DNA from: Phytoactinopolyspora halotolerans
GTDB taxonomy: Bacteria; Actinomycetota; Actinomycetes; Jiangellales; Jiangellaceae
Reading direction: 5' to 3'
DNA: 64,000 nt
Assembly (NCBI RefSeq): GCF_010550675.1
Contig: NZ_JAAGOA010000003.1
Location: 310,001-374,000, forward strand
The notes beneath the pieces were generated by a model. That model ran no database searches and was not told where the DNA came from. It saw only the letters and a list, made by a program, of their open reading frames with translations. Below are positions 1 through 64,000 of the stretch, piece by piece. The position numbers and the translations under genes were made by a program. Numbering within the stretch: the stretch's first letter is position 1; every line of letters begins with the position of its first letter.

Positions 1-1267
1 CCACGAACAGCGCGGTGGTCGCATACAGGCCGGCCAGCAGCGGGGTGACGTACTGCGTGAGCAGGTAGACCAGCAGGACGAACGGCACCAGAAAGTGGAA
101 TCCTCCGGTGAGCACGGCCTTCAGCCGGGGCAGGCTCTCTTTCGGCAGGCCCTCGATGCCGTGCTTGCGGGCCAGGATGTCGACGAACAGGAAGACCACG
201 GCGAAGTACATCAGGGCCGGGATGATCGCCACTTTCACGATCTCGGTGTACGGCACGCCGATGTACTCGGCCATGACGAACGCCCCGGCGCCCATGATCG
301 GCGGGAGCAACTGCCCGCCGGTGGACGCGGCCGCCTCCACGCCTCCCGCCTCGTGTGGCTTATAGCCGACCTTCTTCATCAGCGGGATGGTGAACGCGCC
401 GGTGGTGACCGTGTTGGCGATGGCACTTCCGGAGACCGAGCCCATCATGGCGCTGCCGACGACGGCGCCCTTCGCCGGACCGCCCCGGTATCGGCCGGTG
501 AGCACATAGGCGATGTCGATGAAGAACGCGCCGCCGCCGGTCTTCTGCAGCATGGCGCCGAACAGGATGAACATGAAGACGAACGTCGCCGCGACGCCCA
601 GCGCCAGCCCGAAGATACCCTCCTGGGAGAGATAGCTGTGGTAGACGATGCGCTGGAACGTGTACCCGTCGTGGTAGAGGTCTCCGGGCATGAACGGACC
701 GGTCCACGCGTAGAGCATGAAGCTGAAGACCAGCACGGCCATGAACAGGCCGATCGCGCGCCGGCACGCCTCCAGGAGCAGCACGATGGCGACAGTGCCC
801 ATTGCGAGGTCGAGGTCGGTCGGGGCGCCGAAGCGGGTCACGATCTCGTCGAAGTACACCACCGGGTAGACGCTGACGGTCACGGCGGCGACGCAGAGGC
901 TCAGGTCGACCACGGCCATAGGCCACCGGCGCGCCCACGAGCCCTGACCGGCTGGGCGGATCAGGAAGACGAGGACGAGGATGAACATCAGGTGCAGCAC
1001 CCGTTGCAGGTACGCATCCAGCTCCAGGCTGATCGCGGTGTAGATCTGGAAACCGCCGAGCCCGAGCGAGATGAGCAGCAGGGCGACGCCGGCGACCAGA
1101 CCGGAGCGACCTTCGCCCCAACGAGCGGCCGCCAGCTGGCGCCACAACGGATCCGGCCCGCCCGTCTCCCCGGACGGGTCGACGAACCGATCCGGTCCGG
1201 CCGCGGTCGGCATCGCCGATGTGGCCGATGTGGCCGGTGCTGTCGGCCGCGATGCGTGCGTGCCCAT
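1..1267 (-). CDS. TRAP transporter fused permease (4TM/12TM), 3' end cut by window edge
   Basis: Membrane permease of a tripartite ATP-independent periplasmic (TRAP) transporter of the TAXI class, importing an unidentified solute, probably an organic acid, with ion symport. I translated about 422 codons with no stop. A hydrophilic N-terminus of about 50 residues is followed by many hydrophobic helices and the glycine/serine-rich segment with MGSVSGSAIANTVTTGAF, typical of the large subunit (DctM-like) half of fused TRAP permeases. The ATG at 1267 has GGAGGA just upstream. The gene lies 25 bp behind the DUF1850 gene and follows the TAXI receptor gene, so one operon is likely. The C-terminus is outside the window. 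The family call is firm; the substrate is unknown. Confidence 0.88.
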   Translation of the reverse strand, partial: MGTHASRPTAPATSATSAMPTAAGPDRFVDPSGETGGPDPLWRQLAAARWGEGRSGLVAGVALLLISLGLGGFQIYTAISLELDAYLQRVLHLMFILVLVFLIRPAGQGSWARRWPMAVVDLSLCVAAVTVSVYPVVYFDEIVTRFGAPTDLDLAMGTVAIVLLLEACRRAIGLFMAVLVFSFMLYAWTGPFMPGDLYHDGYTFQRIVYHSYLSQEGIFGLALGVAATFVFMFILFGAMLQKTGGGAFFIDIAYVLTGRYRGGPAKGAVVGSAMMGSVSGSAIANTVTTGAFTIPLMKKVGYKPHEAGGVEAAASTGGQLLPPIMGAGAFVMAEYIGVPYTEIVKVAIIPALMYFAVVFLFVDILARKHGIEGLPKESLPRLKAVLTGGFHFLVPFVLLVYLLTQYVTPLLAGLYATTALFV

Positions 1268-1292
1268 GCGTTCCTCCATCTGCCAGAACGAA

Positions 1293-1823
1293 CTATTCGC
1301 CGCAGCTCACGCCGTCGATCGACGACGTCATCAGCTGCAGGGTGGAGACCCGGACCGGCCGGACGGTGACGCGCTGTCGCTCCCAGCAGCGCGACAGCGC
1401 TACGTGCGTATCGCCGACCTGCAAGCGGTGGTCCACCGCGGCACTGCCGACCCGCAGCACGAGGTCACCGATCTCCCGCTCCAGGCCCCGGATCTCCCAC
1501 CAGTCGCCCGCGTCGTGCCCGGTGCCCACACCGGGCATGTGCCCCATGCCCGCGCCGAACTGCACCAACCGGGTCGAGTCCTGGACGATCCGCCCGTCCT
1601 CGACGTGGTACCAGTCCTGGATCGGGAGGTGATCCACGGAATGCACGAACGTCAGGCCGAACGCCTCGCCGTCGTCGAGCCGCACGTAGCCTGCGGTGCC
1701 GCCGTCCGGAGCGATCGAGAGCGCCGGCCAGACCGGCCAGGCCAGGGCGATCAAGACCAGCGCGGGCGCGGCGGCCGCCGCGAGGGCGATCCGCGCAACC
1801 CGGCTGATACGTGAGCGGTTCAT
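1293..1823 (-). CDS. DUF1850 domain protein, TRAP-transporter accessory
   Basis: Small exported or membrane-anchored protein of the DUF1850 family, which is typically encoded between a TAXI receptor and a fused TRAP permease; its biochemical role is not established. The N-terminus is basic followed by a hydrophobic stretch rich in Ala/Leu/Val (signal peptide or anchor), then a beta-rich domain with FVHSVDHLPIQDWY, a pattern seen in DUF1850 proteins. I chose the ATG at 1823 because AGGA lies about 7 bases upstream; an in-frame GTG at 1856 would add 11 residues but has no visible ribosome site. It sits between receptor and permease on the same strand, which supports a transport-complex role. 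Confidence 0.75.
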   Translation of the reverse strand: MNRSRISRVARIALAAAAAPALVLIALAWPVWPALSIAPDGGTAGYVRLDDGEAFGLTFVHSVDHLPIQDWYHVEDGRIVQDSTRLVQFGAGMGHMPGVGTGHDAGDWWEIRGLEREIGDLVLRVGSAAVDHRLQVGDTHVALSRCWERQRVTVRPVRVSTLQLMTSSIDGVSCGE

Positions 1824-1890
1824 CGACGATCCTGAGACGGTCGGACGGTCTGACACGGTCGGACGGGTTGCCGGACGGTCGGCCGGCCGG

Positions 1891-2910
1891 TCAGGGACGC
1901 AGCTCGTCGGGGATCTCGACCCCCTGCTCCTCCGCGTACCTGATCAGGCCGGGGTGCAGCGGAACCGGGCTGTTCTCCAGGGTCTCCAGGGTGAGGTAGT
2001 CGGCCGCGCCCGCGTATACCTGGCTGATCGTCTCGACGTTCTCGTAGAGGGCCGACGCCAGCTCGTAGCCGCGATCCTCGGACATGTCGGAACTGACCGA
2101 GACGACGTTCCACAACGCGATCGTCGAGACGTCGTCGTCGATGGTGGAATACGTGTCCGCGCTGATCGTGTGCGGCGTGTAGAACGGGTACTGGTCGGTG
2201 ACGGCGGCGACCTCGTCATCGCACATCGGGATCAGATGGATCGGGTCGGTGGCCTCCAGCTCACTGAGCGAGCCGTGCCCCTCGCCGACCACCCAGGACC
2301 CGGCGTCCAGTTGCCCCTCGCGTAGCGCACGGGCGGTCTCGGCGTAGGCGTAGCGCTGCCGCGAGATGTCGCTGTCGGTGGACATGCCGAGCGCGTCGAA
2401 GACGAGGTTGGTGGCGAGCTCATTGCCGCTGCCCGGCGCCCCGACCGAGAACCGGTGACCGGCCACGTCGCCGAAGCAGTCCAGGCCGAGGTCCTCGTCG
2501 ATCGCTGCGAGCGACACGGCGTGATACACGTTCGGGTACAGCACCATCAGCGTGTTGGTCTCCACCGCCGCGTCGGAGAACTCGCCGTCGCCGTGGTAGG
2601 CCTGGTAGACCACATCGCCCTGGGCGATCGCCAGGTCGCTGTCGCCGGCGTCGAGCAGCCGGATGTTCTCCACCGAGGCGCCGGTCGATTCGGCGCTGGC
2701 GTTGACGCCGTCCACGGAGTCCTTGATGATCTCCGCCATGGCCCCGCCGATCGGGTAGTACAGGCCGGACGTGGTGCCGGTGGCGATGGACAGACTGCCC
2801 GACTCGCCGTCGTCGTCGTCACTGCTGTTGGCCGGCTGCGAGCACGCGGCGAGAACCAGCCCGGCGGTGACGGTGCCGATGCAGGCGGCGTACCGATGTC
2901 GAGGTCGCAT
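1891..2910 (-). CDS. TAXI-family TRAP transporter solute-binding lipoprotein
   Basis: Extracytoplasmic substrate receptor feeding the TRAP permease encoded downstream. The 339-residue product begins with a lipoprotein signal ending in LVLAAC (Cys23 lipidated), then SLSIATGTTSGLYYPIGGA, the hallmark start of TAXI receptors. ENIRLLDAGDSDLAIAQGD and FSVGAPGSGNE correspond to the ligand-binding core. A strong ribosome site (AAGGAG) precedes the ATG. First gene of a probable receptor / DUF1850 / permease operon reading leftwards. The ligand cannot be deduced; characterised TAXI receptors are few and bind organic acids such as glutamate. Confidence 0.9.
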   Translation of the reverse strand: MRPRHRYAACIGTVTAGLVLAACSQPANSSDDDDGESGSLSIATGTTSGLYYPIGGAMAEIIKDSVDGVNASAESTGASVENIRLLDAGDSDLAIAQGDVVYQAYHGDGEFSDAAVETNTLMVLYPNVYHAVSLAAIDEDLGLDCFGDVAGHRFSVGAPGSGNELATNLVFDALGMSTDSDISRQRYAYAETARALREGQLDAGSWVVGEGHGSLSELEATDPIHLIPMCDDEVAAVTDQYPFYTPHTISADTYSTIDDDVSTIALWNVVSVSSDMSEDRGYELASALYENVETISQVYAGAADYLTLETLENSPVPLHPGLIRYAEEQGVEIPDELRP

Positions 2911-3052
2911 GGAGCGCTCCTTCTCGTCGTCGAGGTCTTCGGTGCGCGGATGGCGGTGTGTGACCGGTGGGTGCCCGGTGTGACCGCCGTCACCGTGGTG
3001 CCAGGGACGGTAACGGCCAATCGCGGCGCGTTGCGGATCCGCGGACCGGAGT

Positions 3053-3074
3053 TGAGGAAGCTCTGAGGTTCATC
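3053..3074 (+). promoter_or_regulatory. 11-bp direct repeat, candidate response-regulator site
   Basis: Two head-to-tail copies, TGAGGAAGCTC then TGAGGTTCATC, stand 30 bases before the second TAXI gene in the region between two divergent TAXI genes. Tandem half-sites with an 11-bp period are the usual binding pattern of OmpR/PhoB-type regulators, and such a regulator is encoded at 5538-6212. Binding is inferred, not shown. Confidence 0.35.
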
Positions 3075-3103
3075 CCCGGCCGCTGGACCGCTATGGTCGG
3101 CGC

Positions 3104-4054
3104 ATGCGACGGTTCCTGGCGAAGCTCGCGGCGGGCGTTGCGGCGTTCGCCTTGCTGCTGGCCGCGTGCTCGGACGAGGGTCCGGAGGGCCCGTTGCGGA
3201 TCGCCACCGGCGGCAGCGGAGGCGTGTACTACGAGTACGGGAACGGCCTGGCCGACGTCGTCGACGCACACCTGCCGGACCTGCAGCCGGAGGTGCTGAC
3301 CACGGCGGCGTCGCTGGAGAACATCCGGATGGTGGTCGCGGGCGAGGCTGAGATCGGGTTCAGCCTGGCCGACTCGGTCGAACTGGCCGTGATCGGTGCC
3401 GAGCCGTTCGACCAGCCGCAGCCGATCCGGGCGCTGGCCCGCCTCTATGACAACTACGTCCATCTGGCCGTGACGGCCGACTCCGATATCCGGACCCTCG
3501 CGGACCTGCGGGGACATCCGGTCTCGACGGGCGCCGCAGACTCCGGCACCGAGGTGATCGTCAACCGCCTGCTCCAGGTGGCGGAGATGGACCCGGCCGT
3601 GGACCTGCAGCGGCATCGGCTGAATATCGACGAGTCGGCGGCGGCGTTGATGAACGGTGAGATCACCGCGTTCTTCTTCTCCGCCGGATTGCCGACCGAG
3701 GCGATCCGGCGCCTCGCCGACGAGGACGAGATCAGGCTGATCGACCTGGCGGAGATGGCGCCGGTGATGCGGTCCGAGTACGGCGAGCTCTATTCGGAGC
3801 GGAGCATCCCGCACTCGGTGTATGGGCTGTTGCCGATCACCACCATCGGCGTACCCAATTACCTGGTGGTCTCGGCGGAGATGGACGACTCGCTGGCGTA
3901 TGCGCTGACCGAGCTGCTGTTCAGCGCGCGGGACGAGCTTGCCGAGGCGCACCCGGAGGCGCGCCGCCTCAACCTGCGCGCCGCGTTCTCCACCTATCCG
4001 GTGGAGTTACACCCCGGCGCCGTGGAGTACTACCGGGATGCGCGCAGGTCCTGA
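3104..4054 (+). CDS. Second TAXI-family solute-binding lipoprotein, divergent from the transporter
   Basis: A 316-residue lipoprotein with signal ending ALLLAAC (Cys22), then PLRIATGGSGGVYYEYG, the same TAXI signature as the receptor at 1891-2910. It keeps the central ENIRMVVAGEAEIGFSLAD and GAADSGTE motifs but overall is a distant paralogue. It is transcribed away from the transporter operon and converges on the sensor-kinase gene, with a 52-bp gap. No permease accompanies it. It may therefore be an alternative receptor for the same permease, or a periplasmic sensor partner for the neighbouring histidine kinase; the latter is inference from position. The ribosome site is poor (GGTCGGCGC before the ATG). 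Confidence 0.85.
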   Translation: MRRFLAKLAAGVAAFALLLAACSDEGPEGPLRIATGGSGGVYYEYGNGLADVVDAHLPDLQPEVLTTAASLENIRMVVAGEAEIGFSLADSVELAVIGAEPFDQPQPIRALARLYDNYVHLAVTADSDIRTLADLRGHPVSTGAADSGTEVIVNRLLQVAEMDPAVDLQRHRLNIDESAAALMNGEITAFFFSAGLPTEAIRRLADEDEIRLIDLAEMAPVMRSEYGELYSERSIPHSVYGLLPITTIGVPNYLVVSAEMDDSLAYALTELLFSARDELAEAHPEARRLNLRAAFSTYPVELHPGAVEYYRDARRS

Positions 4055-4106
4055 TCCGGGCATGGCACGCTCGGGGCCTCCACATACGTGGACAAGACGG
4101 ACGCGA

Positions 4107-5531
4107 TCACGTGCGCTCGGCGTGCCATGCCGGGGCGCGGGCGTCGTCGGCGGTCGTTCCATTCACGACGAGCCGCAGTCGGAGCCGGGCGTCGATGCCT
4201 CCGGTATCGGCGGGTAGCAGCGTCAGATCGCCCTCGCACGCATCGGCGAGTTCCCGGACGATGGCCAGGCCGAGGCCGGAGCCGGGCGTGTTCTGGTGGT
4301 CCGGGCTGCGCCAGAACCGGGTGCCCGCCTGCTCGCGTTCGTCCTCGCTCAACCCCGGCCCCTCATCGATGACGTGGATCTCGGCCGTGTCGCCGTCGCG
4401 GCGTAGATCGACGACGACGTGGCCCCCGCTCGGGGTGAACTTCAACGCGTTGTCGAGCAGCGCGTCCAAGCACTGCCCGACGACGTCGTCGGTGGCGAGT
4501 ACCCGGTGGCCGAGGCGGGCACCACGTGCCAGCAGGACCCCGCTCTCGGAGGCCATCGGTTGCCAGCCGGCGATCCGGTCGTCCACCAGCCGGTCGACGT
4601 CCACCTCCGTGAGCTGCAGCGGTGTGCCCTCCGCACGGGCCAGGGTGAGCAGGCCGCTGAGGATCTGTGCCAGCCGGTTGATCTCGGCGACGGTGAGGCT
4701 GTGCTCCCGCTGGCCGCTGGGCCGCACGTGCTCGGCCAGGTTCTCCAGCCGGAGCCGCAGCACACCCAGGGGGGTGCGCATCTGGTGACTCGCCTGGGAG
4801 ACGAACGCCTTCTGCCGGTTCAACGTCCCGGTGACCGTGTCCGCCATCGCGTTGAAGGACGCCGCGAGCCGGCGCAACTCGCTTGGGCCCTCGTCCTCGG
4901 GAACCCGGGCGTCCAAGGCGCCGGCGCTGATGTCGTGCGCCACGGTATCGAGGTCATGTACCGGGCGGAGTGTCCAGCGTGCCAGCCCGAGCGCGACCAG
5001 CGACGCGGCGGCCATCGCCGCGCACCCGACCCCGCCCAGCACGATCCATTGGTTGCGGATGTGACCGCTGAGCTCGTCGGTCGGCGCGACCGTGAGCGCC
5101 ACCCCGATCACCTCGCCGCCCCGGCCGACCGGTTCCACCAGCACCAGCGGGCGGGTCGTCCACGGCCACACGACCTGCTCGATGCCGGAACGTTCACCGG
5201 CTAATCCGGCGTTCATCCGGCGCCGCACCTCGTCGTCGGCGAGCGGCAGGTCGTCTCGGGAGGCCGCGATCACTTCGCCGTTGATATCCAGGACGGCCGC
5301 GCCGACGTCGAACAGCTCGTCGTAGCGGGAGATCTCGTCCTGCAGCGTCACCGTCTCGTTGGAGCGCAGTGCCGGGTCCGCCATCGACGCGAACCGCGCG
5401 GTGTCGTTCAGCTGGTCGATGAAGACGGCCTGCGTCTCGCGGGTCGCGATCGACACCGCGTACGGAACCGCCACCGCCAGCAGGACCGCGGCGGCCATCA
5501 ACAGGTAGACGACGAGTAGCCGGCGCCGCAT
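4107..5531 (-). CDS. Sensor histidine kinase
   Basis: Membrane sensor kinase of a two-component system. Order in the 474 residues: TM helix about 5-27; extracytoplasmic sensor about 28-160; TM helix about 163-185; HAMP about 187-240; dimerisation/phosphoacceptor domain with SHQMRTPLG (His249); ATPase domain with N box DNALKF (Asn361), DEGPGL and GSGLGLAIV. All catalytic boxes are intact. It is encoded 6 bp after its response regulator, so the two are co-transcribed. The nearby TAXI/TRAP genes suggest control of solute uptake, as in other carboxylate transporters with dedicated kinases, but the ligand is unknown. Confidence 0.93.
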   Translation of the reverse strand: MRRRLLVVYLLMAAAVLLAVAVPYAVSIATRETQAVFIDQLNDTARFASMADPALRSNETVTLQDEISRYDELFDVGAAVLDINGEVIAASRDDLPLADDEVRRRMNAGLAGERSGIEQVVWPWTTRPLVLVEPVGRGGEVIGVALTVAPTDELSGHIRNQWIVLGGVGCAAMAAASLVALGLARWTLRPVHDLDTVAHDISAGALDARVPEDEGPSELRRLAASFNAMADTVTGTLNRQKAFVSQASHQMRTPLGVLRLRLENLAEHVRPSGQREHSLTVAEINRLAQILSGLLTLARAEGTPLQLTEVDVDRLVDDRIAGWQPMASESGVLLARGARLGHRVLATDDVVGQCLDALLDNALKFTPSGGHVVVDLRRDGDTAEIHVIDEGPGLSEDEREQAGTRFWRSPDHQNTPGSGLGLAIVRELADACEGDLTLLPADTGGIDARLRLRLVVNGTTADDARAPAWHAERT

Positions 5532-5537
5532 GCGCGA

Positions 5538-6212
5538 TCAGTCCGGCATCTCGGGGACCACGGCCAGCCGGTAGCCCACACCGCGGACGGTCTCGATCAG
5601 TTGTGGGGCGCCGAGCTTGGCGCGCAGGCTGGCGACGTGCACCTCGAGGGTGCGGCCGACACCGCGCCAGCTGGTCTGCCACACCTGGGCCAGGATGTGT
5701 TCGCGGGAGAGCACCGCACCTTCGGCGCGCACCAGCGCAGTGAGCAGGTCGAACTCTTTGCGGGTCAGGTTCACCGGTGTGCCGTTCCGATAGACGGCGT
5801 GCTCGGCGAGGTCGATCTCCAGGCTGCCGACGCGGATCCGCTGCCCGGGCGGGGGAGCGGCGGAATGGGCCCTGCGCAGGACGGCGTCCATCCTGGCTGA
5901 GAGCTCGGCCATGCCGAACGGTTTGACGACGTAGTCATCCGCGCCGTTGCGTAGCCCCAGCACCCGCTGCGGCTCGTCGCCGCGTGCCGTCACGGCGATC
6001 ACCCCGACGGGACTGCGCTGCCGGATCTTGCGTAACACGTCGATGCCGTCCATGTCCGGAAGACCGAGGTCGAGCAGGACCAGATCCACGGTGGGTGCGG
6101 TGAGGGCCTGTTCGCCGGAGGCGGCTCGCAGCACTTCGTGGCCGTGCCGGCGCAGCGCTGTCGTCAGCGCGTCGGCAAAGCTGTTGTCATCCTCGACCAG
6201 CAGCACCCGCAT
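5538..6212 (-). CDS. OmpR/PhoB-family response regulator
   Basis: DNA-binding partner of the kinase at 4107-5531. The receiver domain carries VEDD, phospho-accepting Asp48 in LLDLGLPD, Thr/Ala switch VTARG and Lys97 in VKPF. The C-terminal winged helix contains LTRKEFDLL, VHVASLRAKL and the terminal TVRGVGYRL typical of OmpR-type domains. Length of 224 residues is standard. The ATG at 6212 is followed at once by RVLLVEDD, fixing the start. It is the first gene of the regulator/kinase pair; the 245 bp upstream hold a palindrome at 6328-6377 and the divergent cold-shock gene. Confidence 0.95.
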   Translation of the reverse strand: MRVLLVEDDNSFADALTTALRRHGHEVLRAASGEQALTAPTVDLVLLDLGLPDMDGIDVLRKIRQRSPVGVIAVTARGDEPQRVLGLRNGADDYVVKPFGMAELSARMDAVLRRAHSAAPPPGQRIRVGSLEIDLAEHAVYRNGTPVNLTRKEFDLLTALVRAEGAVLSREHILAQVWQTSWRGVGRTLEVHVASLRAKLGAPQLIETVRGVGYRLAVVPEMPD

Positions 6213-6327
6213 GGTGACGTTGATGGTACTGGGTCATCCCGGCTCGGCCGGAACGGCTCGCGCTCGGCCTCGCGTGCTGGCCCCGCGTGCTGGCCTCGTG
6301 CGCTGGCCTCGCGCCCGTTCGGAGCTG

Positions 6328-6377
6328 GATGGGATACGCGTTTGGTGGGTTACAGCGCCCCAAACGCGCATCCCATC
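6328..6377. repeat. Intergenic palindrome, family A copy 1
   Basis: 18-bp arms, GATGGGATACGCGTTTGG at 6328-6345 and its complement at 6360-6377, with one mismatch, around a 14-base loop. The same core GATGGGATGCGC..TTTGG recurs as a perfect 20-bp hairpin at 50182-50231. This copy lies between divergent genes (response regulator and cold-shock protein), so it cannot be a simple terminator for either. Confidence 0.8.
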
Positions 6378-6457
6378 AGTCATGACCGGGCCGGAATGGG
6401 TATCCCTTCGGCGGGGTATCCGGGGCTCAGAACGATGCTCCACCGGGGGTGATCCGG

Positions 6458-6667
6458 ATGCCGACAGGCACAGTGAAATGGTTCGACAGCGGTAAGGGTT
6501 ACGGCTTCATCGCACCCGACGAGGGCGACGACGACGTCTTCGTGCACTACACCGCCATCGTGAGCACCGGCGGCTTCCGTACGCTGGAGGACGGTCAGCG
6601 CGTGCAGTTCGACGTCACGCGCGGTGATCGGGGCAATCAAGCGGACAACGTCAGCCCGATCAGTTGA
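6458..6667 (+). CDS. Cold-shock-domain RNA chaperone, CspA family
   Basis: A 69-residue single cold-shock-domain protein that binds single-stranded RNA/DNA and melts secondary structure. The OB fold shows KWFDSGKGYGFI (RNP1) and DDVFVHYTAI (RNP2), both intact. The start is the ATG at 6458, giving the family-typical MPTGTVKWF; an in-frame GTG at 6449 is less likely. The GGGGGTG at 6445-6451 can serve as ribosome site. It lies 78 bp before a DEAD-box helicase on the same strand; cold-shock protein plus helicase is a common cold-adaptation pairing, though co-transcription here is inference. Confidence 0.94.
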   Translation: MPTGTVKWFDSGKGYGFIAPDEGDDDVFVHYTAIVSTGGFRTLEDGQRVQFDVTRGDRGNQADNVSPIS

Positions 6668-6745
6668 CCAGGCGGGTTAGCCAGGTCGGTACGCCGCGTA
6701 CGCTGAGCGTTCAGACAACCGGCGGCAGAGGTCAGGAGAGCGTTG

Positions 6746-8536
6746 ATGACGGTGAGCGAGACCGAGGCAACGGATGGTTTCGCGGAGCTGGCGCTGCGAC
6801 CAGAGCTGCTGGGGGCCCTGTCGAGCCTGGGCTACGAAGAACCCACGCCCATCCAGCGAGAGGCGATACCGCCGCTGGTGCACGGTCGTGACCTGCTCGG
6901 TCAGGCCGCGACCGGAACCGGGAAGACGGCGGCGTTCGCCTTGCCCGCGTTGCAGCGCATGGCCGAAGCGCCGCGCTCGCCGGAACCCACGACCCTGGTG
7001 CTGGTGCCCACGCGTGAGCTGGCGATGCAGGTCTCCGAGGCGTTCCACCGCTACGGTCGAGAGCTGGGTGTCCGGGTGCTGCCGATCTATGGTGGGCAAC
7101 CCATCGGCACCCAGCTGAGATCGCTCGACCGCGGCGTCGATGTGGTGGTCGCGACGCCTGGGCGCGCACTCGACCACATCGCCCGCGGCTCGCTACGCCT
7201 GGACGACGTGCGGACGGTCGTGCTGGACGAGGCGGACGAGATGCTCGACATGGGGTTCGCCGAGGACATCGAGGCCCTGCTCGATCAGACGCCGACGAGC
7301 CGGCAGACGGTGCTCTTCTCGGCCACGATGCCGCACCGGATTGAGCGGATCGCGCAGCGCCACCTGCGGGACCCGGTGCGGATCGAGATGGGGCGCGCAT
7401 CGGCGCCGTCGGGCGAACCGCCGCGGGTCCGGCAGACCGCCTACGTGGTCGCTCGCCAGTACAAGTCCGCCGCGCTCGGCCGGATTCTGGACCTCGAGGC
7501 GCCGTCCGCGGCGATCGTCTTCTGCCGAACCCGGGAGGAAGTGGATCAGCTCACGGAGACGTTGAGCGGCCGCGGCTACCGTGCGGAGGCGCTGCACGGC
7601 GGGATGAGCCAGGAACAGCGGGACAAGGTCATGGGACGGCTACGCCGGGAGGCGGCCGACCTGTTGGTGGCCACCGACGTGGCGGCACGCGGGCTCGACG
7701 TCGAACACCTCACGCACGTCGTCAACTACAACGTCCCGTCGGACCCGGACGCGTACGTGCACCGCGTGGGCCGGGTCGGCCGTGCCGGTCGGGAGGGCGT
7801 GGCGATCACGCTCGTGGAACCCCGCGAGCACCGGATGCTGAAGTCGATCGAGCGGACGGCGAAGCAGCGGATCCGGGTGGAGCAGCTGCCCACCGTCGCG
7901 GATCTGCGTATCCGGCGGCTCGAGCTGACCAGGGGCGCGCTGCAGGAAGCCCTGATGGACGGCGATGATCTGGAACGTTTCCGGGTGGTCGTGGAGGGCC
8001 TCGCCGAGGAATTCGACGTCATGGACGTGGCCCTGGCGGCGGTCAAGCTGGCGCACGACGCCAGCGGCGAGACGGCCGACGAGGTGGAGATCCCGGACGC
8101 CGCCGACGTCGCGACGAGGTCGAAGCCACGACGTCGCGGGGCCGACGGAGGCGACGGATGGCGACGCCGCACGGACGGCATGACACGGATCTTCGTCGGC
8201 GGCGGACGCCATGCCGGGGTGCGGCCGCAGGATCTGGTCGGCGCCATCGCGGGTGAGTCGCAGCTCAGCGGCCGGGAGATCGGTGCCATCGACATCGCGG
8301 ACCGGTTCTCCCTGGTGGAGGTCCCCGAGTCCGCCGCCGACGACGTGATCGCGGCGCTGCGGCGGACCACCATCAAGGGGCGGAAGATCACCGTGCGCCG
8401 TGAGCGTGACGCGGGAGGCGGTACGCGAGGCGTAGGACGCGCGCAGCGTGACACAGGGCGCGACGAACGAGGGGCAGGACGCGGCGAACGTGACTCGGGC
8501 CGCCGTGGAGGCACCGCCGGGAAACCTCGCCGGTAG
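6746..8536 (+). CDS. DEAD-box ATP-dependent RNA helicase with DbpA-type RNA-binding tail
   Basis: RNA helicase of the CsdA/DeaD type, remodelling rRNA or mRNA structure. In 596 residues: Q motif around TPIQ (34-37), Walker A ATGTGKT (55-61), PTRELAMQ, DEAD at 161-164, SAT at 192-194, helicase C domain ending HRVGRVGRAGREG (canonical HRIGRTGR with small changes), a linker, then a DbpA RNA-binding domain about 471-545 beginning TRIFVGGGR. The tail after 545 is rich in Arg/Gly/Asp (RGxG-like), typical of actinobacterial homologues. AGGAGAG sits 5 bases before the ATG at 6746; a TTG directly in front is ignored. Follows cspA on the same strand. Confidence 0.95.
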   Translation: MTVSETEATDGFAELALRPELLGALSSLGYEEPTPIQREAIPPLVHGRDLLGQAATGTGKTAAFALPALQRMAEAPRSPEPTTLVLVPTRELAMQVSEAFHRYGRELGVRVLPIYGGQPIGTQLRSLDRGVDVVVATPGRALDHIARGSLRLDDVRTVVLDEADEMLDMGFAEDIEALLDQTPTSRQTVLFSATMPHRIERIAQRHLRDPVRIEMGRASAPSGEPPRVRQTAYVVARQYKSAALGRILDLEAPSAAIVFCRTREEVDQLTETLSGRGYRAEALHGGMSQEQRDKVMGRLRREAADLLVATDVAARGLDVEHLTHVVNYNVPSDPDAYVHRVGRVGRAGREGVAITLVEPREHRMLKSIERTAKQRIRVEQLPTVADLRIRRLELTRGALQEALMDGDDLERFRVVVEGLAEEFDVMDVALAAVKLAHDASGETADEVEIPDAADVATRSKPRRRGADGGDGWRRRTDGMTRIFVGGGRHAGVRPQDLVGAIAGESQLSGREIGAIDIADRFSLVEVPESAADDVIAALRRTTIKGRKITVRRERDAGGGTRGVGRAQRDTGRDERGAGRGERDSGRRGGTAGKPRR

Positions 8537-8579
8537 CGGAGCCTGTTCGCTTCCGTCCGGCGCGGACGGACCGGGGCAG

Positions 8580-9452
8580 TCAGATCCCCACGGGATGCCA
8601 GACGGTCTTGGTCTCTAGGAACGACGCGATCCGCCCCAGGCCGGGCTCGGGCGTGAAGTCGGGTTCCTCGCCCGGGGCGCGTACCACCCGTTTGAGGTTC
8701 TCGGCGGCGGCCAGCTCGAGCTCGGCGGCGTGCGCATGGTCACCGGCGGCTCCGGTGAGGTCGATCGCGTTGACGTCCATGTGCGAGGCGAGGGTCGGCG
8801 CCGTATCGGCGAGCCGGCCGGTGAGAATGTTAGCCACACCGCCCGGCACGTCGGAGGTGGCGAGCACCTCGCTGAGCGTGATCGCCGGCAACGGGCGTTC
8901 GTATGACGAGGCGACGACGGCGGTGTTACCGCTGACCAGCACCGGCGCGAGGACGGACACCAAGCCGAGCAGCGACGACCGCTGGGGTGCGAGCACGGCC
9001 ACGACGCCGGTCGGCTCGGGTACCGAGAAATCGAAGTACGGCCCGGCGACGGGGTTGCTGGACCCGATCACCTGCGCGATCTTGTCCGACCAGCCCGCGT
9101 ACCAGACCCAGCGGTCGATCGCCTCGTCCACGGACTTCTCCGCCTTGCCCCGGCTCAGCCCCTCGCCGGCGGCGACCTCGTCGACGAACTGCGCGCGCCG
9201 GCCCTCCATCACCTCGGCGACCCGATACAGGACCTGGCCGCGGTTGTAGGCGGTGGCCCCGGACCAGCCGGGGAACGCCTTCCGGGCCGCGGCCACCGCA
9301 TCGCGCGCGTCCTTGCGGGAGGCGTACGCGGCGTTCGCGAGGAAGTTCCCCTTCGCGTCGGCGACCTGGTATGAGCGGCCGGACTCGGACCTCGGAAACT
9401 TCCCGCCGATGTACAGCTTGTACGTCTTCTTCACGGCCAACCGTTCGCTCAT
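8580..9452 (-). CDS. Half-length aldehyde dehydrogenase-family protein lacking the catalytic domain
   Basis: A 290-residue member of the aldehyde dehydrogenase superfamily that stops before the catalytic cysteine domain. It has the substrate/NAD-binding half (KLYIGGKFPRSESG start, AFPGWSGATAYNRGQ, PVAGPYFDF, VLVSGNTAVV) but LAPQRSS replaces the usual IPWNFP, and the Cys and Glu active-site motifs are absent. The ATG at 9452 gives the natural family start; an ATG at 9521 overlapping the upstream stop codon would add an odd basic 23-residue leader. It follows the full-length enzyme by 55 bp. Such full/half pairs recur near deoC in actinobacteria, so it is more likely a conserved non-catalytic partner than a fresh truncation. 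Confidence 0.8.
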   Translation of the reverse strand: MSERLAVKKTYKLYIGGKFPRSESGRSYQVADAKGNFLANAAYASRKDARDAVAAARKAFPGWSGATAYNRGQVLYRVAEVMEGRRAQFVDEVAAGEGLSRGKAEKSVDEAIDRWVWYAGWSDKIAQVIGSSNPVAGPYFDFSVPEPTGVVAVLAPQRSSLLGLVSVLAPVLVSGNTAVVASSYERPLPAITLSEVLATSDVPGGVANILTGRLADTAPTLASHMDVNAIDLTGAAGDHAHAAELELAAAENLKRVVRAPGEEPDFTPEPGLGRIASFLETKTVWHPVGI

Positions 9453-9507
9453 ATGGTCACGCTCAGCTTCTCGCTCGTGCCTCGCTCGGCGCTTCGCCGT
9501 TCGGTCA

Positions 9508-10956
9508 TCACGCGGCTTCATCCACCTTCAGGTACGCCTGCAGGCCATGGCGGCCGCCTTCTCGGCCGTAGCCGGACTCCTTGTAGCCGCCGAACGGCGA
9601 CGTGGGGTCGAACCGGTTGAACGTGTTGGCCCACACGACACCGGCTCTGAGCTGCTGCGACATCCACAGGATCCGGGAGCCCTTGTCCGTCCACACACCG
9701 GCGGAGAGCCCGTATGGCGTGTTGTTCGCCTTCTCGACCGCCTCGGCGGGTGTGCGGAACGTCAGCACGGAGAGCACGGGCCCGAAGATCTCCTCGCGGG
9801 CGATCCGGTGCGCCTGCGAGACGCCGGTGAAGACGGTGGGCGGGAACCAGAATCCGCGCTCGGGCAGCTCGCATTCCGGTGACCACCGCTCGGCTCCCTC
9901 GGCTTCGCCCACCTCGGAGAGCTCACGGATGCGCGTCAGCTGCTCGGCCGAGTTGATCGCGCCGACGTCGGTGTTCTTGTCCAGTGGATCGCCGACGCGC
10001 AGCGTGCCGAGGCGGCGCTTCAGGCTGGTCAGCACGTCGTCGTAGATCGATTCCTGAACGAGCAGCCGGGAGCCGGCGCAGCAGACATGGCCTTGGTTGA
10101 AGAAGATGCCGTTGACGATGCCTTCGATGGCCTGGTCGATCGGCGCGTCGTCGAAGATGATGTTGGCCGCCTTGCCGCCCAGCTCCAACGTGGCCTTCTT
10201 CTCGGTGCCGGCGACGCTGCGCGCGATGGCCTTTCCGACCTCGGTGGACCCGGTGAACGCGACCTTGTCGACGCCGGGGTGCTCGACGAGAAGCCGGCCG
10301 GTGTCGCCGGCGCCGGTCACGATGTTGACGACCCCGGGTGGCAGATCCGCCTGCTGGCAGATCTCGGCGAACAGCAGCGCCGTCAACGGGGTGGTCTCGG
10401 CCGGTTTGAGCACCACCGTGTTGCCGGTGGCCAGGGCGGGCGCGATCTTCCAGGCCAGCATGAGCATCGGGAAGTTCCACGGGATGATCTGGCCGGCGAC
10501 GCCGTACGGCTTCGGATCCGGCCCGAATCCCGCGTAGTCGAGTTTGTCCGCCCAGCCGGCGTAGTAGAAGAAGTGCGCCGCGACCAGCGGGATGTCCACG
10601 TCCCTGGACTCGCGGATGGGTTTGCCGTTGTCCAGCGACTCCAGCACGGCCAGCTCGCGGGCGCGTTCCTGGATGATCCGGGCGATGCGGAACAGGTACT
10701 TGCCCCGGTCGCGTCCGGACAACTTCGCCCAGGTCCGCGTGTGCGCGTCGCGGGCGGCCTTCACCGCGGCGTCGATGTCCGCCTGACGGGCTTCAGCGAT
10801 GTCCGCGAGGACCTCCTCGTTGGACGGATTAATCGACTTGAACGACGTACCGTCGGCGGGATCGACGAACTCACCGCCGATGAACAGCCCGTACGAGCTC
10901 TTGATGTCGACGACGGCGCGCGACTCCGGTGCCGGCGCGTACTCGAACTTCGCCAT
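9508..10956 (-). CDS. NAD(P)-dependent aldehyde dehydrogenase, complete
   Basis: Oxidises an aldehyde to the acid. In 482 residues: IPWNFP with oxyanion Asn161, FTGSTEVG nucleotide-binding loop, general base Glu258 in LELGGK, and nucleophile Cys292 in FNQGHVCCAGSR; C-terminal EEIFGPVLSV and PFGGYKESGYGREGG. All active residues are present. Context (deoC, phosphosugar mutase and PNP upstream on the same strand) suggests acetaldehyde from deoxyribose breakdown as a substrate, but the family is broad. Upstream is 181 bp without a recognisable gene; downstream the half-length paralogue follows. A short run of degenerate GAGCGAG/GCGAAGC motifs lies between the two genes. Confidence 0.92.
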   Translation of the reverse strand: MAKFEYAPAPESRAVVDIKSSYGLFIGGEFVDPADGTSFKSINPSNEEVLADIAEARQADIDAAVKAARDAHTRTWAKLSGRDRGKYLFRIARIIQERARELAVLESLDNGKPIRESRDVDIPLVAAHFFYYAGWADKLDYAGFGPDPKPYGVAGQIIPWNFPMLMLAWKIAPALATGNTVVLKPAETTPLTALLFAEICQQADLPPGVVNIVTGAGDTGRLLVEHPGVDKVAFTGSTEVGKAIARSVAGTEKKATLELGGKAANIIFDDAPIDQAIEGIVNGIFFNQGHVCCAGSRLLVQESIYDDVLTSLKRRLGTLRVGDPLDKNTDVGAINSAEQLTRIRELSEVGEAEGAERWSPECELPERGFWFPPTVFTGVSQAHRIAREEIFGPVLSVLTFRTPAEAVEKANNTPYGLSAGVWTDKGSRILWMSQQLRAGVVWANTFNRFDPTSPFGGYKESGYGREGGRHGLQAYLKVDEAA

Positions 10957-11137
10957 GCCCCCAGGCTACCGGCGATGTCGCCGCCACGTACGCGTCGGAC
11001 GGCGACCATCCGTTCAGACGAGGGGCAAGCCCTACATCAGGTAGTACGTGGACCATCGCCCCGCGGACAAACTGTCCTCTGACCGGTTTCGGCCGAGTTA
11101 GGCACCGCGGGGCTTTGCTACGCTCCAGCGTTTCGTG

Positions 11138-11899
11138 TCAGAGCTGGACGCCGCGGGTGAGTGCTCCGTCGACGACGAGGTTCGTCCCGGATATGAACGA
11201 CGCCCGCGGGCTGGCGAGCATGGTGATCGCGTACGCCATCTCCTCGGGTGTGCCCATGCGCCCGGTCGGATTCAGCGCGAGTGCCTGATCGTAGAGGTCG
11301 CGGTTGCCGTCCTTGATCTGGTTCCAGACGCCGCCCTCGAAGAACGTGTTCCCCGGCGAGACGCTATTGGCTCGTATGCCCTTGGGCGCCAGTTGGTACG
11401 CAAGGCTCTGCGCGTAGTGCACGATTGCGGCCTTCATCGGTCCGTAGGCGGGGGCTGCGAAGTCGACTTCGCGGCCGGACACGCTGGACACCGCGACGAT
11501 CGAGGCGGCCTCGCTGCGTTCCAGATACGGCATGGCGGCGTTCACCGCGCGCACGGTGTGCATGAGGTCGACCTCGAAACTGGCTTGCCAGTTCTCCTCC
11601 TCGGGGCCGATCGAGAGCGCACTGACGTTGGCGACGACGATGTCGATTCCGCCGAGCTCGGTGGCCGAACGCTCAACCCACCCGGCCAGTGCGTCGCCGT
11701 CGCGGACATCGACCGCCTCGCCACGCACGCGGTGGCCGGCCGTTTCGGCCTCACGGCAGGTGGCCTTGACGTCGTCGTCGGTGCGCGCGCAGAAGGACAC
11801 CGCGGCGCCCTCGGCGGCGAGCATTTCGACGGTGGCCCGTCCGATGCCCTTGGTGCCGCCGGTCACCAGCGCCTTCATTCCGGATAGGTGCAGGTCCAT
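11138..11899 (-). CDS. SDR-family NAD(P)-dependent oxidoreductase
   Basis: Short-chain dehydrogenase/reductase of 253 residues with cofactor loop TGGTKGIG (about 14-21), VANVSALS in place of NAAG-type stretch, catalytic Ser in VAVSSVSG and the YGPMK active-site Tyr/Lys pair. C-terminal SGTNLVVDGALTRGVQL is the usual FabG-like end. ATG has GAGGAG 8 bases upstream. It is 45 bp behind the acetamidase gene, so they are probably co-transcribed. Substrate unknown; the family includes keto-acyl reductases and many alcohol or sugar dehydrogenases. Confidence 0.9.
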   Translation of the reverse strand: MDLHLSGMKALVTGGTKGIGRATVEMLAAEGAAVSFCARTDDDVKATCREAETAGHRVRGEAVDVRDGDALAGWVERSATELGGIDIVVANVSALSIGPEEENWQASFEVDLMHTVRAVNAAMPYLERSEAASIVAVSSVSGREVDFAAPAYGPMKAAIVHYAQSLAYQLAPKGIRANSVSPGNTFFEGGVWNQIKDGNRDLYDQALALNPTGRMGTPEEMAYAITMLASPRASFISGTNLVVDGALTRGVQL

Positions 11900-11944
11900 C
11901 GCTCGTCTCCTCGTCGTTGGGGATGTGGCGCGGCAACAGGATCG

Positions 11945-12943
11945 CTACACCGTGGCCGCCTGGCCACGTAAGTGGCGATGCATGCCGTTGTACGCGTCAC
12001 CGGTCGGGAGGAGCCGCTTGGCGACCTTGGTGACCGCGCTGTAGTTCGCGTCGACGACGTTGGCGAGTGGGGACTCGCTGATCTGCGTGAGTAGCTGGTA
12101 GGCGTCGAGCCGATCGAGCCCGTACAGCTCACCCAGCCACGCGACCATCCCGGCCTGGCTGGCCCGCCATGCGTCTTCGAGCGGACGCGACGAGGCGACC
12201 ACGACGTAATGACCATCCTGCTCGATGCGTGGCCACACTGGGGCGTGCCCCTTGATGAGCTCGACGATCAGGGTCACGTTCATCGCGCCCTCGACGGCCG
12301 TGCCGCAGGACTCGCCTTCACCTTGCCGATAGTGCCCGTCGCCGACGGAGAACAGGGCACCTTCGACGTTGACCCCCAGGTAGCAGGTCGCTCCGGCGCG
12401 CATCTCCGGGGTGTCCATGTTTCCGCCGAACATGTCCGGAACCAGCGATGTACGCACCTCCCGCGCGCCGGGAGCCACGCCGACGGTGCCCAGCATCGGC
12501 GCCACGGGCAGGTCAAGCTGCAGCTCACCGCGCAGCGCCTCGAACCGCACTGTCTGGCGTTCCCGGTCCAGCTGGTAGATCCAGGTCAGTTCGGGCAGCG
12601 CGTCTTGCAGCGTGACCGTGCGGTCGGTGCTGGTGAGTCCACCGAACAAGGGGATCGTCGCGGACGCCGCCCAGTCCCTGGCCGGTTCCAGATCGACGAT
12701 GTGCAGCGCGAGTGTGTCGCCGGGCTCGGCACCTTCGACGTAGAACGGTCCCGTCTGCGGGTTGACCTCCCGCATGTCCAGCTTTTCGCTCGGCCGATCG
12801 GATGCGCTTTGCAGGCGTCCACTGAACGCGTCCTCCGTCCACAGCCGCATGAGCGTACCCGGCGTGACCGTGCGGACCGGCGGCACTCCGCCGAAGGTCC
12901 AGGCGTACTGCTCGCGCTCGGGGATGAATTCGATGATCTCCAT
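11945..12943 (-). CDS. Acetamidase/formamidase family protein
   Basis: Cytosolic amidohydrolase of the FmdA/AmdA family, releasing ammonia from short amides. The 332-residue product shows family features: GPFYVEGAEPGDTLALHI near 65-85, an Asp-rich core, FGGNMDTPEM, CYLGVNVEGALFSVGDGH and EGESCGTAVEGAM, which supply metal-binding and catalytic residues in this fold. Length matches the family (about 300-400). It precedes the SDR gene; both lie between the nucleoside-catabolism genes and the aldehyde dehydrogenases but do not obviously belong to that pathway. Family confident, true substrate open. Confidence 0.88.
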   Translation of the reverse strand: MEIIEFIPEREQYAWTFGGVPPVRTVTPGTLMRLWTEDAFSGRLQSASDRPSEKLDMREVNPQTGPFYVEGAEPGDTLALHIVDLEPARDWAASATIPLFGGLTSTDRTVTLQDALPELTWIYQLDRERQTVRFEALRGELQLDLPVAPMLGTVGVAPGAREVRTSLVPDMFGGNMDTPEMRAGATCYLGVNVEGALFSVGDGHYRQGEGESCGTAVEGAMNVTLIVELIKGHAPVWPRIEQDGHYVVVASSRPLEDAWRASQAGMVAWLGELYGLDRLDAYQLLTQISESPLANVVDANYSAVTKVAKRLLPTGDAYNGMHRHLRGQAATV

Positions 12944-13059
12944 AGCGGCTGCCTCTCCGGCCCAGGATCATGGACGTGCCGACGAGGATATCGTCAGGGC
13001 GTGCGTGGGCGCGATGTCGACATCGGGTGCCGCGGGGCTACACCCGTCGCCCACGTCGA

Positions 13060-13905
13060 TCAGCCGCACTCGGTGTCGATGTGCCGTTTGAGCCGCTCGA
13101 TGATGGGGCCGAATTCCTCGTCGTTCTCCAACGCCTGGAATTCGTCGGGGACCGAATCGGTGTGCATCCGGCCGGCCATAGATCCCACCCGACCTGCGAG
13201 GTTGGTCCAGTCTTCCGCTATCGCGTCGTCTGGTGCGGTGGCGGCGATGTCGAGGAACATGCTGGCGAGATAGGTACCAAGGTGGACCCCGTTGGGCTGA
13301 CGCACTTCCTCGACATCGCTGACGAGGTTGTGGCTGAGCGGTCGCACCTGGTCGCAGTATTCGTTGGCGGGCTCTGCACCAAGGTCAGCGTCGCCGGTCT
13401 GGGACTCGCTGAACGTGCACCCGTTCTCAAGATGTGCGTTGAGTCGCGCCGGGACCGCTTCGATGTCTCCGAACCGGTCGGCCTCGTTGATGGAGAGCTC
13501 GAACAGCGCGTTTTCGAGGTCACCGGGGTAGCTCATATCCAGGTCGGCGACTTCCTCGATGACGTCCGCCATGGCGTTCCAGTCGTTCGCCACGGCGTCG
13601 TCCGGTGCAGCGTGCGCGATCGCACGGAATGAGTCGATGATCTCGGTTGCTCGCCATCGGGCGTCGAACTGGGCGTCGGTGAGCAGGTCGTTGCCGAACT
13701 CTTCTGCCAGGTCGCAATACTCGCTTGAGGGCTGGGGGTCCTCGCGGTTCCCGGCACCTTGCTGCGTTGTGTCCGAGTCTCCTTCAGCCGGCTGGGACTC
13801 CGCGTTCTCCGCGAGGAACGGTGACTCGTCGTCGCCACCGCATCCGGTGAGCGCCACCGCTAGCGCAGCGCCGAGCAGGGGGATCAGGGTCTTCTTGCCG
13901 GTCAT
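13060..13905 (-). CDS. Putative lipoprotein with an internally duplicated domain
   Basis: Secreted lipoprotein of unknown function. Signal peptide ends VALTGC (Cys22 from the ATG at 13905), then an acidic Ser/Gln-rich linker. The mature part holds two related copies of a helical unit of about 100 residues. The first starts SSEYCDLAEEFGNDLLTD and contains IAHAAPDDAVANDWN; the second starts ANEYCDQVRPLSHNLVSD and contains IAATAPDDAIAEDWT. Each unit has one Cys near the start and one at its end, so a disulfide per unit is likely. GGAG 9 bases upstream favours the ATG at 13905 over that at 13920. Sits between deoC and the acetamidase, same strand. No known family recognised. Confidence 0.75.
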   Translation of the reverse strand: MTGKKTLIPLLGAALAVALTGCGGDDESPFLAENAESQPAEGDSDTTQQGAGNREDPQPSSEYCDLAEEFGNDLLTDAQFDARWRATEIIDSFRAIAHAAPDDAVANDWNAMADVIEEVADLDMSYPGDLENALFELSINEADRFGDIEAVPARLNAHLENGCTFSESQTGDADLGAEPANEYCDQVRPLSHNLVSDVEEVRQPNGVHLGTYLASMFLDIAATAPDDAIAEDWTNLAGRVGSMAGRMHTDSVPDEFQALENDEEFGPIIERLKRHIDTECG

Positions 13906-14177
13906 CGATGTGGTCTCCATATAGTGATGTGCTCGCGTCGACCCGCGTCAATCGGGGACGTCGACGACGCCCGTCGTGTCAGCCGGGGCAGTCTTCGACT
14001 CCGTGGTTCCTTGCAGCCGGCACGACAGCGTGCCGACCACAGACCATGACAGACGCCGGAATATGTGCACTACACATCAGCCCTTGACTCGAAGAACGCT
14101 GAGTGCTGTGCACGTATGTGTCAGCCGAGGCCGGGTGACCTGTCGATGTGTCCAGGCAGGTAGGCGATACACCTGGC

Positions 14178-15152
14178 CTAGTCGAGGGTGAAGTAGTCCG
14201 GGCCCGCGTAGTAGCCGGTCTTCAGCTTCTGGCGTTGCATGAGCAGGTCGTTGAGCAAGCTGGAGGCACCGATGCGGAACCAGTCCGGGCTGAGCCAGTC
14301 CTCACCCGCGGTCTCGTTCACCAGGACCAGGTATCGGATCGCGTCCTTGCTGGTCCGGATCCCGCCCGCAGGTTTGACGCCGACCTGACGACCGGTGGCG
14401 ACGCGGAAGTCGCGGACTGCTTCCAGCATCACCAGGGTGACCGGGAGCGTCGCGGCGGGGGAGACCTTGCCCGTGCTGGTCTTGATGAAATCGGCGCCGG
14501 CCAGCATCGCCAGCCACGAGGCGCGGCGGACATTGTCGTACGTGACGAGTTCACCCGTCTCGAGGATGACCTTGAGATGCGCGCCCTGTCCCTCGACAGC
14601 ATCGGCGCGGCCGCAGGCTTCCTTCACGGCGACGATCTCGTCGAAGACCTGCCCATACCGTCCGGACAGGAATGCGCCGCGGTCGATCACCATGTCCACC
14701 TCGTCGGCGCCGGCGGCGACCGCGTCCCGGGTGTCCGCCTGCTTGACGGCGAGGCTGGTGCGCCCGGACGGAAAGGCGGTGGCCACGCTGGCGACCTTGA
14801 TTCCGCTCGCGCCGAGCGCCTCCTTGGCGACGGGTACGAGGTCGGGGTAGACGCAGATGGCCGCCACCTGGGGAACACTCGCATCGGTGGGGTCGGGGCG
14901 CTGTGCCTTCGAACACAACGCCCGCACCTTTCCGGGCGTGTCCTGGCCCTCCAGGGTCGTGAGATCGATCATCGAGATCGCCAGGTCGATCGCGAACTCC
15001 TTGGCCGTCGTCTTGATCGACCGCGTCGCCAGCGTTGCGGCCCGCGCATCCGCACCCACCTGGTCCACGCTGGGCAGCCCGTGCAGGAACCGGCGTAACG
15101 ACGCCTCCGACGACGCGGCGTCGGCCAACCGGGTGTCTTCGAAGACCGTCAT
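14178..15152 (-). CDS. deoC: Deoxyribose-phosphate aldolase
   Basis: Splits 2-deoxyribose-5-phosphate into acetaldehyde and glyceraldehyde-3-phosphate, the last specific step of deoxynucleoside catabolism. The 324-residue TIM barrel has Schiff-base Lys224 in DFIKTSTGK, proton-relay Lys260 in GVKPAGGIRT and Asp153 in GADEVDMVID. The C-terminal half matches the long DeoC class (DWFRIGASSLLNDLL, phosphate site; terminal Tyr pair in KTGYYAGPDYFTLD). Encoded downstream of PNP and the phosphosugar mutase and upstream of the aldehyde dehydrogenases on the same strand, forming a pathway from nucleoside to acetate. The 272 bp after the gene hold no recognisable gene. Confidence 0.96.
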   Translation of the reverse strand: MTVFEDTRLADAASSEASLRRFLHGLPSVDQVGADARAATLATRSIKTTAKEFAIDLAISMIDLTTLEGQDTPGKVRALCSKAQRPDPTDASVPQVAAICVYPDLVPVAKEALGASGIKVASVATAFPSGRTSLAVKQADTRDAVAAGADEVDMVIDRGAFLSGRYGQVFDEIVAVKEACGRADAVEGQGAHLKVILETGELVTYDNVRRASWLAMLAGADFIKTSTGKVSPAATLPVTLVMLEAVRDFRVATGRQVGVKPAGGIRTSKDAIRYLVLVNETAGEDWLSPDWFRIGASSLLNDLLMQRQKLKTGYYAGPDYFTLD

Positions 15153-15252
15153 CTCCCCGAGTCTAGGCCGCCCGCGCCTCCACGTCGTCCGGCCGTCGCG
15201 AGCTGCGTGCGCCAGTGATGTCCGCTTCGGGGCGGACGGCCACTGCGAGCCC

Positions 15253-15951
15253 TCACAGCCGTGGCAGGATCGCCTCGGCGATGGCGGCGCCGGTGTCCAG
15301 CATGTCCTCGTTCGGTTGGCCCTTCATCCACATGAACAGCAGCACGACGGAATCCGACCGGCGTTCGGCGACGGCGATCGCGACGTGCGTGCCGCCGGAG
15401 ACCGAGCCGTACCGCGCAGCGTCGCCCCAGCCGTACAGCTGGTCGCTGTAGTCCCACATCTCCGCTGTCTGTTTCTGGATGTACGCCGCCGGGTCGGTGC
15501 GAGCGTCTCCGTAGTACGCCTGTATGGAGGCGATCGCCTCGCCGTCCACGTCGAACAGGCATTCCTCTGCCGGGAAGTCGGCCGTGAGGGTGGTGGCGAT
15601 GTCATAGCCGAGGAGCTGACTCATCTCGGATGCGCTGACCACGTCACACATGTTCTGCGGCGGCTTGCCGGGTTCAGTGGGTTGGTCGGTGGTGCCGTCG
15701 TCGTTCGGGTCGTCGCCGTGTCCCGTGCCATCGCTGGAAGGATCGGCAGGTTCCTCGCCGGAGAGCTCGGAGAGGTCTTCCGGCAGGTCTGCCGATGACT
15801 GGTCGTCACCGGCGAGCCCACCGCCGGAGCCGCCGCCGAGCAGAGAGTCCCCGCCCGCGTCGTCGTCCCCGCACGCGCTGGCGGCGAAAACGATGACCGC
15901 CGCGGCGGCGGTGAGCGCGCGGCGGGCGGTGGGTCGTTTCGTCGTCGGCAC
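15253..15951 (-). CDS. Putative lipoprotein, DUF3558-like
   Basis: Surface lipoprotein of 232 residues: GTG start, signal ending FAASAC (Cys27), then a long low-complexity linker rich in Gly/Asp/Pro (about 30-98) and a compact C-terminal domain beginning CDVVSASEMSQLLGY and containing EECLFD and a hydrophobic VVLLFMWMK strand. The pattern of Cys, 'level of association' helix and second Cys resembles DUF3558 lipoproteins of actinobacteria, but the match is from memory and weak. It lies 27 bp after the phosphosugar-mutase gene, so it is probably in that operon; a role in nucleoside use is not implied. Confidence 0.7.
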   Translation of the reverse strand: MPTTKRPTARRALTAAAAVIVFAASACGDDDAGGDSLLGGGSGGGLAGDDQSSADLPEDLSELSGEEPADPSSDGTGHGDDPNDDGTTDQPTEPGKPPQNMCDVVSASEMSQLLGYDIATTLTADFPAEECLFDVDGEAIASIQAYYGDARTDPAAYIQKQTAEMWDYSDQLYGWGDAARYGSVSGGTHVAIAVAERRSDSVVLLFMWMKGQPNEDMLDTGAAIAEAILPRL

Positions 15952-15978
15952 GGCCAGTGACGGTACCAGAGGCCGTGG

Positions 15979-17742
15979 TCAAGGGATGGTGAGTCCCAGC
16001 GCCTCCGACACATCCTGCCGGAGTGCGGCCAGCCTGGATTCCGCCGTGGTGCGAGCCGCGGCGACGTCACCTCCGGCCACGTTGACCACGGCTTCGAGGT
16101 AACACTTGAGCTTCGGTTCCGTTCCGCTCGGCCGGATGATGACGCGGGAGTCATCGCCGGTCAGATAGCGCAGGCCGTCTGTGGGAGGCAGGCCGTCGAG
16201 CCCGGCGTTGAGGTCGTGGACGGCGGTGACGGGCGCCCCGCCGAGCTTGGTGGGGCGATGGCGCCGCAGCCGGCGCATGGCATCGACGATGATCTTCGGA
16301 TCCTCGACACGGACCGAGACCTGGTCGGTCGCGTGCAGCCCGTGCGTGCGGGCGAGATCATCGAGAACGTCCCACAAGGTGCGGCCGGCCGCCTTGGTGT
16401 CGGCGGCGAGTTCGGCGAACAGGACGGCCGCTGAGATGCCGTCCTTGTCCCGCACGGAGTCCGGATCGACGACGTAGCCGAGCGCCTCCTCGTAACCGTA
16501 GGTGAGCCCGGGCACGCGAGAGATCCATTTGAAACCGGTGAGTGTCTCGACATGCCGGATGCCATGATCGGCCGCGATCCTACCGAGCAGCCGGGACGAG
16601 ACGATCGAGTTCACGAACACCGGCGTACCGCCGTGCCCTGGTGCAACGTCCGCTGCCACATCGTCCGGCGCCGCGTCGTCCTGCGCCGCTCCGTCGAGTT
16701 TGCCGGCCAGATGATGCCCGAGCAGTGCTCCGACCTCGTCGCCGTGCAGCATCCGCCAGGAGAGGTCGCCGGTGGCGGAGGGCGCCGGGAGCGCGACGGC
16801 CAGCCGGTCCGCGTCCGGGTCGTTGGCGAGCACCACGTCAGCGCCGGTGTCGGCCGCCAATCCGAGCGCCAGGTCGATCGCCCCCGGCTCCTCCGGGTTC
16901 GGGAACGCTACCGTCGAGAAGTCCGGGTCCGGCTCGGCCTGCTCCGGCACGGGCAGCACGTCGGTGAAGCCGGCGCGCCGCAGCGCCTCGACGACTGTGC
17001 CTCCGCCGACGCCATGCAACGACGTGAGCACGATGCGCAGATCTCGCCCGTCTTCGCCCGGCGGCTCGGCCACGTGCGCGGCCGAGGCGATGTAGGCGTC
17101 GATGACGTCTTCGCCGATGATGCTCCAGCCCTCTGCGGCTCTGCGGACACGCGAGGTGAAATGGACGTCCTTGATGTAGGAGGCGATCTCCGCGTCGATC
17201 GGCGCCACGATCTGCGACCCTCCGTCGGCGCCGCCCAGGTACACCTTGTATCCGTTGTCACGGGGCGGGTTGTGACTCGCGGTGACCATGACGCCGGCGT
17301 CTGCGTGCAGGTATCGGAGGGCGAACGCCAGCACCGGCGTCGGCAGGACTCGGGGCATGAGCATGGCGTCGATGCCGGCCGCGGTCATGACCGCGGCAGT
17401 GTCGACGGCGAAGGTGTGCGAGCCGTGCCGGGCGTCGTAGCCGATCACCACCCGATGGCGCCCGTCATTGACCGGTTCGCGGAGGGCGTTCAGATATCCG
17501 GCCAAGCCCGCCGCGGCGCGGATGACGACCGCCCGGTTCATCCTGTTCGGCCCTGCGCCGAGTTCCCCGCGGAGCCCGGCGGTGCCGAAGGTCAAGAAGC
17601 CGGAGAAGCGGTCACCGAGATCGGCGAGCGCGTCGGTGTCGCCGGTGTCGGCGCGTGTGATCAGCTCGTGCAGCTCGGCGCGGGTCGCCGGGTCGGGGTC
17701 GTCGGCCAGCCAGTTCTGAGCCTCGAAGAGCACGTCGTTCAT
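15979..17742 (-). CDS. Phospho-sugar mutase (phosphoglucomutase/phosphomannomutase superfamily), likely phosphopentomutase role
   Basis: Alpha-D-phosphohexomutase fold, 587 residues. Phosphoserine loop TASHNPP (Ser156), metal loop NDPDADR near 311-317, sugar-binding GYEEALGY and phosphate-binding RPSGTEPKLKCY near the C-terminus are intact. The N-terminal TFGTAGLRG is the class signature. Members encoded next to PNP and deoC interconvert ribose or deoxyribose 1- and 5-phosphates in place of DeoB, and that is the expected job here; glucose-phosphate activity is the alternative. An acidic insertion (GAAQDDAAPDDVAADVAPG) interrupts domain III and is unusual. It lies 147 bp downstream of the PNP gene. 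Confidence 0.93.
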   Translation of the reverse strand: MNDVLFEAQNWLADDPDPATRAELHELITRADTGDTDALADLGDRFSGFLTFGTAGLRGELGAGPNRMNRAVVIRAAAGLAGYLNALREPVNDGRHRVVIGYDARHGSHTFAVDTAAVMTAAGIDAMLMPRVLPTPVLAFALRYLHADAGVMVTASHNPPRDNGYKVYLGGADGGSQIVAPIDAEIASYIKDVHFTSRVRRAAEGWSIIGEDVIDAYIASAAHVAEPPGEDGRDLRIVLTSLHGVGGGTVVEALRRAGFTDVLPVPEQAEPDPDFSTVAFPNPEEPGAIDLALGLAADTGADVVLANDPDADRLAVALPAPSATGDLSWRMLHGDEVGALLGHHLAGKLDGAAQDDAAPDDVAADVAPGHGGTPVFVNSIVSSRLLGRIAADHGIRHVETLTGFKWISRVPGLTYGYEEALGYVVDPDSVRDKDGISAAVLFAELAADTKAAGRTLWDVLDDLARTHGLHATDQVSVRVEDPKIIVDAMRRLRRHRPTKLGGAPVTAVHDLNAGLDGLPPTDGLRYLTGDDSRVIIRPSGTEPKLKCYLEAVVNVAGGDVAAARTTAESRLAALRQDVSEALGLTIP

Positions 17743-17889
17743 CGGCGCCGTCCCCTGTTCTCGCGCATCTCCGGGTGGATGCGACGTTTCGTCCGGAACA
17801 TCAAGGTTCCTCGATGCCTGCCTCGCGTGGCAATGTGGAACCTCGATGTCGGCCTTGCGACCTTGTGGAAGCTTGGTGCCGGAAGCGGC

Positions 17890-18726
17890 TCACGCCAGCC
17901 GGCTCACGATCTCGGCAAGGAGCGCGCTGATCCGTGGCGCAGCTGCCTGGCCTGCCTCGATGACCTCTGTATGACTCAGCGGAGCCGGACTGATGCCGGC
18001 CGCGAGGTTGGTGACCAGCGAGATGCCCAGCACCTCGACGCCGGCTTCGCGCGCCGCGATCGCTTCCAGCGCGGTCGACATTCCGATCAGGTCGCCGCCG
18101 ATGCGTTTCAGGTACTGGATCTCGGCCGGCGTCTCGTAGTGCGGACCGCGCAGCTGTACGTACACGCCCTCGCCGAGCGACGGGTCCACCTGTCGGGCCA
18201 GGGTGCGCAGCCGGGTGGAATAGAGATCGGTCAGGTCGACGAACGTGGCCCCCTCCAGCGGAGACGCGGCCGTGAGATTGATGTGATCGCTGATCAGGAC
18301 GGGTGTGCCGGCCTGCCATTCCTCCCGCAGCCCGCCGCATCCGTTGGTGAGGACCAGCGTCGATACGCCGGCGGCGGCCGCGGTGCGCACGCCGTGGACC
18401 ACGGCCCGTACACCGCGCCCCTCGTACAGGTGCGTCCGTGCGCCCAAGACCAGGGCATGACGGTCGCCGCCTGTGTCGACGGCGGTGTCGATCCGGATCG
18501 AGCGGATGGTGCCGACGTGTCCCTCGACGGCCGGTGCGCTGAAACCGGGGATGTCGGTGGCCGGGACTTCGGCCACGGTCTCGCCGATCAGCTCGGCGGC
18601 GCCTCCCCAGCCCGAGCCGAGAACCAGTGCGACATCGTGCCGGGGCACGCCGGTGGCTTTCGCGATGTGCTCGGCGGCCGCCTGCGCGACTGCCTGTGGG
18701 TCGTCCGTTGCGGTGCTCTCGCTCAC
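17890..18726 (-). CDS. Purine-nucleoside phosphorylase, trimeric class
   Basis: Phosphorolytically cleaves purine (deoxy)nucleosides to base and (deoxy)ribose-1-phosphate. The 278-residue product has phosphate-site LVLGSGWGG near 34-42, GARTHLYEG, LTNGCGG, LRGPHYETPAE, and the base-binding MSTALEAIAAREAGVEVLG with Asn in SLVTNLAAGIS, all hallmarks of low-molecular-mass trimeric PNPs. GTG start (18726). First gene of the leftward nucleoside-catabolism series and divergent from the UxaA-type gene; the 160-bp region between them has an AACCGGTT palindrome (18801-18808) and a CCCGCCA/TGGCGGG inverted repeat (18820-18836). Confidence 0.95.
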   Translation of the reverse strand: MSESTATDDPQAVAQAAAEHIAKATGVPRHDVALVLGSGWGGAAELIGETVAEVPATDIPGFSAPAVEGHVGTIRSIRIDTAVDTGGDRHALVLGARTHLYEGRGVRAVVHGVRTAAAAGVSTLVLTNGCGGLREEWQAGTPVLISDHINLTAASPLEGATFVDLTDLYSTRLRTLARQVDPSLGEGVYVQLRGPHYETPAEIQYLKRIGGDLIGMSTALEAIAAREAGVEVLGISLVTNLAAGISPAPLSHTEVIEAGQAAAPRISALLAEIVSRLA

Positions 18727-18819
18727 CGGCCGACTGTATCGCGGGCCGGGAGGTGTACGACGGGATGACGGCGACGCGAGGCGCGGTAAGGTAGGTCAGT
18801 AACCGGTTTCTCAACCCGC

Positions 18820-18836
18820 CCCGCCATCGTGGCGGG
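18820..18836. promoter_or_regulatory. Inverted repeat between divergent PNP and UxaA-type genes
   Basis: CCCGCCA and TGGCGGG, 7-bp perfect arms around TCG. An AACCGGTT palindrome lies 12 bases to the left. Position between divergent promoters suggests an operator; no regulator gene is adjacent, so the binding protein is unknown. Confidence 0.3.
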
Positions 18837-18886
18837 ACACTCTGAGACTCCGCGCACCTGTACCGCTGTTGGCGAGGGAGATTCCG

Positions 18887-20392
18887 ATGACGGCAGACAA
18901 GCGGCTGCTCCGGCTCCGCCCGGACGACTCCGTGGCGGTGACGCTCGACGGTCTGGAAGCGGGCACCGCACTCCCGTACGGAGACATCGCCGTCCGCGAG
19001 ACCATCCCGCCCGGGCACAAGGTCGCCGTCGTGTCCGTCGCGGAGGGCGCGCCCGTGCGGAAGTACGGCCAGGTGATCGGCTACGCGGCGCGGCCGATCG
19101 AGGCCGGAGACCACGTGCATGTCCACAACGTCGGTTTCGCCGACACCAGTGACGCGGCGGTGACCACCGGGCAGGTGCCCGCGCCGGAACCGGTCGAGCC
19201 GGAGACGTTCGCCGGCATCGTCCGTCCCGACGGCCGCGTCGGGACACGCAATTACGTCGGCATCATCACCTCGGTCAACTGTTCGGCCACGGTGGCGAAG
19301 CTGGTCGCCGAGCGGGTGCGGATCTCGGGCATGCTGGCGGCACAGCCCAGCGTCGACGGTGTCGTCGCCATCACGCACCAGACCGGGTGCGGGCTGGCCT
19401 CCGACGGGGAAGGGCTCGAGCTGCTCCGTCGCACGCTGTCCGGGTACGCCGACCACCCCAATTTCGGCGGCATCGTCGTGGTGGGGCTCGGCTGCGAGGT
19501 GAACCAGATCGCTGAACTCGACCTGCCCACGTCGACGCCGTACACGAGCATGACCATCCAGGATGCCGGCGGGACGGCGGCAGCCGTGCGCGCCGGCGTG
19601 GAGGGCGTGGAGAAGCTGCTCGCGTCGATGGAGATCGAGCGGCAGCCGGTGCCGGTGTCTGAGCTGGTGCTCGGGCTCCAGTGCGGCGGGTCCGACGGCT
19701 ACTCCGGCATCACCGCCAATCCGGCTCTGGGTGTCGCGTCGGACATGCTGGTCGCGCGTGGCGGCACGTCGATCCTCGGGGAGACGCCGGAGATCTACGG
19801 GGCGGAACACCTGCTGGCCGAACGGGCAGTCGACGACGACGTCGCCGCTCGGCTGTACCAGCGCATCGCCTGGTGGCGCGAGTACACCGCCGCGCACGGC
19901 GGAAGCATGGACAACAACCCGTCGCCGGGCAACAAGGAAGGCGGGATCAGTACCATCCTGGAGAAATCGCTCGGTGCGGTGGCGAAGGCGGGCACGGCGC
20001 CGCTCTCCGACGTCCGGCTCTTCGCCGAGCAGGGCACGTCGCGAGGGATGGTGTTCATGGACACACCCGGCTATGACCCGGTGTCGGCGACGGGGATGGT
20101 GGCGGGCGGGGCGAATCTCATCTGCTTCACCACCGGACGCGGTTCGGTCTACGGCTGCAAACCCGTGCCCAGCCTGAAACTGGCCACCAACTCCGAGATG
20201 TACCGGCGGATGTCCGATGACATGGACATCAACTGTGGCGTGATCGCGGATGGGGAGGCGAGCGTGGAGGAGATCGGCCGGCAGATCTTCGAGCGGATCG
20301 TCGCGACCGCCTCCGGCGAGCAGACCGCCAGCGAGATCCTCGGCTTCGGTGACGAGGAGTTCGCACCTTGGCAGCTGGGCGCCGTGATGTGA
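18887..20392 (+). CDS. UxaA-family dehydratase (altronate/galactarate dehydratase type)
   Basis: Iron-dependent sugar-acid dehydratase of the UxaA family, fusing the N-terminal SAF domain (about 1-90, with DSVAVTLDGLEAG and YGQVIGYAARPIEAGDHVH) to the large catalytic domain (about 105-500). Motifs seen: GRVGTRNYVGI, THQTGCG, GLGCEVNQI, GLQCGGSDGYSGITANPA, PGNKEGGISTILEKSLG and CKPVPSLKLATN; the conserved Cys residues likely ligate iron. The ATG at 18887 has GAGGGAG 6-8 bases upstream. Substrate (altronate, galactarate or another aldonate) cannot be assigned. Stands alone between divergent PNP and the long palindrome at 20472. Confidence 0.9.
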   Translation: MTADKRLLRLRPDDSVAVTLDGLEAGTALPYGDIAVRETIPPGHKVAVVSVAEGAPVRKYGQVIGYAARPIEAGDHVHVHNVGFADTSDAAVTTGQVPAPEPVEPETFAGIVRPDGRVGTRNYVGIITSVNCSATVAKLVAERVRISGMLAAQPSVDGVVAITHQTGCGLASDGEGLELLRRTLSGYADHPNFGGIVVVGLGCEVNQIAELDLPTSTPYTSMTIQDAGGTAAAVRAGVEGVEKLLASMEIERQPVPVSELVLGLQCGGSDGYSGITANPALGVASDMLVARGGTSILGETPEIYGAEHLLAERAVDDDVAARLYQRIAWWREYTAAHGGSMDNNPSPGNKEGGISTILEKSLGAVAKAGTAPLSDVRLFAEQGTSRGMVFMDTPGYDPVSATGMVAGGANLICFTTGRGSVYGCKPVPSLKLATNSEMYRRMSDDMDINCGVIADGEASVEEIGRQIFERIVATASGEQTASEILGFGDEEFAPWQLGAVM

Positions 20393-20471
20393 CATCTGTT
20401 GCCGGCACGCGTTCGCGGCTGTCTACCCGCCGCGTCCGTGTCGGCCCTGGTCACCGTCCCTCCCACGGACG

Positions 20472-20608
20472 CTTTGCAATGCACACATATACGCATCGGG
20501 TCTGCGACGGCTGGCCGGCCCGGTCTCGAATGGCTGCGTCTAAGTCAGGGCCGAGGAACCCATGTCCGCACGTCGCACGCGTGATGCGTATATGTGTGCA
20601 TTGCAAAG
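20472..20608. repeat. Long-armed palindromic element, copy 1
   Basis: Perfect 26-bp inverted arms: left 20472-20497 beginning CTTTGCAATGCACACATA, right 20583-20608 its exact complement; 85 bases separate them. The same arm sequence recurs at 43681-43866 with an unrelated and longer interior. No open reading frame of its own. Lies between two co-directional genes, 69 bp before the LpdA-like start. Could be a small non-autonomous element, a paired regulator site or an RNA hairpin. Confidence 0.9.
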
Positions 20609-20677
20609 GGGCGCGTGGGTCGTGGGTGGGAAGGCACAGCGCGAGGGCTGTGGGGCCGGCCGCACGTATGCGCAACA

Positions 20678-22060
20678 ATGGCGTACGTGACTCGTGTGGC
20701 GATACTCGGTGGCGGTCCCGGCGGATATGAAGCGGCGCTGGTGGCCGCGCAGCTCGGAGCGGAGGTCATCCTCGTCGACCGGGACGGTATCGGCGGTTCG
20801 ACGGTTCTCACCGACTGCGTGCCCAGCAAGACGCTGATCGCGACCGCGGAGGTGGTCACCGACCAGGAGGAGTCGTCCGAGCTCGGCGTGACACACGGCG
20901 AGGAGGTGCGAGTCGACCTCGCCCGCGTGAACGCCCGGGTGCGCCGCCTCGCGATGGCTCAGTCGGCCGACACGACCGCCAGCGTCGAGCGCGCCGGTGT
21001 CCGGATCCTGCGCGGAGTCGGACGGCTGGCGCCTGGGGACCGCGTCGTCGTCGATCTCGCCGACGGCGGCACGGAGGAGTTCACCGCCGACGTGGCGCTG
21101 CTCGCCACCGGAGCGCGGCCGCGGATCCTGCCCGACGCCCAGCCGGACGGCGAACGCATCCTCACCTGGGAGCAGGTATATGACCTGCAGGACCTGCCCG
21201 AGCGGCTGATCGTGGTCGGATCCGGTGTGACCGGCGCGGAGTTCGCCAGCGCGTACAACGCGCTCGGCTCAGACGTGGTGCTGGTGTCGTCGCGGGACCG
21301 GGTGCTACCCGGGGAAGACGCCGACGCCGCACTGGTGCTGGAGGACGTGTTCGCCCGGCGTGGCCTGAATGTGCTGTCGCGTTCCCGGGCGTCGTCGGTG
21401 AAACGGTCCGGGGACGGCGTCGTGGTGACCCTGTCCGACGGGCGCACGGTGGAAGGGTCGCACTGCCTGATGGCGGTCGGATCGGTACCGAACACGGACA
21501 ACCTCGGCCTCGCCGAATGCGGGGTGGAGGTCGACGATCGCGGGTTCGTCGTCGTCGACCGCGTGTCCCGCACGACGGCCCGCGGCGTGTACGCGGCCGG
21601 GGACTGTACAGGTGTGTTGATGCTGGCCTCGGTGGCCGCGATGCAGGGCCGGACGGCCATGTGGCATTTCTTGGGCGATACGGTCCACCCGTTGGACATG
21701 AAGACGGTCGCGGCGAACGTCTTCACCTCGCCGGAGATCGCCACCGTGGGCTGGAACCAGGCCACCATCGACGCGCGCGAGATCGATGCCCGCGCGATCA
21801 AGCTGCCGCTGGCGACCAACGCACGGGCCAAGATGCACGGGATCACCGACGGCTTCGTGAAGCTGTTCTGCCGCGCCGGCACCGGGATCGTCATCGGCGG
21901 TGTCGTGGTCGCGCCGCGGGCGAGCGAACTGATCCATCCGATCTCGCTGGCGGTCGAGGGCTCGCTGACGGTGGACCAGATGGCGCGTGCGTTCACCGTG
22001 TATCCGTCGCTGTCCGGGTCGATCGCCGAGGCCGCTCGCCGCCTGCACCTGCGCGACTGA
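20678..22060 (+). CDS. lpdA: NAD(P)H-quinone dehydrogenase, LpdA type (lipoamide-dehydrogenase-like flavoprotein)
   Basis: FAD flavoprotein of the pyridine-nucleotide disulfide oxidoreductase family. N-terminal RVAILGGGPGGYEAAL binds FAD; the redox region is GIGGSTVLTDCVPSK, which keeps only one of the two cysteines of true lipoamide dehydrogenases, as I recall for mycobacterial LpdA, a quinone reductase. VVGSGVTGAEFASAY binds NAD(P)H; YAAGDCTGVLMLASVAAMQGR and the C-terminal YPSLSGSIAEAARRL also match LpdA. Start is ATG 20678 (MAYVTRVAIL), or GTG 20687; the open frame reaches back into the palindrome and is not used. Probably protects against quinones or supplies electrons to menaquinone. 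Confidence 0.9.
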   Translation: MAYVTRVAILGGGPGGYEAALVAAQLGAEVILVDRDGIGGSTVLTDCVPSKTLIATAEVVTDQEESSELGVTHGEEVRVDLARVNARVRRLAMAQSADTTASVERAGVRILRGVGRLAPGDRVVVDLADGGTEEFTADVALLATGARPRILPDAQPDGERILTWEQVYDLQDLPERLIVVGSGVTGAEFASAYNALGSDVVLVSSRDRVLPGEDADAALVLEDVFARRGLNVLSRSRASSVKRSGDGVVVTLSDGRTVEGSHCLMAVGSVPNTDNLGLAECGVEVDDRGFVVVDRVSRTTARGVYAAGDCTGVLMLASVAAMQGRTAMWHFLGDTVHPLDMKTVAANVFTSPEIATVGWNQATIDAREIDARAIKLPLATNARAKMHGITDGFVKLFCRAGTGIVIGGVVVAPRASELIHPISLAVEGSLTVDQMARAFTVYPSLSGSIAEAARRLHLRD

Positions 22061-22066
22061 CCTTAT

Positions 22067-22094
22067 TTGACACCGCGCCGCCTGGTGTCATACT
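22067..22094 (+). promoter_or_regulatory. Candidate sigma-70-type promoter for the TPR-LuxR gene
   Basis: TTGACA at 22067-22072 and CATACT at 22089-22094, 16 bases apart, 58 bases before the GTG start. The -35 is a perfect consensus, rare in this GC-rich DNA. Directly follows the lpdA stop. Confidence 0.5.
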
Positions 22095-22118
22095 TCACCG
22101 CATCAAAGGCTTGGCCGA

Positions 22119-22135
22119 TGTCCCCTTGTGGGACA
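22119..22135. promoter_or_regulatory. 17-bp operator-like inverted repeat upstream of the TPR-LuxR gene
   Basis: TGTCCC-CTTGT-GGGACA, perfect 6-bp arms, between the candidate promoter at 22067-22094 and the start codon at 22152. The location just downstream of the transcription start fits repression or autoregulation, but the binding protein is not known. Confidence 0.4.
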
Positions 22136-22151
22136 CCCTAGGGGGCGCCAG

Positions 22152-23780
22152 GTGAACGAGCTCTTGTCGCGGGCGCATGCGGCATACCAGCGCCATGACT
22201 GGCAGCGCGCCGAGGAACTCTTCGACGAGGCGCGCGCCCGCGGTGGCTTGGGCGCGGATGATCTACATGCGGTCGCCGATGCCTCGTGGTGGCTCGGGCA
22301 CCTGGATCGGTCCTTGGAGACGGCAGCAGAGGCGTACCGCTGCTATCTCGACGACACGCAGCCACGTCGAGCGGCGATGGAAGCGCTGGGCATCGCCTAT
22401 CTGCACGCCCTTCGCGGGGATGAAGCGGAGGCTTCGGGATGGATGAGCCGGGCGGCTGGTCTGCTCTCCGGCGAACCGGACTGCCCCGAGCAGGCCTACC
22501 TGGCGTATCTGGTCGACGTTGAGGGCGGCCTCGACCGGTGGGAGCTGGATAGCGTGCTCACCGCGGCGGACGTCGTCCGGGAGTCCGGCCGCCGGCACAG
22601 TGACACGACTCTGGTTGCGCTGGGCCTGACCGGACGGGGACACGCGTTGATCCGGCAAGGCCGGGTTGCCGACGGGATGGCTGCGCTGGACGACGCGATG
22701 ACCACCTCGCTGCACGACGGCCTCAGTCCTGACTGGGTCGGCAACGTCTACTGCCACTTGATGAGTGCCTGTCATGAAGTCGCCGACGTTCCGCGGGCAC
22801 GGCATTGGACAGCTGCGGCCTCCCGCTGGGTGGATTCCTTCTCCGCGGCTGTGCTCTTCGCCGGTATCTGCCGTGTGCACCGCGCACAGATCCTGCAAGA
22901 AGCGGGCGCCTGGGAAGAGGCCGAACGCGAGGCGGCGCGGGTGTGCACCGACGTGGAACACCTGGCCGTGGGCACTGCGGCCGAAGCGCACTACCAGGTG
23001 GGGGAGGTCCGTCGGCTGCGCGGCGATTACGACGGTGCGCTCGCCGAATACCAGCGTGCACGCGAGCTGGGACGTGATCCTCAGCCCGGCTCCGCGCTCG
23101 TCCGGCTGGCGCAGGGACAGGCGGACGCCGCGTCGTCGTCGATCCGCGCGGCACTGCTCGCCGAGACCGGGGACCGGCTGGTCCGCGCCCGGTTACTCGC
23201 GGCGCAGGTGGAGATCGCGCTGAGCGCGGGCGACATCGAAACCGCTCGGGCGGCGAGTGCCGAACTCAGCGAGACCGCGGCGAGGTATGGCAGCGCAGGG
23301 TTGAACGCCCTCGCCCGGCAGGCGGAGGGCCTCGTCAGCCTGGCCGACGGCGGTGCGGAAGAGGCGCTGCCCATCTTGCGCGACGCGTGCCGGCTTTGGC
23401 GCGAACTGGACGCGCCCTATGAATGCGCTCGGGTACGGCTGGTGCTGGCGCAGGCATACATGGCACTGGGCGACGACGACGCGGCCGCGGCCGAGCAGAG
23501 CGTTGCCGCCGACGTGTTCAAACGCCTCGGTGCAGCGCCCGACAGCCCGAAGCCGCCCCGGTGGGGCGTCGGCCCGCCCCTGCCCGACGGGCTCACCAGG
23601 CGTGAGGTCGAGGTCCTCGGTCTCGTCGCCCATGGCCGGACCAACCGACAGATCGCCACATCGCTGACGCTCAGCGAGAAGACGGTAGCCCGGCATCTGT
23701 CCAACATCTTCGCGAAGACCGGCGTGTCTTCACGGACCGAGGCGGCGGCGTACGCCTTCCAGCACCGCCTCGCCCCATGA
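22152..23780 (+). CDS. TPR-rich LuxR-family transcriptional regulator
   Basis: Regulator with a long tetratricopeptide-like helical body (about residues 1-450: repeated pairs such as AYQRHDWQRAEELFDEAR and GDYDGALAEYQRAREL) and a C-terminal LuxR-type helix-turn-helix (about 475-535: LTRREVEVLGLVAHGRTNRQIA, then SEKTVARHLSNIFAKTG). No P-loop NTPase domain is present, unlike the LAL regulators, so it resembles a LAL regulator stripped of its ATPase. The GTG at 22152 has AGGGGGC upstream; a GTG 24 bases earlier lies inside the operator-like repeat. Convergent with the FAD oxidoreductase gene. Target genes unknown; autoregulation or control of the neighbouring flavoenzyme is possible. Confidence 0.85.
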   Translation: MNELLSRAHAAYQRHDWQRAEELFDEARARGGLGADDLHAVADASWWLGHLDRSLETAAEAYRCYLDDTQPRRAAMEALGIAYLHALRGDEAEASGWMSRAAGLLSGEPDCPEQAYLAYLVDVEGGLDRWELDSVLTAADVVRESGRRHSDTTLVALGLTGRGHALIRQGRVADGMAALDDAMTTSLHDGLSPDWVGNVYCHLMSACHEVADVPRARHWTAAASRWVDSFSAAVLFAGICRVHRAQILQEAGAWEEAEREAARVCTDVEHLAVGTAAEAHYQVGEVRRLRGDYDGALAEYQRARELGRDPQPGSALVRLAQGQADAASSSIRAALLAETGDRLVRARLLAAQVEIALSAGDIETARAASAELSETAARYGSAGLNALARQAEGLVSLADGGAEEALPILRDACRLWRELDAPYECARVRLVLAQAYMALGDDDAAAAEQSVAADVFKRLGAAPDSPKPPRWGVGPPLPDGLTRREVEVLGLVAHGRTNRQIATSLTLSEKTVARHLSNIFAKTGVSSRTEAAAYAFQHRLAP

Positions 23781-23828
23781 TCGGGTCCGCACCCCATGAT
23801 CGGGTCTGCGCGCCATGATCGGGTCTGC
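23775..23828. repeat. Three tandem 19-bp direct repeats
   Basis: CCATGATCGGGTCTGC occurs at 23775-23790 (one base different), 23794-23809 and 23813-23828, an exact 19-bp period. The stop codon of the LuxR gene lies in the first copy. The array fills most of the 84 bp between two convergent genes. Confidence 0.9.
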
Positions 23829-23864
23829 GCGGCGCCGCTGGCTGACGTACTTCCGCTGCGGACC

Positions 23865-25271
23865 TTACAGGCGAGCCGCGGCGGAAGCGAACAGGCCCGT
23901 CGGATCGTAGGTGCTGAGCACGCCCTCCAGCCGGGAGGTGTCCGCTCCCTGGATGGCCTCCCGGCTGACGTCGTCCTCGTCGGAAAGGCCGGCGAAGTTG
24001 ATATAGACGCCGCCGGAGGCGAACGGCTTCATGGCCCGCCACGTCTGGCGTGCCCATCCGACGACCCGGTCGTCGTCCGCGGGTTCGGTCCACAGGCAGT
24101 CGATGCTCAGGTTGAACCGAGCGCCACGGTGCGCATAGGCGCTCTCCGCACGCGACACCCGGTCGATCGCGCCACCGAGGGTGCGGATCACGATCAGCGT
24201 CTCCGGTGTCGGCCGGTTCCGATCGCAGTCGAGCAGCGTCGTGATCGCCTCGTCCCTGAGCTCGTCCATGAAGTGCGACTTGAAGTAATAGCGGCCGCCG
24301 TCGGGCACGAGCTCATCGAGCGCGCTCTGCACGGCGACATAGGGAACGGTGCCGCTCTGATCGACCATGGGAGTCCCGAGCCGACGGTAAGGGGTGAGCG
24401 CCTCGCCGGACTCCGCCGGATCGCCGGCGTAGAGCGCCGCCGCCATGAAGACCTTGGTGCCGTGCAGCTCGGCGGGTATCTCCGGATCCGGTGGAATGCT
24501 CCACAACGCAGCTTCCGGGCTCACCGTCTCCGGCGCCACGAGCGTCGCATCACGCCATCGCCGCAGCGCGGTCGCGGCCTCGTCGTACGGATAGATGACC
24601 TGCGCGACGGCGGCGTCCGGGCCGAATGGGTGCAGACCGAACTCGAACGCGGTCACCACACCGAGCCCGCGTCCCGCGCCGCGAGCCGCCCAGAATAGGT
24701 CCGGATTCTCGGTGGTGCTGGCCGTCCGCACCTGTCCGTCGGCGGTGACGACCTCGATGGAGCGCAGGTTGTCGCAGGCGAGGCCGAAGGCGCGGTGCAG
24801 CAGGCCCATGCCGCCGCCGAGCGTCAGTCCAGCGACGCCGGTGCGCGAGACCTCGCCGCCCGTGGTGACCAGGCCGTGGCGCTGCGTGGCTCCGTCGACG
24901 TCTGCCCAGCGGGCCCCGCCCTGCACCCGCGCGGTGCGGGTGACCGGGTCAACGGTCACCCCGTCCATCCGAGAGAGGTCGATGACCAGGCCATCGTCGC
25001 AGACGGCGCTGCCTGCCACCTGGTGGCCACCGCCGCGGACGCTGATCTCGGGGCGGTGCCGGCCGGCGATGCGGACCGTCGCAGCGACGTCGTCGGTGCT
25101 GTCGCATTGGACGATGACCGCCGGGCGACGGTCGATGACGCCGTTCCAGACGCGCCGGGCGTCGTCGTATCCGGCGTCGCCTGCTGCGAGAACCGTGCAG
25201 CCGACGGCCCCGCGGAGGTCGTCGAGAAGTTCGGTGGCAGGTCCCGCAGGTCGGCTGTGCATGGTGGTCAT
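23865..25271 (-). CDS. FAD-binding oxidoreductase, berberine-bridge (BBE)-like
   Basis: Flavoprotein oxidase/dehydrogenase of the VAO/PCMH superfamily, 468 residues. FAD domain: PEISVRGGGHQVAGSA, where His83 is the usual covalent FAD attachment site; GVAGLTLGGGMG and HRAFGLACDNLRSIEVVTADG follow. The Cys found before the TLGGG loop in bicovalent members is absent, so a single covalent link is expected. The C-terminal BBE motif is partial: GVYINFAGLSDE and LSTYDPTGLF (usually K..YDP.N.F). ATG 25271 has a modest upstream site. Oxidises an unknown alcohol, sugar or amine. Convergent with the TPR-LuxR gene. Confidence 0.88.
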   Translation of the reverse strand: MTTMHSRPAGPATELLDDLRGAVGCTVLAAGDAGYDDARRVWNGVIDRRPAVIVQCDSTDDVAATVRIAGRHRPEISVRGGGHQVAGSAVCDDGLVIDLSRMDGVTVDPVTRTARVQGGARWADVDGATQRHGLVTTGGEVSRTGVAGLTLGGGMGLLHRAFGLACDNLRSIEVVTADGQVRTASTTENPDLFWAARGAGRGLGVVTAFEFGLHPFGPDAAVAQVIYPYDEAATALRRWRDATLVAPETVSPEAALWSIPPDPEIPAELHGTKVFMAAALYAGDPAESGEALTPYRRLGTPMVDQSGTVPYVAVQSALDELVPDGGRYYFKSHFMDELRDEAITTLLDCDRNRPTPETLIVIRTLGGAIDRVSRAESAYAHRGARFNLSIDCLWTEPADDDRVVGWARQTWRAMKPFASGGVYINFAGLSDEDDVSREAIQGADTSRLEGVLSTYDPTGLFASAAARL

Positions 25272-25384
25272 GGAGCCCCCTAAGTCGGCGATGACGCGAC
25301 GTTAGGGCCTGCACACCGGTGAGTTCATCGGGAGAACGATGCAACGTGAGCAGTCCGTGGTGGGTGGTTCTACCCATGCGACGT

Positions 25385-26662
25385 TCAGAAGCCGCCGAAG
25401 TCTCCGAAGCCGCCCCCGAAGTCGCCGCCACCGCCACCATCGCCGAAGCCGCCGCCGAAGTCACCTCCGCCGCCGCCCCCGAAGCCGCCCCCGAAGTCGC
25501 CGCCACCGCCGTCGGCTCCGGCGCCCGCGTCTGCGGCGCCGTAGGCCAGCGGGGCGGTCATGGTCGTGCCGAGCATGGTGCCGACCATCATCGCCGGGAG
25601 GACGGCGCCGTAGTATCCGGCCGCCCACGCACCGTAGGCCGGGCCGGCATCCCAGTACGGACGCCGCTCGCCGTCGACGGTGACCATCCGGGTGTCCGGG
25701 TTCTCGCCGTCGCGGATCCGGGTGGCATCGGCGGCGCAGACCGGGACCGTGCGGTTCACGCCACCTGGCGGCGCCCACAGCACATCGTCGACGGACGGGC
25801 CGTGCCGCGGATCGAAGAAGCACGGCGGGCGGCGCTCCGGCAGCGGCTCATTCTTCATCCGGGCGTCCACGCAGCCGAGCAGCCAGCGCCCCTCCTCCAG
25901 GGCGTTGGTGACGGCCTTCAGGTCCATGGGTTTCTCGGCGCGGTCCGCGTAGAGCTTGGCGTTCTCGTACAGGTCGAGGGCGCGGCCGTACTCGTGGCGT
26001 GCCTCTATCGGCACCTTGGAGTCGGCCTGCACGTCGAGGTCGAGTTCCGAGAGTCGCTCACCGTAGGCGGTGATGTCCTCGTCCAGCGCGCCGCGCACCT
26101 GTTCCAGCTGGACGCGCTCACGATTGCGCTTGTTCCGCCGGTAGAGCAGGAACCCACCACCGCCGGCCGCGGCCAAGATGGCCAGGGGCAGCAGCCCGCC
26201 GCCACCGTCCGGCTCGCTCGTTCCGGTGCCGTTGCCGCCGGCACCACTCGCACCGCCGTCGGCCGTGTCGGCCATACTCTCGTAGCGCTCCACGATCCCG
26301 TCTATGAGCTCCGGCATGTCCTCAGCGATGTTCGATACCGACACGGCCGTACTGCGGGCATCGCTGAGGATGGTGGATACGGCGTCGGCCCCACCATTAC
26401 TCAGCAGGGCGACATACGAGCCATCCTGACGGACGAGGTTAGCCAGATCTTCCACAGAGGCCCGGGCATCTTGGGCGGCAAGGGGTAGAACCGCGATCCA
26501 GATGGGCGTGGACGCCCCGTCTAGCAGCAGCCGGGCTTCTTCCTGCTGGGCCGACGTGAACGGAATACCGGCCTCCTCGAGCTCGGCCTCCGCTTCGGGA
26601 TGCACGAAGAGACGCACGTCTTCGCTGAGTTCTCTGCCCGCTTCATCCCACACGCTCGACAT
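25385..26662 (-). CDS. Membrane protein of a local four-member family, with Gly-rich tail
   Basis: Unknown function. From the ATG at 26662 (GAGGAG about 12 bases upstream; GTG 26677 is an alternative) the 425 residues read: an alpha/beta domain about 1-130 without signal peptide (STPIWIAVLPLAA, DGSYVALLSNG); Gly-rich linker; one TM helix about 154-173; a basic then helical region about 175-270; a motif RPPCFFDPRHG (Cys281) followed by VPVC (Cys309); and a tail of about 40 residues of GGGDFGGGF repeats. The same layout occurs in the genes at 28456-29616 and 30212-31549. N-domain and Gly/Phe-rich tail recall TPM/YgcG proteins, a weak resemblance. In this copy the second Cys of the CxxC is lost. 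Confidence 0.75.
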   Translation of the reverse strand: MSSVWDEAGRELSEDVRLFVHPEAEAELEEAGIPFTSAQQEEARLLLDGASTPIWIAVLPLAAQDARASVEDLANLVRQDGSYVALLSNGGADAVSTILSDARSTAVSVSNIAEDMPELIDGIVERYESMADTADGGASGAGGNGTGTSEPDGGGGLLPLAILAAAGGGGFLLYRRNKRNRERVQLEQVRGALDEDITAYGERLSELDLDVQADSKVPIEARHEYGRALDLYENAKLYADRAEKPMDLKAVTNALEEGRWLLGCVDARMKNEPLPERRPPCFFDPRHGPSVDDVLWAPPGGVNRTVPVCAADATRIRDGENPDTRMVTVDGERRPYWDAGPAYGAWAAGYYGAVLPAMMVGTMLGTTMTAPLAYGAADAGAGADGGGGDFGGGFGGGGGGDFGGGFGDGGGGGDFGGGFGDFGGF

Positions 26663-26835
26663 ATCTCCATCATCCACTCCTCACCCCTGGTGTGCCATAC
26701 CTGTTCCTGGCGACGCTCGATGAGGCACCGATGGTCGTGCGGAGGACCGGTCGCCCGTCGACGACTTCCGGCTGCAGCGTACGCCGCGTCTCGGACGAAA
26801 CGTGTATGTAGAACCTCGTGATTGACTGGGCCCCG

Positions 26836-28341
26836 ATGAGTTGCGACACACATCTGGATCGTCGGCGAGTGAACGGTTCGGCTCTCGTCGTCATCGGTGC
26901 ATCCGCGCTGATGATGACGGCATGCGGAGACGACGGGGAGGCAACCGGCGGCGAGGAGGAGAGCGTCGAAACGTGGAGTTACGTCACCCGCCCGGACTTG
27001 ACGCCGCCGGTCATCAGTGTGGAGACGACTGGTGCGACGGCCGACGGGCTGCTGTTCATGGCCCCGAAGAAGGCCGGCGCCCAGACAGGACCGCTGATCG
27101 TGGACGGCGAGGGTGAGATGGTCTGGTCATCTCCCAGGGAGGACATGAACGTCGCCGACTTCCGAGTTCAGGAGTACGACGGCGAGCCCGTGCTCACGTG
27201 GTGGGAGGGCGAGTCGCACGAGGGCCACGGCGACGGGGAGTTCGTGATCATGGACTCTTCGTACGAGGAGATCGCCCGCATCGGTGGGGGTGATGGCCGC
27301 CCGGGCGATCTGCACGAGTTCGAGCTCACCGACGACGGCACTGCGCTGGTCCTGGCCTACGAGACCGAGCCGGCCGACCTGCGGCCGTTCGGTGGTGAGG
27401 CGGACGGCGAGATGCTCAACAACTATGTCCAGGAGATCGACATCGAGACCGGTGAAGTCCTTCTCGAATGGGACGCGAGCGAGCATGTCGAGATGTCCGA
27501 CACGTACGACGACCTGGGCGGCGACGATGAGGACGCTGACGAGGGAGAGGACGAGGACGAGCCGTTCGATTGGTTCCATGTGAACTCCGTGGTCGAAGAC
27601 GACGACGGAGGCCTGCTCATCTCCGCACGCAACACCCACGCCGTCTACTACATCGACCGCGAGACCGGCGAGATCCGGTGGGTGCTCGGCGGCAGGAGCA
27701 GCGACTTCACCATGACCGACGAGACCACGTTCGCGTGGCAGCACGACGCCCGATGGACCGAGGACGGCTTGCTGAGCCTCTTCGACAACCAGGCCGCCCC
27801 GTCGCCGAGGGACGAGTCCCGGGCGATCGTGCTCGATCTCGATGAGGAGCGGGGGACGGTGCAGCTCGTCGAGGAACGCACGAACCCGGAGCGGATCAGG
27901 GCGTTCAGCCAGGGCAACGCGCAGCGGCTCGACGACGGAGGCGTGCTCGTGGGCTGGGGCAGCGGATCGGCCATGACCGAGTTCGACGCCGACGGGGCCG
28001 CCGTCATGCAGGCGATCCTCGCGCCGGCCGAGACATACCGCGCGTACCGGATGCCGTGGACGGGCGATCCGGCCTCACCACCCGACGTCGCGGCACAGGC
28101 GTCCGGCGACGGGCAGGTCGTCGTGTACATGAGCTGGAACGGCAGCACCGAGGTCACCCAATGGCGTGTCCTTGGTGGCGACGCCGAGGACCGCCTTCGA
28201 CCGGTGACGACCGTCGGCAAGGACGGGTTCGAGACCGCGGTCGCCGTGGACGACGCGGACTACGTGGACTACGTGGCCGTGGAGGCGCTGGACTCCTCCG
28301 GCGCAGTGCTCGGCACCTCGGACGTCGTCCCCACAGGTTGA
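26836..28341 (+). CDS. Arylsulfotransferase-family (ASST) lipoprotein
   Basis: Extracytoplasmic beta-propeller protein of the arylsulfotransferase family. Signal ending LMMTAC (Cys30 from the ATG at 26836) predicts a lipoprotein. Family motifs: WFHVNSVVEDDDGGLLISAR, YYIDRETGEIRWVLGG and FAWQHDARWTEDG, the last carrying a conserved His of this group. A highly acidic insert (DDEDADEGEDEDE, about 235-247) precedes the core motif. Members transfer sulfate between phenols or are of unknown activity; whether this one is catalytic cannot be told. It reads into a hairpin at 28371. The gene splits the four-member membrane-protein family, sitting between its first and second members on the opposite strand. 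Confidence 0.85.
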   Translation: MSCDTHLDRRRVNGSALVVIGASALMMTACGDDGEATGGEEESVETWSYVTRPDLTPPVISVETTGATADGLLFMAPKKAGAQTGPLIVDGEGEMVWSSPREDMNVADFRVQEYDGEPVLTWWEGESHEGHGDGEFVIMDSSYEEIARIGGGDGRPGDLHEFELTDDGTALVLAYETEPADLRPFGGEADGEMLNNYVQEIDIETGEVLLEWDASEHVEMSDTYDDLGGDDEDADEGEDEDEPFDWFHVNSVVEDDDGGLLISARNTHAVYYIDRETGEIRWVLGGRSSDFTMTDETTFAWQHDARWTEDGLLSLFDNQAAPSPRDESRAIVLDLDEERGTVQLVEERTNPERIRAFSQGNAQRLDDGGVLVGWGSGSAMTEFDADGAAVMQAILAPAETYRAYRMPWTGDPASPPDVAAQASGDGQVVVYMSWNGSTEVTQWRVLGGDAEDRLRPVTTVGKDGFETAVAVDDADYVDYVAVEALDSSGAVLGTSDVVPTG

Positions 28342-28370
28342 GGTGCCCGCGGCTCGGACGAGCGACGCGG

Positions 28371-28437
28371 CTTCTTGAGCGCCAGTGGCGAACAGAGGTC
28401 GCTGCGGGCGCCGTTGACGCAACGGGCGCTCAAGAAG
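28371..28437. terminator. Hairpin between convergent genes, family C copy 1
   Basis: 13-bp perfect arms CTTCTTGAGCGCC (28371-28383) and its complement (28425-28437). Related to the palindromes at 58636 and 60890 (CTTGTTGAGCGCCAGTGTCG). Lies between the ends of the ASST gene and the membrane-protein gene at 28456, so a shared bidirectional terminator is plausible, without a U-tract. Confidence 0.6.
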
Positions 28438-28455
28438 CGACGGCGATGAGCGACG

Positions 28456-29616
28456 TCACGCGCCGGGCCGGGCGGGACCGGCGAGTACGCGCTCGACGAG
28501 ATCGGCGCGGAGCGCCCCATAACCCGTCGAGGACCACGGCTCCGCGCCGGATTCGTAGTAGGGCACGTCCCGTGCACCGACGGTCACCATCAGCGTGTCC
28601 GGCTCGACGTCGTCGTCAACGTGCCGCGCACACACCGCACACGCGCCCACCCGGACGTGCGACGTGCTGTGCCCGGGGAGCGTGACGTCCCGGGTGGCCG
28701 CGCCGTGCAGCGGGTTGAAGAAGCACGGCCGAGGCAGCGGCCGGCGTCGCAGCGACTCGCGCCCGGTGGCCCGCCGCAGGTGTGCCGTGCCCGTCTCGGC
28801 CAGCACCAGCGCACCGACCAGGTCGGCGATCGAGCCGCCGCTCCGGTCGAGCGTGCGGCCCGCCGCGTCGTAGGCGTCCAGCGCGGCGCGATACTCGGTG
28901 ACCGCGCTGGTGCCGCTGCCGCTCCCGCCGCCGGCCGGAACGTCGGTCCGGTCCAGCGCCTCGCCCAGCTCCAGCACAGCCGCTCTGGCTTGCTCTTCCA
29001 GGGCCTCCGAACGGGCCTCGCGTACCGCATCCAGCACGTGCGGCGGCACCGAGAACGCCCTGGCCACCTGATTCTGGTCCCGGCGGGTGCGGGCGCGGTA
29101 GGTGAAGACCAGCGCCGCGACGAGTGCGACGAACAGTCCGATCATGATCACCGCCGCGAGCATCTCGGCAGCGTCGTCGGAAGACGAGGAGGTCGACGAG
29201 CCGTCGTCGGATCGCAGCTGCTCGTACGCTTCCTCCCCGGTGCCGGTCGCGACCAGCTCGACGAACCGTTCCAGCGTGGCGCCCGGATCGTCGTCGGGGT
29301 CTTCGGCCGCCCAGACGGCGTCGCTCTGGTTGGCCACCCCGTGCTCGCGCACGGTAAGCATCCCGCCCGGATTGACCGAGACGTAGACGCCGTCATCACC
29401 GAGCTGGTCCCAGACGAGCGCGAGGAGCTGGCCGGGGCGTCCGTTGAACTCGTCGTCGACGTCGAGTTGCGTGTACACGACATAGATGGGAACCGGGGAC
29501 TCCTCGACCATGGCGGTCAGGTCCTCGACCTGACCGTCCGGCAGCAGCCCCTGGTCGACGTAGACCGGGGAGTCGCCCAGTTCGTCGACGATGGTCGTCA
29601 CCCGCTCACTGGACAT
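28456..29616 (-). CDS. Membrane protein of the local four-member family
   Basis: Unknown function; paralogue of the genes at 25385 and 30212. In 386 residues: N-terminal alpha/beta domain about 1-135 starting with LGDSPVYVDQGLLP and PVPIYVVYTQ, no cleavable signal; TM helix about 151-173; helical region about 180-290; motif PRPCFFNPLHG (Cys298) and CAVC (Cys326, Cys329) followed by a conserved VPYY..W.STGYG end. The three Cys plus the His could bind a metal such as zinc. ATG with GAGGAG 6 bases upstream. Last gene of a three-gene series (31549 to 28456) on the minus strand. Confidence 0.75.
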   Translation of the reverse strand: MSSERVTTIVDELGDSPVYVDQGLLPDGQVEDLTAMVEESPVPIYVVYTQLDVDDEFNGRPGQLLALVWDQLGDDGVYVSVNPGGMLTVREHGVANQSDAVWAAEDPDDDPGATLERFVELVATGTGEEAYEQLRSDDGSSTSSSSDDAAEMLAAVIMIGLFVALVAALVFTYRARTRRDQNQVARAFSVPPHVLDAVREARSEALEEQARAAVLELGEALDRTDVPAGGGSGSGTSAVTEYRAALDAYDAAGRTLDRSGGSIADLVGALVLAETGTAHLRRATGRESLRRRPLPRPCFFNPLHGAATRDVTLPGHSTSHVRVGACAVCARHVDDDVEPDTLMVTVGARDVPYYESGAEPWSSTGYGALRADLVERVLAGPARPGA

Positions 29617-29649
29617 CGACGCTCCTCAACCTTCCTCAGCTCAGCTCAG

Positions 29650-30228
29650 TCAGCTCGCCTCGCCGCGCCCGCCGCCGCCGAACATCCGGATCAGCGAGTC
29701 GGCCATCGGTCCCTCCGGGAGGGAGACGACCGGCCAGCTGATCTGGTCGCCGGTGCGCTGGATGCCGGCGTCGTAGCGACGCTGATCGATGATGACGTAG
29801 CGGCCGTCCTCACCCACCTGGTCCGCGAGCGCGATGACGGCCGCCTCGATGTTCCCGCCCATCCCGTCCTCCTCGTGGAACGGCATAACGACGACGAAGG
29901 TAGGCTCGCCGCCGCGCAGGACGTCGACCACATCCTCCCGCTCGCTCTCCGGCAGCAGGTAGGCGAGGGCGGGATCGACGTACAGCGGCGACTCCGCCAG
30001 TCGCGCCGCGGCGTCGCGCAGCCGGTCGTCGGCCGGCGGCACGTTCGCCACCTGCTCGATCTCGGTGCGCGTGGTCCAGTCCTTGCGGGTGCCGTCGTCG
30101 GAGAGCCAGAGTGCGACGTTGCGCGTCACCACGGCGGCGATGATCCCGATGAGCAACGCCAGCAGCACGCGCATGCCGCGGCTCAGCCGTGGCCTGGGCG
30201 CGGCGACGTCCCTACCGCCGCCGGTCAT
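29650..30228 (-). CDS. Short membrane-anchored member of the same family (N-domain only)
   Basis: Unknown function. The ATG at 30228 (GGGAGG 7 bases upstream) overlaps the previous gene's stop by 17 bp, indicating coupled translation. The 192 residues hold a basic leader, one N-terminal TM helix (MRVLLALLIGIIAAVVTRN), and an alpha/beta domain with LAESPLYVDPALAYLLP, EPTFVVVMPF and DGRYVIIDQRR. This matches the N-domain of the family members on either side, but the cytoplasmic helical region and Cys motif are missing. The N-terminal anchor places the domain outside the cell. Confidence 0.75.
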   Translation of the reverse strand: MTGGGRDVAAPRPRLSRGMRVLLALLIGIIAAVVTRNVALWLSDDGTRKDWTTRTEIEQVANVPPADDRLRDAAARLAESPLYVDPALAYLLPESEREDVVDVLRGGEPTFVVVMPFHEEDGMGGNIEAAVIALADQVGEDGRYVIIDQRRYDAGIQRTGDQISWPVVSLPEGPMADSLIRMFGGGGRGEAS

Positions 30229-31549
30229 GGGCGAACCTCCCGGGAAGCGCGGTACCGGCGCGAGCACCCGCCAGCACCAGATCGGCGGCGTCGGCGCGGA
30301 GGGACCCGAACCCGGTGAACGCCCAGACGTCGTCGCGACGGTAGTACGGGACCACCTTCCGGCCCTGCCGGAGACGGAGCACGTCGGGGTGGCGCCCTTC
30401 CCGCAGGTCCAGCTCGCACCGCGGGCACACGGGCACTCGCGGCGAGCTCGCGTCGCCGGGCAGTGGTGCGGTGGTCGAATGCTCCCCGTGCATGGGATTG
30501 AGATAACACGGGCGTGGCGGCTCGGCCGGTCGATGTCCGATGGACGTGTCGGCGGCGTACTCGGCGAGCACCATCGCTCCCACCACGTCGGCCGGGTCGG
30601 TGCTGTCCTGCAGGGCGTGTGCGGCGTCGGCGGCGTTGCGGAGTGCCTGCTGGAGGTCGGGGTCGACGTCGTCGGCAGCGTTCCACTGGCTCTCGTCGAT
30701 CACCGCCAGCGCGTCGCGGAGCCGGCGCCGCGCTGCGGAGACGTCGGAAGGCTGTCGCGGCGCCGAGGATCTGGAGCGCGTGCCCACCAGGGCGAAGACG
30801 ACGGCCGCGAGTATCGCCGACGCCGCGCCGACGACGAAGCCCAGACCCAGCGCCCCATCCTCGGTCATGCCGTTGGTGGGGCCGAGCTCGGTCAGCTCGA
30901 TGCGGACCCGCGTCTCGCTGAAGTCCACGTGGGTGCGGTTCATCAAGGGGTCGCCGCCGAGATCGGAGGAGATCTCCGCCGCGGCCGCCTCGCCCTCCGG
31001 TCCGTACCAGCCGCCGGACTCGACGATCGGTGCGACGCGCAGGAAGGCGCGGGCGTCGGCGACGGGGGTGGAGTCGAACGCTTCGGTGCCGGCGAAGCCG
31101 GCGTTCGCCAGTGTCAGGTCGTCGATGCCGTCGAGGCCGGGCGAGATGGCCTCCACCCAGTCGCCGATGCCGACGACGTAGAGGCCGTCCTCGCCCACCC
31201 GGCGATGGATCAGGGTGGCGAGCTCGCCGGGCACATCGGGCAGATCGTCGCCTGGCACCTTGTGCACCAGGACGACGTAGGCCGGATACGTAGAGCCGGC
31301 GATCTCGTCGTGCAGGATCTCCCGCACGGCCTCGACGTCGCCGTTCGCCATCGACCGGTCGACGACGAGGGGGTCGGTGCGCAGCCGCTCGGCGATCTGG
31401 TCGACGCGGGCGCCCGGCTCGGCGATCTGGAGATCCTGGGTGGCGCGTGCCGGCGCGGCGGCGACGAACATGCCGATGGCGGCGGCCAGGATCGCGCAGA
31501 TGAGACCGGCTATGCGGGCTGGGTGCCGCGCTGATCGGTGATCCGTCAC
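30212..31549 (-). CDS. Membrane protein of the local four-member family, with cleavable signal
   Basis: Unknown function; first gene of a three-gene series. GTG start (31549). In 445 residues: signal peptide ending about AAPARA (36), which fixes the N-domain outside the cell; alpha/beta domain about 38-225 with LRTDPLVVDRSMANG, YPAYVVLVHK and DGLYVVGIGD; TM helix about 233-256; cytoplasmic helical part about 270-340; C-terminal motif PRPCYLNPMHG (Cys348), CPRC (Cys375/378) and VPYY...W.FTGFGSL. Because this copy has a clear signal peptide, it sets the likely topology of the whole family. Confidence 0.78.
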   Translation of the reverse strand: MTDHRSARHPARIAGLICAILAAAIGMFVAAAPARATQDLQIAEPGARVDQIAERLRTDPLVVDRSMANGDVEAVREILHDEIAGSTYPAYVVLVHKVPGDDLPDVPGELATLIHRRVGEDGLYVVGIGDWVEAISPGLDGIDDLTLANAGFAGTEAFDSTPVADARAFLRVAPIVESGGWYGPEGEAAAAEISSDLGGDPLMNRTHVDFSETRVRIELTELGPTNGMTEDGALGLGFVVGAASAILAAVVFALVGTRSRSSAPRQPSDVSAARRRLRDALAVIDESQWNAADDVDPDLQQALRNAADAAHALQDSTDPADVVGAMVLAEYAADTSIGHRPAEPPRPCYLNPMHGEHSTTAPLPGDASSPRVPVCPRCELDLREGRHPDVLRLRQGRKVVPYYRRDDVWAFTGFGSLRADAADLVLAGARAGTALPGRFAHDRRR

Positions 31550-31596
31550 GGTCCTATTTCATCAAGTGTTGGGTAACTGCGCGGCGGGCGGGCTAC

Positions 31597-33378
31597 CTAA
31601 TCCTTGATCTCGCAGATCACGGCTCCGTTGGCGACCGTCGCGCCGACCTGGGCGGACAACCCGGACACGGTGCCGGCTTTGTGCGCGTTCAACGGCTGTT
31701 CCATCTTCATCGCCTCCAGGACGACGATGGGTTCGCCCTCGGCCACCTGCTGACCGTCCTCGGCCACCACCTTGATGATGGTGCCCTGCATCGGAGAGAC
31801 GAGGGCGTCGCCGCTGACGGCGGTGGTTCCGGCGCTACCCGCCTGCCGGCGCACCGGCTTGCGGGCGGCGGGTGCGGCGGCGGAGGAGGACGACGACGCT
31901 CCGAGCCCTTCCGGCAGCACCACCTCGAGCCGCTTGCCGTTCACCTCGACCGTGATCCGTTCCCGAGCCGCTGCCTCGCCCGGCTCCGCCTGACCTGCGC
32001 GGAAAGGCTGGACCGTGTTCTGCCATTCGGTCTCGATCCACCGGGTGTGCACCTCGAACGGCTTGTCCGGCTCCTGCGGGGCGAAGGCGGGGTCGTCGAG
32101 CACCGCCCGGTGGAACGGGATGACCGTGGCCAGACCGTCGACCTCGAACTCGGCAAGCGCGCGCCGGGCCCGCTGGATCGCCTGCCTTCGGTCGGCGCCG
32201 GTGACGACCAGCTTCGCCAGCAACGAGTCGAAGTTCTGCCCGATGACGCTGCCGGCCACCACACCCGCATCGAGCCGGACACCCGGACCCGACGGCGGAT
32301 CGAACCTGGTCACCGGCCCTGGAGTAGGCAAGAAGTTCTGCCCGGCATCCTCGCCGTTGATGCGGAACTCGATCGAATGCCCGCGCACCTGCGGGTCGTC
32401 GTAGCCGAGCTCTTCCCCTTCGGCGACGCGGAACATCTCACGCACCAGGTCGATCCCGGTGACCTCTTCGGTGACCGGGTGTTCGACCTGCAGCCGGGTG
32501 TTGACCTCCAGAAAGGAGATCGTGCCGTCGGCGCCGACCAGGAACTCGCAGGTCCCCGCGCCGACGTAGCCGGCACCGCGCAGGATCGCCTTCGACGCCC
32601 GGTACAGCTGAGCGTTCTGTGCCTCGGTGAGGAACGGTGCCGGCGCCTCTTCCACCAGCTTCTGGTGCCGACGCTGCAGCGAGCAGTCACGAGTGGAGAC
32701 CACCACGACGTTGCCGTGCTGGTCGGCCAGGCACTGGGTCTCCACATGGCGGGGCCGGTCCAGGTAGCGCTCGACGAAGCACTCGCCGCGGCCGAACGCG
32801 GCCACCGCCTCACGCACCGCCGACTCGTACTGGGAGGCGACCTCGTCCAGCGTGCGCGCCACCTTCAACCCACGGCCGCCGCCGCCGAAGGCCGCCTTGA
32901 TCGCGATCGGAAGCCCGTGCTCCTCGGCGAAGGCCACCACCTCGTCGGCACCGGAGACCGGGTCGGCGGTGCCGGCCACCAGCGGCGCGCCGGCCCGTTG
33001 CGCGATGTGCCGGGCGCTCACCTTGTCGCCCAGCGCGCGGATCGCCTCCGGCGGCGGCCCGATCCAGGTCAGTCCGGCGTCGATCACCGCCTGCGCGAAG
33101 TCCGCGTTCTCGGCCAGGAAGCCGTAGCCGGGATGGACCGAGTCGGCACCGGAGCGGGCGGCGACATCCAACAGCTTCTGGATATCCAGGTAGGTCTCGG
33201 CCGCGGTCTCACCGCCCAGGGCATACGCCTCGTCCGCCAGCCGGGTGTGAACAGCGTCGCGATCGGAGTCGGCGTAGACAGCCACGCTGCCACGGCCGGC
33301 GTCCTTGCACGCACGGATCACCCGCACCGCGATCTCACCGCGATTGGCGATCAGCACCTTGGTGACGCTGCGATTCAC
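31597..33378 (-). CDS. accA: Acyl-CoA carboxylase alpha subunit (biotin carboxylase + biotin carrier)
   Basis: ATP-dependent carboxylation of its own biotin, the first half-reaction of acetyl/propionyl-CoA carboxylase. In 593 residues: biotin carboxylase domain ([17 protein letters not shown] start, ATP-grasp loop [11 protein letters not shown], catalytic [14 protein letters not shown]), a linker, and a C-terminal biotinyl domain with EAMKMEQP (Lys558 is the biotin site). GTG at 33378 with GGGAGAG 5 bases upstream is the start; an earlier in-frame TTG is not. Works with the beta (PccB 40870-42459) and epsilon (AccE 39840-40079) subunits; BirA is encoded at 47680. A small imperfect stem (33447-33494) lies in the 281-bp divergent region upstream. 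Confidence 0.96.
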
Positions 33379-33659
33379 GACCTCTCCCTTCCATCGCCTG
33401 CGCAACAGGCTATCTGACCGGGACGCGGCGATTCGTACTCATGCGTCCTCGCCGCCGCTGCCCGCCTCGATGACGGTGACCCGCAGCGGCGAGGATACTG
33501 CTACCGCACGCGCGCGCGAGATGGCGTAACGTCGGCTGCAGAGGTGGCCAGGCCCTGCGGCGGCGTGCGATCGACCATCGGCTCGCCGGCGCCGTGCCCG
33601 ACGCCGTTCAACCGAGCCGACATGGGCCACAAGCCCAGGCGTGCAGGAAGGTAGGGACA

Positions 33660-34826
33660 ATGCCGTTCGAGCTTTCCGCCGAGCATGAGGACTTCCGCAA
33701 GGTCGTGCGTGACTTCGCCGAGGGCGAGGTGGCTCCGCACGCGGCGCAATGGGACGCCGAGCACAGATTCCCGCTGGGAACCGTGCAGGCGATGGGTGCG
33801 CTCGGGTTGTTCGGCCTGACCGCACCCGAGGAATACGGGGGTTCCGGTGGGGACCTGACCAGCCTGTGCGTGGCGATCGAAGAGATCGGCCGGGTCGATC
33901 AGTCGCTCGGCATCACGCTGGAGGCCGCGGTGGGTCTCGGAATCAACCCCATCCTGACGTACGGCACCGATGAGCAGAAGCAGCGCTGGCTGCCGGATCT
34001 GGTGACCGGGCGCGCGCTGGCCGGCTTCGGGTTGACCGAGCCGGGTTCCGGTTCCGACGCGGGAGCGACCGCCACCCGAGCGGTGCTGGACGGCGACGAG
34101 TGGGTCATCGACGGCGCCAAGCAGTTCATCACCAACTCCGGCACCGAGATCACCTCGTGTGTGACCGTCACCGCCGTCACCGGCGAGGAGGAATCGGGCA
34201 GGCCGGAGATCTCCACCATCATCGTGCCGTCCGGCACCGCCGGCTTCACCGTGGAGCCCGCCTACGACAAGCTGGGCTGGCGCGCGTCGGACACCCACCC
34301 GCTGACGTTCACCGGCTGCCGGGTGCCCGCCGACCACCTCCTGGGCGTCCGCGGCCAGGGCTTCGCGCAGTTCCTGGCGAGCCTCGACGACGGCCGGATC
34401 GCGATCGCGGCGCTCGCGGTTGGCTGCATCCAGGCGATGGTGGACGCGTCGCTCGGCTACGCCAAGGAACGTGTGGCGTTCGGCCGACCGATCGGGAGTA
34501 ACCAGGGGCTGGCCTTCCAGATCGCCGACCTCGAGGTCATGGCGGAGTCGGCGCGGCTGCTCACCTACCGGGCCGCCGCGATGCGCGATGCGGGCCGGCC
34601 CCGAGACGACGTCAAACGGGCTGCGGCCGTGGCGAAGCTGCACGCCACCGAGTCGGCCGTGACCGCCACCCGGATCGCGACCCAGGTGCACGGCGGATAC
34701 GGCTTCATGGAGGAATACCCGGTGGCCCGGTTCTACCGGGACGCGAAGATCCTGGAGATCGGGGAGGGCACCAGCGAGATCCAACGGCTGCTGATCGCCC
34801 GCGGCCTCGGGCTGCCGGTCGAATGA
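33660..34826 (+). CDS. Acyl-CoA dehydrogenase
   Basis: FAD-dependent alpha,beta-oxidation of an acyl-CoA. The 388 residues show MPFELSAEHEDFRKVVRDFA start, FGLTEPGSGSDAG (FAD/substrate loop), WVIDGAKQFITNSG, QVHGGYGFMEEYPVARFYRDAK and ILEIGEGTSEIQR with the Glu of the active-site region. AGGAAGG precedes the ATG at 33660. Directly followed, after a palindrome, by a carboxyltransferase gene; an acyl-CoA dehydrogenase next to a carboxylase beta subunit recalls leucine/isovalerate or other branched-acid catabolism, but the biotin subunit expected in such operons is encoded on the other strand. Confidence 0.93.
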   Translation: MPFELSAEHEDFRKVVRDFAEGEVAPHAAQWDAEHRFPLGTVQAMGALGLFGLTAPEEYGGSGGDLTSLCVAIEEIGRVDQSLGITLEAAVGLGINPILTYGTDEQKQRWLPDLVTGRALAGFGLTEPGSGSDAGATATRAVLDGDEWVIDGAKQFITNSGTEITSCVTVTAVTGEEESGRPEISTIIVPSGTAGFTVEPAYDKLGWRASDTHPLTFTGCRVPADHLLGVRGQGFAQFLASLDDGRIAIAALAVGCIQAMVDASLGYAKERVAFGRPIGSNQGLAFQIADLEVMAESARLLTYRAAAMRDAGRPRDDVKRAAAVAKLHATESAVTATRIATQVHGGYGFMEEYPVARFYRDAKILEIGEGTSEIQRLLIARGLGLPVE

Positions 34827-34840
34827 CGCAACCACCCTTC

Positions 34841-34897
34841 CCCATGATCATGAACACTTACCGTTCACATAGCACGGTTAATGTTCATGATCATGGG
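34841..34897. repeat. Intergenic palindrome, family B copy 1
   Basis: 24-bp arms starting CCCATGATCATGAAC (34841-34864 and 34874-34897), two mismatches, 9-base loop. Its outer half is the same as the hairpin at 46636-46694. Lies between two co-directional genes, ending 26 bases before the carboxyltransferase start; the ATG codons inside it give a false N-terminal extension of that gene. Confidence 0.85.
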
Positions 34898-34922
34898 AGA
34901 CGTGAGACGGAGGTGCGCGTCC

Positions 34923-36452
34923 GTGGGTGAGGACCATTACGCCGACGTCGCTGCCGCGCGCGACGCGACGCTCACGCCGTCCGACGCGGGCGCGGTGAAG
35001 CTGCGGTCGCAGGGCAAGCTTTATGTCCGCGACCGGCTCGCCCTGCTGTTCGACGACGGCACCTTCGTCGAGGACGGTCAGCTGGCGAACGCGAGCGCCG
35101 CCGGGTTGCCGGCGGACGGCGTCGTGACCGGGCGCGGCCTGGTGGACGGCCGACCCGCCCTGGTGGTCGCGAACGACCCCACGGTCAAGGCCGGATCCTG
35201 GGGCGCACGGACGGTGGAGAAGATCGTCCGGATCACTGAGCTGGCGCTGCGGGAAGAACTGCCGATCTTCTGGTTCGTCGACTCCGGCGGGGCGCGGATC
35301 ACCGACCAGGTCGAGCTGTTTCCGGGGCGGCGCGGTGCCGGGCGGATCTTCCACAACCAGGTCGCACTGTCCGGAAAGGTCCCGCAGATCTGTTGTCTGT
35401 TCGGCCCGAGCGCGGCCGGAGGCGCCTACATTCCGTCGTTCTGCGACGTGGTGATCATGGTGGAGGGCAACGCGTCGATGTATCTGGGTTCGCCGCGGAT
35501 GGCCGAGATGGTCGTCGGCGAGCGCGTGACCCTGGAGGAGATGGGGGGCGCCCGGATGCACGCCACCGTCTCCGGCTGCGGGGACAACCTCGCCGCCGAC
35601 GACGCCGACGCGATCGAGCAGGCCAAGGCGGTTTTCTCGTACCTGCCCGGCTCGTGGCGATCGGATCCTCCGTCGTACGCGGCGTCCGCGCCGGTGCGGG
35701 CGTTCGACCGTGACCTGGTACCGGAGGACGACGCCACCGGGTACGACATCCACGACGTGCTCGGCGCGTTGCTGGATGAGGACTCGTTCTTCGAGCTCAA
35801 ACCGCTGTTCGCAGCTGAACTGGTGGTCGGATTCGGGTTGCTGGAGGGGCAGGTGGTGGGCGTCGTCGCCAACCAGCCCGCCGTGAAGGGCGGGGTGTTG
35901 TTCGTCGACTCCGCGGACAAGGCGGCCCGGTTCATCTGGATGTGCGACGCGTACAACATCCCGCTGATCTACCTGGCCGACGTGCCCGGCTTCATGATCG
36001 GCTCAGCGGTGGAACGCGAAGGCATCATCCGGCATGGCGCCAAGATGATCACCGCGGTGTCGGAGGCGACGGTGCCGACGGTTTCGGTGATCGTCCGCAA
36101 GGCCTACGGTGCGGGCCTCTACGCGATGTGCGGCCCGGGGTTCTCGCCGGACGCCTGCCTGGCTCTGCCGACGGCGAAGATCGCGGTCATGGGGCCGGAG
36201 GCGGCGATCAACGCGGTGTACTTCAACAAGATCGCCGCCATCGAGGATGAGACCGAGCGCGCCGCCTACGTAGAGAAACTACGTCAGGAGTATGAGGCCG
36301 ACATCGACATCCTGCGGCTGGCGTCCGATCTGGTGATCGACGCGATCGTCGAACCAGAGCGGCTGCGCGGCGAACTCGTGGCCAGGTTGGCGGCAGCGGC
36401 GCGCAAGGACCGGACCTTCTCCGCGCGCCGGCACGGAATCCCGCCGGTGTGA
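34923..36452 (+). CDS. Acyl-CoA carboxylase beta subunit (carboxyltransferase), second copy
   Basis: Transfers carboxyl from biotin to an acyl-CoA; crotonase-fold carboxyltransferase of 509 residues with both N- and C-domains (SGGARITDQVELFPGRRGAGRIF, FGPSAAGGAYIPSF, ADVPGFMIGSAVEREGIIRHGAKM, AYGAGLYAMCGPGF). Differs clearly from the PccB-type paralogue at 40870 and resembles the methylcrotonyl/geranyl-CoA branch. The GTG at 34923 with CGGAGG 9 bases upstream is the start; earlier ATGs lie in the palindrome. Co-directional with the acyl-CoA dehydrogenase, suggesting a shared branched-acid pathway. Substrate not provable here. Confidence 0.9.
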   Translation: MGEDHYADVAAARDATLTPSDAGAVKLRSQGKLYVRDRLALLFDDGTFVEDGQLANASAAGLPADGVVTGRGLVDGRPALVVANDPTVKAGSWGARTVEKIVRITELALREELPIFWFVDSGGARITDQVELFPGRRGAGRIFHNQVALSGKVPQICCLFGPSAAGGAYIPSFCDVVIMVEGNASMYLGSPRMAEMVVGERVTLEEMGGARMHATVSGCGDNLAADDADAIEQAKAVFSYLPGSWRSDPPSYAASAPVRAFDRDLVPEDDATGYDIHDVLGALLDEDSFFELKPLFAAELVVGFGLLEGQVVGVVANQPAVKGGVLFVDSADKAARFIWMCDAYNIPLIYLADVPGFMIGSAVEREGIIRHGAKMITAVSEATVPTVSVIVRKAYGAGLYAMCGPGFSPDACLALPTAKIAVMGPEAAINAVYFNKIAAIEDETERAAYVEKLRQEYEADIDILRLASDLVIDAIVEPERLRGELVARLAAAARKDRTFSARRHGIPPV

Positions 36453-36474
36453 GCAGGCCGGGGCCGCTTTGCGG

Positions 36475-37179
36475 CTAGCCGTCGGAAGGACGCCGTGGAC
36501 TCACCGGGCCGTCTGCCATGGTGGGCTTCAGCTCTTCCCGTTTGTCACTGCGCCACAGGCTGGTGATGCCGACGCCGAGGTCAGCGAGCAGGTGGCGCAG
36601 CAGTGGGAGGGAGAGGCCGACGACGTTGTGGTGGTCGCCTTCCAGCGTGGTGACGAAGGGGCCGCCCAGCCCGTCGATGGTGAACGCGCCCGCTACCCTG
36701 AGCGGCTCGCCGGTGGCGACGTAGGTGTCGATCTCGGCGTCGGAGAGTTCAGCGAACTGGACCTTGGTCGACGCGGTCGAGCCGAGAGCGCCGCCGGTGC
36801 CTCCACTCGCGGCCGGGCGCACGTCGACGAGCCAGTGGCCGGTGTGCAGGATCCCGGTCTTGCCGCGCATATTGCGCCACCGCTGGGTGGCCTCGGCGGC
36901 GTCGCGTGGCTTCCCGTAGATGGCGCCGCCGAGTTCCAACAGCGAGTCGCAGCCGAGCACCAGGTAGTCACCGGGCATGGCTCCGCTGACCGCCTCACAC
37001 TTGGCGCGGGCCAGCGTGAGGGCGGCGTCCGGGGGCGTCAGTGGACCGTGCGTGCGTTCGGCGTCCGCCAGCGCACGTTCCTCGTCGACCCCGGGGGCCT
37101 GTACGACGGGCTCGATGCCGGCCGAGCGCAGCGTCGCGAGGCGGGCACGTGAGGTGGAGGCGAGTAACAGGCGTGTCAC
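36475..37179 (-). CDS. maf: Maf-family nucleotide pyrophosphatase
   Basis: Hydrolyses non-canonical or modified nucleoside triphosphates to monophosphates; linked to septum control in some bacteria. The 234 residues start VTRLLLASTSRARLATLRSAGI (Maf signature of Ser/Thr/Arg), then DYLVLGCDSLLEL with catalytic Asp, YGKPRDAAEA and GAFTIDGLGG. The GTG at 37179 is chosen because it begins the conserved strand; the frame extends a further 25 codons without homology. Neighbouring accE/accA order matches other actinobacteria. Confidence 0.92.
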   Translation of the reverse strand: MTRLLLASTSRARLATLRSAGIEPVVQAPGVDEERALADAERTHGPLTPPDAALTLARAKCEAVSGAMPGDYLVLGCDSLLELGGAIYGKPRDAAEATQRWRNMRGKTGILHTGHWLVDVRPAASGGTGGALGSTASTKVQFAELSDAEIDTYVATGEPLRVAGAFTIDGLGGPFVTTLEGDHHNVVGLSLPLLRHLLADLGVGITSLWRSDKREELKPTMADGPVSPRRPSDG

Positions 37180-37228
37180 ACAACCACACACTACCGAAAA
37201 GATGATCACTTCGGGGCGGCAGGGGAGA

Positions 37229-37302
37229 GAGCTCTGCGGGCAGAATCGGGCCATTGTGGGAGGTATTTCTCGCCAGGTCGCGGGAATCGACCCGCAGAGC
37301 TC
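37229..37302. repeat. Intergenic inverted repeat with GAGCTCTGCGGG arms
   Basis: 12-bp perfect arms at 37229-37240 and 37291-37302, with weaker pairing continuing outward (AGGGGAGA against ATTCCCT) and a 50-base interior. Located between the 3' end of the DUF885 gene (37348) and the 5' end of maf. Only one copy in the window. Confidence 0.7.
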
Positions 37303-37347
37303 ATTCCCTATCGGTGTGAACCGGCTTGGGCCGGATCGGCAGGAGGT

Positions 37348-39039
37348 CTAGAGCCGGGCGAGCGCCTCCTGCAGCGGGTCGAGTCCGAGCGTGCCGAGGC
37401 TGAGCGCTTGGCGGTGGAACTCCTTGAGGTCGAAGTCGGCTCCCTTGCGACGTCGGGCGTCCTCGCGGGCGGCTATCCAGATCCGCTCGCCGATCTTGTA
37501 CGACGGCGCCTGACCGGGCCATCCCAGGTAACGGGTGATCTCGAACCGGTTCACCTCGTCGGGCTGGCGGGTGTGGGTGCGGAGGAACTCGTACGCCGCC
37601 TCCCCGCTCCACGGCCCAGCTGGCAGCCCGTCGCGCCGCACCACCTCATCGGGAACGTCGAGCTGGAGATGGACGCCGATGTCGATGACGACCCGGGCCG
37701 CCCGCAACGCCTGCGCGTCCAGCATGCCCAGCCGGTCTCCCGGGTCGTCGAGGTAGCCGAGGTCGGACATCAGCCGCTCGGCGTACAGCGCCCAGCCCTC
37801 GCCGTGTCCGGAGATCCAGCAGAACAGCCGCTGCCACCGGTTGAGTTGCTCCTTGAGGTACGCGACCTGGGCCACCTGCAGGTGGTGGCCGGGAACGCCC
37901 TCGTGGAAGACGGTGGTCGTCTCCTGCCAGGTGGAGAACGAGTCGATGCCCTCGGGCACGGACCACCACATCTGGCCGGGGCGGGAGAAGTCCTCGCTCG
38001 GTCCGGTGTAGTACATGACCCCGTCCTTGGTCGGGGCGATGCGGCACTCCAGCGTCTGGATGGGCTCGGGAATGTCGAAATGCGTGCCGTTCAGTTCCGC
38101 GATGGTCTTGTCCGAAAGGGCCTGCATCCAGGTCCGGAACGGCTCCGCACCGGTGATGTTGCGGGCCGGGTCGGCATCCAGCGCCGCGACGGCGTCGTCG
38201 ACCGAGCCGCCGGGGACGATCTGGTTCGCCACCTCGGCCATCTCCGCCTCGATCCGATTGAGCTCGGCCAGGCCCCAGGCGTAGGTCTCGTCCAGATCCA
38301 CCTCGGCGCCCAGGAAGAACCGGCTGGCGATCCGGTACGTGTCGCGCCCGGCATGATCGTGTTGGCGTGCCCGGCCCATCACCTCGTCCGCGAGGTAGCC
38401 GGCGAAGTCGGTGAACGCCCCGGACGCGTCTGCGGCAAGCCGGTCGAACTCGGACTTCCTGGCTTCGGGTGCCGGGCCGACGAGCTCGGTGAAGAGCCCA
38501 TCGGTCGCGACCTGCTTGGCCTGTTCGATCACCGCCTGGACCTGGCGACGCGCGGGCGGCAGTCCGGCGGCGATGTCCGCCTCGATGGTCTGCCGGTAGC
38601 GGTCCAGGTTCGGGCCCACGTCTCGCAGCCTGGACGCGATCGCGGCCCACTGCTCGTCGGTGTCCGTCGGCATCAAGTCGAACGCCTCGCGAATGGCGTG
38701 CATCGGGCTGGCGATGTTGCTCAGGGTGCGATCCAGCCCGGCGTCATACATCTCCAACGACAGGCCGAGCCGTTCGCGCAGCGCCTCGCCGGCGACACGT
38801 TCTCTTTCGTCGCGAGCCACGGCGTCGTCAAGCGCGGCGAGGGTGCGTTTGGCCAGCTCCGCTCGCTCGGCGTATCCGTCCGGGGAGAGGTCGGTCGACT
38901 CGGCGTCGTGCCCGGCGACGCCGGCGTATGTCGCCTCGAAGGGATCGAGGCGGACGAGTTCGTCGACGTATCGATCGGCGACGTCGTCGACGGTCACTCG
39001 GTTCGCGGTGGTGGAAGGCTGCGAGGGAGCATCGTTCAT
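37348..39039 (-). CDS. DUF885-family protein (putative metal-dependent carboxypeptidase)
   Basis: Helical 563-residue protein of the DUF885 family, related to the M32-like/thermolysin-type zinc peptidases. The HEGVPGHHLQ motif near 385-394 supplies HExxxH-like metal ligands, with a downstream GHGEGWALYAERL helix that provides further conserved Glu/His. TTTVFHEGVPGHH and the long helical N-terminal half (YVDELVRLDPFEATYAG) are family typical. No signal peptide, so cytosolic. Ribosome site is weak, so translation may be leaderless. Ends upstream of maf with a palindrome between. Peptidase activity is inferred from the motif. Confidence 0.85.
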   Translation of the reverse strand: MNDAPSQPSTTANRVTVDDVADRYVDELVRLDPFEATYAGVAGHDAESTDLSPDGYAERAELAKRTLAALDDAVARDERERVAGEALRERLGLSLEMYDAGLDRTLSNIASPMHAIREAFDLMPTDTDEQWAAIASRLRDVGPNLDRYRQTIEADIAAGLPPARRQVQAVIEQAKQVATDGLFTELVGPAPEARKSEFDRLAADASGAFTDFAGYLADEVMGRARQHDHAGRDTYRIASRFFLGAEVDLDETYAWGLAELNRIEAEMAEVANQIVPGGSVDDAVAALDADPARNITGAEPFRTWMQALSDKTIAELNGTHFDIPEPIQTLECRIAPTKDGVMYYTGPSEDFSRPGQMWWSVPEGIDSFSTWQETTTVFHEGVPGHHLQVAQVAYLKEQLNRWQRLFCWISGHGEGWALYAERLMSDLGYLDDPGDRLGMLDAQALRAARVVIDIGVHLQLDVPDEVVRRDGLPAGPWSGEAAYEFLRTHTRQPDEVNRFEITRYLGWPGQAPSYKIGERIWIAAREDARRRKGADFDLKEFHRQALSLGTLGLDPLQEALARL

Positions 39040-39132
39040 GCAGGCACACTACGTGTCCCCGACCTGCCCGTCATCCGCATTTCCGCGCCGACGGGAGCGG
39101 TCTGCAGCGGCGTAAACGACGTCTAGTGAAGG

Positions 39133-39170
39133 TGTGGACAGCTGAATGCGTTCATGCACGGTTATCCACA
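39133..39170. promoter_or_regulatory. Candidate pair of DnaA boxes
   Basis: TTATCCACA (39162-39170) is a perfect match to the DnaA-box consensus, and TGTGGACAG (39133-39141) is a one-mismatch box on the other strand. They lie in the 208-bp region between the divergent DUF885 and coiled-coil genes. No dnaA, dnaN or AT-rich unwinding element is near, so this is not an origin; a titration or DnaA-regulated promoter site is possible. Confidence 0.3.
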
Positions 39171-39247
39171 GTCATGCGTAGCTGGTTGCACGTCATCCGT
39201 GCGGTGGGAGATCGTCGTACCATGAGAAACGAAAGGAGCGGCGCCTC

Positions 39248-39697
39248 ATGAACGACGCGCAGATCTGGACGGTCATCGGCGGTTTCCTGGCCGTGGCCGT
39301 CGCCATGTCCGGGATGGTCGTGCGCACGGTCGGCAGCGAGATCCGGGCGGTACGTGGCGACATCAGGGGGCTGCGCGGTGAGATGAACGCCCAACTGGGC
39401 GGTCTGCGTGGAGAGATGCATGCGGAGATCGGCGGCCTGCGTAGCGAAATGCATGCGGAGATCGGCGGCTTACGCAGTGAGGTGCATGCGGAGATCGGCG
39501 GTCTACGCAGTGAGGTGCATGCGGAGATCGGCGGTCTACGCAGTGAGATGCGCGCCGGGATCGGTGGTCTGCGCGGTGAGATGAATGCCCGCTTCGAAGC
39601 TGTCGACGTTCGGTTCAATTCCGTGGACCGCAGGCTGGACGGGCTCGATAGCGATGTCCAGGCGCTCACCCGGCGAGTACGGGATGACGGCCCATGA
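39248..39697 (+). CDS. Small membrane-anchored coiled-coil protein with 11-residue tandem repeats
   Basis: Unknown function, 149 residues. One N-terminal TM helix (about 6-27), then seven consecutive 11-residue units from residue 44 to 120 of the pattern (G/S)E(M/V)HAEIGGLR, followed by a heptad-like segment (VRFNSVDRRLDGLDSDVQALTRRV). Eleven-residue periodicity is diagnostic of a nearly straight right-handed coiled coil. At DNA level the units are 33-bp repeats (39377-39607), several nearly identical, so the copy number is likely to vary between strains. ATG with AAAGGAG upstream. Stands alone between divergent DUF885 and AccE genes. Confidence 0.8.
   Translation: MNDAQIWTVIGGFLAVAVAMSGMVVRTVGSEIRAVRGDIRGLRGEMNAQLGGLRGEMHAEIGGLRSEMHAEIGGLRSEVHAEIGGLRSEVHAEIGGLRSEMRAGIGGLRGEMNARFEAVDVRFNSVDRRLDGLDSDVQALTRRVRDDGP
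39377..39607. repeat. 33-bp in-frame tandem repeats inside the coiled-coil gene
   Basis: Seven 33-bp units encoding (G/S)EMHAEIGGLR. The central units (39443-39541) are almost identical, with GCATGCGGAGATCGGCGG recurring every 33 bases; outer units have diverged. This suggests recent expansion by slippage or unequal crossing-over. Confidence 0.9.
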
Positions 39698-39839
39698 CGC
39701 CTCTGGAGCCTGCATACGGTCCTTGAGACAGCGCGCTCATGGGCATTGAAGCGAAGCTCCCAGCGACGGTCTGCGCACCCGCTTCGGGTCGCGTATGCAC
39801 TGCCGGCTGTGGTCCTCGGTTCGCGGGACGTTCGCGGGC

Positions 39840-40079
39840 TCACCGTGGGAGGGCACTGGCACGCCAAGCGCCCGGGCCCGGACGCGGTGGCGTGCGGACG
39901 GTGCGCCAGTAGGCGGCCCAGGTCGACGGCCGCGCCCGCGAAGCGTCGGCGGGTGAGACAGCCGCGGCTTTGGCGGCCAGGACGGCGGTCAGCGCGGCGA
40001 CCTCCTCGTCCGTCGGCTCACCCTTGACCACGCGCACCAACGGTTCCGCCGGGCTGGACACGTCCGCTTCCTTGCTCAT
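39840..40079 (-). CDS. accE: Acyl-CoA carboxylase epsilon subunit
   Basis: Small (79 residues) accessory subunit that bridges and stimulates the alpha/beta acyl-CoA carboxylase in actinobacteria. Recognised by PLVRVVKGEPTDEEVAALTAVL (the conserved helix start) and by the C-terminal PGPGAWRASALPR, both typical of AccE/PccE. Usually directly behind the beta-subunit gene; here an unrelated divergent gene (40202-40765) lies between it and pccB, so it needs its own promoter. The 142 bp downstream to the coiled-coil gene hold nothing recognisable. Confidence 0.88.
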   Translation of the reverse strand: MSKEADVSSPAEPLVRVVKGEPTDEEVAALTAVLAAKAAAVSPADASRARPSTWAAYWRTVRTPPRPGPGAWRASALPR

Positions 40080-40201
40080 ACCGAAGAAGTCTAGGACGCC
40101 GACCAGGTCGAGGAGACGCGCCGGGCAGCGTAGTGATGAGTTTCGCCGGCGACCGTGGTCAGACTCTGCGCCAGGTACTTCATGACTCGCGAGGAGAAGA
40201 C

Positions 40202-40765
40202 ATGGGCAAGGTTGTGTACTCGATGAACGTCTCAGCCGATGGTTACATTGAGGATCCGGACGGGACCATCGGGTTCACCGCGCCGGACGACGAGATTCAC
40301 CAGATGTGGAACGAGCAGACGCGGCAGACATCCGCGTTCCTGTTCGGCCGTCGCCTCTACGAGATGATGGAGGAGCCATGGAGGACCGTGGCGAGCCGCG
40401 ACGACGCGTCCGAGGTCGAGAAGGAGTTCGCCCGGATTTACCTGGACACTCCGCGGATCGTGTTCTCCGACACGATCGAGGCCGTCCCCGACGGGGTACG
40501 CCTGGTGCGCAGCGGGGATGCCGTCGCCGAAGCGGCACGGTTGAAAGAGCAGGTCGATGGCGAACTCGATCTGGGCGGCCCCGGACTCGCCGCGTCGTTG
40601 ATCGACCTGATCGACGAGTTCCGGCTCTGCGTCGTGCCGATCACGGTGGGCGGCGGCAAGCCGTTCTTCCCGGTCGGTAAGAAGCTCAACCTGCGGTTGG
40701 CCGAGCAGCGCGTATTCGCCTCTGGCGCCGTCTACCTGTGTTACGAGCACCTCGGCCGAGGTTGA
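40202..40765 (+). CDS. Dihydrofolate reductase-fold protein (RibD C-terminal domain family)
   Basis: Small reductase of the RibD_C/DHFR-like fold, 187 residues, starting KVVYSMNVSADGYIEDPDG and ending RVFASGAVYLCYEHLG. It has LFGRRLYEMME in the NADP-binding region and GGPGLAASLIDLIDEFRL typical of the family, with ITVGGGKPFFP near the end. ATG at 40202 with GAGGAGAAG upstream. Such proteins are common single-gene insertions in actinobacteria with unassigned substrates; true folate reduction is unlikely. It is inserted on the opposite strand between accE and pccB, breaking a conserved pair. Confidence 0.85.
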   Translation: MGKVVYSMNVSADGYIEDPDGTIGFTAPDDEIHQMWNEQTRQTSAFLFGRRLYEMMEEPWRTVASRDDASEVEKEFARIYLDTPRIVFSDTIEAVPDGVRLVRSGDAVAEAARLKEQVDGELDLGGPGLAASLIDLIDEFRLCVVPITVGGGKPFFPVGKKLNLRLAEQRVFASGAVYLCYEHLGRG

Positions 40766-40869
40766 TCGGCGAAAACCGGAACACGCGCATGTCGTCGACG
40801 GCTCGACATCTCCTCGGGCCGGTGACCCAGAGTCGCTTGTGCACCTGCGTCGGGCAATGCGGCGGCCGG

Positions 40870-42459
40870 TCAGAGGGGGATGTTGCCGTGCTTCTTCGGT
40901 GGCAATGTCTCCCGCTTGGTACGCAGCGCGCGTAGTGCCTGGGCGACGGCGGAGCGGGTGCGCGACGGTTCGATGACGGCGTCGACGTAGCCGTACTCGG
41001 CCGCGGTGTACGGGTTGGCGAGCGTGTCCTCGTACTCGGTGATGAGCTCGGCGCGGCGCGCGTCCGGGTCCTCGTGTTCGGCGAGCTCACGCCGGTAGAG
41101 GATGTTCACCGCGCCCTGCGCGCCCATCACGGCGATCTGCGCCGTCGGCCACGCCAGGTTCACATCGGCGCCGAGGTGCTTGGATCCCATCACGTCGTAG
41201 GCGCCGCCGTATGCCTTGCGGGTGATCACCGTGACCAGCGGCACGGTCGCCTCCGCGTAGGCGTAGATCAGCTTGGCGCCGCGCCGGATGATGCCGCTGA
41301 ACTCCTGGTTCGTCCCGGGCAGGAATCCGGGCACGTCGACGAAGGTCAACACCGGGATGTTGAACGCATCACAGGTGCGCACGAACCGCGCCGCCTTCTC
41401 CGAGGCGTCGATGTCCAGTGTGCCGGCCAGATGCATCGGCTGATTGGCCACGATGCCGACCGAGTGCCCGCCGATGCGCCCGAACCCGACCACGATGTTC
41501 GCCGCGAACAGCGGCTGCACCTCGAGGAATTCGTCATCGTCCAAGACAGTCTCGATCACCTGGTGCATGTCGTACGGCTGGTTCGGGCTGTCCGGGATCA
41601 GCGTGTCCAGCGTCCGGTCGTGGTCGGTGACCTCGTAGACCGGTTCGGAGACCTCGTACGTCGGCGGCTCGTCCAGGTTGTTCTGCGGCAGATAGGACAG
41701 CAGCTCCTTGACGTAATCGATGGCGTCCGCCTCGTCCGAGCCCATGTAGTGCGCGTTGCCGCTGCGGGTGTTGTGCGTGTGCGCCCCGCCCAGCTCCTCC
41801 ATGGTGACGTCCTCGCCGGTCACCGCCCGGATCACGTCCGGACCGGTGATGAACATCTGTGAGGTCTGATCCACCATCACGGTGAAGTCGGTCAGCGCCG
41901 GTGAATAGACGTGTCCGCCGGCGGCTGCGCCCATGATCAGCGAGATCTGCGGGATGACCCCGGAGGCGAGCGTGTTGCGCCGGAAGATCTCCCCGTACAG
42001 GCCGAGGGAGACCACGCCCTCCTGGATCCGTGCCCCGCCGCCCTCGTTGATCCCGATCAGCGGGCACCCGGTCTTCAGGGCGAAATCGATGATCTTGACG
42101 ATCTTCTCCCCGTACACCTGACCCAGGCTGCCGCCGAACACGGTCACGTCCTGGCTGAACACCGCCACCTGGCGGCCGTCGACGGTGCCGATGCCGGTGA
42201 CCACCCCGTCCCCGTACGGGCGGTTCTTCTCCATCCCGAACATGGTGGAGCGGTGCCGGGCCAGCTCGTCGAACTCCACGAACGACCCCTCGTCCAGCAG
42301 CATCGCGATCCGCTCGCGGGCCGTCTGCTTGCCCCGCGCATGCTGCTTCTCGACGGCGCGCGCCGAGCCCGCATGTACCGCTTCCTCCATGCGGTTGCGT
42401 AGGTCGGCGATCTTGCCCGCGGTGGTGTGGATGTCCGGGCCGTCGTGGCTGGCGGTCAT
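40870..42459 (-). CDS. pccB: Acyl-CoA carboxylase beta subunit (propionyl/acetyl-CoA carboxyltransferase)
   Basis: Carboxyltransferase subunit that carboxylates propionyl-CoA and acetyl-CoA, feeding methylmalonyl- and malonyl-CoA. 529 residues from the ATG at 42459 (GGAGGG 6 bases upstream; the 15-codon upstream extension from a GTG is not used). Motifs: [82 protein letters not shown] and the terminal KKHGNIPL, matching AccB/PccB of Streptomyces and AccD5 of Mycobacterium. Partners: AccA (31597), AccE (39840). Confidence 0.95.
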
Positions 42460-42582
42460 GGATCCCTCCGGTCGCTGGTCCCCCAGCAGGGTAGACCAGA
42501 ACACGACGGCGGCGTTGCGACGAACCTCACGCGCTGCGCGTATGACCCAGTGACCTCGAACACTCGTGCAGCGCGCGGCCTC

Positions 42583-43605
42583 TCAACCGGCGGACGGGTA
42601 CCCGAGTGCCAAACCGGGGAGATCATCGGTCATCGCCATCTGGAAGATGGTGATCGCGAACGCCTCCGGTGTCAGGCTCATCTCCACCCGCGCGATGTGC
42701 TCGTCGTCCACGACGGTCACCTCGGGCTCGGTGAAGTAGTCCGAGTACGGCCGCCGATTCGACGTGGTCTCGCCCGATGCCACCGCCTGTTCCATGTCGG
42801 CGCCGATGTCCTCTGCTTCCTCGGGGGAGCCGGTCACTGCGCACACGACGCCGACCGGGACGTCCGGGTCATCACCCTCCTGCCGAACGCCGACGGCGGC
42901 CGGTGTCGGGTCAGCCTGGATGAACTGGGCGGCCAGCACGTCGCCGAGGCAATCGGCGAGGCTGCCGACGGTCGGTTCGTCGGTCAAACTGGTCCCGTCC
43001 GAGTCGACGACGGAGAGGTCCGCGTCGATGCCGCCCACAACGACGTCGGCGTCGACGGCCCTGACCTGGGGCGCGGCCAGGGTGACCGGTTGCGTGACAT
43101 CGTTCTCGGCGGCGAGAACGTCGTCGCCGGACCAGCCGGCGGCAGTGGCCGCGGAGGCGACGTCGTCCGCGTCCTGGCCGCCGATCACCATCGAGACGAA
43201 GGACGGCGGTGCACCTACGGTGACGAGGGCGTCGGCCGAGTCCAGATCGATCCCGAGCACCTCCGGTAGCTGATCACGGTGCTGGTAGAGCGCGTCCGCG
43301 CCCCAGCCCGTGAGGCTGCCCCAGACGCCCTCGAAGGTGCCGCCGGAGGCTTCGGCGATGCGGGCGGCGTCCCCGAAGCTGATGAACGTCGCGGTCGACG
43401 ACGTCGCTTCGATCCGGTCGAGAGCCTGGTGCAGGGCCGTTCCTGTAGAGCGGCGCTCGCCGTCGCCGCCTGTAGAACCGGGCGCGCCATCGTCGTCATC
43501 ACCGCATGCTGTCACTGTGGCGGCCAGCAACAGCGGGACCGTCAGCACGATGCTCCGGCGCCGGTCGCGGCTGGAGGCCCTGGTTGTCCTGCGCTTCGAA
43601 CTCAC
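42583..43605 (-). CDS. Putative lipoprotein of unknown function
   Basis: About 340 residues from a GTG at 43605 (AGGG about 9 bases upstream). Signal: RRRSIVLTVPLLLAATVTAC (lipid Cys34), then GDDDDG linker. The mature domain is mixed alpha/beta with LHQALDRIEATSSTATFISFGD near its start and a Cys pair (SLADCLGDVL, VGVVCAVTG) that may form a disulfide. No family recognised. The open frame runs 84 codons further upstream through the palindromic element at 43681-43866; that part is not protein. Divergent from ppc. Confidence 0.72.
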   Translation of the reverse strand: MSSKRRTTRASSRDRRRSIVLTVPLLLAATVTACGDDDDGAPGSTGGDGERRSTGTALHQALDRIEATSSTATFISFGDAARIAEASGGTFEGVWGSLTGWGADALYQHRDQLPEVLGIDLDSADALVTVGAPPSFVSMVIGGQDADDVASAATAAGWSGDDVLAAENDVTQPVTLAAPQVRAVDADVVVGGIDADLSVVDSDGTSLTDEPTVGSLADCLGDVLAAQFIQADPTPAAVGVRQEGDDPDVPVGVVCAVTGSPEEAEDIGADMEQAVASGETTSNRRPYSDYFTEPEVTVVDDEHIARVEMSLTPEAFAITIFQMAMTDDLPGLALGYPSAG

Positions 43606-43973
43606 GGCGAGAACCCTAGCGTGCCGCCCGGACGGGGCAGCGCCGTCTCCAGCGCGCCCGATTCCGTCCACCATCTCACCGCCTTTGCAATGCACACATA
43701 TACGCAACACCCGCCGCGCTTCGTATATGGATCGTCGTGCGCGCACGTATAGCGGCCACCGGATGCTCACGTGTACATACGCCAAGCGCACGCACCCGTA
43801 TGCGGACCATCGGGTGCCCAACATGCGGAACGTCAACCGTTGCGTATATGTGTGCATTGCAAAGGCACGCGAACCCGCAGTGTCACTGTGGAGCGGGTGC
43901 TGCAGCCGGATCTGGACCGTCGGGGTGCCCGGCTGACTTTAGGGCCGGACGGTCGAAGCCGTACGCTAGGCGC
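43606..43973. other. 368-bp intergenic region between divergent lipoprotein and ppc genes
   Basis: Contains the long-armed palindrome at 43681-43866 and otherwise no gene. The 107 bases between the palindrome and ppc must hold the ppc promoter; I could not settle on one -35/-10 pair. Confidence 0.8.
43681..43866. repeat. Long-armed palindromic element, copy 2
   Basis: Perfect 28-bp inverted arms: left 43681-43708 beginning GCCTTTGCAATGCACACA, right 43839-43866 its exact complement, separated by 130 bases. The arms share a 24-base core with the element at 20472-20608; the interiors are unrelated in sequence and length. The interior is enriched in CGTATA/ACGTAT-like words (for example near 43732, 43745, 43783). 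Lies between divergent genes, 107 bp before ppc. No coding capacity. Confidence 0.9.
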
Positions 43974-46622
43974 GTGTCTCCTACCGCAACCGGTTCCCGC
44001 GAGGCTGCCCGCTTTGAGATGCCGGACGCACTCCGTGCTGACGTCCGCGCACTCGGCGAGGCCCTCGGACAAGTGCTACGTGAGTACGGCGGCCAAGCTC
44101 TGCTCGATGACGTCGAGCATCTGCGCGAGCTGGTCATAGCCTCACACCACGAGGATCAAACCGTCGCCGACGACGCAGCCACTCAGGCGGAGCGGCTGGT
44201 CGATTCGTGGCCGCTTGAGCGGTGCGAGGAAGTCGCCCGGGCCTTCACCGTCTACTTCCACCTGGTCAACGCCGCCGAGGAATACCACCGCATCCGTGCC
44301 CTGCGCGCGGGCGACAGCGGCGACACCAGGGCGTCCGGCGCCACGGCACAGGCCATAGCCGAGATCTCCGCGAAGGCCGGAGAAGACGAGGTCGGCGCGT
44401 TGCTCGCCGGACTGGAGTTCCGGCCCGTCCTGACCGCACATCCGACAGAGGCGCGCAGACGTGCCATCGTGAACGCGATCCGCAACGTCGCGCAGCTCCT
44501 CGAGCGCCGGGACGATCCACGCCTCGGCACCTCGGAGGCCGCCGAGACGCACCGCCTGATGCTGGAAAGCGTCGACGTCCTGTGGCGCACGGCTCCGTTG
44601 CGGGCGGAGCGCCCGGGTCCGCTGGACGAGGTCCGCACCGCGATGTCGGCCTTCGACGACGTTCTCTTCCACGTGGTGCCGCAGGTGTACCGCCGGGCCA
44701 ACGCCGCGCTGGGTGACGATGCCGAGGTGCGCGCACCCCGGGTGCCGGCATTCGTGCGGCTCGGCTCGTGGATCGGCGGCGATCGGGACGGCAACCCGAA
44801 CGTGACCTCGTCGATCACCCGGCAGGCGATGGCGATCCAGTCCGACCACGTGCTCGACGCACTGGAGTCGGCCTGTGCCCGGGTGGGCCGCGGGCTGACG
44901 CTGGATGCGTCGACGACGCCGCCGTCGCCGGAGGTCAGCCGGATGCTGACGGACGCGGAGGCGAGCCAGCCGGAGCTGTATGCGGATCTGGCGGCCCGCT
45001 CGCCGAACGAGCCGCACCGGATCGCGCTGCTGTATGCCGCGGCGCGCGTGGCGGCGACCAAACGGCGCGACGCGGACCTCGCCTATGAGGGTGCGTCGGA
45101 GCTCCTCGAGGAGCTCCGCACAGTGCAGGCGAGCCTGGTTCAGGCGGGCGCGGCCCGGCAGGCCTATGGCGAACTGCAGAGCCTGGTCTGGCAGGTGGAG
45201 TCGTTCGGCTTCCACCTCGCCGAGCTCGAGGTCCGGCAGCACAGCGCCGTACACCGGGCAGCGCTGCAGGAGATCGAGGCCGGCGGGGAGTTGTCCGAGC
45301 GCACCCAGGAGGTGCTGGCGACCATCCGGGTGATGGCGCAGATCCAGGCCCGCTTCGGCGCGGACGCCTGCCGTCGTTACGTGGTCTCCTTCACCCAGTC
45401 CGCCGAGGACGTGGCCACGGTGTACACACTGGTCCGGCACGCCCTGGACGGCAGGGCCATGGCGCTGGACGTCGTTCCGCTCTTCGAGACCGGTGCCGAC
45501 CTGGAGGCGTCGGTATCGGTGCTGGAGGGTGTCCTGGAGCTCCCGCAGGTGCAGGCCCGGTTGGACGAGACCGACCGCCGGTACGAAGTGATGCTCGGAT
45601 ACTCCGACTCGGCGAAGGACGTCGGCCCGGTCTCGGCGACGCTGAAGCTGTACGACGCCCAGGCGAGGCTGGCCGAGTGGGCCGCGCGGAACAAGATCAC
45701 GCTGACCATGTTCCACGGTCGTGGCGGCGCACTCGGTCGCGGCGGAGGCCCGGCCAACCGCGCCGTGCTGGCACAGGCGCCCGGCTCCGTCGACGGCCGG
45801 TTCAAGCTGACCGAACAGGGTGAGGTCATCTTCGCTCGGTATGGCAACCGGGCCATCGCCCGCCGGCACATCGAGCAGGTGACCTCGGCGGTGCTGCTGG
45901 CCTCGACTCCGAACGTGGAGGAACGGGCACGGGACGCCGCCGTGGAGTTCGCCGAATTGGCCGCTACCCTGGACGCCGCCGCCAAGGACGCGTATCACGC
46001 CCTGGTACGCAGCGAAGGCTTCCCGGAGTGGTTCGCGCGGGTAACCCCATTGGAGGAAGTGGGCGCCCTGCCGCTGGGCTCCCGTCCGGCGAGGCGCGGA
46101 TTGACCGTGTCGTCGCTGGATGACCTGCGCGCCATCCCGTGGGTCTTCTCCTGGGCACAGACCCGGGCCAACCTTCCGGGCTGGTTCGGCCTCGGCACCG
46201 GTCTGGCGGCCGTGGGCGACCTGGACCTGCTCCGCCGCGCCCGCGACACCTGGCCGCTGTTCACCGTGATGCTGGAGAACGCCGAGATGTCACTGGCCAA
46301 GACGGACCGGCGGATCGCGGCGCAGTATCTCGCCCTGGGCAACCGCCCGGAGCTGACCGAGATGATCCTCGCCGAGCATGCACTGACCACGGAGTGGGTG
46401 CTGAACGTCACCGAGCACAGCCGGCTGCTGGAAGACCGGCGCGTGCTCAGCCGCGCGGTCGCGTTGCGCAACCCGTACGTGGATGCGCTGAGTTACCTCC
46501 AGGTGCGCGCACTGCGCACGCTGCGCTCCGGAGAGGACGGCGCGGTCGACGAACACCGCGTGCGCCAGTTGCTCCAGATCAGCGTGAACGGCGTCGCCGC
46601 CGGCCTGCAGAACACCGGCTGA
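43974..46622 (+). CDS. ppc: Phosphoenolpyruvate carboxylase
   Basis: Anaplerotic carboxylation of PEP to oxaloacetate. 882 residues from GTG 43974 (ATG 44019 is the alternative; the frame extends upstream through the palindrome but is non-coding). Catalytic His156 in LTAHPTEARRR, GSWIGGDRDGNP, LGYSDSAKDVGPVSATLKLYDAQ, and FHGRGGALGRGGGP with the essential Arg/Gly loop; C-terminal VNGVAAGLQNTG with the terminal Gly that closes the active site. Length is normal for bacterial PEPC. Followed by a 20-bp perfect hairpin (46636) shared with the convergent gene. Confidence 0.97.
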   Translation: MSPTATGSREAARFEMPDALRADVRALGEALGQVLREYGGQALLDDVEHLRELVIASHHEDQTVADDAATQAERLVDSWPLERCEEVARAFTVYFHLVNAAEEYHRIRALRAGDSGDTRASGATAQAIAEISAKAGEDEVGALLAGLEFRPVLTAHPTEARRRAIVNAIRNVAQLLERRDDPRLGTSEAAETHRLMLESVDVLWRTAPLRAERPGPLDEVRTAMSAFDDVLFHVVPQVYRRANAALGDDAEVRAPRVPAFVRLGSWIGGDRDGNPNVTSSITRQAMAIQSDHVLDALESACARVGRGLTLDASTTPPSPEVSRMLTDAEASQPELYADLAARSPNEPHRIALLYAAARVAATKRRDADLAYEGASELLEELRTVQASLVQAGAARQAYGELQSLVWQVESFGFHLAELEVRQHSAVHRAALQEIEAGGELSERTQEVLATIRVMAQIQARFGADACRRYVVSFTQSAEDVATVYTLVRHALDGRAMALDVVPLFETGADLEASVSVLEGVLELPQVQARLDETDRRYEVMLGYSDSAKDVGPVSATLKLYDAQARLAEWAARNKITLTMFHGRGGALGRGGGPANRAVLAQAPGSVDGRFKLTEQGEVIFARYGNRAIARRHIEQVTSAVLLASTPNVEERARDAAVEFAELAATLDAAAKDAYHALVRSEGFPEWFARVTPLEEVGALPLGSRPARRGLTVSSLDDLRAIPWVFSWAQTRANLPGWFGLGTGLAAVGDLDLLRRARDTWPLFTVMLENAEMSLAKTDRRIAAQYLALGNRPELTEMILAEHALTTEWVLNVTEHSRLLEDRRVLSRAVALRNPYVDALSYLQVRALRTLRSGEDGAVDEHRVRQLLQISVNGVAAGLQNTG

Positions 46623-46635
46623 CCCGCCGCCGCTC

Positions 46636-46694
46636 CCCGATGATCATGAACGGTTGCCGTGCTATATGAACGGCAACCGTTCATGATCATGGGG
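46636..46694. terminator. Strong hairpin between convergent genes, family B copy 2
   Basis: Perfect 20-bp arms TGATCATGAACGGTTGCCGT (46641-46660) and its complement (46670-46689), 9-base loop, plus flanking CCCC/GGGG pairing. Lies between the ppc stop and the end of the GIDE-protein gene (46702), so it can end transcription from both sides. Outer half identical to the palindrome at 34841-34897. Confidence 0.8.
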
Positions 46695-46701
46695 TGTGTC
46701 C

Positions 46702-47490
46702 CTAGGTGAGGATGCCCGCGAGGATGAGCCCGACCGCGACGACGGCGGCGACGATCCCGCCCGCCAGGGCGAATCGTTCCTTCTTCCTGGCGGCCGCCAG
46801 CAACGCCTCCTCGTCCTTGGTGGACACCAGGGACAGGTCCTCGACCGCCAGTTCGCCGCCGCCGTCGCCCGCCGTGCCGAGGACATAGACCGGGGTGTCC
46901 GGCGTGAGCACCCACTCGGTGTATTTGTAGCCGATGGTGCCCTCGCGTCGCGTCGCCGGCAGGGTGAAGCTGAAGCTGCCTAGCGAGAGCGTCGTCCCCT
47001 CCGCCGAGTCGTCATGCGGTTCGAATCGGTCGACCACCTGGCGCATGTGTTCGAACGTCCCGGCCTTTGGGCGCACGAGGATGGTGCCGGTGTGGTCCCG
47101 GACGTGGAAGGGCTCCTCCGACTCCCGTGTGGCGACGGTCTCCTCGCGTTCGACGCGACGGGTGCGGTAATTGCCGTTGGAGTCGCGTCGACGTTCGGTG
47201 GTCCAGTACTTCCTGGTGATCACATGCCGGTGCCAGACGCATTCGGTTGTGGAGATCTCCGACGTGATGGTGCCGGCCGGCCCTGGCTCGGCCTTCCCGA
47301 CCACTTCGCATTTCTGCTGGAAATAGCCGGCACCCGCAGCCTCGGCCGCGGCGTCGCGCAGCGTCTGTAGCTCCTGTGCCGTCAGCGTCTCGGTGGTGAT
47401 CATCTCGTGCTGCCGCCGACGAGACGTGTACACGAGGTATCCGCAGTATCCGGCGACGACCAGGGCGACGAGCCCGGCGATCCACAACAT
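46702..47490 (-). CDS. GIDE/E3-ligase-domain membrane protein
   Basis: Bacterial protein related to the GIDE region of eukaryotic MUL1/GIDE-type E3 ligases, lacking a RING finger. 262 residues: N-terminal TM helix (MLWIAGLVALVVAGYCGYLVY), a domain with QQKCEVVGKAEPG, TTECVWHRHVITRKYW and PFHVRDHTGTILVRP (the GIDE pattern Cys-x-W-x-R), TEWVLTPDTPVYVLG, and a second TM helix at the C-terminus (ALAGGIVAAVVAVGLILAG). ATG 47490 with GAAGGGAC upstream. Domain faces outside or inside depending on anchor orientation. Ubiquitin is absent in bacteria, so the role is unknown. Confidence 0.8.
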   Translation of the reverse strand: MLWIAGLVALVVAGYCGYLVYTSRRRQHEMITTETLTAQELQTLRDAAAEAAGAGYFQQKCEVVGKAEPGPAGTITSEISTTECVWHRHVITRKYWTTERRRDSNGNYRTRRVEREETVATRESEEPFHVRDHTGTILVRPKAGTFEHMRQVVDRFEPHDDSAEGTTLSLGSFSFTLPATRREGTIGYKYTEWVLTPDTPVYVLGTAGDGGGELAVEDLSLVSTKDEEALLAAARKKERFALAGGIVAAVVAVGLILAGILT

Positions 47491-47543
47491 TTGAGTCCCT
47501 TCACCGTCATGTGACTCGGCGGACACTAATGAATCACGGCGGG

Positions 47544-47584
47544 GCGGTCAATGCGTGCGCTGACACTGCGCAGGCGTTGACCGC
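47544..47584. repeat. Palindrome between divergent GIDE-protein and birA genes
   Basis: 17-bp arms, GCGGTCAATGCGTGCGC at 47544-47560 and its near complement at 47568-47584 (two mismatches), 7-base loop. As it lies between divergent genes it is a candidate operator rather than a terminator. One copy in the window. Confidence 0.6.
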
Positions 47585-47679
47585 TCGTCGAGTGGCCCGG
47601 CGGCGCGACGCTTGGCGTCCGGCCGCGGGTAATGTCAAGCACGGCAGCACAGCCATCGGAGCGGCAGAGGAGTGGCGGT

Positions 47680-48495
47680 ATGTGGACCATGCAGCGAGTC
47701 GCGCGGACCGCGTCGACGAACGCCGACGTCAGCGTGCTCGCCCAGGACGGAGCTCCGGAGGGGACGGCTGTCGTCGCGGATCATCAGACGTCCGGGCGGG
47801 GCCGGCTCGAGCGGACATGGCAGACACCGGCGGGCACCAGCCTGACCGTCTCTTTTCTGCTGCGCCCGGACGACGTGCCGGTGAACCGTTGGCCGTGGCT
47901 GCCGCTGCTGGCGGGTGTCGCGGTGGTGGACGCGATCGGCGATCTGATGGATATCGAAGCCGGGCTGAAGTGGCCGAACGATGTGCTCGTGGGCGACCGC
48001 AAGCTCGCCGGAATACTGGTCGAACGGGTGGAGACGCCGGACGGAGCCGCCGCGGTCGTCGGTATCGGACTCAACATCCGGCAGCGGGATGAGGAACTGC
48101 CCGAGGGGGGCACGTCCCTGCGGCTCCAGGTGGGCGCCGACACCCCGCCCCCCGCCCGGGACGCACTCCTCGACGCGCTGTGCGACCGGTTGGCCGAGCG
48201 CTACCTCGCCTGGCGCCGCTCCGCCGCCGGGCCGGCGTCAGCGCCGGCGTCACCGCCGGGGACAGACGCGTCGACGACGACAGGCACGTCGAGCGCCGGG
48301 GAGCAGCCCCTGCGGGAGGCTTACCGGGACCGGTGCGTCACTCTCGGCCGCCGGGTGGGGGTCGAGCTGCCCGGCCGACAACGAGTCGAGGGCAGCGCCG
48401 TCGACGTCGACCATGATGGACGGCTGCTGGTCGACACCGGTGCCGGGGTGGAGGCCTTCGGCGCCGGCGAGATCGTCCACCTGCGGCCGCTGTGA
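47680..48495 (+). CDS. birA: Biotin-[acetyl-CoA carboxylase] ligase
   Basis: Activates biotin with ATP and transfers it to the carrier Lys of AccA. 271 residues from ATG 47680 (GAGGAG 8 bases upstream). Motifs: RTASTNADV, ADHQTSGRGRLERTW (biotinoyl-AMP loop), LKWPNDVLV, RKLAGILVE and VGIGLNI. C-terminal small domain is present, interrupted by an Ala/Pro/Thr-rich insert (about 185-220) unusual for the family. The DNA-binding domain of E. coli BirA is missing, so it is ligase only. Encoded beside PH-domain and cyclase genes, an order I recall from streptomycetes. Confidence 0.95.
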   Translation: MWTMQRVARTASTNADVSVLAQDGAPEGTAVVADHQTSGRGRLERTWQTPAGTSLTVSFLLRPDDVPVNRWPWLPLLAGVAVVDAIGDLMDIEAGLKWPNDVLVGDRKLAGILVERVETPDGAAAVVGIGLNIRQRDEELPEGGTSLRLQVGADTPPPARDALLDALCDRLAERYLAWRRSAAGPASAPASPPGTDASTTTGTSSAGEQPLREAYRDRCVTLGRRVGVELPGRQRVEGSAVDVDHDGRLLVDTGAGVEAFGAGEIVHLRPL

Positions 48496-48643
48496 TCGTC
48501 GTTCCCAGCGTGATGACGAAGGACCTGGTGGTCCGGGGAACAGCGATCCGTCTTCCGCCGCGAAGCGCGCCGGGAACGCGGCGCGCCGAGCAGTCCGGAC
48601 CCAATCGTGGGTACCGGGCCACAGAACATGTCAGGATTCGGAT

Positions 48644-49186
48644 ATGGGCTTTCCAGAGAAGCACCTCAGCGAGGGTGAGGTCGTCGAGTTCCACCTGCGT
48701 ACTCACGTCAAGGAGCTGTTCCTGCCGGTACTGATCCTGCTGGTGACCGGGGCCGCGGCAGGGTTCGGGCTGGGGGTGATGCCGGACGACGACAGCACGA
48801 CGGTGACGGTCGGCCGATGGGCGATCGTGATCGCCGCTGTGCTGATCGTGCTCATCTGGTCGTTCTGGCCGTTCCTGAACTGGCTGACGACGACGTTCAC
48901 GGTGACCAACTCGCGGTTGATCACCCGCACGGGCGTGATCTCCCGCACTGGGCGTAACATCCCGCTGCGCCGGATCAACGATGCGGCGTTCGAGCAGGGT
49001 CTGACCGATCGTTTCCTGCGGTGCGGTACGTTGATCGTCTCCGCGGCCAGTGAGGAGGGCCAGATCCGGTTGCATGATGTACCGCGAGTGCACGCCGTGC
49101 AGTTGCGGCTCAGCGAGCTGGTCGGGGAGGCCCACGAGGACGGCTGGCCACGCGACGACACGGAGGAGGAGACCGACCACCCGTGA
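48644..49186 (+). CDS. PH domain-containing membrane protein (bPH2/YdbS type)
   Basis: 180-residue membrane protein: soluble leader, two TM helices (FLPVLILLVTGAAAGFG and WAIVIAAVLIVLIWSFWPF), then a bacterial PH-like domain with FTVTNSRLITRTGVISRTGRNIPLRRIND and CGTLIVSAA. The Arg-rich PLRRI.D is the family signature. ATG 48644 with AGGA upstream. Its stop overlaps the start of the adenylate cyclase by 4 bp (GTGA), so the two are translationally coupled. Function unknown; the neighbour order matches mycobacterial and streptomycete birA loci. Confidence 0.88.
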   Translation: MGFPEKHLSEGEVVEFHLRTHVKELFLPVLILLVTGAAAGFGLGVMPDDDSTTVTVGRWAIVIAAVLIVLIWSFWPFLNWLTTTFTVTNSRLITRTGVISRTGRNIPLRRINDAAFEQGLTDRFLRCGTLIVSAASEEGQIRLHDVPRVHAVQLRLSELVGEAHEDGWPRDDTEEETDHP

Positions 49187-50175
49187 CGGCCGAACGCCCC
49201 ACAGCAGACGACTTGGAGCGTCTGCTGCTCGGTGCTTCTCGTCGATACACGTTTGAGCAGGTCGCGGACGCCGCAGGGCTGAGCGTGGAGGACGCCAGGC
49301 GGTACTGGCTGGCGCTCGGGTTCCCCGACGTGGGGGAGGAGAAGGCCTTCACCGTCTGGGACCTGGAAGCGTTGCGCGGCGTCGTCGAGCTGGTCGAGTC
49401 CAAGGCGGTGAACGAGGAGACCGCCGTACAGATGGTCCGTGCGCTGGGGCGGATGACCGGCCGGCTGGCCGAGTGGCACGTGGAGACACTCGCCGAGATC
49501 ATCGAGGATGCCGCGGAAGCCGGAGGCCTCGCCCCGAGCAGTCGGCTGACCTCGGCGTATCAGATGGCACAGCGGCTGCTTCCGGAGTTCGAGCGGCTGC
49601 TCATCTACGCGTGGCGGCGCAAGCTCGCCTCGTCCGCGAACCGGCTCATCGCCATCGCCGAACTGGGCGAGTCTCCGCTGCTGGCAGCCCCGGCGTCGGT
49701 GGGTTTCGCGGACCTGGTGTCGTTCACCAGGCTGTCGCGCGGGCTGAGCGTGGAAGCGCTCGGTGAACTGGTCGAACGGTTCGAAGCCATGACCAACGAC
49801 GTCATCTTCGGCTGCGGAGGCCGGGTGGTCAAGACGCTCGGCGACGAGGTCGTGTTCGTGGCCGAGACGGCGTCCGTCGCTGCCGAGATCGGCTGTGAGC
49901 TGGTCGAACAGATCGGCGTCAACCCCGCCCTGCCGGACATCCGGGTCGGGATCGCGACCGGACCGGTGGTGGCCCGGCTCGGCGACGTGTTCGGCACCCC
50001 CACCAATCTGGCGGCCCGGCTGACCGCGGTGGCGGAGCGGAACTCGGTGCTGGTCGACGCGGAGACGGCCGAAGCGCTGCGGGACGAGCCGCGGGTGGCG
50101 CTGCGTGCGCTGCCGCCGACGACGGTCCGGGGCATCGGGGCGGTCGAGGTGTTCACTGTCTCCCGCCGCCCCTGA
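49183..50175 (+). CDS. cya: Class III adenylate cyclase
   Basis: Makes cAMP. 330 residues: N-terminal regulatory helical region (about 10-165; FEQVADAAGLSVEDARRYW resembles a winged-helix/MerR-like fold) and a catalytic cyclase domain (about 170-325). Key residues: metal Asp177 in VGFADLVSFT, metal Asp221 in KTLGDEVVF, adenine-selecting Lys217 and Asp268 (DVFG), transition-state Asn275 and Arg279 in TNLAARL. The Lys/Asp pair favours ATP over GTP. Overlaps the PH-protein gene by 4 bp. Resembles the soluble Cya of Streptomyces. Ends 6 bp before a hairpin terminator. Confidence 0.92.
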   Translation: MTAERPTADDLERLLLGASRRYTFEQVADAAGLSVEDARRYWLALGFPDVGEEKAFTVWDLEALRGVVELVESKAVNEETAVQMVRALGRMTGRLAEWHVETLAEIIEDAAEAGGLAPSSRLTSAYQMAQRLLPEFERLLIYAWRRKLASSANRLIAIAELGESPLLAAPASVGFADLVSFTRLSRGLSVEALGELVERFEAMTNDVIFGCGGRVVKTLGDEVVFVAETASVAAEIGCELVEQIGVNPALPDIRVGIATGPVVARLGDVFGTPTNLAARLTAVAERNSVLVDAETAEALRDEPRVALRALPPTTVRGIGAVEVFTVSRRP

Positions 50176-50181
50176 CCAAGT

Positions 50182-50231
50182 GATGGGATGCGCCTTTGGT
50201 GCGCTCTGACCCACCAAAGGCGCATCCCATC
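50182..50231. terminator. Strong hairpin between convergent genes, family A copy 2
   Basis: Perfect 20-bp arms GATGGGATGCGCCTTTGGTG (50182-50201) and complement (50212-50231), 10-base loop, between the cyclase stop and the end of the secreted protein at 50242. Same core as the palindrome at 6328-6377. No U-run, so a hairpin-only terminator of the actinomycete type. Confidence 0.8.
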
Positions 50232-50241
50232 TGCGGCTGGA

Positions 50242-53200
50242 TTACCGGTCGTCGCCGACCAGGCGTATCCGCTGCTGTTCCGTCGTGCCGTTGACCGTCA
50301 CCGACATGGTGACCTGGCCTGGTCGTAGCGCCGTCAGGTCCCGCGTCACCGGGTCGTAAGCGGCCGCGTATCGCGGCTCGGCCTCGTCGGCGGGCCCGAC
50401 GTAGACCTTCGGATCCCAGCCCCAGGACGAGCTGACCGGATACACCACCGGGATATCTCGGTTGCCCTGTGTCACGCTCGCCGACAGCGACACGGTGTCG
50501 CCCACCGTGACCTGCTGCGGAACGTCGAGCGCGAGCTGATCGGTGTGTGGCCGGAGCTCGGCGGTGATCCAGTCCGGACCGCCGTCGTACGGCGCTTGCC
50601 GCGCTTCCTCCTGCTCCTTCGGGGTGACCCGGTCAACGCCGACCATTGACCAGCCGGTGAAGCCACCGTCCGACGATCCGCTCGATGGCGACTTGGCGGA
50701 GTTGCCGATGACCACGTACGGCACGCCGTCCACCGACGAGGCGTGGAATGTGCCGACGTGGCCGGCGATGAAGGCGGCACCCTTGCCGGTGTCGTGCTGG
50801 AACTCGGCGAGCCAGGATTCCAGCAGCGCGGCTTCGCGCCGGTCGGCGAGCTGGCTGTTCTTGGACGGTGTCGGATCACGCGGCGGGTGGTGCTCGATCA
50901 CGACGACGGACCGGATCGAGTCGTCCTCTGCGGCCTCGTCCAATGCCCGCCGTAGCATGGCGATCTGCTCGAAGCCGCCACCGCGGAGCGTGCCGAGGGA
51001 CGTGTCGAGCGTCACGAACCGGGTGCCCTTGTGGTCGAACGTCCGGTGGGTCTCGCCGAAGTAGGTCTCGAAATTGGTGATGTCGGCGCCCATCACCTCA
51101 TGGTTGCCAGGCACGTAGTAGTACGGGACGGCTTCGCCGATCTCCTCGTCGAGGATCCGCTGGGCCAGCTGGAAGTCCGCCTCCGACGCCTCGTCCACCA
51201 GGTCACCGGCGATGACGAAGAAGTCGGGGTCGGCTGCCTTGATCTCGCGTAGCGTGCGGCGGGCGCCCTCGACCAGAGACGAGTCCGGGTTGCGCGCGAC
51301 GAACTGGGCGTCGTTGAAGACGGCGAAGTTCCATTCCGCGTCGCCGATCTCGCCGTCCTGGGCGACGACGGGGTCGGCCACCTCCGGTTCCGGTGGGACA
51401 TCGACGGTGGGTGCGGCGTTGACGTACAGGTTGTCGATGATCACGTCGCCGGTGTACTGGGCGGAGGCCTTGGTCTCGATGATCGTCAGCCGCCGGAAGT
51501 ACACCTCCTGCGGGTAGCCCTCCGGCACCTGCAGCTCTACGGTCCGCCAGCCTTCCCAGGTGATGTAGGGACCGTAGACCGCGGGGAGCGTCCGGCCGTC
51601 GGCGTCGACGAAGGTGAACGCGGTCCATTCGCCCTGCCCGCTGCCGTAGATCGAGAGCCCGAAGGAGCGGGACTGACCCTCGACGCCGAGCGGCTCGGAG
51701 AGCGAGGCGACCCCGAGCCGGGTGGCGGTGGCCTGGGTGAAGTCGTACGACAGCCGCAGTCCAGCGCCGTCCTCGCCGTCCGGGGTGGGCTCGACCTCGG
51801 CCGTTGCCCGGGTGCCGTAGGCGTACCAGCCGGACGGGTCGTCGAACGTGTCCAGGACGTGCTTCTCCACGCCGATGCTGACGCCGACGGAGGTCTCGGC
51901 GTCCCCGACGCGCAGCGTGACCAGGCCGCCGACGCCGTCCTGCTGTGGCACGACCTCGAAGCCGCGGACACCGTCGGTGCGGACCTCGAACAGGGACGTG
52001 TCGTACTCGAGCTCGACGTCGGCGGGCTCGATCGGTGCGGAGTTGCCGTGCTCGTCATAGCCGAGCACACCGAATGTGGCCGTGTCGTCGAGCGAGGGCA
52101 CATTGACGGAGCGCTCGGTCGCGGTGATCCGGGTGGGCGCACGGAGCACTTCCAAGGTCACTTCGGCTCCCGCCGGCCCGGCTGCGGCTGTGATCGTCGT
52201 GGTGCCCGGCTCGGAAGGTACGACGACGCCGGTGCGGCCGTCGTCTCCGGAGGTGACGGTGCCGTTGGTGGTGTCCCACGTCAGCGAGGGGTTGTCGGAG
52301 ACCGGGCCGAAGGCGGCGTCGTGCGGGGTCGCGGTGATGGAGCGGCTGAGCCCGGCGAAAACCCGGTCCGGGCGGCCGTCGCCGACCGGAGCGTCGGTTG
52401 CGGCCTGGCCGGGCGACAGCGTGGTCTCGGCCCAGATCCCGCTGGTGTCGTGGCCGGTGTCGGGCGCGAAGATGCCCAGCCCGTTGGGCACGCTGCGCAG
52501 CTCACCGTCGCTCAGGTCGTTGTCGACCTGCAGGGTGTCCGTGCCGGGGGTGCGCGCCACCATGGTGGAGGAGCCGCCGCCGTCGATCTCGACCGCGGTG
52601 TGCACGCCGCGCTCCGCCATGAGCCGGCCCATCTCGGCCAGAGTGGCGCCGCGGCTGTGGCTGTAATTGTCGCCGTCGGCGCTGAGGACGGTGATCTGCG
52701 TGCCGTCCGCGGAGAAACCGATGGCCGTGCGGGCGGCGTAGGTGGAGTCGTTGACGTCCTGCGGCTGTCCGTCCGCGACCAGCAGCGCGCGGGAGCCGAT
52801 GGCGGTGTGCACCGGCCGGCCGTCGGCGGCTTCGGCGGTCCAGTCGACGGCCACCTGGTCACCAGGTTCCAGGTCGGAGAGGAGGTCGGCGCTCTGGCCG
52901 CGGCCGACGAGTGCGACCGTGTCCTCGCCGAGGGTGCCCTCGCCCGGGGCGTCGTTGACCTGCTGCACGACGTCGTCGGTGATGATCACTTCGGTGACGT
53001 CCGGTTCGTTCTGCACCGCCCGGGTGCGGGGGAATGCGCCCCAGTGCTCGTCGTACGCGCCGATACCGTCCGCGGGCAGGTCCGAGCTGTTCAGCCGGGC
53101 CAGCGGCCGGTCGCCGCCGGGCAATTCCACGGTGCCGGTGAACTCGATCTCGGTGATCCGGCCGGTGCTGTCCTCGTCGAAGGCGACGATGCGGGTGGAG

Positions 53201-53712
53201 TTCCCGGTGGGCGACTTCAGCAGCTCGCCGTCGGCGATCACGGCTCCCATCGGCGACCCGGAGTTGTTGATGTCGTAGAAGTCGCCGTTCACCGCGGCGA
53301 CCGCGCCGGCGGCGGCGGCCTGCTCGGTGATGGGCGCGATCTCGGTGAGACGGCCGGCCGAGATGTATCCGACGTCGGCGCCCTGGGTGGTGTCCACGGT
53401 GACGGCGTTGGTGACCTGCCAGCCCCGCGGGCCGAGGGTCTCCGACTCCTCGGCGGTCACGCCGGGTGCGACCGGCCGGGAACCGGTCGCGGTCTGGATC
53501 GGTTCGGCCGTATCGGCGGCCGGCGCGGCTTCGGCGACGGTCGCGGTGGAGTGCAGCGGGGCGACGGCGATCACCAGGACCGCGGCCAGGCTGAGCATGG
53601 CCGGCAACAGTGGGGACTTCCGGGTGCGTGGAGCGCTGCGAGCGGGTGGGCCGCTGCGCGTGGACCCGGAACGAGGGTCGGTCGGCAGGGTGCCGTGGGC
53701 GGGCATGGACAC
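50242..53712 (-). CDS. Secreted phosphodiester glycosidase (NAGPA-like) fused to a metallophosphoesterase
   Basis: Very large secreted enzyme, 1156 residues from the GTG at 53712 (GGAGG 7 bases upstream). Order: basic leader and hydrophobic signal (LLPAMLSLAAVLVIAVAP), phosphodiester-glycosidase domain about 80-420 (VAAVNGDFYDIN, TAIGFSADG, GVHTAVEIDGGGSSTMV), Ig-like/bacterial surface domains about 440-650, a carbohydrate-binding-like stretch about 650-800, a calcineurin-type phosphoesterase about 840-1075 (AVFNDAQF, IAGDLVDEA, VPGNHEVMG, VVVIEHHPP, FIAGHVGTFH) and an end domain. All metal-binding His/Asp/Asn motifs are intact. Probably degrades glycosyl phosphodiesters such as teichoic-acid-like polymers outside the cell; substrate is inference. 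Confidence 0.9.
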   Translation of the reverse strand: MSMPAHGTLPTDPRSGSTRSGPPARSAPRTRKSPLLPAMLSLAAVLVIAVAPLHSTATVAEAAPAADTAEPIQTATGSRPVAPGVTAEESETLGPRGWQVTNAVTVDTTQGADVGYISAGRLTEIAPITEQAAAAGAVAAVNGDFYDINNSGSPMGAVIADGELLKSPTGNSTRIVAFDEDSTGRITEIEFTGTVELPGGDRPLARLNSSDLPADGIGAYDEHWGAFPRTRAVQNEPDVTEVIITDDVVQQVNDAPGEGTLGEDTVALVGRGQSADLLSDLEPGDQVAVDWTAEAADGRPVHTAIGSRALLVADGQPQDVNDSTYAARTAIGFSADGTQITVLSADGDNYSHSRGATLAEMGRLMAERGVHTAVEIDGGGSSTMVARTPGTDTLQVDNDLSDGELRSVPNGLGIFAPDTGHDTSGIWAETTLSPGQAATDAPVGDGRPDRVFAGLSRSITATPHDAAFGPVSDNPSLTWDTTNGTVTSGDDGRTGVVVPSEPGTTTITAAAGPAGAEVTLEVLRAPTRITATERSVNVPSLDDTATFGVLGYDEHGNSAPIEPADVELEYDTSLFEVRTDGVRGFEVVPQQDGVGGLVTLRVGDAETSVGVSIGVEKHVLDTFDDPSGWYAYGTRATAEVEPTPDGEDGAGLRLSYDFTQATATRLGVASLSEPLGVEGQSRSFGLSIYGSGQGEWTAFTFVDADGRTLPAVYGPYITWEGWRTVELQVPEGYPQEVYFRRLTIIETKASAQYTGDVIIDNLYVNAAPTVDVPPEPEVADPVVAQDGEIGDAEWNFAVFNDAQFVARNPDSSLVEGARRTLREIKAADPDFFVIAGDLVDEASEADFQLAQRILDEEIGEAVPYYYVPGNHEVMGADITNFETYFGETHRTFDHKGTRFVTLDTSLGTLRGGGFEQIAMLRRALDEAAEDDSIRSVVVIEHHPPRDPTPSKNSQLADRREAALLESWLAEFQHDTGKGAAFIAGHVGTFHASSVDGVPYVVIGNSAKSPSSGSSDGGFTGWSMVGVDRVTPKEQEEARQAPYDGGPDWITAELRPHTDQLALDVPQQVTVGDTVSLSASVTQGNRDIPVVYPVSSSWGWDPKVYVGPADEAEPRYAAAYDPVTRDLTALRPGQVTMSVTVNGTTEQQRIRLVGDDR

Positions 53713-53962
53713 GTGGAGACCTCCGTAGGCCATTGGTCTATATCGGAATCATCGTGTCCGACATGAGCGGAATGCCCGTTAACGCGCACTGACGTCTACA
53801 CGAACCCGCCGTTGCTGCACACCTGCGGGTTTGATTCGATGTGACGGAGGAGACGATGGGGTGGAGTCCGGCGTGGCCGGTCGTGCGCTCTAAGCTTCTT
53901 CAGTACGCGCGTGCGGTGTGGTCGCAGCGTGGCGATCGGCCGCGTACAACTCGCCCAGATGA

Positions 53963-55270
<1,308 letters not shown>

Positions 55271-55272
55271 CC

Positions 55273-55866
55273 ATGCCGCCAGCTCGCCGCTCTCCTGGCG
55301 CTCGCCCGACGGGGAGCGCCGAGACGAGACGGCGTCCTGCACCGCGGACCGCTCGAGGCGGCCCCCGGCCCGGTACCGGGTCGGGGCGCCCCCGCGCCGG
55401 CGTGGAGCGGCCTCGCCCGGCCGGCGCCTCGGGTGGTCCGGGCGGTCGCCGTCCCGTGCGCGGACGTGGCGCCCGACCGTCGGTGACCGGACGTGCGGCG
55501 CTGCTCGCGTTGGTGCTCGCCGTCCTTCTGGTCTCGTACTCCTACCCGTTGCGTACCTGGTATGACCAGCACAACGAGCGGCGGCAATTGGAGCAGGAAG
55601 CGGCGGCCCTGCGGGATCGGGTGCAAGAGCTGGAGACCGAGCTGGAGCTGTGGGAGGACCCCGCGTACGTGGCATCGCAGGCGCGCGAACGGCTGCACTA
55701 CGTCATGCCGGGCGAGGAGGGCTACATCGTCGTCTCGGAAGAGGACGAGAGCGACGAGGAGGAGGGTCCGGAAGGGGTGCCTCCGGTCGGCGAGGGCGAG
55801 TGGCACGAGCGGCTGTGGAACTCGGTGCAGGCGGCGGACGAGATCAGCGAGGACGAGCTGCCGTGA
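55273..55866 (+). CDS. FtsB/DivIC-type septum formation initiator
   Basis: Bitopic cell-division protein. 197 residues: a long Arg/Pro/Gly-rich cytoplasmic N-terminus (about 1-70), one TM helix (about 73-92, AALLALVLAVLLVSYSYPL), an extracellular coiled coil (RRQLEQEAAALRDRVQELETELELW), the conserved PAYVASQARERLHYVMPGEEGY and an acidic tail. The ARERLHYVMPGE stretch is the DivIC signature. Starts 2 bp after the enolase stop, so co-transcribed. Works with FtsL/FtsQ at the septum. The long basic leader is actinobacterial. Confidence 0.92.
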   Translation: MPPARRSPGARPTGSAETRRRPAPRTARGGPRPGTGSGRPRAGVERPRPAGASGGPGGRRPVRGRGARPSVTGRAALLALVLAVLLVSYSYPLRTWYDQHNERRQLEQEAAALRDRVQELETELELWEDPAYVASQARERLHYVMPGEEGYIVVSEEDESDEEEGPEGVPPVGEGEWHERLWNSVQAADEISEDELP

Positions 55867-55877
55867 GCCGGGAGGTC

Positions 55878-55984
55878 GGCGGAAAGGGAGAATTTCCCGT
55901 CCTCGCCCGCGGCCAGATCGTCGCGGGGCTCCTCACAGGCCGATGCCCGAGCCTACCCGGGACGGGAAATTCTCCCTTTCCGCC
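55878..55984. repeat. Palindrome with 25-bp perfect arms between ftsB and DUF501
   Basis: Arms at 55878-55902 (GGCGGAAAGGGAGAATTT...) and 55960-55984 are exact complements with a 57-base interior. Each arm contains GGGAGAATTTCCC, itself nearly palindromic, so a cruciform with branched arms could form. It sits inside the eno/ftsB/DUF501/ppx string; the only copy in the window. Confidence 0.85.
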
Positions 55985-56023
55985 TCGCCTTGGGCCGAGC
56001 CTGCTGGAGAGGTGTAACGAGTA

Positions 56024-56542
56024 GTGGAGTCGCTGGTGGCGACCGAGGATGACCTGGACACGTTGAAGCAGCAGTTGGGACGGCCGTTGCGTGGGGTGCG
56101 GGCGGTGATGCACCGCTGCCTGACCGGGCATCCGACCGTCGTGGAGACCGAACCGAGGCTCGACGACGGTACGCCGTTCCCGACGTTGTACTACCTGACC
56201 TGCCCGCGTGCGGTGGCGGCCGCATCGACGCTGGAATCGTTGGGTGTGATGGCCGAGATGAGCGATCGGCTGGAGCGGGACGAGGCGCTGGCGGCCGCGT
56301 ATCGGGCGGCGCACGAGGACTATCTGCAGCGGCGAGAACGGATCGCGCACGTCGAGGAGGTGGCCGGCGTCTCCGCCGGGGGCATGCCCACTCGGGTGAA
56401 ATGCCTGCACGTGCTGGTGGCGCACAGCCTGGCGGTGGGCCGCGGGGTGAATCCACTCGGTGACGAGGCGCTGGGGCTGATGGCCCGGTTGGAGGAGAAG
56501 CCGTGGACGTCGGCGTCGTGTGCGTGGCGGCCGGAGAACTGA
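56024..56542 (+). CDS. DUF501 family protein
   Basis: 172-residue cytosolic protein of the actinobacterial DUF501 family, conserved between ftsB and ppx/gppA; function unknown. Contains LGRPLRGVRAVMHRCLTGHPTVVETEPRLDDGTPFPTLYYLTCP, with Cys/His residues that may bind metal, and GGMPTRVKCLHVLVAHSLA.GRGVNPLGDE, the most conserved part. GTG start at 56024; a GTG four codons later is an alternative. Separated from ftsB by a palindrome but otherwise in line with the operon; the next gene starts 16 bp after its stop. Confidence 0.9.
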   Translation: MESLVATEDDLDTLKQQLGRPLRGVRAVMHRCLTGHPTVVETEPRLDDGTPFPTLYYLTCPRAVAAASTLESLGVMAEMSDRLERDEALAAAYRAAHEDYLQRRERIAHVEEVAGVSAGGMPTRVKCLHVLVAHSLAVGRGVNPLGDEALGLMARLEEKPWTSASCAWRPEN

Positions 56543-56558
56543 GGCGAGGAGAAGCAGC

Positions 56559-57482
56559 GTGAACCGAGTGGCGGCCGTCGACTGCGGGACGAACTCGATC
56601 CGGCTCCTGGTCACCGAGATCGACGCCGAGGCCGGACAGCAGCATGACCTCGATCGCCGGCTGCGCATCGTCCGCCTCGGGCAAGGTGTGGACGCTACCG
56701 GCCGGCTCGCCGACGAGGCACTGGACCGCACCATGTCGGCGTTGAACGAGTACGTCGACATCGTGCGGCGTTTCGGCGTCGAACAGGTCCGGATGGTGGC
56801 CACCAGCGCCACCCGGGACGCGTCAAACGCGCATCGGTTCGTCGACGGGGTCCGCGACATTCTGGGCGTCGACCCGGAGGTGGTCTCCGGCGACGAGGAG
56901 GCCGCGCTGTCCTTCGCCGGCGCCACCCGGGAGCTCGGAAGCGAACACCCGCACCCGTATCTGGTGGTCGACATCGGCGGGGGCTCGACGGAGTTCGTCT
57001 CCGGCCGGACGGAACTTGAGGCGGCACGCAGCGTGGACATCGGCTCGGTGCGGATCACCGAGCGTCACTTCGCCGCCGATCCGCCGACAGCAGAGCAGGT
57101 CGCCGCCGCGCGTGCCGACATCGACGTGGCGCTGGACGAGGCCGCGCGCACCGTTCCGTTGCGAGAGGCCCGGACCGTGGTGGGACTCGCCGGGACGATC
57201 ACGACCATCGGCGCGATCCAGCTAGGGCTGTCCGAGTACGACTCCACGAAGGTGCACCATGCCCGGATGCCGGCCGATGCGGTTGCGGAGATCAGCGACC
57301 GGTTGCTGGCGGCGTCGCACGAGGAGCGTGCCGCGATCCCGGTGATCCATCCCGGCCGGCTGGACGTGATCGCCGCCGGCTCGCTGATCCTCCGGCGCGT
57401 CGTCGAGCGCAGCGGCGCCGGCGAGGTCCTCGTCAGTGAGCGAGACATCCTGGACGGCATCGCCTGGAGCATCGCCGGCTGA
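56559..57482 (+). CDS. Ppx/GppA-family exopolyphosphatase / pppGpp phosphatase
   Basis: ASKHA-fold phosphatase hydrolysing polyphosphate or pppGpp. 307 residues from GTG 56559 (GAGGAG upstream). Motifs: VDCGTNSIRLLV (phosphate loop 1), SATRDASN, VDIGGGSTEFV (loop 2), GLAGTITTIGAI and HPGRLDVIAAGSLIL. Short form lacking the C-terminal HD extension, as in mycobacterial Ppx homologues. Fourth gene of the enolase string. Its stop codon at 57480-57482 is followed in the same frame by an aldolase remnant. Confidence 0.92.
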   Translation: MNRVAAVDCGTNSIRLLVTEIDAEAGQQHDLDRRLRIVRLGQGVDATGRLADEALDRTMSALNEYVDIVRRFGVEQVRMVATSATRDASNAHRFVDGVRDILGVDPEVVSGDEEAALSFAGATRELGSEHPHPYLVVDIGGGSTEFVSGRTELEAARSVDIGSVRITERHFAADPPTAEQVAAARADIDVALDEAARTVPLREARTVVGLAGTITTIGAIQLGLSEYDSTKVHHARMPADAVAEISDRLLAASHEERAAIPVIHPGRLDVIAAGSLILRRVVERSGAGEVLVSERDILDGIAWSIAG

Positions 57483-57596
57483 GCAGGGGGCATCCGTGAC
57501 CTCGACACCATCGAGCGGATGGAGCAGCCCGGCGTCCAGCGCTTCGGCATGAACGCCGCCGCGGCCGTGGCCGCCGTCGTTGCAGACCGGGAATGA
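57483..57596 (+). pseudogene. C-terminal remnant of a DeoC-type aldolase, fused in frame behind the Ppx/GppA stop
   Basis: Directly after the Ppx/GppA stop codon the same frame reads 37 more codons, AGGIRDLDTIERMEQPGVQ then RFGMNAAAAVAAVVADRE, ending TGA at 57594-57596. AGGIR.....M...GV.RFG is the phosphate-binding end of DeoC/aldolase TIM barrels (the intact deoC at 14178 has PAGGIRTSKD). The rest of the barrel is missing and no start codon or ribosome site fits, so it is a relic left by a deletion that joined the two genes. Its stop overlaps an ATG (ATGA) of the next frame, a trace of former translational coupling. Confidence 0.7.
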
Positions 57597-57607
57597 GGAG
57601 CGAACGG

Positions 57608-58576
57608 ATGACCGTCCCGACCATGACCAGCCAGACCCTGCGGCCCGCCGACCGTCCCACGCTGTACTTCATCGGCGTGACCACCGGCCGGTCATCGATC
57701 CAGCGAGTGTTTCCCCGCTGGGCGGAGCATCTCGGGCTGGGCGATGTACACCTGCAAGGCGTCGATCTGCCGCTGCACGCGGACCCGGATCAGTACCGGC
57801 GGGTGGTGGAGTTCATCGCATCCGATGAGCTCAGCCGTGGCGCCCTGATCACCACGCACAAGATCGACCTGTACCGGGCGTGTGCCGACCTGTTCGACAC
57901 GGTGGACGCGCACGCGCGGATGATGGGTGAGGCGAGCTGCCTGACCAAGACCGAGAGCGGGCTGCACGTTCAGGCGAAGGATCCGGTCACGTGCGGGCTG
58001 GCGCTGGACGCGTTCATCCCGCCCGGATACTGGAAGGACACCGGCGCCGAGGTGCTCAGCATGGGTGCGGGCGGCTCGACCACAGCCATCAGCTGGTACC
58101 TGAGTCAGCCCGAGCGCGGCGCGGACCGCCCGGTGCGCTTCACCGTCACCGACACGTCGGCCGAACGCCTCCACCATTTACATGCCGTGCACGCGCGATT
58201 GCCGAATCACACCCCCTTCGACTACGTGTTCGCTCCGACCTTGGAGCACAACGACCGGGCACTCGGGCGGCTGCCGGCCGGGTCGCTCGTCGTCAACGCC
58301 ACCGGACTCGGCAAGGACGGACCGGGCTCGCCGATCACCGCCGCCGCCCGGTTTCCGGAGCAGGGCCGGGTCTGGGAGCTGAACTACCGCGGCGACCTGG
58401 TCTTCCTCGACCAAGCCCGAGCCCAGCAGGAGGAACGACAGCTGCGAATCGAGGACGGGTGGGTGTATTTCCTGCACGGGTGGATGCAGCACATCGCCGA
58501 GGTATTCGACATTGCGATCCCGGCATTCGGCGAGGAGTTCGATGCCTTGTCCGATCTGGCCCGGGCGGCACGATAG
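57608..58576 (+). CDS. Shikimate dehydrogenase-fold protein
   Basis: Member of the shikimate/quinate dehydrogenase family, 322 residues, larger and more divergent than AroE. Start ATG 57608 has GAGGAG 7 bases upstream; ATGs at 57593 and 57623 are alternatives. Substrate half: LYFIGVTTGRSSIQRVFPRWAEHL and GALITTHKIDLYRA, with the Lys of the family active site; NADP half: EVLSMGAGGSTTAISWYL (Rossmann GxGGx), then SLVVNATGLGKDGPGSP. It follows an aldolase relic, so it probably belonged to a sugar-acid catabolic pair whose aldolase was lost here. Biosynthetic AroE function is unlikely. Confidence 0.82.
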   Translation: MTVPTMTSQTLRPADRPTLYFIGVTTGRSSIQRVFPRWAEHLGLGDVHLQGVDLPLHADPDQYRRVVEFIASDELSRGALITTHKIDLYRACADLFDTVDAHARMMGEASCLTKTESGLHVQAKDPVTCGLALDAFIPPGYWKDTGAEVLSMGAGGSTTAISWYLSQPERGADRPVRFTVTDTSAERLHHLHAVHARLPNHTPFDYVFAPTLEHNDRALGRLPAGSLVVNATGLGKDGPGSPITAAARFPEQGRVWELNYRGDLVFLDQARAQQEERQLRIEDGWVYFLHGWMQHIAEVFDIAIPAFGEEFDALSDLARAAR

Positions 58577-58635
58577 GACCGAGAGCCATGAACGCAGCCG
58601 AACCGGTCCCCTTGACGTCCGCTGACGGCTACCGT

Positions 58636-58704
58636 GCTTGTTGAGCGCCAGTGTCGCATCGCGCCGCGAAATCGGCTGTTTGACGACACTGGCACTCAAC
58701 AAGC
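58636..58704. terminator. Hairpin between convergent genes, family C copy 2
   Basis: 21-bp arms GCTTGTTGAGCGCCAGTGTC.. (58636-58656) and complement (58684-58704), one mismatch, 27-base loop. Between the shikimate-dehydrogenase-like gene and the end of the amidase gene. Same family as 28371 and 60890. Confidence 0.75.
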
Positions 58705-58716
58705 CGGCCCTCGTGG

Positions 58717-60729
58717 TCAGGGCTGGGGAGCGTTGCGGCTCGCCGGGAAGACGTCCACGTCGTCGGCGTCGACGAACATCACCCGGTGGCCGAACTGGAT
58801 CTGGATGTACTCCATGTCGCCGCGGATCACCGTCCAGTCGCCCGGTGACGAGCCGTCATACGTGGTGGCACGGTAGTACTCGCCCTGAAGCGTCGGGCCC
58901 GCCGCGTAGCGTTCGCCGGCGGAGAGTTCGTACTGCAGCGGCACGATCGGCTGGACTGGGACGCCATCGGGGAACGCGGCCGGTTCCGGGTACGCGCGGC
59001 CGTAAACCGGCACGGAGTCGAGCCCTTCCTTCGGCGTGACGACCAGGCCGCGGGACCACACCGCCGCCGGCGCATCGGACGGGTTGTAGAACCAGGCCTT
59101 CTGTCCCAGGTACCAGATCGCGGTCCAATCGCCGTCGTGGTCGGCGATGGCGTAGGTCTGCCCGGCCGAGGCACGTGCACCGTGGTCGGAGATATGCATG
59201 GTGGACGGCGATCCGTCCGGGTGCAGACCGATATCCGTCACCAGCGGAGCGTCGTGGCTCGGCTCGCTGTGCAGGATCACCGCCGACGAGCCGCGCTCCG
59301 GGCACGGCACGCCACGCTCCTCGCATCCGGTGAACGCCGGCCGGTTGGCGGCGAAGTCCGGATCGATGGTGACCAGACCGGTCCGCGGGGTGCCGGTCGA
59401 GCGGGCCGGAGCGCCGAGCAGGTCGAAGTAGTGCGACCAGTCCCAGTACGGACCCGGATCCCAGTGCATCCCGGCGACGTAGGCGGGGGTGATGCCGGGG
59501 ATGTTGTCGTGGCCGATGATGTGCTCGCGGTCGATCGGGATGTCGAACTTCTCGGCCAGGTGACGGACCAGCTTGGCCGACGTCCGGTACATCGCCTCGG
59601 TGTACCAGGTGCCCTGCGCCGCGAACCCCTCGTGTTCCAGGCCGATCGACTTGGCGTTGACGAACCAGTTGCCCGCGTGCCAGCCGACGTTCTTGGACTC
59701 CAGGTGCTGGGCGATGTGCCCGTCGGAGGAACGCAGCGTGTAGTGCCAGCTGACCCAGTTCTTGTCCTGGGCCAGCTCGGTGGTCGGCCCGAAGTAACCC
59801 TCGGCGTCGTGGATGATGATGTACTCGATCTTCTGCTGCTCCGGCCGGTTGCCCAGATCGTGGTTGCCGTAGCTGTTGACGTTGGTGCCGTCGCCGCGCA
59901 GCTCGTACGGAGCCGGGAGCCACTCGCAGGAGAGCGCGCGCGGGCACTCGATCTCGTCCGGCCGCTCGGTGTCGTCCAGCCCGAGGGCCTCGATCCAGGC
60001 GCGGTCCGGTTCCAGGCCACGGTGGGCGGCGAGGGTGACCAGCTGGCCGTCGTCGGTGACGCGTTCGGCGCCGGCGCGGATGGTGGCGTAGACCTCGTCC
60101 GCGAAGAACCGGGCAGCGTCGGCGGTGTCCGCACCGCTGTACCGGGCGACGGCGCCGTACCAGTCGGCCGGATCGGTATCGCTGCCGAGTGGCGCACCCA
60201 GGTCGCGCTGGTACCGGGCGAGCAGCGCGGCGCCACCGCGGATGTTGGCGGCCGGGTCGCTGCGCAGCTCGGCCTCAGCCGCTCCGGTGAGCGTCGCCGC
60301 GGCGTCGAGCGTCTGCAGGGATTCCTCGTCGGGTGGCTCGACGTCGGGGTGGGTCACGGTCAGCGTGTCGCGGGCATCGTCGCCGCGCGGGTCTTCGTCG
60401 GTTCCGTGGTGGTGGCCGCCGGCGGGCAATCCGGCGACGTACTGGGCGTCGGTGAGGTGCATCGGTCCGAAACCGCCGCTGGTGCTGGGCGAGCCGCCGT
60501 TCACGTCCCACCGGGACTGCAGGTAGGAGACGCCGAGCAGAACCGATTCCGGCACGCCGTACTCCTCGGCGGCGGCCTCGTACTGGTGCTGCCGGTCGTC
60601 GCCGTCGGGCCCGGGCGTCGCGCCGGAGGGAAGAACGGCGACCGAGGCGAGCGCCGCAAGCACGGTCAGTCCGGCAAGGGTGGTCGAACGTGCAGTCAGG
60701 GATGGACGTCGAGGACGGGATCGTCGCAT
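58717..60729 (-). CDS. Secreted N-acetylmuramoyl-L-alanine amidase, multidomain
   Basis: Cell-wall hydrolase cleaving the MurNAc-L-Ala bond. 670 residues from ATG 60729 (GGAGG just upstream). Order: signal peptide (LAGLTVLAALASVAVLPSGA), a lysozyme-like/transglycosylase-like domain about 40-250 (YEAAAEEYGVPESVLLGVSY, SGGFGPMHLTDAQY, repeated in VARYSGADTADAARFF), amidase_2/PGRP domain about 290-450 (IEYIIIHDAEG and IIGHDNIPG supply zinc His, WHAGNWFVNAKSIGLEHEG between), and a C-terminal beta domain with repeats that look SH3-like, ending VDADDVDVFPASRN. Flanked on both sides by family C palindromes. Upstream candidate promoter at 60798-60827. Confidence 0.92.
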   Translation of the reverse strand: MRRSRPRRPSLTARSTTLAGLTVLAALASVAVLPSGATPGPDGDDRQHQYEAAAEEYGVPESVLLGVSYLQSRWDVNGGSPSTSGGFGPMHLTDAQYVAGLPAGGHHHGTDEDPRGDDARDTLTVTHPDVEPPDEESLQTLDAAATLTGAAEAELRSDPAANIRGGAALLARYQRDLGAPLGSDTDPADWYGAVARYSGADTADAARFFADEVYATIRAGAERVTDDGQLVTLAAHRGLEPDRAWIEALGLDDTERPDEIECPRALSCEWLPAPYELRGDGTNVNSYGNHDLGNRPEQQKIEYIIIHDAEGYFGPTTELAQDKNWVSWHYTLRSSDGHIAQHLESKNVGWHAGNWFVNAKSIGLEHEGFAAQGTWYTEAMYRTSAKLVRHLAEKFDIPIDREHIIGHDNIPGITPAYVAGMHWDPGPYWDWSHYFDLLGAPARSTGTPRTGLVTIDPDFAANRPAFTGCEERGVPCPERGSSAVILHSEPSHDAPLVTDIGLHPDGSPSTMHISDHGARASAGQTYAIADHDGDWTAIWYLGQKAWFYNPSDAPAAVWSRGLVVTPKEGLDSVPVYGRAYPEPAAFPDGVPVQPIVPLQYELSAGERYAAGPTLQGEYYRATTYDGSSPGDWTVIRGDMEYIQIQFGHRVMFVDADDVDVFPASRNAPQP

Positions 60730-60797
60730 GTGGCCTCCAGAACACCGGCCGCTGGGCACCGCGGCGTCGCGGTAGCGGTGTGGGCAAGGTGACGATC

Positions 60798-60827
60798 ATC
60801 CTGCCGGAAGCGAAAATGACAAGTCAA
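60798..60827 (-). promoter_or_regulatory. Candidate promoter of the amidase gene
   Basis: On the minus strand TTGACT (60822-60827) and CAGGAT (60798-60803), 18 bases apart, about 69 bases before the ATG. Just upstream lies TGAAAATGTTTCA (60851-60863), 5-bp perfect arms, in an unusually AT-rich stretch, a possible operator. Confidence 0.4.
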
Positions 60828-60889
60828 GGGAAAGGCAAAGCCCTCGTTGGATGAAAATGTTTCACAATCTGGCGCCACTCCTTCGCCTT

Positions 60890-60958
60890 GCTTGTTGAGC
60901 TTCTGTGCCGCTTCATGCCCTGAAGTCGGCCGTGTGGCGACACTGGCGCTCAACAAGC
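60890..60958. repeat. Intergenic palindrome, family C copy 3
   Basis: 22-bp arms GCTTGTTGAGC... (60890-60911 and 60937-60958) with four mismatches; the right arm has the consensus GCGACACTGGCGCTCAACAAGC. Between the co-directional WD40 and amidase genes. Together with copy 2 at 58636 it brackets the amidase gene exactly. Confidence 0.75.
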
Positions 60959-60970
60959 GGGTTCGGGGGG

Positions 60971-62302
60971 TCAGAACGGCGCGGCGACGCTGGTGACCTC
61001 CATCGCGATTCCGGCCGACACGACCACGGGGACGCCGTCGAGCTCGGTCAACGCCACGGTCCGCACCGGAAAGCTGTGGCTGGTCAGCGGGTCGTCGCCG
61101 ATGTGCTGGAACGTTTCCAGGTTCCACGCCCGCACGGAGCGGTCACCGTCGTCGCTGCCGGAGACGGCGAGCGGCACGCCGTCCACCTCGCCGACGGCCA
61201 CCGTTGTCACGGCTCCGCTGTGGCCCTGCAGAGGTGTACCGACCGGTTCGCCGTCCGTGAGATCCCAGACGCGGACCGTGCGGTCGGTGCTTCCGGTGAC
61301 GGCGATCGGCCGGCCGTCCAGGTCGCCGACGGCGACGGTGAGCACCTCGGCGGCATGACCGGCCAGCGGCTCGCCGATCTGCTCCCCGTTGCTGAGGTCC
61401 CACCTGCGCACGGTGCTGTCCTCGCCGCCGGAGACGGCTACGGTGCGGCCGTCCACGTCGGTGAGCTGGACCGCGTAGACAGCGCCGTCGTGCCCGCTGA
61501 GCGTCGAACCCACCTGGTCCCGGCTCTCCATGTCCCAGACACGGATGAGTCCGTCGAACCCGGCCGAGACCGCGACGGCCCGCCCGTCCAGCACGCCGGC
61601 GGCGACCGCGGTGACCCCCTCGGGGTGCACGTTGAACGGGTCCCCGATCTGGTCACGCGCACCGAGGTCCCACAGGCGGACGGCTCCGTCGTAGTCACCG
61701 GAGACGGCGACCGGAGTTCCGTCTAGTTCGCCGATCGCGATCGAGGTCACGTCACTGGTGTGGCCGGAGAGCGGCGCGCCGATCTCGAAGCCTTCCGCGG
61801 GATCCCACGGCACCAGGTCGGTGTCGACGTTGGCGTGCAGCAGCCAGGGGCGCTCGTCCGGGACGATGGCGAACTGGCCGCCGTGGCCCGGGAAATGGTC
61901 GAGGTGGGTGCCGAACGCAGGCCGAGTGTCCTCGTCGGGTTCATCCGGCGGATCCGCTGGCACATCCTCCGGCGTATCCGCCGGCGTTTCCTGCGCTGGC
62001 TCCCCCGGTGACCCCTCCGGTGACGCGTCCTGCGCCCCGTCCGCGGCGTCGTCGACCGGATCCGGGGTCGGCGCCGGCAAACCCGTCGTGGTGTCGCCGC
62101 CTGTGCCGTCGTCGGCCCCGTCGGTGGCGACGACGACGATCGTGAGCACACCGGTCAACAGGATGACCACGGCGGACGTGAGCAGAGCCCAGACCGGCAC
62201 ATCGACCATCCGCGGGCCGCCTTCGGCAGGCGGTGGGGGCGGTGGCTGTTCCCCCGGCGGCGGAGGCGGCGGGGGCTGCTGCGGAGGCGGCGGGGCGGTC
62301 AA
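60971..62302 (-). CDS. Membrane-anchored WD40 beta-propeller protein 1
   Basis: 443 residues from a TTG at 62302 whose TTGA overlaps the stop of the upstream gene, with GGAGAG 6 bases upstream; translation is coupled. Cytoplasmic Pro-rich leader (runs of PPPPPP and GEQPP), one TM helix (VWALLTSAVVILLTGVLTIVVV), an acidic Asp/Pro linker and about seven WD40-like repeats of some 43 residues, each with (L/I)SGH...V..VA.G.LDG.P.AV(S/T)G..D..VR.WDL. A seven-bladed propeller outside the cell is expected. Function unknown; paralogue of the gene at 62299. Confidence 0.82.
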   Translation of the reverse strand: MTAPPPPQQPPPPPPPGEQPPPPPPAEGGPRMVDVPVWALLTSAVVILLTGVLTIVVVATDGADDGTGGDTTTGLPAPTPDPVDDAADGAQDASPEGSPGEPAQETPADTPEDVPADPPDEPDEDTRPAFGTHLDHFPGHGGQFAIVPDERPWLLHANVDTDLVPWDPAEGFEIGAPLSGHTSDVTSIAIGELDGTPVAVSGDYDGAVRLWDLGARDQIGDPFNVHPEGVTAVAAGVLDGRAVAVSAGFDGLIRVWDMESRDQVGSTLSGHDGAVYAVQLTDVDGRTVAVSGGEDSTVRRWDLSNGEQIGEPLAGHAAEVLTVAVGDLDGRPIAVTGSTDRTVRVWDLTDGEPVGTPLQGHSGAVTTVAVGEVDGVPLAVSGSDDGDRSVRAWNLETFQHIGDDPLTSHSFPVRTVALTELDGVPVVVSAGIAMEVTSVAAPF

Positions 62303-63588
62303 CGGATCTCTCCGATCGGTGTCAGATCCCAACGGTGCAGGGCGCCGTGTTCACCGGCCGACACCGCGATGGGGACGCCGTCGAGCTCACCCAGGGCGAC
62401 GGCGTTGACGCTGCCGAGGTGAGCGATGAACGGATCGCCGATCTGCTCGTGGTTCTCCAGATCCCACGCGCGGATCTCCTGTTCGCCGGCCGACACGGCG
62501 ATCGGAACTCCGCCGACCTCGCCCACGGCGACCGACCGGACGGGGCCGGTGTGCTCTTCCAGCGGGTCGCCGACCTGTTCGAGGGCGGCAAGGTCGAATA
62601 CCCGAAGGGCACCGTCGTCGCTGCCGGTGACGGCGACAGCGGTGCCATCGACGTCGCCCATCGCCACCGCCCGCACCCACTCTCGGTGCCAGGTGTCGAT
62701 CGGGTCGCCGATGGGCTCGCGCGCCGACAGGTCCCACACGCGCAACCGCCGGTCGTCTCCGGTGGTCACCGCCACCGGCACGCCGTCCATCAGACCGGTG
62801 GCGACCGCTTCGACATCGTCCTTGTGCGAACCGAGCTCGTCGCCGATCTGGTCGCCGGTGGCGAGATCCCACATCCGCACCGTGCGGTCCACGCCGGCAC
62901 TGCCGGTCACAGCTACCGGCACGCCGTCCACTTCGGCGGTGGCGACCGCCTGGAGGAAGGTCAAGACCCCACCCGACACGGGATCGTTGACCTGTTCCCC
63001 GGTGCGGAGGTTCCACAGGCCTGGACTCTTGCTATCCGTGCCGGCAGTGGCGGCGTACAGCGTGCCGTCGACGTCGCCGACGGCGATGGAGCCTGCCCCG
63101 CCCAGATAGCCCGACAATGGCTCGCCGATCTGCTCGCCGGTCTCCAGGTTCCACACGGTCGGTGCGCTGGCACCGACGGTGACGGCGACGAGCGAACCGT
63201 CGAGCTCGCCGAGCGCCACTCCGGAGATCGACTCGGCACCGGTCAGCGGCGTGCCGATCTCCGCCGCGACAAGCTCGGACGGTGCGCTCTCACCGCTGCC
63301 GGGAGCGTCGGCGTCGGGATTCGCCGTGGCCGGAGAAGGCGTGGGCTCGCTGCCGGTGTCATCGTCCGGGACGGCCTCCGTCGGCGACGCGGTCGCGGGA
63401 CCGGCCGTGTCCGCAGGGTCTGCCGGCGCCTCGGCGACTGTGGGCTCGTCGTCACCGCCCCAGGTGATGAGGATGACGGTGATCATCGTGGCCACCAGCG
63501 CCACCGCGACGAACGCCAGCGTGGCCGCGACCGTGAGCGGCATCCGCACGGTGCGGTTTCGCGTGGACGCTCCCGGTGGCTGTGTCAT
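62299..63588 (-). CDS. Membrane-anchored WD40 beta-propeller protein 2
   Basis: 429 residues: short leader, one TM helix (MPLTVAATLAFVAVALVATMITVIL), acidic Ala/Pro/Asp-rich linker (about 45-105), then about seven WD40-like repeats with the same pattern (TVWNLETGEQIGEPLSGY, VAVTGSDDGALRVFDL, IRAWDLENHEQIGDPF). Blades are regular, with ADG-type ends replaced by LDGVP. First gene of a two-gene series; its stop overlaps the start of the second. Unknown function; both may act as protein-interaction platforms at the cell surface. Confidence 0.82.
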   Translation of the reverse strand: MTQPPGASTRNRTVRMPLTVAATLAFVAVALVATMITVILITWGGDDEPTVAEAPADPADTAGPATASPTEAVPDDDTGSEPTPSPATANPDADAPGSGESAPSELVAAEIGTPLTGAESISGVALGELDGSLVAVTVGASAPTVWNLETGEQIGEPLSGYLGGAGSIAVGDVDGTLYAATAGTDSKSPGLWNLRTGEQVNDPVSGGVLTFLQAVATAEVDGVPVAVTGSAGVDRTVRMWDLATGDQIGDELGSHKDDVEAVATGLMDGVPVAVTTGDDRRLRVWDLSAREPIGDPIDTWHREWVRAVAMGDVDGTAVAVTGSDDGALRVFDLAALEQVGDPLEEHTGPVRSVAVGEVGGVPIAVSAGEQEIRAWDLENHEQIGDPFIAHLGSVNAVALGELDGVPIAVSAGEHGALHRWDLTPIGEIR

Positions 63589-63713
63589 CGAGCACCTCGC
63601 CTGAGTGAGTGACCATGATCGTATTCGGCGGTCATGACCGGCTCAACCCCTTGGCCCATCGGCCGGGTATCTACCACCGTGGGTCTACCGCGGCGCCGGG
63701 CACAATGGGAGCC

Positions 63714-64000
63714 GTGCCGGTCGAAGATACGAACACGTCGGCGGATCGCCCAGATCCGCCAGTGGAGCCGTTGCCGCACCCGGTCACCGGGGTTGCGTTC
63801 TCCAGCCCGGTTCCGCCGGGCACCGGTTGGCCGGACGACGAGGCCGGCCCGGACACGCCGGTGGCGGCAGGGCCGGAGGATGTGGCCAAGCTGGCGGCCG
63901 GCGCCTCGCTGACCGAGGTCGCGGCGCGCTCGTCGGTATGCCGCGCCTGCCCCCGTCTGGTGCGATGGCGCGAGGACGTCGCCGCAACCAAACGACGCTC
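63714..64000 (+). CDS. Uracil-DNA glycosylase, family 4/5 (N-terminal part; cut by window end)
   Basis: Removes uracil from DNA. I translated 95 codons from the GTG at 63714 (GGGAG three bases upstream): a Pro/Asp-rich leader of about 65 residues, then [44 protein letters not shown] carries the first two iron-sulfur-cluster cysteines of the Fe-S UDGs (UdgB type). The remaining cluster Cys residues and the catalytic motifs are beyond the window. Divergent from the WD40 genes. Confidence 0.8.

What the first reader, a model, noticed from the sequence alone, without database searches (positions are those of the whole stretch)
25385..31549. Cluster of four paralogous membrane proteins with an unrecognised C-terminal Cys/His motif
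Genes at 25385, 28456, 29650 and 30212 share an N-terminal alpha/beta domain (core like SPVYVD...L followed by a PxxVVV strand and DGxYV). Three of them add one TM helix, a helical region and a C-terminal PRPC(F/Y)xNPxHG...VPVCxxC...VPYY...GYG motif that looks like a small zinc site on the cytoplasmic side. One member has a signal peptide, fixing the topology as sensor-like domain out, helical and Cys-motif part in. The N-domain only resembles TPM/YgcG proteins weakly. A three-gene operon plus a detached fourth copy, with an ASST-like lipoprotein on the other strand, suggests an envelope system rather than isolated hypotheticals.
Basis: partly seen in the sequence, partly recalled or inferred. 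Interest (0 to 1): 0.72.

Follow-up and report, generated by a model that had tools for sequence, protein, structure and literature searches.

The report
Actinobacterial membrane proteins linked to PspA
Four related bacterial membrane proteins, three of them with a conserved zinc-finger-like tip, belong to a widespread but unnamed actinobacterial family whose genes, in several other lineages, sit right beside pspA, the gene for a membrane-repair protein, so they probably help that repair system act at the membrane.

Summary
Four paralogues lie where stated (A 25385, B 28456, C 29650, D 30212; minus strand). A, B and D carry a conserved C-x5-H...C-x2-[C/D] site after a helical region. No Pfam or NCBIfam model matches them above cut-off. 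B, C and D are a restricted operon with a second copy elsewhere in this genome; here it lies between an acyl-CoA carboxylase alpha gene and A. AlphaFold2 predicts a membrane helix, a three-helix bundle and a layout like a treble-clef zinc finger. The N-domain is at best weakly TPM-like, but a distant member matches the mycobacterial Rv1476 family above cut-off. In 12 of 26 genomes of other classes pspA lies within 2 kb of the A-type module; two of these loci, checked by Pfam, also hold pspAA. I infer a PspA membrane partner working like Bacillus YdjH. The ASST gene is not a conserved partner (4 of 20 family genomes, adjacent in 2). In the window's own class no such pspA link was seen; metal binding and PspA contact are untested.

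The parts
25385..26677 (-). Gene A (430 aa; alternative ATG start 26662): N-domain without signal peptide, one TM, three-helix bundle, C-x5-H...C-x2-D site, Gly/Asp/Phe-rich tail. The widespread member.
25658..25822 (-). Treble-clef-like Cys/His module of A (residues 281-335 counted from ATG 26662: C281, H287, C309, D312)
   Evidence: conservation
28456..29616 (-). Gene B (386 aa): N-domain without signal peptide, TM 153-171, helical region, C-x5-H...C-x2-C, no Gly-rich tail
28555..28725 (-). Cys/His module of B (about residues 298-354)
29650..30267 (-). Gene C (205 aa; alternative ATG 30228): N-terminal TM plus N-domain only; its start overlaps the end of D
30212..31549 (-). Gene D (445 aa): N-terminal signal-like segment, N-domain (residues 41-140, block pLDDT 80-96), TM 237-255, helical region, C-x5-H...C-x2-C
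30344..30508 (-). Cys/His module of D (about residues 348-402; C348, H354, C375, C378; block pLDDT 50-90)
31597..33405 (-). Acyl-CoA carboxylase alpha subunit (biotin carboxylase plus biotinyl domain), co-directional and directly upstream of D; conserved neighbour of A-type genes in the class
26818..28341 (+). ASST-like lipoprotein (PF14269 E 3e-66) between A and B on the other strand; not a conserved partner

Best explanation
A, B and D are members (C a truncated member) of an unnamed family of single-pass actinobacterial membrane proteins. Outside the membrane lies a small alpha/beta domain related to the Rv1476 type and perhaps to TPM. Inside lie a three-helix bundle and a treble-clef-like, probably zinc-binding module with ligands C, H, C and C or D; in A this is followed by a Gly/Asp-rich tail that usually ends in an aromatic residue. 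Most likely mechanism: the outer domain responds to a damaged or unbalanced envelope, and the inner helix-plus-zinc platform holds or recruits the ESCRT-III-like repair protein PspA (with PspAA) at the membrane, working like the TPM-type protein YdjH does for PspA in Bacillus subtilis. A is the widely kept, presumably ancestral member; D-C-B is a lineage-restricted set, here placed between the acyl-CoA carboxylase gene and A, probably making a specialised version or a hetero-complex. Shown here: paralogy, membership in a broad family, conservation of the Cys/His site in the sequences held, predicted layout of the cytoplasmic part, adjacency of A-type genes to pspA in other classes. Inferred: zinc binding, stress sensing, contact with PspA, and that the window's members do what the pspA-linked ones do.
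For: pspA (PF04012) lies within 2 kb of the A-type module in 12 of 26 genomes of other classes of the phylum: 7 have pspA just downstream on the same strand, 5 are divergent. By family: f58 4 of 4, f70 3 of 3, f34 3 of 5, f46 2 of 6, and f45, f67, f72, f84 together 0 of 8 (one f72 genome is 4 kb apart). Two of these loci were checked for pspAA and both have it beside pspA (PF22743 3e-34; 2e-27); the other ten were not checked. With sequences chosen by the helical region alone, 182 of 190 unique homologues have C-x5-H plus C-x2-C (51) or C-x2-D (131); the other 8 are truncated. AF2 model of A: block pLDDT 87-97 over residues 171-340; knuckle 281-287, strands 292-296 and 304-308, helix 310-317 right after C309, the treble-clef ligand layout; the D model has the same order at lower confidence. 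N-domain: distant member L178 matches PF20381 Rv1476, E 8e-9, 35.8 bits against a cut-off of 26; profile comparison of the distant members with Rv1476 95% and of A with the distant members 75%. YdjH, called a TPM protein in PMC11237479 (section 19), is reported as the likely membrane anchor of PspA in PMC8581546 (passages).
Against: In the window's own class 0 of 12 A-bearing genomes that have a pspA show the two genes side by side (coordinates); the window genome's pspA is on contig C3, A on C23. There the conserved neighbour is the acyl-CoA carboxylase alpha gene. The TPM link is weak: no Pfam TPM match; the mixed TPM set gives 14-57%, but its canonical members alone give only 1-8%, close to reversed controls of 0.1-3.5%. 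A alone against Rv1476 gives 28%, and B/C/D against Rv1476 2.5%. The N-domain of the A model has low confidence (block pLDDT 36-70). Structure searches found nothing above the helical-bundle background. Short forms lack the outer domain, so sensing cannot be universal. A and B of this family lack a signal peptide, so the outer location of their N-domain rests on charge bias and on relatives.
Confidence: 0.42

Rival explanations
1. The family serves membrane lipid synthesis: it anchors or tunes acyl-CoA carboxylase at the membrane, with envelope state sensed by the outer domain.
For: Of 14 class loci other than Streptomyces that I read, the A-type gene follows the acyl-CoA carboxylase alpha gene directly on the same strand in 7; in 3 more D takes that place; in the other 4 the two genes are about 1.4-5.3 kb apart. 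In the one Streptomyces locus read, a carboxyl transferase gene lies about 3 kb away. In S. coelicolor accB-accE and pspA are both listed sigma-E targets (PMC6767563, passages).
Against: In several other classes the neighbour is pspA. The carboxylase gene is part of a block of housekeeping genes kept together in the class (pyridine-nucleotide oxidoreductase, phosphomannomutase-type, nucleoside phosphorylase), so linkage may be inherited map order.
Confidence: 0.2
2. The family helps cell-wall assembly or hydrolase control, as a counterpart of the mycobacterial Rv1476 protein, whose gene precedes NlpC/P60-type and MoxR-type genes.
For: One distant member matches PF20381 (Rv1476) over cut-off. 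PF20381 is over cut-off in 9 of 148 class genomes, all of family f4 (a tenth match, in f5, is below cut-off), and those 9 genomes show no A-type module, as if the two replace each other. The three Rv1476-type loci read share downstream gene clusters, named NlpC/P60 and MoxR from recall of the M. tuberculosis gene order, not from a family search.
Against: The window's A-D do not match PF20381 and the best match in its genome is 13.4 bits against a cut-off of 26. The Rv1476 type lacks the helical and Cys/His part. Among the few neighbours of A-type genes that I scanned only one wall-enzyme type was seen, an M23 peptidase in G331.
Confidence: 0.15
3. The Cys residues form a cytoplasmic redox switch rather than a structural zinc site.
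For: Conserved Cys at two half-sites.
Against: The fourth position is Asp in 131 of 182 complete homologues, and the other constant partner is His; this fits metal binding better than a disulphide.
Confidence: 0.07
4. An envelope system built with the ASST-like lipoprotein.
For: The ASST gene lies between A and B in the window and beside A in G002.
Against: Orthologue in 4 of 20 family genomes and adjacent to A in only 2; A is found in all 20.
Confidence: 0.03

Closest known systems
YdjH of the Bacillus subtilis pspA-ydjGHI operon (TPM domain, PspA membrane partner)
   Same: Membrane protein beside pspA (here in other classes of the phylum), with an outer domain that may be TPM-like; zinc-finger motifs occur in the same B. 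subtilis operon (YdjI, YdjG).
   Different: The actinobacterial N-domain is below detection by the TPM model; it adds a three-helix bundle and a treble-clef-like module in the same chain; in the window's class it is not beside pspA. An SPFH partner was not searched for.
Rv1476 family (PF20381), mycobacterial membrane protein, reported essential by transposon mutagenesis
   Same: N-domain similarity (one distant member over cut-off); N-domain followed by a TM helix.
   Different: The Rv1476-type proteins end soon after the TM helix and lack the helical and Cys/His module; over cut-off only in family f4, where the A-type module was not found.
TPM_phosphatase (PF04536) proteins, such as YgcG and TLP18.3 (names recalled)
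   Same: Predicted element order of the N-domain (read against the recalled TPM fold) and weak profile similarity to a mixed TPM set; Gly-rich tails are also typical of TPM proteins (recalled).
   Different: No hit to the Pfam model; canonical TPM set at control level. In G001, G003, G010 and G021 a separate TPM gene lies 1.6-2.8 kb from pspA; the window genome has no PF04536 match at E 0.001.
Treble-clef zinc fingers
   Same: Knuckle, beta-hairpin, then helix with the second ligand pair at its start (predicted; fold definition recalled).
   Different: Fourth ligand Asp in most A-type proteins; no solved relative found by sequence.

Membership tests
TPM_phosphatase (PF04536) | Match to the curated profile | tested here: not met
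   No hit for A-D, 19 A-type rows or 9 of the 14 distant members prepared
TPM_phosphatase (PF04536) | Remote profile similarity and fold | tested here: inconclusive
   Profile-profile 14-57% against a mixed TPM set, but 1-8% against its canonical members; reversed controls 0.1-3.5%. Foldseek/VIA lists dominated by the helical bundle
Rv1476 (PF20381) | Match over the curated cut-off | tested here: not met
   A-D: none; best in the own genome 13.4 bits against 26. Met by distant relative L178, 35.8 bits
Psp (PspA) system partner | Gene adjacent to pspA | tested here: inconclusive
   Met in 12 of 26 other-class genomes; not met in the window genome nor in 11 other class genomes with both genes
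Psp (PspA) system partner | Physical interaction with PspA or control of its localisation | not testable with these tools
   Needs experiment; reported for B. subtilis YdjH (PMC8581546, passages)
Treble-clef zinc finger | Four ligand positions placed as knuckle pair plus pair at helix start | tested here: met
   182 of 190 unique homologues, 8 truncated; predicted secondary structure of A and D. Side-chain geometry not inspected
Treble-clef zinc finger | Structural match to a known treble clef | tested here: inconclusive
   Whole-model searches did not cover this part
Treble-clef zinc finger | Binds zinc | not testable with these tools
   Needs metal analysis
ASST-linked system | Co-occurrence with the ASST gene | tested here: not met
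   4 of 20 family genomes, adjacent in 2

The most novel reading that the evidence does not exclude
A phylum-wide, unnamed actinobacterial receptor for PspA: an outer TPM/Rv1476-type stress-sensing domain joined through one membrane helix to a zinc treble-clef platform that loads the ESCRT-III-like PspA and PspAA onto damaged membrane. Mycobacteria replaced it by the essential Rv1476 protein, and the window's lineage elaborated it into a three-protein variant (D-C-B).
Probability: 0.25. Interest if true: 0.75.

Novelty: new variant of a known kind. Interest (0 to 1): 0.55.

Why it matters
If right, this gives Streptomyces and its relatives a concrete, testable membrane partner for the repair protein PspA, in a family that no Pfam or NCBIfam model named for the proteins scanned. 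It also ties the mycobacterial Rv1476 protein, reported as essential and of unknown function, to a wider family with a suggested role, and describes a module (helix bundle plus C-H-C-C/D site) for annotators to define.

Tried and rejected
Pfam and NCBIfam scans of A-D: only sub-threshold hits. Foldseek and VIA-align of both models: lists filled by helical bundles (best VIA Z 10.1, 2.6 A over 76 residues, a small uranyl-binding protein; best Z 8.6 for the D model). PDB sequence search with A4 and A1: nothing significant. D-C-B as recent tandem copies of A: rejected, since the 17 A rows form one clade (100/100) apart from B and D; the tree program warns that long branches meet, B is not one clade, and B_G057 is a long branch. 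ASST partnership: rejected. Literature: Rv1476 with RipA none; Rv1476 alone 3 papers; searches that could have found this family listed no paper whose title or abstract start describes it. I read passages or sections of four papers and no supplements, so an unnamed mention is not excluded. A class scan around G135 gave 8 of 24 genomes with the module, all 8 already among the 26, so it is no independent sample.

Limits of the counts. In one search only 9 candidates per genome were scored, so misses are possible. The ASST search used 20 of the 22 family genomes (the two least complete, G007 and G008, left out). In f34, G124 and G253 have the contig end just after the module, so their downstream side is unseen; their upstream side, where the other f34 genomes have pspA, shows none. 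Neighbour genes came from a simple GC3-based caller of mine that missed or mis-started some genes (A in G022, pspA in L259); the accA adjacency of G022 and the class pspA distances (except G000 and G039, scripted) were worked out by hand from coordinates. Conservation is biased because loci were fetched by searches that include the motif, and 80 loci are Streptomyces. Profile comparisons dropped L194 (wrong frame) from the TPM set and L173 from the A set, and used 20 signal-peptide A rows; no reversed control was run for the distant members. Start codons for the signal-segment count were chosen by me, the most upstream ones for Streptomyces. The second structure job used 31 of the 80 Streptomyces proteins. 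On rechecking I lowered the best-explanation odds from 0.45 to 0.42, because the canonical-TPM result had been left out. Two early scripts went astray (one search did not turn minus-strand loci, one search used too strict a pattern) and were replaced.
Full report
What is there. Four minus-strand genes occupy the stated places. Pairwise BLASTP shows B, C and D related over the N-domain, and A, B and D related over the helical and Cys/His part. The same genome holds a second D-C-B set on contig C6 at 186372-189282, in the same order with overlapping genes. None of A-D matches a Pfam or NCBIfam model above cut-off.

A is the widely conserved member. With A as query 34 of 60 genomes (own included) have a match at E 1e-5. 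With B 31 of 60 do, but close B orthologues (59-66% identity) were found only in G003 and G005, and many B hits fall on A-type genes. A profile of the cytoplasmic module (A4) finds 38 of 396 phylum genomes, 26 of them in other classes. In a maximum-likelihood tree of 34 modules, the 17 A rows form one clade (100/100) and the 7 D rows one clade (97/90); B is not resolved as one, and the program warns of long branches.

Anatomy. Full-length A-type proteins from other families start with a signal-like segment (80 of 80 Streptomyces; 5 of 5 A1 rows from other families), while none of 9 full-length A rows and none of 14 B-type loci read from the window's family has one (the one B-like locus from another family, L055, does). 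Five A1 rows are short forms that begin at the membrane helix and lack the N-domain; one of them, L035, is from the window's family. Charge bias puts the C-terminal part inside in window A, B and D. Three A rows show no TM over my threshold, apparently because the helix is Gly-rich. Of 125 distinct Gly-rich tails, 112 have an aromatic residue in the last two positions; B and D have no such tail.

The Cys/His site. Across 34 aligned modules the invariant columns are C, P, H, G, C and Y. Selecting by the helical region only, 190 unique homologues were found: 51 with C-x2-C, 131 with C-x2-D, 8 truncated, and no complete one without the site; the set is biased by how loci were fetched. AF2 gives A a confident helix bundle and small domain (block pLDDT 87-97 over residues 171-340; pTM 0.49 overall), with the order knuckle, two strands, helix, ligand 3 just before the helix; D repeats this order at lower confidence (mean pLDDT 59.6). 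That is the treble-clef ligand layout (recalled). I could not inspect coordinates, and the fold searches were swamped by helical bundles.

The N-domain. The D model shows helix, strand, helix, strand, helix, strand, strand (residues 47-135, block pLDDT 80-96); in the A model this part has low confidence. Local profile comparison gives 98.9% between the A and B/C/D sets, 75% between A and distant members L176-L178, 95% between those and the Rv1476 set, 28% between A and Rv1476, and 2.5% between B/C/D and Rv1476. Against a mixed TPM set the values are 14% (A), 43% (B/C/D), 57% (distant) and 47% (A plus B/C/D), in similar register; against its canonical members alone they are 1-8%, and reversed controls gave 0.1-3.5%. 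L178 itself hits PF20381 over cut-off. So I call it Rv1476-like and possibly TPM-like, not a proven TPM domain.

Neighbourhood. In the class, the acyl-CoA carboxylase alpha gene is directly upstream and co-directional in 7 of 14 loci read (G037, G022, G007, G048, G049, G053, G027), is followed by D in 3 (window, G003, G005), and lies about 1.4-5.3 kb away in the other 4 (G001, G002, G010, G057) (G022 by hand). In other classes pspA lies within 2 kb of the module in 12 of 26 genomes (G101, G132, G135, G167, G177, G220, G283, G305, G356, G381, G383, G392). Seven are same-strand with pspA 244-336 bases beyond the module, five divergent. G236 is 4 kb away. Two loci checked by Pfam contain PspAA beside pspA; the others were not checked. 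37 of 39 A-bearing genomes tested have a pspA, so bare co-occurrence says little; adjacency does. In the class 0 of 12 genomes with both show adjacency. In G001, G003, G010 and G021 of the window's family a canonical TPM gene lies 1.6-2.8 kb from pspA, as if the A-type protein takes that place in other classes; the window genome itself has no TPM match.

Literature. PMC11237479 (passages and section 19) describes TPM-domain and zinc-ribbon proteins with PspA in Firmicutes and suggests an assembly role. PMC8581546 (passages) reports that membrane proteins YdjG and YdjH are needed for PspA foci and that YdjH interacts with PspA in a two-hybrid test. PMC6767563 (passages) lists pspA and accB-accE as sigma-E targets in S. 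coelicolor. PMC10888442 (first of four parts) states that Rv1476 is a membrane protein reported essential by a transposon screen, of uncharacterised function. No listing describing the present family was seen.

ASST. The lipoprotein is a true ASST-like protein but has orthologues in only 4 of 20 family genomes and lies beside A in 2 (window and G002).

Verdict. The wider picture is an actinobacteria-wide membrane protein whose genomic link in several classes is pspA. The PspA-tether mechanism is the best reading, at a little under even odds, because in the window's own class the link is to the acyl-CoA carboxylase gene and no interaction is shown.

Noticed in passing
L180-L188, L220-L222: PF20381 (Rv1476) is over cut-off in 9 of 148 class genomes, all family f4, and the A-type module was not found in those same nine: the two look mutually exclusive.
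   Followed up: partly
window 25385-26677 and 28456-29616: A and B of this family seem to export a roughly 130-residue N-domain without any signal peptide, although full-length relatives in other families have one: apparent loss of the signal peptide in one family.
   Followed up: partly
L035-L038, L060: Short A-type forms that start at the membrane helix and lack the outer domain (five A1 rows).
   Followed up: no
L227, L228, L229: A further set of paralogues in the window's family with a variant motif (C-F-F-D-Q/A-R-H-G-V-S...C-x2-C).
   Followed up: no
L236 8249-11891: A genome of family f19 has a second two-gene set of N-domain proteins beside a tsaD-like gene (gene names by eye).
   Followed up: no
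A-type C-termini: 112 of 125 Gly-rich tails have an aromatic residue in the last two positions, 99 ending in Phe; what the tail does is unexplained.
   Followed up: partly
L255: In G135 two genes that cluster with genes downstream of the Rv1476-type gene (clusters 11 and 12, MoxR-like by recall) lie within about 10 kb of the A-type gene and pspA.
   Followed up: no
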